From positions 1 through 40,359 of the forward strand of contig QWPB01000082.1 in NCBI GenBank assembly GCA_003671275.1: a stretch of 40,359 bases of DNA. Direction: 5' to 3'. The DNA is from Planctomycetota bacterium. GTDB lineage: Bacteria; Planctomycetota; Planctomycetia; Planctomycetales; Planctomycetaceae. The notes beneath the pieces were generated by a model. That model saw only the letters and a list, made by a program, of their open reading frames with translations. It was not told where the DNA came from and searched no databases. A program made the position numbers and the translations under genes. Positions 1-40,359 of the stretch are shown in pieces (positions within the stretch are counted from its first letter, which is position 1; every line of letters begins with the position of its first letter).

Positions 1-397
1 TCAGGGCCTTACAGATCTGGCAGGCGATATCGATCACTTCCCGCCAGCCGATCCGCTTCTCGCGGATCAGCCGCTCGGTCAGCGTCTCGCCCTCGACAAA
101 TTCCATGGAGTAGTAGTAGGTGCCCTCCCACTCTCCACTATCATACATCTCGACGACATTCTCGCCGGTCACCCGCTGCATCGCTTCGATCTCGCGGGCA
201 AAGCGGGCGACGAAGCCGTCTTCACGAGCCATGCTCGCGGGCAGCACCTTGACCGCCACGCGCTGACCGGTTTCCTCGTGCCGTCCGAGATACACAGTCC
301 CCATGCCGCCTTGACCGAGCTTGCGTTCGATCTGGTACGGGCCAATCTTCTCGGGCAAAGGGGCTGACGATGCTGACGGGCGATCGACTGGTGGCAT
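1..397 (-). CDS. Ser/Thr protein kinase, N-terminal part (cut by window edge)
   Basis: Only the first 132 residues lie inside the window and the rest runs off the left edge. A short Pro/Ser-rich leader is followed by a Hanks-type kinase N-lobe. The glycine loop is GQGGMGTVYLG, the ATP lysine sits in VAVKVLP, and an ELK-like glutamate falls in the helix after it (FAREIEAM). The hinge reads YYYSMEFVEGETL. The catalytic loop (HRD) and activation segment are outside the window, so activity cannot be judged. The ATG is 82 nt from the divergent cbiX start, so the two genes probably share a promoter region. The kinase family is certain; the substrate is unknown. Confidence 0.9.
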   Translation of the reverse strand, partial: MPPVDRPSASSAPLPEKIGPYQIERKLGQGGMGTVYLGRHEETGQRVAVKVLPASMAREDGFVARFAREIEAMQRVTGENVVEMYDSGEWEGTYYYSMEFVEGETLTERLIREKRIGWREVIDIACQICKAL

Positions 398-479
398 AGA
401 CTACTCCCGATCTGCCCGTTCGCCGTCGAGTGAACCGACGGGCCTGTGCATTGATGTGATGACTCAGTCTACGGAACAC

Positions 480-923
480 ATGATGTCCACAGCAATTCTC
501 CTGATCGCCCACGGAAGTCGTCGGGCGGAAGCCAACGCCGACTTGGTGCGACTGGCCGAGGCGATGAAGACTCGTTGCCCCAACGAGATCGTGGAGATTG
601 CCTATCTGGAACTGGCGGAACCCAGTATCCCTCAAGGGGCCGCCCGGTGCGTCAAACGCGGAGCCACAGAAATCCGATTGTTGCCGTATTTTCTGTCAGC
701 GGGAACACATATCGTCGAAGACCTGACGGGCTTTCGTGATGAATTCGCTGACCAGTACCCTGAGGTGCGGCTCCAGCTGTGCCCGCCACTGGGGCTGCAT
801 CCGCTCCTGATTGATGTGCTGTTGAATCGTCTGAATGAGGACTGGGCTGACACCTCTCAGCTCCCGCGCGAGTGGCCCAATGCTCACGCGTCCAGGACCA
901 GCCCCGAGGCATCGATCGAGTAA
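480..923 (+). CDS. cbiX: CbiX/sirohydrochlorin cobaltochelatase-like protein, single-domain
   Basis: A 147-residue protein of the CbiX family, which inserts Co2+ (or Fe2+/Ni2+ in relatives) into sirohydrochlorin for corrinoid, siroheme or F430 synthesis. The two expected metal-handling histidines are visible: H11 in LIAHGSRR and H77 in [10 protein letters not shown]. Conserved [13 protein letters not shown] lies between them. The length fits a short single-domain chelatase that would work as a dimer. An in-frame ATG at 459 and a longer frame reaching 321 exist, but the conserved fold begins right after the ATGATG at 480, so this start is preferred. The last 40 nt overlap the end of the convergent ATPase gene. 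No other cobalamin or siroheme gene is in the window, so the metal and pathway are not settled. Confidence 0.85.
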
Positions 924-1774
924 GGCACGATCTCTTCCTGACAGGCACTTCCACGATGCTTTGAGACGTGGAGAGCCCGCCCCATTTTGCCATCCACTTT
1001 CGTCTTGCCCATTAGAATGATCGTGTTGGCGTTGCTCAGTACATCTCCGCTTTCGATCGGGCGTTCGATCAGGGCATCCAGCATCGTCTCGTGCGTGGTA
1101 CACAACAGCAAGCACCCGATACCCGAGTGATCGTAAGCGTGCCGGGCGATGATCTCCGCATTTTCACGATAATGGGCTCGGAAGAGATCCCGGGCAACCC
1201 ACTCGGACTCCTTGCGGAGGATCTGTTGGTATATGTACTCAAATCGCTCAAACTGAAAGGAGTCGCTGGCCCGGTCCGCTGGCTCCATCCCGTCAATCAC
1301 ACAGCGGCGGACCCCTTGGACAAAGTTTCCGTAAAAGAATGCGATGGTCTGTTCCAGCTTACGATTCAACTCGGCTTTCCACTCGATCTTCTGGTCGTCG
1401 TCGAGGTCCGACATCGTTACGCGTTTGCCCGTCTGCTTGAACACATGCAGCGAGTCACGACGAACCTTGGATCGGTCCCAGATTTCGGGGAGCAGCAGCG
1501 GAATATCCGGCGACTGCTCGGTAATGGTCCAGTCGTACATTCGCTGAGCGTAATCGGCGTGGCTTTGCGAATCACCGCGCGAGGTCATATCAAAAAAGAC
1601 TCCGCGTTCCCCCTCCTGACTGCGGCCCGCGTTCGCAAAGTGAATCCCCAATTGAGTTTTCCCAATCCCCGTGGCTCCCAGAACCACGGTCATCGTCCCT
1701 GGCAACAGCCCTCCCCCCAGCAGTTCATCCAGGCGAGAAAGTCCAGTGGAAAGTCGGGAGGCAGACATAGTCAT
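884..1774 (-). CDS. KaiC/RecA-superfamily ATPase, single domain
   Basis: A 296-residue protein starting [21 protein letters not shown], the classic entry to KaiC-like RecA folds. Walker A is GATGIGKTQ (about residues 33-41) and the Walker B-like strand is [10 protein letters not shown] helical charged insertion of about 80 residues (around 85-160) lies between them, and the protein ends [11 protein letters not shown]. There is a single ATPase domain, unlike two-domain KaiC. A second ATG at 1768 is also possible. The frame is open further upstream to 2086, but that stretch is proline- and arginine-rich and not family-like. Family knowledge suggests ATP-dependent signalling or assembly; the partner is unknown. 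Its 3' end overlaps cbiX by 40 nt. Confidence 0.8.
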
Positions 1775-2005
1775 CGGTCTGTGGTGTGCAGCTGGCGGTG
1801 GTGGGGTGACAATACCGTCTTGCCCCAATGAATTCGACCGACCGACACACCTTCGCCCGGGCGAAAGTTCCCTGAACCAGGACTCAATCTCTCTTGAATC
1901 TTGAATATCGAACAGGGGAGTCCCGTTCCCCGCGAATCCCATTAACAGCGTCCGACATCTGCCCCATTCTCGGGCCGACCGGTAACGGTCCCCAAGCCTT
2001 GATCC

Positions 2006-2038
2006 AATAAAAAACCACTGGCAGCAAGCTGCCAGTGG
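2006..2038 (-). terminator. Strong intrinsic terminator, - strand
   Basis: A perfect 11-bp inverted repeat, CCACTGGCAGC / GCTGCCAGTGG (2015-2025 and 2028-2038), has only AA between the arms. Read on the - strand it is followed at once by TTTTTTATT (2014-2006). No U-run follows it on the + strand, so it is oriented to end leftward transcription arriving from about 2.07-2.5 kb. Confidence 0.85.
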
Positions 2039-2069
2039 CCCAAAAAATCCTGACACAAACCTCGTCAGA

Positions 2070-2472
2070 TTACAGGTGTGTCGCATGCCAGATGTACTTC
2101 ACCCGGACAATCCGGGGTTCCGACTGGTGGCGTTCCGCTTGATCAGCAGCAACGCTCACGTCCTCTTCGAAGTTCACTGGCCCTAGCGGCAGTATGTTTT
2201 CAGTCCCTCCGGACAGAAGGTGCGATGCCTGTTCCCGTGGTTGTCCCACCGTTACAGAGTGCTGCAAGTTGCAGGCTCGAGCGAATTCGCCGGATGTGAG
2301 AGAGGTCAGATCCGCTCGGCCCACCTCGGGTGACGATGAACTCCCTTCGGTCCGAATCCACAGCCCCCGTGGGAATAAGCCACGTTCAGGGGTTGACGAC
2401 CCGTGTCCCAAGAAAGCTCTATTGATATAGCGGCGAGACCTTACACGATTTTTCCAAAGTAGTTCCGTCATG
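2070..2472 (-). CDS. Candidate small hypothetical protein upstream of a terminator
   Basis: This is an unrecognised 133-residue reading frame from ATG at 2472 (an upstream in-frame start at 2510 also exists) to a TAA at 2070. No domain or signal peptide is seen. The main support is context: a textbook - strand terminator begins about 30 nt after its stop, and no other leftward gene could use it. The C-terminal half is acidic, then ends in an [14 protein letters not shown]-like basic/aromatic tail. Codon use is mixed and the ribosome-binding site is weak (GGAAC). It could instead be a non-coding transcript. It is divergent from the ECF sigma gene. Confidence 0.4.
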
Positions 2473-2690
2473 TAAGTTCCGCGGAAATTACCAGAATTCA
2501 CTCGAACCACACCAAACTAGCAACGAACATGTTCATTTATCCACTATCCAGAACCGCAATTTCCCTTAATTTCTATCGCCTCGGGGCAAACTCCCAGGTT
2601 CACCCGGACCTCCGTCGCACGATTCCTGCTCATCACCGAGCCCCGCCGTTGCAGTGGAATCACTTCAAAACCGCCGATAATATTGGTTTC

Positions 2691-3323
2691 ATGAGGGAAT
2701 CCGAGTCCAACAACGCGTCCACCTCGCATTCACTTCTGATGCGACTGCGAACCAACGATGTCCAAGCTTGGAAACGCCTGTCCGAATTATATGGACCGAT
2801 GGTTTACGGTTGGTGTCGAGCCGCAGGGCTGAAGCCTGAAGACGCGGCGGATGCCACTCAAAATGTCTTTCAGTCGGTATTCACCGGCTTCATGAAATTC
2901 CGCAAGGAACGACCGGGGGATCGCTTTCGGGGGTGGCTGTGGACTATTACCCGAAATCGTGTGAACGACTACTTTCGCCAGGAGAAGGACGCCCCGGCAG
3001 GTCGAGGAGGTTCGTCGGCCCATCCGCACACCCTGCAATGGCCCCAGAATCTCATGCCCGAGGAGCAGGATCCCGAGACGATGGTCACGGAAACAGCTCA
3101 GTTGGTCCGCCGGGCACTGGAACTGGTGCAGGCGGAATTTGAAATTCGAACCTGGCAAGCTTGCCTGAAAACCACCATGGATGGGCAATCCGTGGCGGAC
3201 GTGGCCGCAGAATTGAAGATGACCGTAGGAGCCGTCTACGTCGCCCGTTCCCGCGTTCTGAAGCGGATTCGGGAGGAGTTGGAGGGGTTCGTTGAGATCT
3301 CGCCTGATGGACAACTCTCATAA
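2691..3323 (+). CDS. ECF-type RNA polymerase sigma factor
   Basis: A 210-residue sigma-70 family protein of the extracytoplasmic-function type. Region 2 is visible as LYGPMVYGWCRAAGLKPEDAADATQNVFQSVF, then FRGWLWTITRNRVNDYFR (sigma 2.3/2.4). Region 4 lies in the C-terminal third, with SVADVAAELKMTVGAVYVARSRVLKRI as the -35-binding helix-turn-helix. The frame extends upstream to 2529, but the sigma fold begins just after the ATG at 2691, so that start is used. The next gene, 33 nt downstream on the same strand, is a kinase with an anti-sigma-like zinc motif. This is a well-known planctomycete arrangement in which the kinase probably controls the sigma factor. Confidence 0.9.
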   Translation: MRESESNNASTSHSLLMRLRTNDVQAWKRLSELYGPMVYGWCRAAGLKPEDAADATQNVFQSVFTGFMKFRKERPGDRFRGWLWTITRNRVNDYFRQEKDAPAGRGGSSAHPHTLQWPQNLMPEEQDPETMVTETAQLVRRALELVQAEFEIRTWQACLKTTMDGQSVADVAAELKMTVGAVYVARSRVLKRIREELEGFVEISPDGQLS

Positions 3324-3356
3324 ACTCGTGAGCGCTGTCCATCGATTGGAGTTGCG

Positions 3357-4568
3357 ATGACCGGAACAACAATCTCTCCCTCAGGCTTTGAAGGTACCTC
3401 AATTCCATCAGGGGAGAACTGCCCCTCCGAGCAAGAACTGCGGGCGTTCCTTAACGGAGAAGTCTCCTCGGCGACCCTGGAACGAACGCAGATTCATCTC
3501 GATCGCTGTCCCAGTTGCCCGCAACGTCTCCACAAACTTCTTTTGAGTCATGCGGACCCCATCACCGAAGCGTTGCGTCAATCGGCAACGGGAAGTTCCT
3601 TTACCACCGAAGCCAACTGCACCAGCGCCGTCCAACTGATCGCCAATGGACTGGATTCCCCGACACTGGGGATGCCGCCGATTATTCCGCCTCCTCTTAC
3701 TCGCCTGGGGAAATACCAGATCAAACGCCTGCTCGCGGAAGGCGGGATGGGCTTGATCTATCTGGCATTCCATGTCAATCAGCCAATGCCAGTGGCACTG
3801 AAGCTGTTGCGTCCGATGGTGATCTATGCCCCCGAACTCATCCAGCGATTTCGCCGTGAGTACCGGGCCATGAGCCATCTGCAACACCCGAATCTGGTAG
3901 CGGCCTATGACGCCGGTGTCACGGACGGAACGCCCTTCCTGGTGATGGAATACATCGAAGGGGTAGACATCAGCAAGCTCCTGGAACGTTACCACCGACT
4001 TCCCGTTCCGGTCGCGTGCGAGATCATCCGACAGGCGGCCACGGGACTGGACCATGCCTGGAGCAAATCCATCGTCCACAGGGATGTGAAGCCCTCCAAT
4101 CTGATGCTCACCCGAACCTCTCACGGAGAGGCCCGTGTCAAAATCCTCGACTTGGGATTGGCCCGACTGCTCGATCCCCGATCGGGCATCTTTCTCGATG
4201 CCAACGAATTGACTTCCGAAGGACAACTGATCGGCACACGAGGCTACATCGCACCGGAGCAGGAACTGAACAGCCATGATGTCGACTGCCGGGTCGATGT
4301 CTACTCACTGGGGGTGACGCTGCATGAACTGTTGATGGGGAATCGCCCCCAGAATCCGACTTCTCCCGCAGCCCCTCTAACCGGACTGGGGAACGGCATC
4401 CCCGCTCCTCTGGAAGTTGTTTTGAACTCGATGCTGGCAGCCAACCGGGATCATCGCCCAGCCACTCCCGGACAGGTGGCCATCCAAATTGCGGAGTTCT
4501 GTCCAAACCACGGACTGGGCGAATGGCTGCGAGATTTTCCGGCAGTCGTCGATCCCAGCGGGGCCTGA
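3357..4568 (+). CDS. Soluble Ser/Thr kinase with N-terminal zinc-finger (ZAS-like) domain
   Basis: A 403-residue protein. Residues 20-60 carry C22 and an H47-x3-C51-x2-C54 motif (HLDRCPSC), like zinc-binding anti-sigma domains. A linker follows, then a kinase domain (about 119-395). The glycine loop is AEGGMGLIY and the ATP lysine is K149. The catalytic loop is HRDVKPSN (241-248), the metal motif is DLG (265-267), and GTRGYIAPE precedes the APE glutamate E301. There is no transmembrane segment and no C-terminal sensor repeat, so it should be cytoplasmic. GGAG lies 5 nt before the ATG. Coupling with the sigma gene 33 nt upstream suggests it binds or phosphorylates that factor. This is inference from position and domain make-up. 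Confidence 0.9.
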   Translation: MTGTTISPSGFEGTSIPSGENCPSEQELRAFLNGEVSSATLERTQIHLDRCPSCPQRLHKLLLSHADPITEALRQSATGSSFTTEANCTSAVQLIANGLDSPTLGMPPIIPPPLTRLGKYQIKRLLAEGGMGLIYLAFHVNQPMPVALKLLRPMVIYAPELIQRFRREYRAMSHLQHPNLVAAYDAGVTDGTPFLVMEYIEGVDISKLLERYHRLPVPVACEIIRQAATGLDHAWSKSIVHRDVKPSNLMLTRTSHGEARVKILDLGLARLLDPRSGIFLDANELTSEGQLIGTRGYIAPEQELNSHDVDCRVDVYSLGVTLHELLMGNRPQNPTSPAAPLTGLGNGIPAPLEVVLNSMLAANRDHRPATPGQVAIQIAEFCPNHGLGEWLRDFPAVVDPSGA

Positions 4569-4810
4569 TCGATTCGGGATAGCCCATAACCTCAAAATCG
4601 ACCGGGCCCGCTTCATCCAAGGCAATGCATCAGAGCAGATCGATCATTCCCCCGTCCTGCGGAAACCGCCGATTCTCTCTGGACGAAATCCGATTTGCCT
4701 TTAACAATAATACCTTCCTGGACAGAACATGACCGACTGCGGTTGGCTCATTGTGGATGCATGCTCCCTGTGGGGACAGGCTCCCGTATCTGTCGCACTG
4801 TGAATCACGC

Positions 4811-5512
4811 ATGAACGCTTCGGCGTCTCTCGCCGCATTGCGGTCGCAGGCCCCCGTCATCGCCCCTTCCATGTTGAAGTGCGATTTTGGGAATCTCCGT
4901 CGCGAAATTGAACTCCTCGATCAGGGCCAGGCAAGCGTCCTGCACTGGGATGTGATGGATGGGCATTTCGTTCCCAATCTGTCTTATGGGGCCATGGTGA
5001 TTTCCCGGTCGCGTCCGCTGACGCGAGCGATATTTGATGCCCATCTGATGATTTCCGATCCTGCGAAGTACGTTGACGAGTACGTGCACGCCGGGTGCGA
5101 AGCAATCACCTTTCATATCGAAGCCGTCCCCCAACCGGTCGAACTGCTGCGGCGGATTCGATCCCGAGGGTGTCTGGCCGGCATCGCCATCAATCCCCAA
5201 ACACCGGTCACGGCCTTGGCGACGGCCGTTGGTGAGTGTGATCTGGTGCTGGTGATGAGCGTAGAACCGGGTTTTGGAGGCCAGTCCTTCATCGCCGGGT
5301 CCAGTGAGAAAGTCGCGGCAGTCCGGGCGCTGTTCGGTCCATCAATCGTGATCTCGATCGATGGCGGAATTGGCACCCAGACCATCTCCGGCCCGGCGGC
5401 TGCGGGATGTGATCTGTTCGTTGCGGGAAGTTCGGTGTTCGATGCACCGGATTATGGTCAGGCGATCCAGAGCATGGCTGCACTGGCTCGGACCGCTCGC
5501 AACGCCTCCTGA
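4811..5512 (+). CDS. rpe: Ribulose-phosphate 3-epimerase
   Basis: A 233-residue TIM-barrel enzyme interconverting ribulose-5-phosphate and xylulose-5-phosphate in the pentose phosphate pathway. Family signatures are all present: IAPSMLKCDFGNL, HWDVMDGHFVPNLSYG with metal and catalytic residues H45 and D47, DAHLMI (H78), NPQTPV, MSVEPGFGGQ, and ISIDGGIG with the second catalytic aspartate. The phosphate site is VAGSSVF. The ATG at 4811 gives the normal family length; an in-frame ATG at 4751 would add 20 atypical residues. The pseudo-phosphatase gene starts 9 nt after its stop, so the two are probably co-translated. Confidence 0.95.
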   Translation: MNASASLAALRSQAPVIAPSMLKCDFGNLRREIELLDQGQASVLHWDVMDGHFVPNLSYGAMVISRSRPLTRAIFDAHLMISDPAKYVDEYVHAGCEAITFHIEAVPQPVELLRRIRSRGCLAGIAINPQTPVTALATAVGECDLVLVMSVEPGFGGQSFIAGSSEKVAAVRALFGPSIVISIDGGIGTQTISGPAAAGCDLFVAGSSVFDAPDYGQAIQSMAALARTARNAS

Positions 5513-5521
5513 GGAATTTGC

Positions 5522-6142
5522 ATGTCTACCGCCCGATGGGTTGTGAGGCCCGGCGAAACCGAGTTCGACGGCCTCTCCCGTATCCAGGGAACCTTGGATC
5601 TTCCCCTGACTGAACACGGCTTAAAGCAGGTTTCGCAGCTGGCGGAAACCCTGCGAGGTGAGCCGATCGATGTGATCTACGCCTCGCCGACGGAACCGGC
5701 AGCCACTTCGGCCGCGCTGCTCGGGGAAGCGCTCGAAGTTCCGGTCCGCATTGTAGAAGGACTCGCAAACCTGCATTTGGGGCTCTGGCAGGGATTGCTG
5801 GCGGACGACATCCGTCGCAAGCAGCCACGGGTCTTCAAGCAATGGGAAGACCAGCCGGAAACAGTCTGCGCCCCCGAAGGCGAAGAGTGCGAGGAAGCGC
5901 TCGAACGCATTACCGAAGCTCTCCGCAAGCCGCTGAAACGAGACGAATCTTTCCTCGTAATGGCCCCCGAACCGATCGCCACGCTGGTGCTCAGCATATT
6001 GCGAACGGAGCCAGCGCGACTCTCTGGCCCCGAATCGGCCCACACCGCGCCCTGCCGTGTGGACCGGATTCACGAAGCTGAGCCGCTGCCCGTCCCGGCC
6101 ATTCCAACCTCCGTGATAGGTGCCTTTCCGGCCATCCTGTAA
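5522..6142 (+). CDS. Histidine-phosphatase-fold protein lacking catalytic residues
   Basis: A 206-residue protein with the phosphoglycerate-mutase/histidine phosphatase fold: GRIQGTLDLPLTEHG-like segment, ASPTEPAATSAALL and LGLWQGL. The nucleophile motif RHGE is RPGE here (P10 in place of His). The arginine of the usual SP..RA..TA segment is replaced by P59. The second catalytic histidine (SHGG-type) aligns with APEP, giving P149. Phosphoryl transfer through a phosphohistidine therefore looks impossible, and this is probably a pseudoenzyme with a binding or scaffold role. Its start is 9 nt after rpe. The reading frame is intact and family-like throughout, so it is not a decaying pseudogene. 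Confidence 0.8.
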   Translation: MSTARWVVRPGETEFDGLSRIQGTLDLPLTEHGLKQVSQLAETLRGEPIDVIYASPTEPAATSAALLGEALEVPVRIVEGLANLHLGLWQGLLADDIRRKQPRVFKQWEDQPETVCAPEGEECEEALERITEALRKPLKRDESFLVMAPEPIATLVLSILRTEPARLSGPESAHTAPCRVDRIHEAEPLPVPAIPTSVIGAFPAIL

Positions 6143-6288
6143 ACGGATTCAGTACCCAGTGGTCGCCCCACAATGGGTGAACAAACGATCGCGCGGGGCG
6201 ATAACGATTGCTCCAGAACTCAATACCGACCATGATGCAGCAACCCCGGTCGGTTCGCCCGATCGATGGACAGACAGGAGTTATGCCC

Positions 6289-7137
6289 ATGGCAGCGGTG
6301 CCGTCCGTGAACGAAGAATCCCCCCCCTCACGCCCCAAACGGCCCGTGCCCGATGGGCTGTGGGTCAAGTGCGATAGCTGTAACGCGACGGTCTTTGGCA
6401 AGAAAGTCGAAGAAAACCTCGGCCTGTGCCCCGAGTGCAGCCACCACTTCTACGTTTCGGCCCAGGCCCGTATCGAGCAGCTGCTGGACGAAGACAGCTT
6501 CGAAGAGTGGTTCGGGGAGCTCTGCCCCGTTGACCCGCTCGGTTTCACCGACAAAAAACCGTACGCGCAGCGGCTGATCGAGGAACAAAAACGGACTGGC
6601 ATGCGCGATGCCTGCATCGTGGGCAAGGGTCACATGCGCGGACGTCCGCTGGTATTCGGACTGACTGACTCCACGTTCATCATGGGCAGCATGGGCTCCG
6701 TCGTGGGCGAGAAGCTGACCCGAGCCATTGAAGAAGCGACTCGACTGCGAATGCCCCTGGTGATTGTGAGCGGCTCCGGAGGAGGGGCCCGGATGCACGA
6801 GGGGATCTTCTCGCTCATGCAGATGGGCAAGGTCTCAGCGGCTCTCGGGCGGTATCACGACGCGGGTGGTCTGTATATCTCGGTCCTGACGAATCCGACG
6901 ATGGGTGGAGTCGCGGCCAGCTTTGCCTCTCTGGGCGACATCATGATCGCCGAACCTAAGGCCATGATCGGCTTTGCCGGGCCCCGCGTTGTGAAAGCCA
7001 CCGTGAAACAGAATCTGCCCGACGGATTCCAGACGAGTGAATTCCTGCTGGAACACGGATTTGTGGACATGATCGTGGCGCGTCCTGAGCTGCGGGCGGA
7101 AATCGCGCGGTTGATCGACTACTGCCAGATGAAGTAA
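6289..7137 (+). CDS. accD: Acetyl-CoA carboxylase carboxyltransferase subunit beta
   Basis: A 282-residue AccD, which with AccA transfers the carboxyl group from biotin to acetyl-CoA, the first step of fatty-acid synthesis. An N-terminal four-cysteine zinc ribbon (C28, C31, C47, C50) precedes the crotonase-like carboxyltransferase domain. That domain includes [48 protein letters not shown] and IGFAGPRVV. Upstream in-frame ATGs occur at 6208, 6232 and 6283, but AGGAG at 6276-6280 is ideally spaced (8 nt) for the ATG at 6289. accA is not in the window. Confidence 0.95.
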
Positions 7138-7249
7138 CTTCAGTCGCAGTGGGAGACGCGATGGCCTTCCCACTCACCGTGAGCCGGGCCCCCTGACTCC
7201 GCCCTTTCGAATTTCGAGCCTCGAACTTCGAGTTTCCCTGGTGTGACCG

Positions 7250-8146
7250 ATGGACTTCCTGAAGCGTCTTTTCCAGCGGGCTCCCAAGATCGAAAGGGTC
7301 GATATTAAGCGACGGTTTGAACTGCATGGGCGTGTCGGTCAGGGGAGCATGTCCAAGGTCTGGCGAGCCACCGACACCATCGGCAGCAAGCCCGTGGCCG
7401 TGAAAGTCCTCAATAAGCCTCAACTGGCAAGGACGGACGCCCGCTTTAAAAGCATGGGGTTGAAGCGTCCCCACGAGGGCGAAATCTCACTCTCCCTGCG
7501 ACACCCCAATATCGTCAAAACACTGGAATTCGGAATCACCACGGATGACGAAGAGTTCCTCGTCATGGAGTTCGTGGAAGGCGTCAGTCTTAGCTTTCTG
7601 GTCGAGACGCAAAGCCCCCAGATGAAGAAGAACTGCCTGTGGTACTGCATTCAGCTGGGCGAGGCTCTCGTGGCGGTGCATCGTGCTGGATATATCCACC
7701 GTGACCTGTGCCCGCGGAATGTCATCGTGAGCAATGAAGGGGTCGTAAAGTTAATCGATTTTGGCCTCGTGGTGCCGAACACCGATCCCTACAAACGTCC
7801 GGGGAACCGTACGGGAACCGCCAACTACATGGCCCCGGAACTCATCAAGCGGCAAGCGACCGATCAGCGAATCGACATTTTTTCGTTTGCCGTGACATGC
7901 TTTGAGATGTTCACGCGGCAGCTGCCCTGGGACTCGGACAACACCATGGATAGCGTTCTGCAACATATTAATGCTCCGCCTCGCGAGATTCAGAAGCTCG
8001 CGCCGAATCTGGATGCCGATGTCAGTGAAATCATTATGAAAGGATTGGAAAAATCCCCCCAGGACCGCTGGCAAACCGCGCGGGAAATGGTTGACGCACT
8101 GCGATCCGCCGCCCGCCGCCTGAAGGCAATGCCGGACGAAGAGTAA
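7250..8146 (+). CDS. Ser/Thr protein kinase with atypical HRDLCP catalytic loop
   Basis: A 298-residue kinase without transmembrane or extra domains. The glycine loop is GQGSMSKVW, the ATP lysine is K52 in VAVKVLN, and the hinge is FLVMEFVEGVSL. The DFG aspartate is D170 (LIDFGLVV), the activation segment is TGTANYMAPE, and subdomain IX is DIFSFAVTCFEM. The catalytic loop reads HRDLCPRN (150-157). The lysine usual at the fifth position in Ser/Thr kinases is Cys154, while the catalytic Asp152 and metal-binding Asn157 remain. Activity is plausible but altered. It lies 112 nt after accD; whether it acts on lipid synthesis is unknown. Confidence 0.88.
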   Translation: MDFLKRLFQRAPKIERVDIKRRFELHGRVGQGSMSKVWRATDTIGSKPVAVKVLNKPQLARTDARFKSMGLKRPHEGEISLSLRHPNIVKTLEFGITTDDEEFLVMEFVEGVSLSFLVETQSPQMKKNCLWYCIQLGEALVAVHRAGYIHRDLCPRNVIVSNEGVVKLIDFGLVVPNTDPYKRPGNRTGTANYMAPELIKRQATDQRIDIFSFAVTCFEMFTRQLPWDSDNTMDSVLQHINAPPREIQKLAPNLDADVSEIIMKGLEKSPQDRWQTAREMVDALRSAARRLKAMPDEE

Positions 8147-8287
8147 TATAGCATCCCCGATGTTGTACCGGGTGCCCCTCAACGTTGTGACGGTTGATGG
8201 TGACTGACGGACTTATCGTTTGGTCACGCAGCTCGTTTTTCGAACAGTCGCCCTGTCATGCCACACGCCCTCTCGACATCCCCAGCC

Positions 8288-8313
8288 ATGGGCCCGTCAC
8301 GGTGATGGGCCGC
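8288..8313. repeat. Stem-loop between convergent genes
   Basis: GGCCCGTCAC and GTGATGGGCC form a 10-bp stem with one wobble pair, in the 256-nt spacer between the kinase (+) and the small membrane protein gene (-). No U-tract follows on either strand. It may help end both transcripts or process RNA. The rest of this spacer shows nothing recognisable. Confidence 0.4.
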
Positions 8314-8403
8314 ACGACAGCGAGACAACACATCGCTGCTGGAATCGAAAGCCAGCGTGTTCCGGCAGATTTGTTGAACCTGAAATCCAGGCATAACAGA
8401 ACG

Positions 8404-8679
8404 CTACGTTGACCGTTCGGGAACGGGTAGGCGTTTCTCGCTCCAGGTCACAGCCAGCACCACAATCAGCCCCACGCCGATCCCCACCATCAGCCCCTGC
8501 ACCAAACCGAGCGCCAGCCCTAGAACGGGTGGATCGAAGGGGGGAGGATTAACCCCTGAAAACGCCACACGATAAAAATCCGGAGCATATTTCCCGATCA
8601 GAAATCCCACGAACGCTCCCATGGCTCCGAAACCGAATCCGGTCCCCATCACCGTGCCCAGCCCCTTGGTAATCGTCAC
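8404..8679 (-). CDS. Small glycine-rich two-TM membrane protein
   Basis: A 91-residue hypothetical protein with two clear glycine-rich hydrophobic segments, about residues 8-29 and 51-79, separated by a proline-rich loop (NPPPFDPP). It has a short charged tail. The GTG start overlaps the stop of the upstream aroD-aroE-like gene as GTGA (8676-8679), a signature of translational coupling. The reading frame is therefore well supported even though the family is not recognised. An inner-membrane location is inferred from the hydrophobic segments. Confidence 0.7.
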   Translation of the reverse strand: MTITKGLGTVMGTGFGFGAMGAFVGFLIGKYAPDFYRVAFSGVNPPPFDPPVLGLALGLVQGLMVGIGVGLIVVLAVTWSEKRLPVPERST

Positions 8680-10127
8680 TCGGCGAGCCCTTTCACAAAG
8701 GCTTCCGGCGGCAAATCTCGCCCCGTAATCGCCTTGAACTGCGCGTTCAACTGGTCCACATACACCGACTGCGGCTCGACGGTCTTACATCCGCGTTCGC
8801 GAGCTTCCGTGAACAGGGCATGCTCCTTCGGCGGATCACTGACATCAAGCACCGTATGATTCGGACGGAACAGTGAGGGGTTAACGTTCCCCTGATTCTG
8901 ACCACAAACCACATGCCGATCAGCGATCACCACCACATCCGCCAGGGTGTCATACAGCTGGGCAAACGGGATAAAACGACACTCGTTGGTCGCAGCAATC
9001 TTTTGGGATTCTTTGTCTTTGGGGCCGCAGATACTGACCAGGCCCTTCCGCTGCGTAACCCCGTAAACCATGGACTGGGCCATGCCACCGTTCCCCAGCA
9101 CGAGAACGTTTTGCCGGTCGAGACCACGCTTCGCGTCCCCGCTGACCGCGGTTTCCAGTGCCCGCAGCCCGCTCCGCCAGAGAGTGTTATACCCATGCCA
9201 GCCATCATCCCGTCGCAACAGCAGGTCAATGTATTCGCTTTGAGCATCGTGTTTGTCGATATGCTCCGCGAGGGGCATCAGTCGCTGACCATTCCCTTCG
9301 CTGACTAGAATCGCCTTGATCTTCAGTACGTCCAACATCTTCTTCAGCATCTTGACATCGCCCAACTCAATCGGCAGGCAGCGGACGTTGACGCCGATCT
9401 GCTTGAAGGCGGCATTCAGAATGCGGGTGGTGATTGTTTGCGCCTCTCCGAATCCGGCGATGGCGATGAACACGGTGGACTTGTCGATCTCTCGACACGC
9501 GTATGTTTCATCCAGTTCAAAGACCGTCGCCTGCCCGGGGAAGGCTTCCAGCCCACGTTCCAGTGCGGCGTAAATCCACGGTGACCCGTACTTTTCGCCC
9601 AGCAAGGAAAACGTCAGATCAGCCCGCCCCAGCCCCATCCCAACGATCGGCAACCGCCGTTTCTGACTGACCGCCACCAGCAGTGGCCAGGCATCATCCA
9701 GTGTGGGTGTGGGCCACGTGAACTTCACCACATCGGCATGGGCATTGGCTGCCTCATCGAAAATGGAATCGATGTCAGACTCCGGCTGATCCATGCGGGT
9801 AAAGCTGATGACCCGCTGAGTTTTGCCGAATCGGGGGATTTTGGGGGCGATGTCCAGATCGAGTTCGATATAGGCGGGGCCCGCGACGATGGCCTGCCGC
9901 AACAGGCCCATCCGCTCCTGCTCCGAGCCCTCAAACTGGCCACCGTCCTGCTTCCGGCGACAGGAGACAATGATCGGCTTGTCAAAACCCGTAATCAGGT
10001 CTTTGACATCCGGTTCCTTAATCAGATGGTCCAGAGCCAGTTCCACGACGTCGGCATAACGACAGGCATTCAGGATGTCGACCTTGGCCAGCGTCCGCGA
10101 TGTCGGGGCGACTGTAATGCAGATCAT
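8676..10127 (-). CDS. Fused AroD-like (type I dehydroquinase) / AroE-like (shikimate dehydrogenase) protein, active sites degenerate
   Basis: A 483-residue two-domain protein. Residues 1-215 resemble type I 3-dehydroquinate dehydratase: VELALDHL, PIIVSCRRKQDGGQFEGS, the Schiff-base lysine K135 in ADVVKFT, and YGSPWIYAALERGLEAFPGQ. Residues 218-483 resemble shikimate dehydrogenase, with a nucleotide-binding turn VLVLGNGGMAQS (341-352). Several catalytic positions are not conserved. The dehydratase histidine (normally in an SxHD-type motif) is replaced by SFTRMD (108-113). The shikimate-binding SxS segment is GFGEAQTIT. The NVTxPxK lysine is absent (LVSEGNGQR). YNTD is YNTL (313-316). It may be a shikimate-pathway paralogue with a changed function. 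A 4-nt overlap couples it to the next gene. Confidence 0.8.
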   Translation of the reverse strand: MICITVAPTSRTLAKVDILNACRYADVVELALDHLIKEPDVKDLITGFDKPIIVSCRRKQDGGQFEGSEQERMGLLRQAIVAGPAYIELDLDIAPKIPRFGKTQRVISFTRMDQPESDIDSIFDEAANAHADVVKFTWPTPTLDDAWPLLVAVSQKRRLPIVGMGLGRADLTFSLLGEKYGSPWIYAALERGLEAFPGQATVFELDETYACREIDKSTVFIAIAGFGEAQTITTRILNAAFKQIGVNVRCLPIELGDVKMLKKMLDVLKIKAILVSEGNGQRLMPLAEHIDKHDAQSEYIDLLLRRDDGWHGYNTLWRSGLRALETAVSGDAKRGLDRQNVLVLGNGGMAQSMVYGVTQRKGLVSICGPKDKESQKIAATNECRFIPFAQLYDTLADVVVIADRHVVCGQNQGNVNPSLFRPNHTVLDVSDPPKEHALFTEARERGCKTVEPQSVYVDQLNAQFKAITGRDLPPEAFVKGLAE

Positions 10128-10251
10128 GGGATCACGTCAGAAGAAGGCGACGGGCAGAAACTCGGCCAGACTGTCCATCCGGCGAACGATCAACAGACCA
10201 CGACGAATGCGTGGGCATGGCCTCGATATTCGCAAAGAACACGCCGAATTG

Positions 10252-10581
10252 CTACCGGATTAGCCGTTTACCGGACAGATTCTGGGGCATCGGGTCAATC
10301 GTGGTTCCCAACGCCATGGCCGAAGGAACCTGGAAGTTCCCCTCCGGGGTTCTCCTGACCAGCGAATCACCCGGCCCATGGACAATCCCCGATGACTGAC
10401 GGCTGCGAGGCAAGGCATCGTCGACGGCACTCATCGAGCCGTAAAGACTTTCCGGTCTCGGCTTGCTGAAAATGAAGCGGACATCGTCCGCCTGGACTCG
10501 CGACAGAGAGCCCTGGCCCCGCCCAATCCCCCTCAGAACCTCCGCATGCCGCCTTCGCCACTTCCGCCTCCTGCCCGGCAT
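10252..10581 (-). CDS. Candidate small basic hypothetical protein
   Basis: A 109-residue frame starting MPGRRRKWRRRHAEVLRG, 11 nt after the stop of the AAA+ ATPase gene and 124 nt before the AroD-like gene, all on the - strand. The N-terminus is strongly arginine-rich, and the third codon positions are GC-rich like the neighbours. The GGAG just before the ATG is too close to be a good ribosome-binding site. No domain is recognised. It could be non-coding spacer. Apart from it, the 465-nt space between the flanking genes shows nothing. Confidence 0.35.
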   Translation of the reverse strand: MPGRRRKWRRRHAEVLRGIGRGQGSLSRVQADDVRFIFSKPRPESLYGSMSAVDDALPRSRQSSGIVHGPGDSLVRRTPEGNFQVPSAMALGTTIDPMPQNLSGKRLIR

Positions 10582-10592
10582 CTCCGTGATCG

Positions 10593-12296
10593 TTACATCA
10601 CCGAGAAGTAGTTCGAAACCGCAAAATCGAACGACTCGCAAGTCACCTTTTTCGGTCCCTTGCGATAGGTCACATAGTTTCGGACCTGCAACAACAAGTC
10701 TCGCGGCTGGCAGTTGCGGAATGGACGATTTACCGCCAGATAGTGTTTCTCAATCAGATAGTCGACGGCATCCAGATCCAGAATCAATCCCACCTTGGGG
10801 GCCATGATCTCGAACAATTTCCGGAAGTGCTCCCGCGACGGATCAGGCACTTCAATCTTGTACGGAATACGACGCAGGAACGCCCCATCGACCAGTTGCT
10901 TGGGCTCCAGATTCGTCGAGAAGATAATCAACTGATCGAACGGCACCTGAATTTTCTTGCCGCTGGCCAGATTCAGGTAGTCGTACCGTTTTTCAAGGGG
11001 CACAATCCAGCGGTTCAACAACACCGAGACCGGCATCGTCTGGCGTCCAAAGTCGTCGATGCAGAACGTCCCGCAGTTAGCTTTCAACTGGAGCGGAGCT
11101 TCGCCGATCTTGGTGAACGGGTTTTGAGTGATTTCCAGTTCCGCCATGGTGAGTTCCCCCCCGGCCACCACCGTGGGACGGACAATCTGTACCCACCGCT
11201 GGTCGACTCCAGACAGATCAAAGATCCCGTCCGAAGTGCCGTAGGGAATTTCCTCGTGAACCCCGGGATCAAACAGCCGAATGATCTCGCCATCAATCCC
11301 CAGTGTCCGCGGAATCCAGATCGTCGAACCAAAACATTTCGTGATCCGCTCGGCGATACTGGTCTTTCCGTTTCCTGGTTCCCCAAACAGAAACATCCCG
11401 CGTCCCGAGTTGATCGCCGGGCCGAGACGCTCGAACATTTTCTCGGAAATCAGCAGATCCGAGAACGCCCGCTTGAGATCATCTTCCGTAACGGACTGGT
11501 TGGCGATTGTCTGGGCCGTCATCGCTTCCAGGTAAGCCGTCAACGGCACCGGGGCAGCGCCGGCGTAGCTGCACTCTTCCATATAACGGCGGGCCCGTTC
11601 GCGACCGAGATCGATGATCGTAAAGTTATAGTCTCCCATCTCAGCAGTGCCTTTGTAGGCCACCAGCTGATCCTTCTTCATCTGCTTCATGATCGGTTCG
11701 ATGATCGTGAACGGCAGCTTGACGTTCGAGCAGATTTCACGGCCCGTGGCCGCTCCTTTCTGCAGCAGAAATTTCAGAATCAATCGCTCAATCTCTTCTG
11801 GTGCCAGCAAGGTATCTTCGATCGAGTTGGGACACCGGGGAACAAATCCCTTGTTCGGATCTGGTTTCTCACCCAGCAGGCTTTCCACTCGATTGAACAA
11901 CTCTTCCAAATGCCGAGTTCCCCGGATCTCCTCGCGGGACGTTCGGTTCTGCTGGATAATGTCGTTCGGCAATTCTCGGGGAATCGACTTCGGAATAGGG
12001 GGAACCTCCGTTTCATCGATGGGGAGCATGGCGATCTCGCCCATCGGGGTGGCGCGAGTTTCGACCTCTTCGGCGGTCGCCAGCGGCATGCGAGGCGGGA
12101 TCGATGGTTTCGTCGCGGGCGTGATCAGATTACGCAGCCGCTCCAGAACCTGCCCCGAGGGAACCGCCGTGGGAGCGCTCAATCCTTCGCGACTGGCGGA
12201 GGCCGCAGACTCCGCCGTCACCGCAGAAGTCTTTACGGCCCCTTTCAGCTGGGCAATGAATTCGGATTGGGACAGTTTATCGAGGCTGTTCGACAT
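10593..12296 (-). CDS. AAA+ ATPase with N-terminal winged-helix-like region
   Basis: A 567-residue protein. Residues 1-125 are low-complexity and proline/serine-rich. Residues 165-240 look like a winged-helix segment ([30 protein letters not shown]). The AAA+ core (about 270-500) has Walker [10 protein letters not shown] (305-313), Walker B FCIDDFGR (411-418) and a sensor-1 Asn in [12 protein letters not shown]. An arginine pair ([11 protein letters not shown]) fits an Arg finger. A C-terminal helical lid follows. It resembles MoxR/chaperone-like ATPases that occur as single copies in planctomycetes; the client is unknown. No adhesion or VWA partner is nearby. Confidence 0.8.
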
Positions 12297-12529
12297 GGCG
12301 AGGTGGCCTTAATCCGGCGGGGGAGTACCCAAGAATGCTCTCCGAGTACAGACTCTGGAACACTCCGCCGAAAACTAGGTCGCATTCTGCATGTGGTCAA
12401 ATTGCAACATTCAGAAACGGAACCGATACATCCTCTTTCTGCGTTGTATCCGGAATAGTCGGAATACGGACACGGCTCTGCCCCATCGGGCTGGGTACAC
12501 CGGCTTTGAATCACATGAACAACCCGCAT

Positions 12530-13015
12530 CTACCGCTCGGGATACCAGACATCGATCGCATCGATCGTCGTCGACCGATTGAATTCACCCCAATGATCGA
12601 TCGGTAAAGAGACAATGGCCAGAGTCGCGGGAGGCACGCGAGTGGCTCGCTGTCGCAGGGCGATGATCAGCTCCTGCACGCCGGGGTTGTGGGCCACACA
12701 AAGGGCTGCCCCCCACTCCTCGGGCAGGTTGCAAACTGTTCGTTCCCATTCCCTGATCGTCGCCATATACAACTCATGCCGCACCTGGACGGGGGCGTTA
12801 CATCCAAGTTCCGTGGCGACGTGTTTTGCCGTCTGATGAGTCCGCAGCGCCGCGGAGCAGACGATTCCATCCGGCGACAAGCCCGCCATGCGTAAGCGGC
12901 GGCCCATCTGAGGAGCTTGTTGCTCACCATATTCATTCAGGGGGCGATCAAAATCAGGCCAGCGATCCTCCTCCCAGGTGGCATCGGCGTGCCGCATGAT
13001 GAACAGAGTTTTCAT
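12530..13015 (-). CDS. sixA: SixA-like phosphohistidine phosphatase
   Basis: A 161-residue histidine phosphatase of the short SixA type, known to dephosphorylate His phosphotransfer domains or phosphohistidine proteins. The catalytic R8-H9 is in LFIMRHADATW, the supporting Arg is in CSAALRTHQTA, and the second histidine H109 is in CVAHNPGVQELI. Unlike the 5.5-kb relative, the active site is complete. The ATG at 13015 overlaps the pdxA stop as ATGA, which fixes the start better than the upstream in-frame ATGs. The 233-nt spacer after its stop, up to the AAA+ gene start, shows nothing recognisable. Confidence 0.87.
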   Translation of the reverse strand: MKTLFIMRHADATWEEDRWPDFDRPLNEYGEQQAPQMGRRLRMAGLSPDGIVCSAALRTHQTAKHVATELGCNAPVQVRHELYMATIREWERTVCNLPEEWGAALCVAHNPGVQELIIALRQRATRVPPATLAIVSLPIDHWGEFNRSTTIDAIDVWYPER

Positions 13016-14115
13016 GGTGAACATTCTCCCGTAGTCGCCACGGCCCCTTCCCGTTTCTGCCGGGTACGAGCCAGTTGAATGGCGGTCTCGATGGCTGAAA
13101 TCATCCCAGACGGGTCCGCCAGTCCACATCCCGCAATGTCGTACGCGGTGCCCTGACTGGGGCTGGTACGAATAATAGGAAGCCCCAGTGTGACATTCAC
13201 CGCACGGTGAAATCCAATCAGTTTCAACGCAATGTGCCCCTGATCGTGGTACATCGCAACGACACCGTGATAGCGACCTTCAACAGCGGATTTGAGCAGT
13301 GTATCCGCAGGCAGTGGCCCCACCACCACGATTCCCCGCTGACGGGCCTCGGCCACGGCGGGAGCGATGACGCGGGTCTCTTCGTCACCGAACAATCCGT
13401 CCTCTCCCGCATGAGGATTCAGAGCACAAACACCAATGGTCCCCGGTTCACCAATCTGCCGCAAAAACCGGTCAACGAGTTCTATCGTCTCCAGCACCCG
13501 CTGGGGGGTCAGTTGCCGGGGCACACTGGCGAGAGAGGTGTGCAGCGTGGCGTGAGCCACAGAAAGTGAGTGCCCCGCGACCATCGGAGCGCCCGGGGGC
13601 AGATAGAGCATCATGGCGACCTGTTCGATGCCACATTCATCGGCCAGAATCTCGGTGTGTCCTGGAAAGGAGATACCCGCCAGACTCAGTCCCAGTTTGC
13701 TCAGGGGCGCGGTCACGATGGCATCGACAGTCCCCGCCAGCGCAGCGCGAGCCGCCGCACGGAGCCAATCATGAGCTGCTGCCCCAGCTCGGGCCTCCGC
13801 GCGACCGGGCGGTACATCCGCCAGTGATCGCCCATCCGGAGACCAGACACCGATCATCTCCGAAGCGGCAGCACACGGTGTTGAAAGTGCAACGACCTCC
13901 CGGGCCAGCCCCAATCGCCGCGCGGTCTGCTCCACCGCTCGCGAACACCCCACCACCACAGCCTGAATCTCGCCCCGCAGCCAGGCGGAATCTCGCATCA
14001 AAATATCCAGCGACCGCACAACGACCTCTGGCCCCACACCGGCAACATCTCCCAAGGTAATCGCCAGGCGAACCGGGGAATGAGAGGACGGCAGGCCGCC
14101 AGACGCCAATGTCAC
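13012..14115 (-). CDS. pdxA: 4-hydroxythreonine-4-phosphate dehydrogenase
   Basis: A 367-residue PdxA, which oxidises 4-phosphohydroxy-L-threonine in the DXP-dependent pyridoxal phosphate pathway. The N-terminus has LAITLGDVAGVGPEV. The metal-binding histidines are visible in FPGHTEILAD and MYHDQGHIALK, and in the middle segment AGHSLSVAHATLH. The C-terminus has GLPIIRTSPSQGTAYDIAG, the strongest family signature. The GTG start at 14115 overlaps the rfbC stop as GTGA and has GGAG 8 nt upstream; an earlier GTG at 14124 is less likely. It is translationally coupled on both sides, to rfbC and sixA. Confidence 0.95.
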   Translation of the reverse strand: MTLASGGLPSSHSPVRLAITLGDVAGVGPEVVVRSLDILMRDSAWLRGEIQAVVVGCSRAVEQTARRLGLAREVVALSTPCAAASEMIGVWSPDGRSLADVPPGRAEARAGAAAHDWLRAAARAALAGTVDAIVTAPLSKLGLSLAGISFPGHTEILADECGIEQVAMMLYLPPGAPMVAGHSLSVAHATLHTSLASVPRQLTPQRVLETIELVDRFLRQIGEPGTIGVCALNPHAGEDGLFGDEETRVIAPAVAEARQRGIVVVGPLPADTLLKSAVEGRYHGVVAMYHDQGHIALKLIGFHRAVNVTLGLPIIRTSPSQGTAYDIAGCGLADPSGMISAIETAIQLARTRQKREGAVATTGECSP

Positions 14116-14654
14116 GGATAACACTCCAATTCCGACAACGATTTACCCAGCAGATCCTTGGGAGACAGAATCGGCTCTCCAGTGACCGGCCACTGAATCC
14201 CAACACGGGAATCGTTCCACATCAAAGTCCGCTCAGCAGCCGGAGTGTACAGATCCGTACACTTATATTGCACATCCGCAATGTCCGACAGAACACAGAA
14301 CCCGTGGGCAAACCCGACCGGGATATACAACGAATGCCGGTTCTCTTCGGATAGCTCACAGCCCACCCATTGACCAAATGTCGGCGAGCTGCGGCGGATA
14401 TCCACCGCCACATCGTAAATTCGCCCACGCAGGCATCGCACCAGCTTGGCTTGGCCATGTTCGATCTGGAAGTGCAGTCCCCGCAATACATTCTGCTGGG
14501 AGCGAGAGATATTGTCTTGAACCCAGTGGGTCGGTAACCCCGCCTGGGCGAAGCAGTCGGCCTTGAATGCTTCAAAAAAGAAACCCCGCGAGTCACCAAA
14601 CACGCGCGGCTCGATCACGACAACGTCGGGAATGGCAGTTGGTCGAAAGTTCAT
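14112..14654 (-). CDS. rfbC: dTDP-4-dehydrorhamnose 3,5-epimerase
   Basis: A 180-residue RmlC/RfbC cupin that epimerises dTDP-4-keto-6-deoxyglucose on the way to dTDP-rhamnose. Signatures are FGDSRGFFFEAF, LRGLHFQ with catalytic H61, VRCLRGRIYDVAVDIR, YIPVGFAHGFCVLSD and the catalytic tyrosine region YKCTDLYTP. GGAG stands 8 nt before the ATG at 14654; a TTG two codons upstream is less likely. No other rhamnose gene is in the window. A HAD-operon terminator ends only about 37 nt before this start. Confidence 0.93.
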   Translation of the reverse strand: MNFRPTAIPDVVVIEPRVFGDSRGFFFEAFKADCFAQAGLPTHWVQDNISRSQQNVLRGLHFQIEHGQAKLVRCLRGRIYDVAVDIRRSSPTFGQWVGCELSEENRHSLYIPVGFAHGFCVLSDIADVQYKCTDLYTPAAERTLMWNDSRVGIQWPVTGEPILSPKDLLGKSLSELECYP

Positions 14655-14684
14655 CAACAAGGCTCCAGATTCCGCAGGGGCGAT

Positions 14685-14719
14685 GAACAGAAAGCCCGGA
14701 AGAACTGGCTTCCGGGCTT
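14685..14719 (-). terminator. Intrinsic terminator after the HAD hydrolase gene
   Basis: A perfect 11-bp inverted repeat, AAGCCCGGAAG / CTTCCGGGCTT (14692-14702 and 14709-14719), has a 6-nt loop. On the - strand it is followed by TCTGTTC, giving a short U-rich tail. It lies between the HAD stop (14751) and the rfbC start (14654). It either separates two transcripts or acts as a partial terminator inside one. Confidence 0.65.
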
Positions 14720-14750
14720 GTCTTGCTGATTGCGGATGTCGAAACCTACC

Positions 14751-15623
14751 TTACCAGCTGGGCTTCTCCGGCAGGTACTTCTCGAATTCTGCGATTAGAG
14801 CGGATTCAAACGCCCCTGCGTAAGTCCCCGCGAAGAACCGACCAATCGCTTCCTTTTGGAAAGTGACCCAGCTCTGGTCCTCGTGTCCGGGGTTAATCGG
14901 GAAGTAGCGGGCCTTCACCGACAAGGCCGCCTTCATGTCACCCGGAGCGTCGCCAATCATCAGCACTTTGTCAGGCGAATACCCCTTGGCAATGGCCGCC
15001 GTCAGGATTTCGGACTTGCTACCCATTTCCTGACCGCAGATGGCCGAGACGTATTGAGCAATTCCATGCTCGCTCCATTCCGCCTGTAACGCCGGAGTGG
15101 GTGTCGCGGAACAGACGATCAGATCTGCCTGACCCTGCAGCATTTGCAGACTCTCCCGCACACCAGGAAACGGAGGGACACCATGCACGATCGTCTTGAC
15201 GGTCGCATCGACCGCCGAAGACCAGGCACTCGCCTGCTTCAGATCGGGATCGTTTGTCTTCTCGGCTTCGGCCTTGACCGTTCCGCTGGAGAGCTTGGTC
15301 TCACGCTTCACCCAATCCCGAAGCCCCTGGAACTTCGGCACCGAGAAGCCCCGCCCCTGCACCTCTGCCCGCTGCTCAAGCAGATCGAGAGCCAGCAGGT
15401 AGGCCGGAAACCGATTCGCTCCCCGTGTCTTCGAATACAGATTCGTAAACTCAGCGGCCTCGCGAGCATACTTAGAAATCGGCTGCAAGCCGAAGTAGTT
15501 GATGAAGTTAGGAATGAAACATTCCTTGTGCTTGATCTCCATGGAGTCAAACGCACACCCATCGGAATCGATGGCGATCAGGAAGTCATGATTCTTCTGC
15601 ACATTGGCCAAGGCGTCAGACAC
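14751..15623 (-). CDS. HAD-superfamily hydrolase
   Basis: A 290-residue HAD-fold hydrolase. Motif I is AIDSDGCAFDSM, with nucleophile D19 and acid/base D21. A large helical cap follows (about 30-150). Motif II is LIVCSAT, motif III lysine is in GSKSEI, and motif IV is VLMIGDAPGDMKAA. It is probably a phosphatase or phosphoglucomutase-like enzyme of unknown substrate. I prefer the GTG at 15623 with GGAG 9 nt upstream. A GTG at 15734 would start 3 nt after the upstream gene but adds 37 residues unlike the family and has no ribosome-binding site. It is next to a sugar-nucleotide pyrophosphorylase, so a sugar-phosphate substrate is plausible. Confidence 0.85.
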   Translation of the reverse strand: MSDALANVQKNHDFLIAIDSDGCAFDSMEIKHKECFIPNFINYFGLQPISKYAREAAEFTNLYSKTRGANRFPAYLLALDLLEQRAEVQGRGFSVPKFQGLRDWVKRETKLSSGTVKAEAEKTNDPDLKQASAWSSAVDATVKTIVHGVPPFPGVRESLQMLQGQADLIVCSATPTPALQAEWSEHGIAQYVSAICGQEMGSKSEILTAAIAKGYSPDKVLMIGDAPGDMKAALSVKARYFPINPGHEDQSWVTFQKEAIGRFFAGTYAGAFESALIAEFEKYLPEKPSW

Positions 15624-15737
15624 GCGAGGGAACTCCGTGGGGGTGAATGGTCGATACCGGCGTAGGGTACGCCGTCCTGCGGATCGGAACAAGAAAACCG
15701 CCGTGGATTTCACGGCGACGAACCCGAAACTCACGGT

Positions 15738-16475
15738 TCACACGCGGCGCATCACCTGCTCCACTTCGGCCAGCTGCTCCTGGGTATTCACCCCCAACGC
15801 TTCCGTGATCTCCATGTGACAGGCAGCTAGCACGGGCTTTCCTTGTTGCCGCAGGATTTCGGCACAATCCGTCAGATAGAATTCTCCCTGGCTGTTGTTC
15901 GTACGAACTTCATTTAAAGCACCGAACAACGACTGGCAGTCGTAAGCAAAGCATCCGGTGTTGATTTCCGTAATCGCCTGCTCTTCCGGTGTTGCATCCC
16001 GTTGCTCGACAATTCGCAGAAAGTTCCCCGACGCATCCCGTACGATCCGTCCCAATCCAAAGTTGTTTTCAGTCCGCGCGGTTCCCACGACACACGCGGC
16101 CTGCTGAGACCGCAAGTCATCCAGCAGTGCCTTGAGCGAGGCACCTTTCAGCAGCGGCGTATCGCCCGTCAGAACCAGCACCGGCCCCTGATGATGGCCG
16201 ACAGCGTCCCGGCACATCATGACCGCATGCCCCGTCCCCTTCTGTTCCGCCTGTAAGGCAAACTCGACATCCGAATGATGGGCCAGCGCCGCCTGAACCA
16301 CTTCGGCCTTGTGACCAACCACCACGACGATTCGCGTGGCCCCGGCGTCCCGGGCCGCGTCCAGCACGTACTCAACAATCGGGCGTCCGCAGGCGTGATG
16401 TAACACCTTGGGCGTTTCCGACATCATCCGCTTGCTCTTCCCGGCGGCAAGAATGATGGCAACAGTTTCCGACAT
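15738..16475 (-). CDS. GlmU-like sugar-1-phosphate nucleotidyltransferase (pyrophosphorylase domain only)
   Basis: A 245-residue NTP-transferase matching the N-terminal half of GlmU. The nucleotide motif is LAAGKSKRM (9-17), followed by ETPKVLHHACGRPIVEYVLDA, QKGTGHAVMM, VLTGDTPLL, IVEQRDATPEE, INTG and NSQGEFYLTDCAEIL. It would make UDP-GlcNAc or a related UDP-sugar from a sugar-1-phosphate. The left-handed beta-helix acetyltransferase half of GlmU is absent, so GlcN-1-P acetylation must be done elsewhere. It is co-directional with the HAD hydrolase 114 nt downstream and TerC 60 nt upstream. Confidence 0.88.
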   Translation of the reverse strand: MSETVAIILAAGKSKRMMSETPKVLHHACGRPIVEYVLDAARDAGATRIVVVVGHKAEVVQAALAHHSDVEFALQAEQKGTGHAVMMCRDAVGHHQGPVLVLTGDTPLLKGASLKALLDDLRSQQAACVVGTARTENNFGLGRIVRDASGNFLRIVEQRDATPEEQAITEINTGCFAYDCQSLFGALNEVRTNNSQGEFYLTDCAEILRQQGKPVLAACHMEITEALGVNTQEQLAEVEQVMRRV

Positions 16476-16535
16476 CGAAATGCATCCTGAATAAGTGTGT
16501 ACTTCGGGACCAGCGGCTTGAACCGCAGGGGTTCC

Positions 16536-17321
16536 TCAGTTATCGCTGGCCACAGTGGAAACCAGTGCGGGACGAAGCCGCATGTTGATCAATTCGACCA
16601 CCAGCGAGAAGGCCATCGCGAAGTAGATATACCCCTTGTTCATCCCCGTTCCCAACCCTTCCGCGACCAGCAGCACGCCAATCAGAATCAGAAAGCTGAG
16701 TGCGAGAATCTTGATCGTGGGATGCCGGTCCACAAACCGACTGATGTGACCGGAAAATGCCAGCATCACCCCCATCGCCGCAATCACCGCAAACACCATC
16801 ACCCCAATTTGTTTTACCATCCCGACGGCGGTAATCACCGAGTCCAGCGAGAAAATGATGTCGAACAACGCAATCTGGATGAGGACCTCATGGAAACTCA
16901 GTTGACCGCCAGTGGCTGGCCCCGCTTCATGCGGTCCTTCAACCTTGTGATGGATCTCTTTGACACTGTGCCAGATTAGAAATGCCCCTCCCGTGAGAAG
17001 AATCAGATCCTTCCATGAAACACCGTTGATGTCTCCGTGTCCAGACTTGTCGGGAACATGCCCTGGATCGGGCGCCACCCAGGCTTGAGGAATCCCCAGA
17101 TCGGTCAACTGGAAAACAGGATTCGTCAGGTCCATGACCCAACTGATCGAAAGCAACAGCAAAATTCGCGTGACCAGCGCCCCCAAAAGACCGAGCGAGC
17201 GGGCACGTGCCTGTTGATCCACGGGCAGTCGCCCCACCAGGATCGCGATGAACACAATATTGTCAATCCCCAACACGATTTCCATCGCAGTCAGAGTGAT
17301 GAATGGAATCATCCAATCCAT
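16536..17321 (-). CDS. TerC-family integral membrane protein
   Basis: A 261-residue membrane protein with about seven hydrophobic segments. The two TerC signatures are present: MEIVLGIDNIVFIAIL (E14, D20) and LFDIIFSLDSVITAVGM (D154, D160). Their acidic residues are thought to bind metal. Family members have been linked to tellurite resistance and Mn2+ export. A hydrophilic loop (about 78-102) and a His-rich loop (HSVKEIHHK) could face metal. The ATG at 17321 starts exactly at the first helix; an upstream frame to 17441 overlaps the YfhO-like gene and is not family-like. Confidence 0.9.
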   Translation of the reverse strand: MDWMIPFITLTAMEIVLGIDNIVFIAILVGRLPVDQQARARSLGLLGALVTRILLLLSISWVMDLTNPVFQLTDLGIPQAWVAPDPGHVPDKSGHGDINGVSWKDLILLTGGAFLIWHSVKEIHHKVEGPHEAGPATGGQLSFHEVLIQIALFDIIFSLDSVITAVGMVKQIGVMVFAVIAAMGVMLAFSGHISRFVDRHPTIKILALSFLILIGVLLVAEGLGTGMNKGYIYFAMAFSLVVELINMRLRPALVSTVASDN

Positions 17322-17368
17322 GGGGCGTCTCGCTTTGTCGGTTCCAGTTGGCTGAAGACGAAGGGATT

Positions 17369-19489
17369 CTAGGTGACCGACGCCCACTTGGCTTCGGAAA
17401 CTGGAATATCCCGTGAAGACTTCCGGTAAATCATGATCCAAACCAGACTAGCCGCCACGCTGAGGACGGCCCCCACCACCAGTGAGACGGGACGATACCG
17501 CCACGTAACCCGGTGTTTTCCAGCGGGCACTTGCACTCCCCGGTAAAGGCCCCGCAGCGTGACCGACTCCGCTGGTTGATCGTCCACTGCCACGTTCCAT
17601 CCGGGATAGGCCAGCTCGCGCAGCTCAACCGTGGCTGGCTGCGCCAGTTCGACGGTGAAGGCCACTCGCTGAGCGGATTGCTCATAGTCGACAACTCGAT
17701 GCGAAACCCGGCCCGCTCGTTCCCACTCGTCGATTTCCGTGCTCCAAAACCGGTAGAGGTAAACCGGTTCCTGAAACTGCCCCCAAACGCGGGCAAAGAA
17801 CGGATCAAATTCTCCCTGGGGATGCAGCGCGGGATCCAAGGCCGTCCAAGCGGGAGCATCGAGCGGCTTCTGACTCAGGATGTGCGTCACCCCGTTCGAC
17901 CAGAGCCAATTGAGGTGTCGTGCGACCGCCTGAGGATTATCCCCATCACGCGAACTGTCGTACGGCGTCATCAGATCCGGATCGAAATACTCCTGAGGCC
18001 CCAGCCCCAGATAGACCGGCCACGCCGAAACCGGCAAAATCGTCGCCACATTCTGGCCCGGAGCCCATAGCCGGGCGGGTGCTTCAGAACTCACCAGCAG
18101 CTGTCTAATCTGGCTCTGTTCCCGAGAATCAACCACCGAATTGTCCAACTGTTGGGCATAGCCGATCATCGGTTCAATACTATACAGATCCCACACGGTC
18201 AGGCTGCACATCGCCAGGCCCATCACGGTACGTCCCAGGCGGCGAATGAACAGGCGATCCAGCGCTGCCCCCGCGCACAAACCGACAGCGATAGCCATCA
18301 GTACCCCATACCGCCCCGCCCCTCGAAAATAAGCAAATCCGGGCACATGCTTCAGGACTAGAAACGGCCAGCCAGTGGCCACCAGCACACCGATCAGTCC
18401 GATGACCACCCACAACGTAAACCGGCGATCGAACTTTTTTCCTGATCGCCAGCGGTGAACCAGTGCTGCCGCACACAGGAGCAGCGGAACCATCCCGAAG
18501 TAAAGATGAGCCTCGACCCTGTTCGTCGCCACAGGGTACGCCCCGCCCCCCCCCTGGAACAGAGCCAGATCGGGATTCATCTCGGGACCATTCCAGACCC
18601 ACAACGAGAACACCTGCGTCAGGTACCACGGAGGAATATGCCCATACCCTGGATCATTTTCATGCCCCACCTGTGACCGCTGACTCCGCAGCATCAACTC
18701 CATCGTCGGGACCAGTTGTACGGCTGCCAGCAGATAGCCGACAACCAGCACTCCCAGAGGCCATGCGGCCCGTTCCCGCCAGCCCGCGAGAGAAAACGGT
18801 GCTCCTCGGCCCTCCCCCCCCGATCCCCAGAGCGTCCGCACGGGAACATAGATTCCCACAGCCAGAGTCGTAATAAACGCCAGATGGAAATGCCCCGCCA
18901 GCAGAAACCCGCCCATCAACGGCCCTAGCCACAACAGGCGACGACGACGCCCCGTCTGACACCAGTCTTCCACACACAGGAAGATCCACGGCATCCACGC
19001 CCCGCCGATAATGGCCCACTCCAGGCAGATCCGCGGAGCAAACCACCCGTAGACGAACACCACCGCCGCCAGAATCGCCCCCCACCAGCGAACCCCCATC
19101 CACCGGGCGTATGCCCAGAACCCCACGAATGCTACGACGAAATGAAGCAGTTGATTCGCGTGGTAGGCCGCATTCAGGTCCAGGCACATGAACAGTAGCA
19201 GTGTCGGCGGGTACAGCACTCCCGTCTGGCTTTCAGCGATTACCGGATACCCCGCCCCGACCCGATGATTCCACAAGGGAATTTCACCATTCCGCAAGCT
19301 GTCCGACAGGAAAGCCTTCTGCGGAAAGTAGTAGGAGAACAGATCGCCCCCGATCAGCGTCCCTCCGTTCCAGGGGCAGATCTTCCACCAGAACAGCAAC
19401 ACCAGCCCGACAGACACGAGAAGAGCGGCCAGCCACTCACGGAGCCGGGGACGAATCGCGGAGACTTCCGTGTCAGTGTCAGGCATCAT
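17369..19489 (-). CDS. YfhO-like multispanning membrane protein
   Basis: A 706-residue protein with about ten to twelve transmembrane helices in the first 430 residues and a final helix at about 675-695. The first extracytoplasmic loop has GGDLFSYYFPQKAF and PLWNHRVGAGYP, typical of the YfhO/GT-C-like glycosyltransferase fold. The C-terminal soluble domain ends with YPGWNVAVDDQPAE and VPAGKHRVTWRYRP, the signature of this family. YfhO-type proteins are tied to lipid-linked sugar transfer or lipoteichoic-acid glycosylation in Firmicutes; the acceptor here is unknown. It lies 31 nt after the DUF3467 gene and 47 nt before terC. Confidence 0.85.
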   Translation of the reverse strand: MMPDTDTEVSAIRPRLREWLAALLVSVGLVLLFWWKICPWNGGTLIGGDLFSYYFPQKAFLSDSLRNGEIPLWNHRVGAGYPVIAESQTGVLYPPTLLLFMCLDLNAAYHANQLLHFVVAFVGFWAYARWMGVRWWGAILAAVVFVYGWFAPRICLEWAIIGGAWMPWIFLCVEDWCQTGRRRRLLWLGPLMGGFLLAGHFHLAFITTLAVGIYVPVRTLWGSGGEGRGAPFSLAGWRERAAWPLGVLVVGYLLAAVQLVPTMELMLRSQRSQVGHENDPGYGHIPPWYLTQVFSLWVWNGPEMNPDLALFQGGGGAYPVATNRVEAHLYFGMVPLLLCAAALVHRWRSGKKFDRRFTLWVVIGLIGVLVATGWPFLVLKHVPGFAYFRGAGRYGVLMAIAVGLCAGAALDRLFIRRLGRTVMGLAMCSLTVWDLYSIEPMIGYAQQLDNSVVDSREQSQIRQLLVSSEAPARLWAPGQNVATILPVSAWPVYLGLGPQEYFDPDLMTPYDSSRDGDNPQAVARHLNWLWSNGVTHILSQKPLDAPAWTALDPALHPQGEFDPFFARVWGQFQEPVYLYRFWSTEIDEWERAGRVSHRVVDYEQSAQRVAFTVELAQPATVELRELAYPGWNVAVDDQPAESVTLRGLYRGVQVPAGKHRVTWRYRPVSLVVGAVLSVAASLVWIMIYRKSSRDIPVSEAKWASVT

Positions 19490-19520
19490 GTGTACTCGAT
19501 CACCGGGATACGCCGTACAT

Positions 19521-20213
19521 TCAGTTCGCAGACGGTCCGGGGATGCCTCCGATGGGACCGCCTGCTGGAGGCTGGAGCGCCCGCTGCAATGAAGTCAGCA
19601 CCGGTGGGATATGCGGAATCGCCATGTAGACCCGCGAGGTCACGCAGGAACGCGGGTAGAAGTTGGCGATGAAATCAAAGCAATACTCCGTCCCCGAGTG
19701 CCGCACCATCACGGCGTTCGCATACCGCCCGATCGCCACAGCCTCCGGGATCTTCAGATCGTCATAGATATCATCGATGGAAGGTGACGCCGCGGACGAT
19801 TTCCCAGACTCCATCGCGGGAGAAGGAATGCCCGCACCCGCCAGCTGGCCTTCGACCGCATCGAGTTCCTCCGCTGTGGATACGGGTTCCGGATTCTTGG
19901 GACGTGGCATTGCCGGAATCGCCCCGAAATTCTGCTCGTAAAGCCGCATGTTGTCCTGCAACACCGCGACGAACTGCCGAGCGACAATCAGCGGCAGAAT
20001 CACGCGAGACACCACCCGTTGCGTTTCACCCATTCGCATGGCGAAATCGATCACCAGTTCAAATGGCCCCGTCAGAACCATCACTCCATTGCTGAACGCT
20101 CCCACGGAGACTTCGTCACTGATGCGGGCACTCAATTGAGAATGCCGGACCTGTCCATGCAGGGGCGGGGGATCATCATGGTGCTGTGGATCATTCTCAG
20201 GATGGGAAGACAT
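19521..20213 (-). CDS. Protein with two DUF3467-like domains
   Basis: A 230-residue hypothetical. The N-terminal DUF3467-like domain (about residues 26-92) contains ISDEVSVGAFSNGVMVL and SRVILPLIVARQFVAVLQ. A proline/serine-rich linker follows. A second copy (about 155-215) contains VAIGRYANAVMVRH and SRVYMAIPHIPPVLTSLQ. Both halves carry the same A-N-A/G-V-MV ... DF ... SRV pattern, so this is an internal duplication. DUF3467 proteins are usually about 100 residues with one domain; their function is not known. The ATG at 20213 is chosen because the 22 residues upstream are not family-like. Confidence 0.75.
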   Translation of the reverse strand: MSSHPENDPQHHDDPPPLHGQVRHSQLSARISDEVSVGAFSNGVMVLTGPFELVIDFAMRMGETQRVVSRVILPLIVARQFVAVLQDNMRLYEQNFGAIPAMPRPKNPEPVSTAEELDAVEGQLAGAGIPSPAMESGKSSAASPSIDDIYDDLKIPEAVAIGRYANAVMVRHSGTEYCFDFIANFYPRSCVTSRVYMAIPHIPPVLTSLQRALQPPAGGPIGGIPGPSAN

Positions 20214-20286
20214 ATCCGGGGACTCTGAAAACGCGACAACTGAAAACGGGAGCGGCGAATTGCCGGTTCCCTTCCACATGGCAGGA

Positions 20287-22131
20287 TTACGGGACGCGAG
20301 GCACGTTACCCACGACCGGCTTCAGCCCCAACTTCCGGGCAGCGGGAATGGGATCTTCGTACGGCAGACTCTTCAGGTATTCCACCAGGTCGGCCACCTG
20401 GTCTCTGGTCAGATGGCTGGTCACGCCATGCTGATCCTTGGGATTCTCCGTCGTCAGAACTTCTTCGAGGGTTTTCGCCCGTCCATGGTGCAGATACGGC
20501 GCCGAGCGGTAAACACCAAACAGTGTCGGAGTGTCGTACGCTGGCTCCATCTTCTCCGTCGGGTCGGCATTCCCTGTCCCCACATCGTGGCGAACCAGCT
20601 TCCCGGCCTGAGAATCGGTCAGCAGCGGACCGCGATGGCACCGGGCACAGCCGGTCTGTTCACTCAGGAAGAGGACGTGGCCTCGCTGGGCCGCTTCCGA
20701 CAGCCCGTCTTTCGCATGGGGACTCAGCGGAAAGGCGTGCGAGTTCGTATAGACCGCCAGCGCATCCAGCGCCTCTGACAGTCCCTGATTCGGCTGAGCC
20801 AGTGATTCATGGATCGATCCGGGAGCCAGTCCTCGTCCCTGCATCAGCGGCCCGCGAATCGTGTGTTCAAAATCCTGGACCTCGTCGCGATCCGCTGACC
20901 AGTGCAGCGGATGCGTCCATGCCAGACCAAACATCGGCTGCGTATCGCGCAGGCCTTCCGGCTGTTGCCAGACTCGGCCATCGGATTCTCCATCAGGATG
21001 ACAACTGGAGCAGGATATCCACCGTCGTCCCACCATCGGCTGATTGGCGGAATAAAACAGCTTCTTGCCCAACAGTGTCACCGTATCCAGGGGCGACTCG
21101 CACACCGAAATCTCGGCCAGCAGCTTGGACTGCCCCAGACTGATTCGCATGACATTGAAATCAAGGGCGTTGTAGACGAAGTACGACTCCCCATCGGCGG
21201 CAAACCGCACCGCGCGGGGGTTGGCCCCCACGCGAAGTGTCTGTCGATGGCGCAGTTCCGTCTCTGGATTGACGTCACTGACGAACAGATCATCCGTCCC
21301 GGCAAACAGAATGATGGCTGTCTGCCCATCGGGAGAAATTGCCATCTCCCACGGATTCGCGACGACCAGAGCTCCCGTGAAGGAGTCCATTGGACGGCGA
21401 GTGCGCTCCGCGGGCCCTTCGGCGGGTGTGTTCAAAATCGCTACGTAGGGGAAGATCGATCCGGCCCCATGCGCCACGGTATTGCGGGACCGCTGATGTG
21501 GTATGTAGGCCCGATCGCGAGTCGGATGAAATGTCACCTGCCGGGCCAGGTTGTCCTGTTCCGTTCCGATCCATTCATGTCGCTTCTCTCCGGTGGTCCG
21601 GTCGAAAGAACGGGCAATCCCCGTGAAATACTCCGCGACCATCACCGTCTTTTCATCCGGTGAAATTGCCAACCCCTTGGTGAAACGGCCCGCAGCCCAC
21701 ATCCGCGTGATCGCATGCGTTCTCGGGTCGATCTCCACGACCTGCCCGGGATAGTCCAACGTCACATACAGCCGGTCACCAGACTTGGTTGAAACGATGC
21801 CATATGGCTCATCAAAGACTGCGGTCCGAGCGACTTCCTTCCCCGCGTCGGCATCCACGAAGACGACGACATCATCGCAATAGGCCGCCACAGCCAGATG
21901 ATGACTCTCTCCGATGAACGAAACCCCTTCGGGGTGCTTTCCAACCACGACTTCGTGCAGCTTGATGTTCGTGTCCACGTCGATGATGGTCACGGTTCCG
22001 CTGTCTCGATTGGAGCAGGCCAGCAGCTTCCCATCGTTGGACACATCCATCAGGCTGCTGGACGTTCCCGCCCAGGCGGTTCCGCTGACCAGCAGCAACC
22101 CAGCCACCATCCGCATCACGAGGTTACTCAT
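20287..22131 (-). CDS. Exported YncE-like beta-propeller / di-heme cytochrome c protein
   Basis: A 614-residue protein. A Sec signal peptide (GLLLVSGTAWA, residues 11-21) precedes a seven-bladed YncE/Nitrous-oxide-reductase-like propeller (about 25-345). The C-terminal part holds two heme c sites, CSSCH (374-378) and CARCH (495-499), as in MauG/di-heme cytochrome c peroxidases. A possible axial ligand region is MEPAYDTPTLFGVYRSAPYLHHG. It is probably periplasmic with a redox role; the substrate is unknown. The ATG at 22131 has GGAG 6 nt upstream; it overlaps the end of mcsB by 8 nt. Confidence 0.87.
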   Translation of the reverse strand: MSNLVMRMVAGLLLVSGTAWAGTSSSLMDVSNDGKLLACSNRDSGTVTIIDVDTNIKLHEVVVGKHPEGVSFIGESHHLAVAAYCDDVVVFVDADAGKEVARTAVFDEPYGIVSTKSGDRLYVTLDYPGQVVEIDPRTHAITRMWAAGRFTKGLAISPDEKTVMVAEYFTGIARSFDRTTGEKRHEWIGTEQDNLARQVTFHPTRDRAYIPHQRSRNTVAHGAGSIFPYVAILNTPAEGPAERTRRPMDSFTGALVVANPWEMAISPDGQTAIILFAGTDDLFVSDVNPETELRHRQTLRVGANPRAVRFAADGESYFVYNALDFNVMRISLGQSKLLAEISVCESPLDTVTLLGKKLFYSANQPMVGRRWISCSSCHPDGESDGRVWQQPEGLRDTQPMFGLAWTHPLHWSADRDEVQDFEHTIRGPLMQGRGLAPGSIHESLAQPNQGLSEALDALAVYTNSHAFPLSPHAKDGLSEAAQRGHVLFLSEQTGCARCHRGPLLTDSQAGKLVRHDVGTGNADPTEKMEPAYDTPTLFGVYRSAPYLHHGRAKTLEEVLTTENPKDQHGVTSHLTRDQVADLVEYLKSLPYEDPIPAARKLGLKPVVGNVPRVP

Positions 22132-23197
22132 CGGCATCTCCTTCTCCGGCCCCCAGCCGCTGACGGATATATGAGGCCCGCTTCGCATTGCGATCCGAGG
22201 ACTCCAGCGGGGTACGACTCAACATCTGCAGATGGGCCGGTTGCGTGTGGATGAACAGCTCGTTGATCGTGGGGATTTCGATCCCTTCGATCAGCCCCAG
22301 ATTGATCCCCAGTCGCACACTCGACAGCAGGTGCATCGTCTCCTCCGAGGTGATCGTCCTCGCATTTCGCAGAATACCAATCGCCCGTGACACCTTGTCG
22401 TGGAGTTTGTCCGAATTTTGCTGAACCATCTCACGACGAGTGCGGCGTTCGTATTCGAGGATATCAGGAATCACCTCTCGCACTTCTTCGATGATCCGGG
22501 GTTCTGACCGGCCCAGCGTCGACTGGTTCGAGACCTGGTAGAAGTCGCCCATCGCCTGGCTTCCTTCCCCATACAGCCCACGCACGGCCAACCCCATTTT
22601 GTGCATCGACTGGAAGACTTTCTGAATCTCCTTGGTCATCACCAGCGCGGGAAGATGCAGCATCACACTGACCCGCATCCCGGTCCCCACATTCGTCGGA
22701 CACGAGGTCAGATAGCCAAACTCCGAGTTAAAGGCGAACTTCACCTGCTGCTGCAGGCGGTCATCCATCTGACTGATTTCCTGCCAACACTCTTCCAGGG
22801 CCATGCCGCTGCGCAGAACCTGCATCCGCAGATGATCCTCTTCATTGACCATCAGGCTGATCGACTCTTGAGGTCCGATCCCCGTACCGCGCGGCCCTTT
22901 CGACTCCGAATGTTCCCGGCTGATGATCTGCCGTTCCACCAGAAACTGCCGCTGCAACGACTCCAGCGGATCGATGCGAACATAACCCGGAGATCCAGCG
23001 GGCAGTACCTCTGCCACTGGTCCACGCAGCACCGCCTCGACATCTCCCTTAACCGCTTCGCTGGCCTGGGGCGGAAATGGAAACCGGTCCAGATTACGGG
23101 CCAATCGCACCCGGCTGGATACAACCACGTCAGATTCGGGACCAATCCCCCGAAGCCACTCGCCGCTGCTGTGAGTCAAAGCATCAAAATCAAGCAC
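22124..23197 (-). CDS. mcsB: Protein-arginine kinase McsB
   Basis: A 357-residue phosphagen-kinase-fold protein that phosphorylates arginine side chains, marking proteins for ClpCP in Firmicutes. Signatures are GPESDVVVSSRVRLARNL, SLMVNEEDHLRMQ, FGYLTSCPTNVGTGMRVSVMLHLPAL and the C-terminal dimer/pArg region SVRLGINLGLI. The preferred start is a GTG at 23197 with GAGG 6 nt upstream; an upstream frame to 23314 would overlap mcsA and is not family-like. mcsA lies 70 nt upstream, as in Firmicutes, but ctsR and clpC are not in the window. Confidence 0.93.
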   Translation of the reverse strand: MLDFDALTHSSGEWLRGIGPESDVVVSSRVRLARNLDRFPFPPQASEAVKGDVEAVLRGPVAEVLPAGSPGYVRIDPLESLQRQFLVERQIISREHSESKGPRGTGIGPQESISLMVNEEDHLRMQVLRSGMALEECWQEISQMDDRLQQQVKFAFNSEFGYLTSCPTNVGTGMRVSVMLHLPALVMTKEIQKVFQSMHKMGLAVRGLYGEGSQAMGDFYQVSNQSTLGRSEPRIIEEVREVIPDILEYERRTRREMVQQNSDKLHDKVSRAIGILRNARTITSEETMHLLSSVRLGINLGLIEGIEIPTINELFIHTQPAHLQMLSRTPLESSDRNAKRASYIRQRLGAGEGDADE

Positions 23198-23267
23198 CGC
23201 TGTCCTCGTTCTGCTTACGGGTTCGATGACCCGGTGGAAACAACTGGGGAAACCGACTGTCTCAGCA

Positions 23268-23816
23268 TCAACTGGTCGATTCCGATGAGTCGGTGGCTGC
23301 TGCTGTCGCCTCAATCGACTGAATCTCGTCCCGCAGCCGTGCCGCCTCTTCGTACCGCTCCTGCTCGACAGCCGCCTTCAATTCATTTCGCAGTCGGACC
23401 ATCTCGTGATGACGCAGTACGCTGTCAGAGGTCTCGGGAGGACATTTCCCGACGTGCTGCACTTCCTGATGGATACTTTCCAGCAGCGGAATCAAGTCGT
23501 CGTGAAACGCGGTATAGCACTGCGGACATCCCAGACGCCCCACGCTTCGAAACTGCTTGAAGCTGATCCCGCACGACGGACAGACCGGTGAAACGGCCAT
23601 CTCTTCTTCTTCGGCCTGCAAAGCCTCGGATTCAGCGGTCAGCTCGTCCGCCGTCTCGTCCTCGTCATCCGGATCGGACAGCAGCCCGCCGACTTCCACT
23701 GTGCTCAAATACTTTTGAGCACAGGTCTCACACAGATGGACCACCTGCGCTTTGGCATCATGGATCTCGGTGATGTGAAGCGTGGCTGGCTTCGGACACC
23801 GCATGCACTTCTTCAT
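23268..23816 (-). CDS. mcsA: McsA-like UVR/zinc-finger activator of McsB
   Basis: A 182-residue protein. Two zinc-binding parts are formed by CxxC pairs C4/C7 with C29/C32, and C79/C82 with C97/C100. An acidic linker (about 46-73) lies between them. The C-terminus is a UVR coiled coil, RNELKAAVEQERYEEAARLRD. In Firmicutes McsA binds and activates McsB. The ATG at 23816 is set by the first CxxC, which lies just inside it. It heads a run of eight same-strand genes with gaps of 114 nt or less. The divergent PSCyt1 gene begins 269 nt away, so the promoters of both lie between them. Confidence 0.9.
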   Translation of the reverse strand: MKKCMRCPKPATLHITEIHDAKAQVVHLCETCAQKYLSTVEVGGLLSDPDDEDETADELTAESEALQAEEEEMAVSPVCPSCGISFKQFRSVGRLGCPQCYTAFHDDLIPLLESIHQEVQHVGKCPPETSDSVLRHHEMVRLRNELKAAVEQERYEEAARLRDEIQSIEATAAATDSSESTS

Positions 23817-24085
23817 GGTCAATGGTTCTCCGGCCACTGCCGGTCCGCAGGTTCCGGAAACTCTCCTCGTTCCGAAATCCCTCCGACTCCGACAATGCCT
23901 CTGGAAACTATAGCAACCCCCGGCCCACGATGGCACATCAGCTACGGCCCCCAGCTGCAAGAGACACCTCACGCCGGGAAACAGGCGGATGGGATTGCCG
24001 ATCAAAACCCGCTGATATAACCTGAATACCCCTGCCTGACGGTTTCTGTTGCACGCGGTTTGCACCTGCCTGAAATAGCACTCCC

Positions 24086-27000
24086 ATGAAAACTCTGCCC
24101 TGGATCGCTGCCCTTGCGATGTTCGCCCTCCCCCTGACTCTGGCAGGTGCCGATGATCAGGGGCTGCAGCTCTTTGAACAGAAGATCCGTCCCGTATTGG
24201 TGCAACACTGTTACAGTTGCCACTCCGTCGAAGCTCGCAACGCCAAGAAGCTGCAAGGAGGTCTGTATCTAGATACGGCAGCCGGAGTGCTGGCCGGTGG
24301 TGACACGGGCCCGTCAATCATTCCGGGGAAATCGGCAGAAAGTCTGTTGCTCAAGGCATTGAAGCATGACGGATTTGAGATGCCTCCGGCAGGAAAACTG
24401 CCCGACGAGGTGCTCGCCGACTTCACCCGTTGGATCGACCTGGGCGCACCGGACCCGCGCGAGGGTGCTGTTCCGACAAAACCGAAGCGGGAGATTAATC
24501 TCGATGAGGGAAAAACGTGGTGGGCTTTTCAACCACTCCGAGAAGTGACGCTGCCGGATTCTCAGAAACCCATTGACGGGCTCATTCGCCAGGCCCAACA
24601 GTCCAACAGCCTGAAGCCGAATCCCCCCGCCAGTCGAGAGAAGCTGATTCGCCGAGCCTATTTCGATCTGATCGGCCTGCCCCCTACGCCGGAACAAGTG
24701 GCCGCCTTCGTTGTCGACAATTCACCGCAAGCCTTCGAGAAGGTCGTCGATGAACTACTGACCCGCCCCGCCTATGGCGAGCGATGGGCCCGCCACTGGC
24801 TCGATACCGCCCGGTTCGCCGAAAGTGGCGGATACGAGTTCGACGGCTTTCGCCCTGGCGCTTACCACTACCGGGATTGGGTCATTCGGGCACTCAATGA
24901 TGACATGCCCTATGACCAGTTCGTACGTCTGCAACTGGCGGGAGACATTCTGCATCCCGACGATATCCAGGCAGCTGCGGCAACGGGATTTCTCGTGGCG
25001 GGCCCCTACCCGGGACAGATCACGGCCAAAACGGTCGAACAGATCCGCTACGATCAGCTGGACGACATGATGATGACCATCGGTGGATCAATGCTCGGCC
25101 TGACGCTCGGCTGTGTGCGCTGCCACGAACACAAGTACGATCCCATCCCTCACCAGGATTACTACGCCCTCGTGGCTTCACTGGGAAAAACGGTTCACGG
25201 GCCACGAACCATGGACCTGGACCCCGCAGCCACCGAGGCCGCTCAGCAGAAACATCAAGCCGAACATCAACCGCTCATGGCCGCACTTCAGCAATTCGCA
25301 GCCATCGAAGTGGTACCGCGATTCAATACGTGGAAATCCACGCACTGGAACGCGCAGCCCGAGACCCCGCGCTGGCAGACCCTCGAACCGATCGAACTCG
25401 ATGCGGAACGCTCGTATCTGAAGGTATTGCCGGGAGGGATCATCGCTCACGATGGTCTGCTGAATCCGGGAACCCGTGTCCGCCAGCGAGGCCAAAAGCG
25501 AAACGTCGGTGGCGATGAGATGTACCGTCTGACCTTTCATACCCATCAGAAGAATCTGCAGTCACTCCGACTGGATGCCCTGACGGACAAATCACTTCCC
25601 CAGCGTGGACCGGGACTCAATGGCGATGGCAGCTTTCAGCTCGCCAACGTCCAAGTGACAGCCCGACCGCTCGATCCGGCGGTGAAAGATCCCGAGCAGA
25701 TCCTCAAGCTCAAGCCCGCCTTGGCGGCCTTCGAAGACAAGGACCAGCCACTCGGCAATGCCATCGACGACAAACCCAATACGGCCTGGGTCGTTCGGGA
25801 AACCGCCAGGAAGGACAACGCCGCAATCCTGGAACTCGAAACACCTCTCGCCGGTTTCAACGGAGGCACTGAACTGGTGGTCGAATTGAAGTTCCGAGAG
25901 CTGGGATTGGGGAAGCTGCAGATTTCTGTCAGCGCGGAAGCGAACCCTGCGACCTGGGCGGGACAGGTAACCTCGCAGCATCTCGGAGAACTGCGAGCGA
26001 TCACCGCGACATACCCCAACGAAATTCCAGAGGGGGTCCGCAGCTCCCTGGTCCGGTGGTTCGCACCGTTCGACTCCGAGACCGCTCAAGTCCTGACTGC
26101 CGTACGCGACCATGCCGCTCAATACCCCCGACCCAACTTATCCGAAGTCTATACGACGGTCGCCGGAGGACAGGAGGTCTTCTATCTGCGGCGCGGTGAA
26201 GTCGCGAACAAGCAGGAGAAGGCCGAACCAGGCTACCTGCAAGTCCTGTGGCGAAGCAGCGAACCGCCCCGTCCCGCACCGGATGCAACACCCGTCGACC
26301 CGCGGGTCTCCTTGGCTCAGTGGATCACGGATGTGGATCGTGGCGCAGCCCCCTTGTTGGCGAGAGTGATTGTGAATCGCCTGTGGCAACACCATTTCGG
26401 AGAGGGAATCGTCGGAACGCCCAATGACTTTGGCGTCCAGGGAGACCCACCGAGCCATCCCGAACTGCTGGAGTACCTCGCCTTGGAATTACAGCGCGGC
26501 GGGTGGAAGCTCAAACCGTTACATCGCCAAATGATGCTCAGTGACACCTACCAGCAATCCCACGAAGTCGATGCCGAGAACCTGCGGATTGATCCAACTA
26601 ACAAGTACCTGTGGCACCACCGTCCCCGTCGACTCGAAGCGGAGGCTCTTCGTGATGCAATGCTGGCCATCGGTGGCAACCTGGAGGCCACCATGTACGG
26701 TCCCAGCGTCCTCGACAACACCCTCCGACGCAGCATCTATCTGCGGGTCAAACGGAGCGAACTGCTGCCGGTCATGACGATGTTCGATGCTCCAGAACCC
26801 ACACAAAGCATCGGAGAACGAAGTGTCACCACAGTCCCCACTCAAGCCCTGTCGATGATGAACTCCCCGTTTGCCAGACAACAGTCCGAGAAGCTGCTCT
26901 CCCGCATCCGCCCCACTCCCGAGACATCACTCGCCACCGCAATCGATCGGGGTTACCAGATCGTTTACAACCGGCTTCCCAGCGACTCCGAGCGATCGCT

Positions 27001-27127
27001 GATGACGACATTTATCGATCAGCAGCGGACCCAGCTGGGAGCCGACAAGCCCGATTCGACGGACAAGGCACTCGTGGAGTTCTGCCAGGTGCTGCTCTGC
27101 CTGAATGAGTTCGTCTACATCGACTGA
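24086..27127 (+). CDS. PSCyt1 cytochrome c / DUF1549 / DUF1553 surface protein
   Basis: A 1013-residue exported protein of the planctomycete PSD1 type. A Sec signal peptide (cut near AGA, about residue 22) precedes a cytochrome c-like domain with C42-x-x-C45-H46 and the axial-Met segment FEMPP (M99). DUF1549 (about 165-370) includes RRAYFDLIGLPPTPEQV, RWARHWLDTARFAES and a second CVRCH (343-347). A middle linker (about 375-730) contains a beta-rich region. DUF1553 (about 735-1010) includes RVIVNRLWQHHFGEGIV and the typical C-terminal CQVLLCLNEFVYID. It pairs with the DUF1501 gene 48 nt downstream. Family roles are inferred to be surface polymer breakdown or redox; none is proven. Confidence 0.92.
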   Translation: MKTLPWIAALAMFALPLTLAGADDQGLQLFEQKIRPVLVQHCYSCHSVEARNAKKLQGGLYLDTAAGVLAGGDTGPSIIPGKSAESLLLKALKHDGFEMPPAGKLPDEVLADFTRWIDLGAPDPREGAVPTKPKREINLDEGKTWWAFQPLREVTLPDSQKPIDGLIRQAQQSNSLKPNPPASREKLIRRAYFDLIGLPPTPEQVAAFVVDNSPQAFEKVVDELLTRPAYGERWARHWLDTARFAESGGYEFDGFRPGAYHYRDWVIRALNDDMPYDQFVRLQLAGDILHPDDIQAAAATGFLVAGPYPGQITAKTVEQIRYDQLDDMMMTIGGSMLGLTLGCVRCHEHKYDPIPHQDYYALVASLGKTVHGPRTMDLDPAATEAAQQKHQAEHQPLMAALQQFAAIEVVPRFNTWKSTHWNAQPETPRWQTLEPIELDAERSYLKVLPGGIIAHDGLLNPGTRVRQRGQKRNVGGDEMYRLTFHTHQKNLQSLRLDALTDKSLPQRGPGLNGDGSFQLANVQVTARPLDPAVKDPEQILKLKPALAAFEDKDQPLGNAIDDKPNTAWVVRETARKDNAAILELETPLAGFNGGTELVVELKFRELGLGKLQISVSAEANPATWAGQVTSQHLGELRAITATYPNEIPEGVRSSLVRWFAPFDSETAQVLTAVRDHAAQYPRPNLSEVYTTVAGGQEVFYLRRGEVANKQEKAEPGYLQVLWRSSEPPRPAPDATPVDPRVSLAQWITDVDRGAAPLLARVIVNRLWQHHFGEGIVGTPNDFGVQGDPPSHPELLEYLALELQRGGWKLKPLHRQMMLSDTYQQSHEVDAENLRIDPTNKYLWHHRPRRLEAEALRDAMLAIGGNLEATMYGPSVLDNTLRRSIYLRVKRSELLPVMTMFDAPEPTQSIGERSVTTVPTQALSMMNSPFARQQSEKLLSRIRPTPETSLATAIDRGYQIVYNRLPSDSERSLMTTFIDQQRTQLGADKPDSTDKALVEFCQVLLCLNEFVYID

Positions 27128-27175
27128 CCCCCTGAACAACGCGATGTGTGATCCGACCATCCCAGGAAATCCACC

Positions 27176-28633
27176 ATGTTCCACTTCTACTCTCCCGCCG
27201 AAATTGCCCTGCCAGCCCGCCGCCGCTTTCTGCAGGAGACGGGCCTGGGATTCGGATCACTCGCTCTCGCCAGTCTGCTTCAGGGGGAAGCGGCGGCGGC
27301 TCCAGCCTCCGCGACCATCGACCCGCTCGCTCTCAAAGAACCGCACTACCCCGGCCAGGTCAAGTCGATCATCTGGCTGTTCATGACCGGTGCCCCGTCC
27401 CAGGTCGACACCTGGGACTACAAGCCGGAATTGCAAACCCGCGATGGGCAGGAACTCGCGGGGGCCGATCCCAAGACCGGATTCTTTTCAACCAGTGGCA
27501 AATGTCTGAAATCGCCCTTTGCATGGCAGCAACATGGAGAATCCGCCACCTGGGTTCCCGAGATCTTTCCCTACCTTTCCAAACATGTCGACAAGATGTG
27601 CTTCCTGCACTCGATGTATCTGAGGCAGAACAACCATGCTCCCGCGTCGATTGAACTGATGTGTGGTACAAACCGTCCGGGACTCCCCGCTCTGGGAGCG
27701 TGGATGACGTATGGGCTGGGGTCACAGAACCAGAACCTTCCCTCGTATGTCGTCCTGCATGACACACGCCCGCGTGGGGATGATCAGATCTGGTCCGCAG
27801 GCTTTCTCCCCAAAACCTATCAGGCTCTGGCCCTGGACGCCCGACGCAAAGAGTCCATCGATAACCTCGCCCGCGACGGCAAGCACTCTGACTCCCAGCA
27901 GCGTGCCCAGCTTGATCTCATCCGACAACTCAATCAAGAACACGCCGCCAGCCGTCCAACGCAAGCGGATCTGGCAGCACGGATCAATTCTTACGAGCTC
28001 GCCTACCGGATGCAGATGGCGGCCCCCGAGGTGCTCGATCTGACTCAGGAATCCGAAGCCACTCACAAGCTGTACGGGATGGATCAGCCGGAATGTGCGA
28101 CCTTCTCTCGCCAGTGCCTGCTGGCCAGGCGGCTCGTCGAACGCGGCGTACGATTTGTCCAGATTTTTGCGGGCAAGGGAGTCGGTGGGGACGGCAGCGT
28201 GAATGACGTGCCGTGGGACTGTCATACGGATGTCGAAACCAATCATCGCTCGTGCGGTCGGCATACGGACCAGCCGGCAGCGGCCTTGCTCGCGGATCTG
28301 GAAGCCCGTGGATTGCTGGAATCCACGCTCGTCATCTGGGGGGGCGAATTCGGGCGGACTTCCGATTCGCAAGGCGCCAAGGGCCGGGATCACAACCCGA
28401 ATGGTTTTACCATCTGGCTGGCAGGAGCGGGCGTCAAGGGGGGCCTGCACTATGGGTCGACAGATCCGTTTGGCTACAAAGCCGTTGAGAAGAAGGTCCA
28501 CGTGAATGACCTGCATGCGACGTTGCTGAAGCTGATGGGACTCGAACATACCAAGCTGACCCACCGGTTCAACGGGCGTGATTTCCGCTTGACCGATGTG
28601 GGCGGCGAGGTGCTGACGGAGATCCTGGCGTAG
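27176..28633 (+). CDS. DUF1501 protein (sulfatase/alkaline-phosphatase-like fold), Tat-exported
   Basis: A 485-residue DUF1501 protein. The N-terminus carries a twin-arginine signal ARRRFLQETGLGFGSLALASLL. Family motifs follow: SIIWLFMTGAPSQVDTWDYKPEL, FCMLHSMYLRQNNHAPAS-like segment (FLHSMYLRQNNH), CLLARRLVERGVRFVQIF, VIWGGEFGRTSDSQG and RDHNPNGFTIWLAGAGVKGG. The His/Asp residues in WDCHTDVETNH and GRDHN would bind metal in the alkaline-phosphatase superfamily fold; the reaction is not known. It is probably co-transcribed with the PSCyt1 gene 48 nt upstream. Confidence 0.93.
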   Translation: MFHFYSPAEIALPARRRFLQETGLGFGSLALASLLQGEAAAAPASATIDPLALKEPHYPGQVKSIIWLFMTGAPSQVDTWDYKPELQTRDGQELAGADPKTGFFSTSGKCLKSPFAWQQHGESATWVPEIFPYLSKHVDKMCFLHSMYLRQNNHAPASIELMCGTNRPGLPALGAWMTYGLGSQNQNLPSYVVLHDTRPRGDDQIWSAGFLPKTYQALALDARRKESIDNLARDGKHSDSQQRAQLDLIRQLNQEHAASRPTQADLAARINSYELAYRMQMAAPEVLDLTQESEATHKLYGMDQPECATFSRQCLLARRLVERGVRFVQIFAGKGVGGDGSVNDVPWDCHTDVETNHRSCGRHTDQPAAALLADLEARGLLESTLVIWGGEFGRTSDSQGAKGRDHNPNGFTIWLAGAGVKGGLHYGSTDPFGYKAVEKKVHVNDLHATLLKLMGLEHTKLTHRFNGRDFRLTDVGGEVLTEILA

Positions 28634-28835
28634 CATCCAATTGGCATGGGCCAGCCCCCTCTCAGGAATCCAGTGCGGGTCCGTTTCGATCGTCACCTTT
28701 CGACAGTGGCTGGTCGTGTGTGAACTGGGAACACAGACACGGTTTGGCAGACATTCCTGGCTGGTCTAGACCCCCAGACCCATCCATGATAATACATATG
28801 TCGTTCAGCGTTTGCCTGGGTCGGAGCTTTACCGC

Positions 28836-30227
28836 ATGTGGCCACTCAATAGCAGCCTCTTACCACGCGGCGGATGTCGCGGAGTCACCCGCCGCGGGTT
28901 GATGCAGATCGGAACTCTCGCCGCGCTGGGAACTGCGGGCAGCTGGTCGCTGCCAGCAATCCTGCGTGCGGAAGCCACAGCTGGCAAGACAAAGTCACCC
29001 AAGTCAGTGATCGTGATCTATCTGGTGGGGGGCCCTCCCCACCAGGACATGTTCGATCTGAAGCCCGAGGCTCCCCGTGAGGTCGCCGGTCCGTGGCGTC
29101 CGATTGCCACCAATGTTGCGGGAATGGAGATTTGCGAGGCGTTTCCGCAATTAGCCCGCGTGGCTGACAAGTTCACGGTGGTCCGATCATTGGTGGGGAA
29201 CCAGGCGGACCACGATGCGGTTCAGGTCTTCAATGGTCGTGATCCCAAACAGCCGCGGCCTTCGGGCGGTTGGCCGCAGTTTGGCTCGATGGTCTCCAAA
29301 CTCGAGGGCGCCGCGTCGCCGGTCGCCCCGCCGTACGTGAGTCTGTGTTACACCTGTTCGCATGGCCCCTACAACGAGCCGGGAACGGGGATTCTGGGGC
29401 CCGCGCATTCTCCGTTTCGCCCGATGGGGCCGACACGCGATGACATGGTTCTGCAAGGGATCACACTCGATCGACTCGGGAATCGGCAGTCGCTCCTGAA
29501 GAGTGTGGACCGGCTACAACGCGAGATCGACAGCTCGAAAATAATGGCTGGAATGGACTCCTTCACCGAACAGGCGATGGGACTGCTGACCTCGTCCAAG
29601 CTGGCGGAAGCCCTGGATATCAGCCGGGAAGCCCCCTCCGTGGTGGCTCGCTATGGCACTGGCAATCCCCGCATTTTCATGGACGGCAACGGAGCCCCAC
29701 GTGTGCCGCAGAGTCTGCTGATGGCCCGGCGACTAATCGAAGCCGGAGTTCGAGTGGTCACGCTGAATTACAGTAAATGGGACTGGCACGGCGGCTTGAA
29801 CGCGGAAGGCCGGGCGAACAACTCGATCTTTCTGCGCGAGGCCGAAGACTTTCCCGTTTTTGATCAGTGCGTGAGCGCCCTGATCGAAGATCTGCATCAA
29901 CGCGGACTGGCCGATGACTGTGCCGTCCTGATCTGCGGCGAGTTCGGGCGGACCCCCAAAATCAGTGCCCAAGTGGGACGCGATCACTGGCCCCAGGTGA
30001 ATTGCGCTCTACTGGCGGGCGGCGGACTGCGGCATGGTCAGATCATCGGAGCAACCGACCGAATCGCCGGCGAGGCCATCCATCGCCCGGTGACCTTTAG
30101 TGATCTCTATGCAACGCTGTTTCAACACCTTGAAATCGACATCGAGAGTACGACGCTCATCGACAATAACGGGCGTCCCCAGTATCTGGTCTCCGATGGC
30201 GGCAAACCGCTTGCCGAATTGCTCTGA
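28836..30227 (+). CDS. Second DUF1501 protein, Tat-exported
   Basis: A 463-residue DUF1501 protein, only distantly similar to the previous one. A twin-arginine signal (GVTRRGLMQIGTLAALGTAG) precedes VIVIYLVGGPPHQDMFDLKPEAP, the VVRSLVGNQADHDAVQ region, LLMARRLIEAGVRVVTLNYSKWDWHG, CAVLICGEFGRTPKIS and GRDHWPQVNCALLAGGGLRHG. The ATG at 28836 has GGAG 9 nt upstream. It lies 202 nt after the first DUF1501 gene, with no PSD1-type partner of its own, so it may be an orphan or share the first one. The spacer before it shows nothing recognisable. Confidence 0.92.
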   Translation: MWPLNSSLLPRGGCRGVTRRGLMQIGTLAALGTAGSWSLPAILRAEATAGKTKSPKSVIVIYLVGGPPHQDMFDLKPEAPREVAGPWRPIATNVAGMEICEAFPQLARVADKFTVVRSLVGNQADHDAVQVFNGRDPKQPRPSGGWPQFGSMVSKLEGAASPVAPPYVSLCYTCSHGPYNEPGTGILGPAHSPFRPMGPTRDDMVLQGITLDRLGNRQSLLKSVDRLQREIDSSKIMAGMDSFTEQAMGLLTSSKLAEALDISREAPSVVARYGTGNPRIFMDGNGAPRVPQSLLMARRLIEAGVRVVTLNYSKWDWHGGLNAEGRANNSIFLREAEDFPVFDQCVSALIEDLHQRGLADDCAVLICGEFGRTPKISAQVGRDHWPQVNCALLAGGGLRHGQIIGATDRIAGEAIHRPVTFSDLYATLFQHLEIDIESTTLIDNNGRPQYLVSDGGKPLAELL

Positions 30228-30316
30228 AGACGAGTCGCCCCAATCGTAGCAGCGGATGTCCCGTGACGAAGCGGGATGTCACACGGGTTCACCAACTCCG
30301 AAGAAGTCGGCGACGA

Positions 30317-31321
30317 TCAAGTCTTGGCAGCCAGTTTCGTGATCCGCACATGTCGGTCGTGGTGGACGGTAGCCACTTGCAAACCATCGAGGTGCAGGTC
30401 CATCTCGCGGGCCAGGCTGGGCAGGGCAAAGCGGTAGTAATCTTTGTCGGCATCGGGCTTCCAGAAAATCAAAAAACCTCCTGAACCGCCGCCGCTGACG
30501 CCCATCAGGGAACCATCACTGAGCCAGCGGAGGCCCCAGATGATCCCCTGGGTGACCCCTTCGGCGATCTGCTGTCGAACTGGCTCTGGCTTGTCGGAGG
30601 CGAGATCAAACAGACAGACAATGGGTTCATGCACCGCCCCCAGCGGATTCGAGGCCTTGTGCAGGCCGCCCGCAGCCAGCCACTTCCCATCCGGAGAAAC
30701 CGCGAGGCCGCGCACCCCGCCAAAATCGACTCCCTGACCATCGTTATAAGCGTACAGCGGTTTAGCCTCGAACGTCCGCAACAGCTGTCCCGTGGCCACG
30801 TCCCACTGCTTGACCGCGCCCTTCAGATCACCCGTGAACAGTGTCGTTCCATTCGGATGAAAGACCACGCTGTAGACATGCTTCTCATGCCCGGACAGCT
30901 CACGAATCGCAGCGCCGTCGGACATATTCCACAGCCGAACGACAAGGTCATTGCCGCCACTTGCCAGCAGCGCCCCGTCCGGGCTGACCGCCATCGAGCG
31001 TATCCAGCCCTTGTGAGCGGCAATCGAACGCAGAGGTGCCGGAGCCGCAGTTGCGGTCTCCCACCAGATAATTTTTCCTTCACCGCCGCCGCTGACGAAG
31101 GTATTTCCGTCCTTGGAGAACGCCAGCGAAAAGACCCAGGTCTGGTGCCCGCCGGGGAAGAGAACCTTGGCCCCATCCGACAACTGGAACCGGGCCAGAG
31201 TGGCGTCCTCGGCCCCGACAACGACGTAACGTCCCTGCGGATCGAACCGGCAGACGTTCAAGGGGCGGTCGGCTGGCCACTGAGTGACCACGTGGGCCTG
31301 TTTCACATCCAGCATTGTCAT
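30317..31321 (-). CDS. WD40-repeat protein
   Basis: A 334-residue beta-propeller made of about seven WD40 repeats, with blades such as GHQTWVFSLAFSKDGNTFVSGGGEGKIIWWE, AVSPDGALLASGGNDLVVRLWN and GHEKHVYSVVFHPNGTTLFTGDLKGAVKQWD (each quoted in part by motif). No signal peptide is visible, so it may be cytoplasmic or lack one at this start. ATG codons at 31321 and 31315 are both possible; AAGGA is 3 nt from the first and 9 nt from the second. It ends the - strand surface-protein operon and probably binds the DUF1501 or DUF1549 partner, by analogy with similar planctomycete clusters. Confidence 0.88.
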   Translation of the reverse strand: MTMLDVKQAHVVTQWPADRPLNVCRFDPQGRYVVVGAEDATLARFQLSDGAKVLFPGGHQTWVFSLAFSKDGNTFVSGGGEGKIIWWETATAAPAPLRSIAAHKGWIRSMAVSPDGALLASGGNDLVVRLWNMSDGAAIRELSGHEKHVYSVVFHPNGTTLFTGDLKGAVKQWDVATGQLLRTFEAKPLYAYNDGQGVDFGGVRGLAVSPDGKWLAAGGLHKASNPLGAVHEPIVCLFDLASDKPEPVRQQIAEGVTQGIIWGLRWLSDGSLMGVSGGGSGGFLIFWKPDADKDYYRFALPSLAREMDLHLDGLQVATVHHDRHVRITKLAAKT

Positions 31322-31323
31322 TG

Positions 31324-31388
31324 GTCCTTAGTCATTGGTCATTCGTCCCTAGACACCTTGGCTTCACCAATGACCAATGACTAAGGAC
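31324..31388. repeat. 20-bp perfect inverted repeat upstream of the WD40 gene
   Basis: Arms GTCCTTAGTCATTGGTCATT (31324-31343) and its exact complement (31369-31388) enclose a 25-nt loop. The element fills the spacer between the DUF1501 stop and the WD40 start. On the - strand it contributes the AAGGAC that could serve as ribosome-binding site. The repeated TCATTGGTC/TTAGTC text looks like a dispersed intergenic repeat, which only a genome search can confirm. Confidence 0.75.
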
Positions 31389-31405
31389 TAGTGACCAAGG
31401 ACTTC

Positions 31406-32701
31406 TTACGTCAGCAGTCCATCGATCATCTTGGACGACGGATCGGCAATCGGCAGATCCCGTCCGTCGATGTTGAACGACCCATTCGAGTCGACGCCGA
31501 CCGCTGTCAGGTAGGTATGAAACAGGTTGCCGTGATCGCATTGGCCTTCGGTGACTTCGGTCCCCTTGTCGTTCGTCTTGCCAAAGGCCACGCCACGGGG
31601 AAACCTGGCCCCAGCCACGCAGACCGACCAGGCTCGCGACCAGTGATCGCGCCCGGCGTAGTGGTTGATGTTGGGCGTCCGACCGAACTCTGACAGCACG
31701 ATCAGCAGCGTGCTTTCCAACATCCCGCGATCGGCCAGATCCTTCACAAAACAGGAGAACCCGCGGTCGAACTCGGCCATCTGCTCGATGTGGAAGTTGA
31801 AGTTCTCATTGTGGGTGTCATAGTTCGAGTGGGCCAACTGAACGAAACCGACACCGCTTTCGAGCAGCCGCCTGGCCAGCAAGCAATGCCGTCCAAAGTC
31901 ATGCTTGCCGTACCGCTCGTGATCGGCGGCGGGCTCCTTCGAAACGTCGAAAACATCTTTCTTCTGCATCAGCTTCAGGGCCTGCTCATACGAGTAGGTG
32001 AAAGCTTCCGTCACGGCGGTCCGACGACGATTCAGGAACCGCTCGTTGACCTGGCGACGGAAGTCGTGCCGCGCCAGCTCCGACTGCTCGGTCAGGCCGC
32101 CGGGAAGAGCTGTGTTCGGCGGCGGGTTGCCGTTGCCAAGCTGGATGCTGGAATATTTCGGGCCGAGATAGGCCGAGTCATTGCCGCGACCGCCACCGCC
32201 GCCCGGCGTAATCACGATGTGCCCCGGCAGGTCGCTGGTCTCCGGCATCAGTGTCTTAGCACACACTGCCCCCATCTCCGGGAAGTCGAGCCCCGGCATC
32301 TGTCGCCGCCCGGTCAGCATCATGAACCGGCCTTTGCCGTGATCATCCTCGCTCGTGTTCACCCCGCGAAGCAGGCACAGGTGCTGCATGATTTGAGCAG
32401 TCTGCGGCAACAGTTCCGAGATCTGAATCCCCGGCACGGAAGTCGGGATGCTCAGAAACGGTCCGCCCGTGTCGGTCCCCGGCTTCGGATCCCAGCTCTC
32501 CAGCTGGCTCAGCCCGCCGTGCATGTTGATCACCACGACCCGCTTTTGATCGGACTTCAACTGCTGCGCGATCACAGGGGACGAGAAGATCCCCAACCCT
32601 CCCGCGACCGCTCCCGTGGCAGTGGCCGCCAGGGTTCCGAGAAAGCTGCGACGAGCCAGCGTATGCTCGCTGGAGCGGCAGGCGTAGTTTGCGTCTTGCA
32701 T
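31406..32701 (-). CDS. Third DUF1501 protein, Tat-exported
   Basis: A 431-residue DUF1501 protein. The twin-arginine signal is TLARRSFLGTLAATATGAVAG. Family motifs include VVVINMHGGLSQLESWDPKPGT, CLLRGVNTSEDDHGKGR, a glycine-rich loop ITPGGGGGRGND, CLLARRLLESGVGFVQLAHSNYDTH, LIVLSEFGRTPNIN and GRDHWSRAWSVCVAGA. It lies 73 nt downstream of the coiled-coil DUF1549/DUF1553 gene and 84 nt upstream of the WD40 gene, all on the - strand. This order is a common planctomycete set. Function is inferred only from the fold (alkaline-phosphatase superfamily). Confidence 0.93.
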   Translation of the reverse strand: MQDANYACRSSEHTLARRSFLGTLAATATGAVAGGLGIFSSPVIAQQLKSDQKRVVVINMHGGLSQLESWDPKPGTDTGGPFLSIPTSVPGIQISELLPQTAQIMQHLCLLRGVNTSEDDHGKGRFMMLTGRRQMPGLDFPEMGAVCAKTLMPETSDLPGHIVITPGGGGGRGNDSAYLGPKYSSIQLGNGNPPPNTALPGGLTEQSELARHDFRRQVNERFLNRRRTAVTEAFTYSYEQALKLMQKKDVFDVSKEPAADHERYGKHDFGRHCLLARRLLESGVGFVQLAHSNYDTHNENFNFHIEQMAEFDRGFSCFVKDLADRGMLESTLLIVLSEFGRTPNINHYAGRDHWSRAWSVCVAGARFPRGVAFGKTNDKGTEVTEGQCDHGNLFHTYLTAVGVDSNGSFNIDGRDLPIADPSSKMIDGLLT

Positions 32702-32716
32702 GGTGTTCTCCGGATC

Positions 32717-32772
32717 GTTGAGAGTTGATTCTTGAGGGCCAGAAGTTTGTCACTGGTCCCTCAACACTCAAC
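32717..32772. repeat. Imperfect inverted repeat in the DUF1549-DUF1501 spacer
   Basis: GTTGAG...TTGAGGGCC (32717-32740) and GGTCCCTCAA...CTCAAC (32755-32772) pair with one bulge and a short internal loop. The element sits directly after the stop of the coiled-coil gene and before the DUF1501 start. It is similar in style to the stem before the WD40 gene, so both may belong to one class of intergenic repeats. Confidence 0.5.
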
Positions 32773-32774
32773 GC

Positions 32775-35639
32775 TTAGTGATTGAACCGGAACTCCGCGG
32801 AGTTCACGAGGCCCCAGACCAGTTCCTGAGCTGCAACAGACTTGTCGGCAGCCCGCTTCGTCAGAATGTCAGCCACTGCTGCCGTCTCAGTCTCCGTGGG
32901 CAACCGGGACAGGACAGCCAGGTACAATTCCTCCGCCGCCAGTTTGGCGTCGAGCTGATTGACGACCAGATCGGTGACGTTGCCGCCAGTCTGGGCACAC
33001 CAACTGGAAACAGACCCGGCGTTAGCGGCATACAGGGCCTGATCGGCGGTGGCAAAAAAATCGGATTGCGGCTGACCAGCTCCGGCCCCATAGAACTGGA
33101 TGAACGTACTCAGGTTCCCCTTCAGCTTGTCATAGGTCCGCTGCTCCAGATCCAGCATGCGAGCGGCCACAGCAGCGGGGTCCTGCTTCTGGGCATCGGT
33201 CAGAGGCGCCGCCTTGTCGAGTTCCGCAACCTCGGCGTTCCAGTGTCGACCGTAGACATCCGTCACCTGGAAGATCGACCAGCAGAGTTGTTCGGGGGTC
33301 AGGGCTTTCAGATTTGCCAGCGCGAACCTCTTGGAGTATCCGTCGACCGCATCATTCGAGAGAGCTGCAATTTCACCCTGGAACTTGGTGCGATCGGATT
33401 GGGTTGTGTCAACCGCGGTGACCGCAGTGGCCACGACTTGTTCACGGCGGGTACGTTCGACGACCGCTTCCTCCATCAGCTTTTGAGCGGCGTCGCGAGT
33501 GACTGTGGCTGTCGTCTTGTCGGTGGATGCCTTGTCGACTTTGGTCTGGTACTGAGCCGATTCGGTCTGGGTCGCGACGAGACGTTCCTTCAGCTTCGTC
33601 GATGCGTCTGCGAGAACCGCGTCACCCGGCAGTTTGGCCAGAGCCGCACCCGTCGCTTCGGTGGCTGTCGTTAAATCTTTCACCAAGGCCAGATGATTGG
33701 CCTGCTCGGCCTGGGCGGTCTGAACAGCCACAGCCGCCGCACTCAAGGCATCGGTGGCAACCTTGAGGACCGACTCCCGCTCCGTCACAGTCGGCGCATA
33801 GGCGACGAGTTGCTCCATAGCGGCCTTGTGTTCGGTTTCACGGGCAGCGAGGGCCAGCTGTGCGGTGTCGAGCGACTGCTTCGCGGTGGCCAGAGCGGCC
33901 AAGGACTTCGTCGTCACGATGCGGGCATCGATCACAGCCAGTGCTCCGACCTGATCCTGCATCTGCCGACGAGCAGCCAGCAGTTCAATGTCCTTCTGTT
34001 TCAGGGACTCACGCAGCGGCTGAGTCGCAGCCAACGCCACATCGATCGCGGTCTTTGAGGTCGCATAGGCATTCGTGGGAGCGGCGACTGCGGCTGTCTT
34101 CTCTTCCACGACCTTTTGCAGGGCAGCGACTTCTCCCGTGACCTGTGTGGAGCGTTCTGCAAACTTCGCAGCGGCGGCGGCCAACTCTGCATCGGCGGGG
34201 AGTTTTTGAGCGGCCGCCTGAGCCGCTGTGACAGCCTGCTGCAGTGAAGTGGCGATCTCCTGCTTGGTGGTTGCCTGCTTCTGAGCCTCGGCAACAGCGG
34301 CATTGGCCGCGTCGAGCCCTTTCTTGGCCTCGGCACACTGAGTGCGTGCTTTATCAAGTTCCGCAACGACAGGCAGGTATGCCTTCTCGGCGGCTTCGTA
34401 GGCGGTGGTTGCCTGTTCGAAAGCGGTCTTGGCACTCGTGTAGGTCGCTCCCGCAGCGGTACGCTCCGCTTCAAGCGGAGCCAGCTGGGCCGCCGCCTGG
34501 GCCGCTGCCGTTAGCAGGTCGCCCGGGGCATCGAACGGTCGCTGGTAAGACTGCGAGAGCGCGATCTCGCGCAGGAACCCCTTCATGTCGTAGCTCATGG
34601 CGGCGAACCGCTCCCCCAGCGCCTTCATCAGGACCGGATTCGTACCGGGGTTGTCGGCGTGGTGCATGTCGAGTGGATGGACCAGCCCGCGCCCGAACAT
34701 ATGTGACCAAAGTCGGTTGGCGATGTTTTCATTAAAGACGCGATTGGTACCACTGGTCGCGATCTCGGCCAGCTTCTGGCGGCGACTGAACTTGGGAACC
34801 GCCTGGATGTTGTCAGCAGGGACGACGGTGTATTCCTCACCGGGGTAGAAATTCGGCTCGTCGATCAGCAGATCGCCGGGAACTCTCGGAGGAGTGCGGT
34901 GCAGCGTCCCCTTATAGAAGACCGACTCGAATTGCAGATCGGTTCCTGCCTTCTCAGCGTGAATATTGACGGTCCTGTCTCCATTCTTGATCGCGACCGA
35001 GTACCCCGGAGCAATGAACGCCAACAGTCCGTGGTAGTCCGCCTGTTTGAAGTCGTCGACCAGCGGGTGATCGTGGCACTGCGCACATTGCAGATCACGG
35101 CCAAAGAAGATCCGCCCGACATCGCGGACGATCTGATTCGGCTCGGAGTTCCGGTCGAGGTAGAACCGGGCTGCGGGGCGGGTAGCCGGGTCAGCCCCAT
35201 CGGCATTCAGGATCTCGCGGGCCAAGACGTTCCAGGGTTTCCCTTCGCGAATCGACTTCACCAACCAGGCGTGCCACTCATCCTGCGGGATATTGGAGTT
35301 CGGCCTCCGCTCCATCAGCCACAGATCGATCGCCGTGGCCAGGTGCCGGGCAAACCGCGGCGAGGCGAGCAACTGATCGACCATTTTGATCCGTTTGTCA
35401 GGAGCCGGATCGGCCAGAAAGGCCCGCGTCTCAACCGCAGTGGGCGGATACCCGATCAGATCAAGACTGACCCGCCGCAAAAACTCGGCGTCCGAGCAGA
35501 CCCCGATCGTCAATCCACTGGGCGGGGCTAGAGTCTGATCGATGACAGAACTGAGCGTATCAGAAGGAGTTTGCCCCCATGTCTGGGGAGCAGAGAACAG
35601 GGCCAAAAGCAGGATCAGACCGGAAGTCGTCACTCGCAT
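32775..35639 (-). CDS. DUF1549/DUF1553 surface protein with a long coiled-coil insertion
   Basis: A 954-residue exported protein. A Sec signal peptide (about 1-22) precedes DUF1549 (about 30-215), with FLRRVSLDLIGYPPTAVETR, RFARHLATAIDLWLMERR and a heme-like CAQCHDH at 185-191. The first half of DUF1553 (about 280-370) has RVFNENIANRLWSHMFGRGLVHP and LSQSYQRPF. Residues 375-760 are an Ala/Lys/Glu/Gln-rich coiled coil that interrupts DUF1553, and the second half resumes at about 772 and ends with the usual EELYLAVLSRLPTE...SAEFRFNH. The coiled coil has two related ~190-residue units. GAGG stands 8 nt before the ATG. There is no PSCyt1 domain. It leads the - strand operon with DUF1501 and WD40. 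Confidence 0.92.
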   Translation of the reverse strand: MRVTTSGLILLLALFSAPQTWGQTPSDTLSSVIDQTLAPPSGLTIGVCSDAEFLRRVSLDLIGYPPTAVETRAFLADPAPDKRIKMVDQLLASPRFARHLATAIDLWLMERRPNSNIPQDEWHAWLVKSIREGKPWNVLAREILNADGADPATRPAARFYLDRNSEPNQIVRDVGRIFFGRDLQCAQCHDHPLVDDFKQADYHGLLAFIAPGYSVAIKNGDRTVNIHAEKAGTDLQFESVFYKGTLHRTPPRVPGDLLIDEPNFYPGEEYTVVPADNIQAVPKFSRRQKLAEIATSGTNRVFNENIANRLWSHMFGRGLVHPLDMHHADNPGTNPVLMKALGERFAAMSYDMKGFLREIALSQSYQRPFDAPGDLLTAAAQAAAQLAPLEAERTAAGATYTSAKTAFEQATTAYEAAEKAYLPVVAELDKARTQCAEAKKGLDAANAAVAEAQKQATTKQEIATSLQQAVTAAQAAAQKLPADAELAAAAAKFAERSTQVTGEVAALQKVVEEKTAAVAAPTNAYATSKTAIDVALAATQPLRESLKQKDIELLAARRQMQDQVGALAVIDARIVTTKSLAALATAKQSLDTAQLALAARETEHKAAMEQLVAYAPTVTERESVLKVATDALSAAAVAVQTAQAEQANHLALVKDLTTATEATGAALAKLPGDAVLADASTKLKERLVATQTESAQYQTKVDKASTDKTTATVTRDAAQKLMEEAVVERTRREQVVATAVTAVDTTQSDRTKFQGEIAALSNDAVDGYSKRFALANLKALTPEQLCWSIFQVTDVYGRHWNAEVAELDKAAPLTDAQKQDPAAVAARMLDLEQRTYDKLKGNLSTFIQFYGAGAGQPQSDFFATADQALYAANAGSVSSWCAQTGGNVTDLVVNQLDAKLAAEELYLAVLSRLPTETETAAVADILTKRAADKSVAAQELVWGLVNSAEFRFNH

Positions 35640-35759
35640 GAGGATTACCTCTTCGGGAACCGCGAAGTCGAGTTGAGAGTCAGGCAGGATCCCCGGAAGG
35701 GGACAAGACTCTCATCAGGAGGGAAGTAAACCAGACCGGGCCGAACCCATCAGCCATCA

Positions 35760-35789
35760 ATCATATAACCATAGCTCAATTTAAGACAA
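35760..35789 (-). promoter_or_regulatory. Possible sigma-70-type promoter for the coiled-coil DUF1549 operon
   Basis: On the - strand TTGTCT (35789-35784) and TATGAT (35765-35760) are 18 nt apart, in an AT-rich patch that stands out from the surrounding GC-rich DNA. The ATG at 35639 is about 115 nt downstream. Matches to the consensus are partial, so this is a suggestion only. Confidence 0.3.
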
Positions 35790-35808
35790 GACGGAGCACG
35801 ATTAATTT

Positions 35809-35822
35809 TGTACGTGCGTACA
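35809..35822. promoter_or_regulatory. Palindromic candidate operator
   Basis: TGTACG-TG-CGTACA is a perfect 6-bp inverted repeat around a 2-nt centre, about 20 bp upstream of the proposed -35 box of the operon reading from 35639. No known regulator is named by it. It could be a dimer-binding site, or chance. Confidence 0.3.
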
Positions 35823-35888
35823 CATGGCGAGCGCGGCGCGCAGCATTCCACGCCTGACTGCCACCTGCCGGAAATCCCCAGAACCGTC

Positions 35889-36752
35889 CTAAATTGCCTG
35901 CAGTTCAGCGGCTCGCAGCGTGTTTTGAAGCAACATGGCGATCGTCATCGGCCCCACGCCGCCGGGGACCGGAGTAATCGCCCCTGCGACCGCGCGAACG
36001 GCCTCAAAATCGACATCTCCCACCAGCTTGTCGCCCACCCGGTTAATACCGACATCAATCACCGTTGCTCCCGGCTTCACCATGTCGGCCGTCACGAAAT
36101 TGGGCCGACCGATGGCCGCCACGACGATATCCGCCTGCCGCACAATTTCCGACAGGTTCTGCGTTCGGCTATGACAGATGGTCACCGTCGCGTCGGCGGC
36201 CAGTCCTTTCTGGACCAACAGCATGGCCATCGGCTTTCCTACGATTTCGCTCCGTCCTAGCACCACCGCATGCTTTCCAGCGGTCTCGATCGCCGCGTGG
36301 ATTAATAGCTGCTGACAACCGCTGGGGGTACAGGGAAGAAAGCGGGGACGTCCCTGAACCATCAGCCCCACATTTTCCGCATGAAAACAGTCGACATCTT
36401 TCAGGGGAGTCACCGCATCCAGCACCCGCTGTTCCGCAATCTGCCGAGGCAGAGGCAACTGAACCAGAATCCCATGGGTGCCCGGATCGTCATTCAACCG
36501 GGCCACCAAAGCCAGCAGCTGTTCCGTGGTCGTTTCCACGGGCAGACGGTGCAACGTACTCTTTAGCCCTGCTTTTTCGCAGGCGGTCTGCTTGTTGCGA
36601 ACATAAACAGCACTGGCGGGATCTTCACCAACCAGAACCGCAGCCAGATGCGGCACGATCCCTGATCGTTGCTGAAACTCTGCGGACTGTGAGGCCACGC
36701 GATTGCGGATTTCAGCGGCGACAGCTTTGCCGTCAATAATGCGAGCAGACAT
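35889..36752 (-). CDS. folD: Bifunctional methylenetetrahydrofolate dehydrogenase/cyclohydrolase
   Basis: A 287-residue FolD that converts 5,10-methylene-THF to 10-formyl-THF (NADP-linked dehydrogenase plus cyclohydrolase). The active-site tyrosine and lysine are Y50 and K54 in SAVYVRNKQTACEKAG. Other signatures are GILVQLPLP, PLKDVDCFH, LGRSEIVGKPMA, VTICHSRT, VIDVGINR, VGDVDF and TPVPGGVGPMT. The length is normal. It lies 113 nt after a secreted hypothetical on the same strand. The 249-nt spacer beyond its end toward 35640 holds the promoter and palindrome noted separately. Confidence 0.96.
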   Translation of the reverse strand: MSARIIDGKAVAAEIRNRVASQSAEFQQRSGIVPHLAAVLVGEDPASAVYVRNKQTACEKAGLKSTLHRLPVETTTEQLLALVARLNDDPGTHGILVQLPLPRQIAEQRVLDAVTPLKDVDCFHAENVGLMVQGRPRFLPCTPSGCQQLLIHAAIETAGKHAVVLGRSEIVGKPMAMLLVQKGLAADATVTICHSRTQNLSEIVRQADIVVAAIGRPNFVTADMVKPGATVIDVGINRVGDKLVGDVDFEAVRAVAGAITPVPGGVGPMTIAMLLQNTLRAAELQAI

Positions 36753-36865
36753 AGATCCAGTGTTCCAGTTCAGCCAGGGAGGCAGTCAGAGGAACACGGA
36801 TTTTAACGGACGACTGAATCGAGGGCGAGTTGATGAAAGCCCCCGACTCGCACTGCGATCAATAG

Positions 36866-37774
36866 CTACTGTTTCGGTGTGGCGTCTTCGGCAACCGTCA
36901 CGGGAATCAGCGGTTTTGTCAAATCGACCTGGGCCACCTGCTCGGGAGAAATCAATCGGTCAACACGGATGCTTTTGACTTCCATCTGCGTTCCAGGCCC
37001 CTGAAAAGCCACCACATTGTCGTCGATGACAAGTTGCCGTTCGAGCAACCGTCCGGTGGCCAGTTCCAGCCGAAACTGCCCCTTAGGGGCCTTCTGCAAG
37101 ACCTGAACCTCCTGGGCCGGGTCGTTCATCGGAGAGAGACAGACCGTCGCCAGTCCGATGGTGGCCACTCCATTCTCCACCGACATCAACTGGAACCGGC
37201 GTTCCATTCGAATTTTCTTAAAGAGCTTCTCTTCTACCACGATTTGTGATTCATAGCGTTCGGCCCATTGAGCCCCGACGGCCACCGGCCCTTCGGGGAG
37301 TTGGAAAAACAGTTCCGCATTTTCCAGGGAGTCGGCACCGGGAGTTGCCGCCAACGTCTTGCCCTGCGGTGACAGCCGGGCCGACAGCGGTTTGCCGATC
37401 GATTGATGGACCCGCTCAAAATCCGGTGGAACATCGTTGGGCCGGGCACTCTCATAGACCGTGGTGCCCTGCCCATTGTCAGCCGTCATTCGGGCCTGCT
37501 GGATCGTGTGCTCGACCTGGGCCACTTCCGGTGTACTGTTCAGCACACGAATCGTCCGCACGGACATGGACGTGTGTGAGACGTTCTCTTTCGACGACTG
37601 AAACGTGATCTTGTATCGGGCATCATGCTGCGACACATAGTTCAGCGTTTCACCTTGCGGAAACTGATACCGTAACTGGTGAGTCGGTTCAGCAGCGGAC
37701 AGCCCCCATCCGCCGCTAACGAGGAGCCCCAAGACACATTCCAACACCCAGCGTACGCCCTTGCCACCGATCAT
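36866..37774 (-). CDS. Secreted hypothetical protein
   Basis: A 302-residue protein with a Sec signal peptide (VLECVLGLLVSGGWGLSAAE, cut about residue 28). The mature part is rich in beta-strand patterns: LRYQFPQGETLNYVSQHDARYKI, then AVGAQWAERYESQIVV, and GQFRLELATGRLLERQLVID. This resembles periplasmic DUF6263-like proteins of planctomycetes, though I am not certain of the family. It has no heme, metal or lipid motif. AGGAG stands 6 nt before the ATG. It is followed by folD on the same strand, with no clear functional link. Confidence 0.7.
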   Translation of the reverse strand: MIGGKGVRWVLECVLGLLVSGGWGLSAAEPTHQLRYQFPQGETLNYVSQHDARYKITFQSSKENVSHTSMSVRTIRVLNSTPEVAQVEHTIQQARMTADNGQGTTVYESARPNDVPPDFERVHQSIGKPLSARLSPQGKTLAATPGADSLENAELFFQLPEGPVAVGAQWAERYESQIVVEEKLFKKIRMERRFQLMSVENGVATIGLATVCLSPMNDPAQEVQVLQKAPKGQFRLELATGRLLERQLVIDDNVVAFQGPGTQMEVKSIRVDRLISPEQVAQVDLTKPLIPVTVAEDATPKQ

Positions 37775-38370
37775 TCCACGCTCCTGCGACTGGCCTCGGG
37801 ATGCGAATCATTGTCACAACCCGTAGCAAGTGCGTGTTGTAGGGAAAAGGCCGGGATGCCTCAAAGACCAATTTTGCGGCTTCTGCCGAGGAAACCGACA
37901 AGTCTCAACAGGCACGAGACTCGAGTTACAACTGGAAACGCTTCCGATCCGACTGCGGGACTCGTGACTGATAGCACGGCGGTCCCGTTCAAACCGTGCC
38001 TGGATCTGTGATTTTTCAGCATATCCCCCAGCCATGCCCTGGCGCTGTCGCCAGTGAACCGATGAGTCGAAGACGCTGTGGGAGCAATCCCATAACTCCT
38101 CACACACCTTGACCGTCAGGATCAAACCCTTCCGCATCCTCGGAAAAATCCCCCACTTCTCCCCGTGCGAACGCTCCAGTCGATTCGGCCCATCGGACTC
38201 CTACTCCCTGCGTAGAATTCCATGGGGCGAATCGGGCGTGGTTTCCTGACCCGGGAATCACCGGCCTAGATTGAAGTATCAGGGAATCGCCCCCGATGGG
38301 GTGCGGTGGAAGGGGAATTGTTCACGGGACGCACGGAGGTTCTCCCGGGCTCGAAGTTTGCGAGGATTCG
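37775..38370. other. Gene-free spacer between divergent units
   Basis: Six hundred bases between the secreted hypothetical (-) and the DksA-like gene (+). Short frames on both strands have no family resemblance or ribosome-binding site. A 6-bp perfect hairpin CTGGCG/CGCCAG with a 4-nt loop occurs near 38040. No tRNA, SRP RNA, tmRNA or riboswitch fold was recognised. It should contain both divergent promoters. Confidence 0.6.
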
Positions 38371-38826
38371 ATGTCACGCCAAGACGCTCTTCTCAGGTTG
38401 TATCAACGGCTGCTCGTCCAGCGGGACTCGCTCCGACAACAGCTCGATCTGGACATTTCCCATGCAGGGGATGGCCGGGAAGGGATGGGCGATTCAGCGG
38501 ACATCGCCAGCGACGACATCGAACGTGAACTGAGTTCCCAGCTGGCTTCACTCGAAAGTCGTGAGCTGGGACGTGTGGAAGCGGCCCTGGACGCCTTGCG
38601 GGGAGGCCGATACGGCACCTGCGATGACTGCCAGAAACCCATTCCGATCAACCGCTTGCAGGCGTTGCCGTATTCGACCACCTGCGTCGATTGCCAGCGG
38701 AGCGAAGAGCGGGGAGGCCGCAAACGCGGTTTTCGCGAAAACTGGGGCTCGGCCTGCCGCGACGAAGCCCGCGCCCATGACGTCGAGACGAACCTGGAAA
38801 ACCTGAGCATCCCCCTGGAACGCTAA
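38371..38826 (+). CDS. DksA/TraR-type zinc-finger protein
   Basis: A 151-residue protein. The N-terminal coiled coil (about 1-75) carries the acidic tip D41-S-A-D44-I-A46, matching the DxxDxA motif that DksA uses to reach the RNA polymerase active site. A four-cysteine zinc finger follows (C84, C87, C105, C108) with YGTCDDCQKPIPINRLQALP. The C-terminal tail is charged. It is therefore probably a secondary-channel regulator of RNA polymerase. GAGG lies 5 nt before the ATG at 38371; an earlier in-frame ATG at 38296 is less likely. It is 55 nt before the HtrA-like gene, and the two may be co-transcribed. Confidence 0.87.
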   Translation: MSRQDALLRLYQRLLVQRDSLRQQLDLDISHAGDGREGMGDSADIASDDIERELSSQLASLESRELGRVEAALDALRGGRYGTCDDCQKPIPINRLQALPYSTTCVDCQRSEERGGRKRGFRENWGSACRDEARAHDVETNLENLSIPLER

Positions 38827-38881
38827 CTCGCTTGCGCCCCAGCAGCAGCGTTGCGAGATCACAAAGGGTAAGGACTCCCCC

Positions 38882-40359
38882 ATGGAACACCGGCGATCAC
38901 TCATCGTAGGCACAGCGATCACGCTGTGCATGGGGATGGCGGTTATCGTTCTGCCAGGATTGGCTGAACGCCGGGCTCGGGCACAGGCTCCCTCGGCTTC
39001 CAAAATCCGGGACACCCTGCCCCGAGGTTCTCTGGATGACGCGGGAGAGCAACTGGCCCGAATTGCCGCCCATGTGAAACCCGCCGTCGTCCATATCGAA
39101 AGTCGCCGGGACAATCACCGGGGGGGAACGGTCGAGGAAACGGGCTCCGGCATGATTATGCGGAGCGTTCACACTTCGCAGTTCTTTGTGGTCACCAATC
39201 GTCATGTGATTCTGGGAGCCGTCCCCAAACGCATTCAAATCAAACTGTATGACGGGCGGATCATCACTCCCGTCAAGGTGATCGAAGATGCACCGACGGA
39301 CGTGGCGGTATTGCTGCTGAGTGAGACTCAACTCGGATATGCCGGGTGGGGCGACAGCGATAATCTGGACATCGGCCACATGGTACTGGCCATGGGAAGC
39401 CCCTTCGGTTTGAGCCAATCCGTGACGCTGGGAATCATCAGTGCCAAGGGACGCCGGTCCCTGCTGCTCGGCGAAAAAGGCGATGACGTCATCAATCAGG
39501 ACTTCCTCCAGACGGACGCGGCCATCAACCCCGGAAACAGCGGAGGACCGTTGATTGACCTGCAGGGGCGAGTCGTGGGCATCAATACCGCCATCGCTTC
39601 GCAAGGGGGAGGGAACGAAGGAATCGGTTTCAGCATCCCCAGCACATTGGCCCAGCATGTCGTGGATCAACTTCTGGAGCACGGCAGGGTTCAGCGGGCC
39701 TTCCTGGGGGTCCGTCTGGACGAGGAGTTTGACACTGTCGCCGCGCAGCGGCTGAATCTCACAAGGGCCCAAGGGGCCCGAGTCGTGCAGATTTACAGCG
39801 ATACACCCGCGGAACTGGCGGGATTGCAGATTGACGATGTGGTGCTCGCGTTCGATGGTCAGGAAATTGAAGACCAAAGCCACCTGATTCATTTAGTGAG
39901 CCTGACCCCTGTCAATAAAATTGTACGAATGAAGGTGCTGCGGGCGGGCTCTACCGTGATGGTCGATGTCCGCTTGACCGAACGACGAGCGAGTGCCACA
40001 AGCCAGAACAGCCCATCAAACCCGCTCCGCATCAACGAGTTCAATGATCGCCGCGTCCGCCCCAGCGGGCTGACCGTGCTACAGCTCAACGACACACTGG
40101 CCACCCAGATCGGTACCCGGCCTGGAACCTCCGGCGTCGTCGTCATGCAGTGCCACTCCACTGGACAAGCGGCTTCGAACGATGGCCTCCAGCTGTACGA
40201 TGTGATCACCGAAGCCGGGCGGCAGCCGATCCACGACCCGTCCGACCTCAGTACCGCCATGGAGGAGTCCCCGGGGCCACTTCTATTGAAGGTGGTTCGT
40301 ACCGTGGATGGCACACCGCAGTCTCGCCTGATCCTCTGGACTCCACCGCGGAGCGTCCA
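38882..40359 (+). CDS. HtrA/DegP-type serine protease, cut by window edge
   Basis: An open frame of at least 492 residues. An N-terminal signal or anchor (about 7-28: IVGTAITLCMGMAVIVLPGL) precedes a trypsin-like domain. The catalytic triad is H108 (TNRHVI), D140 (PTDVAVLLL) and S220 (NPGNSGGPL). A first PDZ domain (about 275-360, FLGVRLDEEF ... AGLQIDDVVLAFDGQEI) is followed by a second, partial PDZ (about 400 onward, GVVVMQCHSTGQAASNDGLQLYDVI). It should work in envelope protein quality control. AAGGA is 7 nt before the ATG. The C-terminus lies outside the window. Confidence 0.93.
   Translation, partial: MEHRRSLIVGTAITLCMGMAVIVLPGLAERRARAQAPSASKIRDTLPRGSLDDAGEQLARIAAHVKPAVVHIESRRDNHRGGTVEETGSGMIMRSVHTSQFFVVTNRHVILGAVPKRIQIKLYDGRIITPVKVIEDAPTDVAVLLLSETQLGYAGWGDSDNLDIGHMVLAMGSPFGLSQSVTLGIISAKGRRSLLLGEKGDDVINQDFLQTDAAINPGNSGGPLIDLQGRVVGINTAIASQGGGNEGIGFSIPSTLAQHVVDQLLEHGRVQRAFLGVRLDEEFDTVAAQRLNLTRAQGARVVQIYSDTPAELAGLQIDDVVLAFDGQEIEDQSHLIHLVSLTPVNKIVRMKVLRAGSTVMVDVRLTERRASATSQNSPSNPLRINEFNDRRVRPSGLTVLQLNDTLATQIGTRPGTSGVVVMQCHSTGQAASNDGLQLYDVITEAGRQPIHDPSDLSTAMEESPGPLLLKVVRTVDGTPQSRLILWTPPRSV

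Follow-up and report, generated by a model that had tools for sequence, protein, structure and literature searches.

The described protein closest to the one studied here is the fused dehydroquinase-shikimate dehydrogenase of Arabidopsis, DHQ-SDH (2gpt/2o7q), an AroDE (NCBIfam NF006802) that shares its domain order, its length and its fold. On the shikimate dehydrogenase (SDH) side, YdiB and HI0607 are divergent SDH-fold paralogs that exist beside AroE and were matched in our PDB sequence and structure searches; they keep the catalytic lysine and aspartate, whereas the planctomycete protein has lost both and is an AroDE fusion. Fungi offer two further parallels, of which the repressors QutR, GaaX and TanX are presumably of separate, fungal origin. 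Like the planctomycete paralog, these repressors represent a DHQase-SDH module diverted from catalysis (PMC10512348), but they have an extra shikimate-kinase-like domain and are paired with a Zn2Cys6 activator, and no such partner is seen for the paralog. The dehydroquinase domain of Candida albicans Aro1 is likewise a natural type I enzyme without the catalytic histidine, its reaction being done by another enzyme (PMC9074039). However, Aro1 stays active in its four other domains, and in some Candida species the lysine is missing as well, while the planctomycete paralog has an invariant lysine, changes in both domains and a pocket rebuilt along a shared pattern.

The window, which is the whole 40,359-nucleotide stretch of planctomycete DNA that was analysed, encodes this paralog as follows:

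8676..10127, minus strand: AroD-AroE-like fusion protein P0001, a remodelled paralog, ATG start, 483 aa
9492..10127, minus strand: residues 1-212, a type I dehydroquinase-like (beta/alpha)8 domain whose pocket is both conserved and remodelled (Pfam DHquinase_I at residues 3-209; pocket entropy test)
8679..9491, minus strand: SDH-like domain, residues 213-483, catalytic dyad lost and pocket not conserved (sub-cutoff NCBIfam aroE match at residues 221-471; alignment; pocket test)

A preliminary description had called the gene an AroD-AroE fusion with both folds, and Pfam, NCBIfam, PDB sequence matching and Foldseek all confirm this on the minus strand. P0001 matches Pfam DHquinase_I (PF01487) with E=1.7e-34 and 120.4 bits, above the gathering score of 22.2 bits, and the same match is present in all 26 orthologs scanned. 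Its best PDB sequence match is Arabidopsis DHQ-SDH 2gpt (E of about 1e-27), and the top Foldseek matches of its AlphaFold model are 2o7q and 2gpt, although this model, built from a shallow four-sequence alignment and with a mean pLDDT of 67 that falls to 28-39 over residues 161-210 of the barrel, lends weak support to the fold and nothing more. Compared with AroDE, however, P0001 has replacements at the catalytic histidine, R213, M203 and the SDH lysine and aspartate, and it scores far under the curated NCBIfam cut-offs: 63.8 bits against 139.3 for aroD (TIGR01093), 50.6 against 200.2 for aroE (TIGR00507) and 59.9 against 598 for the bifunctional AroDE model.

The dehydratase and SDH pockets

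Our main new result, as read from the alignment, is that the SDH pocket has drifted like background while the dehydratase pocket has been rebuilt and then held. We compared residues in a joint alignment of 54 paralogs with 24 canonical proteins, with counts taken over 36 orthologs of the host's family and 15 paralogs of a second family. Columns were assigned by matching motifs of the planctomycete canonical AroDE and of the Arabidopsis protein to the Salmonella/E. coli numbering; the Salmonella sequence is absent from the alignment, and we take its residue numbers to fall on the columns named here. The dehydratase positions of most interest are:

9723..9725, minus strand: Lys135, counterpart of the Schiff-base Lys170, identical in 54/54 paralogs and in the 24 canonical proteins
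9798..9800, minus strand: Thr110, replacing catalytic His143 (alignment)
9864..9866, minus strand: Glu88, replacing Asp114, in 36/36 of the host's family and 13/15 of the second family
9606..9608, minus strand: Ser174, replacing the substrate-carboxylate-binding Arg213 (alignment; role from PMC9902378)
9558..9560, minus strand: Glu190, a paralog-specific acid beside Leu189 (the Phe225 position), invariant in both main families

In the characterized enzyme R213 forms a salt bridge to the substrate carboxylate, the C4/C5 hydroxyls are bound by E46, R48 and R82, and D114 lies near K170 (PMC9902378). The preliminary description was right that the Schiff-base lysine is retained, as it is in every paralog, and that the dehydratase histidine is replaced: threonine occupies the His143 column in 31/36 orthologs of the host's family and 14/15 paralogs of the second, and one divergent ortholog, in G009, has histidine there. 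There is no displaced catalytic histidine, as no position of the paralog family carries a histidine conserved at 60% or more. Beyond the histidine its list of dehydratase changes was incomplete, and R48 to A31, D114 to E88, M203 to L166, R213 to S174 and F225 to L189 must be added. Arginine at the R213 column is found in 24/24 canonical proteins and in 0/51 paralogs of the two main families, where it is serine in 33/36 of the host's family and S, A or T in the second. The F225 position is leucine throughout (36/36 and 15/15), M203 is mostly leucine in paralogs, and the R48 column is cysteine in 30/36 of the host's family, alanine in P0001 and arginine in the second family. Against this background of replacement, E46 (Glu29 in P0001) is invariant across both main families, R82 (Arg57) is near-invariant (arginine, twice lysine), and D/E86 and Q236 are mostly retained.

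At its ten positions, the dehydratase pocket varies less than sets of positions drawn at random from that domain: the share of such sets with variability as low is 0.036 in one family and 0.017 in the other, a modest test given ten residues and related sequences. Conservation of the lysine in paralogs could be structural, and the barrel model being poor, it is the sequence alignment on which the pocket geometry rests.

The SDH-like half tells a different story. Its key positions are:

9288..9290, minus strand: Gly280, replacing the SDH catalytic lysine (alignment)
9180..9182, minus strand: Leu316, replacing the SDH catalytic aspartate (YNTL; alignment)
9429..9437, minus strand: T231-I-T233 at the shikimate-binding SxS position (gapless alignment)

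Gly280 and Leu316 account for the absent NVTxPxK lysine and the change from YNTD to YNTL noted earlier, but the SxS segment, which had been described as gone, aligns without a gap as T231-x-T233; the position is variable among orthologs, and TxT in P0001 is conservative. The catalytic lysine and aspartate are replaced across the paralogs with no consistent successor residues, and the alignment of their SDH halves holds no nearly invariant lysine, hence no displaced SDH lysine. The nucleotide-binding turn was said to remain, which is true of GNGG in P0001 but not of the later glycines, which vary among orthologs, and the NRT motif of NADP binding is GPK in P0001. The ten-position SDH pocket is as variable as random sets (fractions 0.80 and 0.56 in the two families). 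In canonical proteins both pockets are conserved (fraction as low 0.0000). The earlier view that both active sites are lost almost certainly holds for the ancestral activities, but it overlooks that the two domains are unlike and that the dehydratase pocket is conserved, rebuilt in a common pattern around an invariant lysine.

Origin, retention and the intact shikimate genes

A first sample of the host's family (37 genomes, G000-G036) yielded an ortholog in 35, the 34 from genomes other than the host's being about 43-88% identical to P0001. An order-wide search returned 148 genomes, all of the host's family, with an ortholog in 141 of them and in 54 genera; G018, G023, G071, G105, G117, G147 and G167 gave canonical-level scores only and no ortholog. 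About 20 of the 61 second-family genomes have a related paralog, and in a third family one genome, G039, in which dozens of kinase matches are also seen, carries canonical AroDE together with three divergent paralogs:

G039:C1:930853-932286: divergent paralog
G039:C1:6471086-6472513: divergent paralog
G039:C1:7436806-7438254: divergent paralog

No match at E 1e-101 was found outside the host's family in a phylum sample of 392 genomes, this cut-off and the sampling making the phylum distribution a lower bound. As far as sampled, the gene is planctomycete-specific, as had been suspected.

A maximum-likelihood tree of 75 proteins, rooted at the midpoint and with two G039 rows on long branches, separates all paralogs from all canonical AroDE (planctomycete, acidobacterial and Arabidopsis) at a single split with 100/100 support. 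This split suggests that the duplication predates the families compared or that the gene was transferred early. The dN/dS of the window gene against a congener is 0.045, compared with 0.10 for the canonical AroDE pair from these two organisms; dS is high in this comparison and the values are rough, but the closer pair L004-L005 gives 0.044. Given this ratio and the retention in 141/148 genomes, the window gene is not a decaying pseudogene and is under strong purifying selection.

The preliminary description had also proposed looking for a second complete copy, and the host genome has one. A genome-wide search, in a genome that is 99% complete, identified a full-length AroDE at G000:C81, 28% identical to P0001, which carries every catalytic residue in the alignment and scores above both curated cut-offs (149.2 bits against 139.3 for TIGR01093 and 217.1 bits against 200.2 for TIGR00507). 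A stand-alone AroE at G000:C51:18202-18990 (L003) likewise exceeds the curated aroE cut-off; a type II dehydroquinase was not found in the genome. With the C81 AroDE and the C51 AroE intact, P0001 is not needed for the shikimate steps, and the genome has two seemingly intact SDH genes, the canonical AroDE and the stand-alone AroE.

Proposed function and rival explanations

The H143Q substitution abolishes AroD activity (PMC9074039), and in SDH the lysine takes part in catalysis (PMC2789096). P0001 is therefore not expected to carry out either ancestral reaction, and both activities have almost certainly been lost. To that extent the earlier suggestion of a pseudoenzyme or an enzyme with a new substrate stands, the shikimate steps being covered elsewhere, but mere loss does not describe a dehydratase pocket that has been remodelled.

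We propose that AroDE was duplicated anciently and that one copy left the shikimate pathway, was kept as a functional protein across the whole planctomycete family, and took on a new role for its lysine pocket, a scenario that we consider rather probable. Hypothetically, Lys135 would still form an imine with, or closely contact, a carbonyl ligand, whose vicinal hydroxyls would be bound by E29 and R57 and which would lack a C1 carboxylate, the group bound by Arg213; the SDH-like half may serve as a structural or dimerising appendage with no redox activity. Retention of E46, R82 and K170 together with loss of R213 and H143 predicts such a ligand, with a carbonyl, vicinal hydroxyls and no carboxylate at that place. 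In a more specific and distinctly tentative form of this proposal, the paralog would be a lineage-wide new Schiff-base enzyme in which a polyhydroxylated carbonyl compound without a C1 carboxylate is processed by Lys135 together with Thr110, Glu88 and Glu190, as part of a pathway peculiar to the lineage. Between new catalysis by the lysine pocket and ligand sensing we somewhat favor catalysis, but the two fit the data almost equally well.

Sensing would mean that the old dehydratase pocket binds a metabolite and signals to a partner, in the manner of QutR, GaaX and TanX, and we regard it as rather unlikely. The fungal SK-DHQase-SDH repressors, which are regarded as inactive in catalysis yet able to bind inducer (PMC10512348), provide a precedent, and strong pocket conservation is compatible with ligand binding. 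One distant paralog in G039 is furthermore fused behind a kinase with the pocket lysine and threonine kept:

L074:7920-10730 (G039:C1:6471044-6473851), minus strand: kinase-fused divergent paralog, 936 aa, C-terminal to a Hanks-type Ser/Thr kinase domain

However, only this copy is fused, its branch is long and its genome encodes dozens of kinases, and kinase genes lie near the paralog in only 6 of 81 loci; nor does the paralog have a DNA-binding domain or a conserved regulator neighbor. A non-catalytic subunit or chaperone-like partner of canonical AroDE, which would form a heterodimer through the barrel and regulate shikimate flux, is improbable. Nearly all carriers also have canonical AroDE, and the inactive DHQase domain of Candida albicans Aro1 mediates homodimerization (PMC9074039), but joint presence means little when AroDE is needed regardless, the paralog is missing from many relatives that have AroDE, and conservation of the pocket rather than of surface positions alone is left unexplained. 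That the gene is a decaying relic of a duplicated shikimate gene is hardly credible: both ancestral active sites are degenerate, the SDH domain is variable and the ortholog of a few genomes has an internal TGA, but the dN/dS of 0.045, the retention in 141/148 genomes and the common derived residues refute it.

An enzyme-derived paralog without the ancestral catalysis is of a familiar kind; what is notable is the near-universal retention and the common lysine-centered pocket. If our proposal of a retained protein with a new role is true, it adds a bacterial, long-retained shikimate enzyme recruited elsewhere, in parallel to the fungal AROM-derived repressors, and because the replaced residues are precisely defined, the new function can be tested directly. 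Automatic annotation likely mislabels the gene as dehydroquinate dehydratase or shikimate dehydrogenase throughout the family, counting the pathway twice. We found no paper on this paralog in a literature search whose coverage mostly excluded subscription journals.

Neighborhood of the gene

Two window genes next to the AroDE-like gene were considered as partners:

8404..8679, minus strand: putative membrane ORF of 91 aa, overlapping the stop of the AroDE-like gene by 4 bases (weak sub-cutoff DUF7520 match)
7250-8146 of the window, plus strand: gene for a stand-alone Ser/Thr kinase of 298 aa, downstream of accD (6208-7137) and convergent with the AroDE-like gene

Coupling to the small membrane protein, as first suggested, did not survive comparison: no homolog of the ORF lies beside any ortholog, congeners with 87-88% identity included, and it is probably not part of the AroDE-like system. 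The kinase was rejected as a partner, as kinases are not enriched around the paralog (6/81 loci).

Across the 81 loci there is mostly no conserved neighborhood. In 13 of them the paralog is preceded on its own strand by a gene for a CehA/McbA-type metallohydrolase, no more than 310 bp away in 10 (L053, L055, L057, L060, L065, L150, L156, L158, L164, L165) and farther away in L064, L074 and L160. The metallohydrolase was rejected as an obligate partner, as its orthologs also occur unlinked (including on C71 of the host genome), several genomes with the paralog gave no match to it, and its close orthologs in the second family are mostly in genomes without the paralog. The CehA/McbA-family metallohydrolase is about 800 aa long and has a likely signal peptide.
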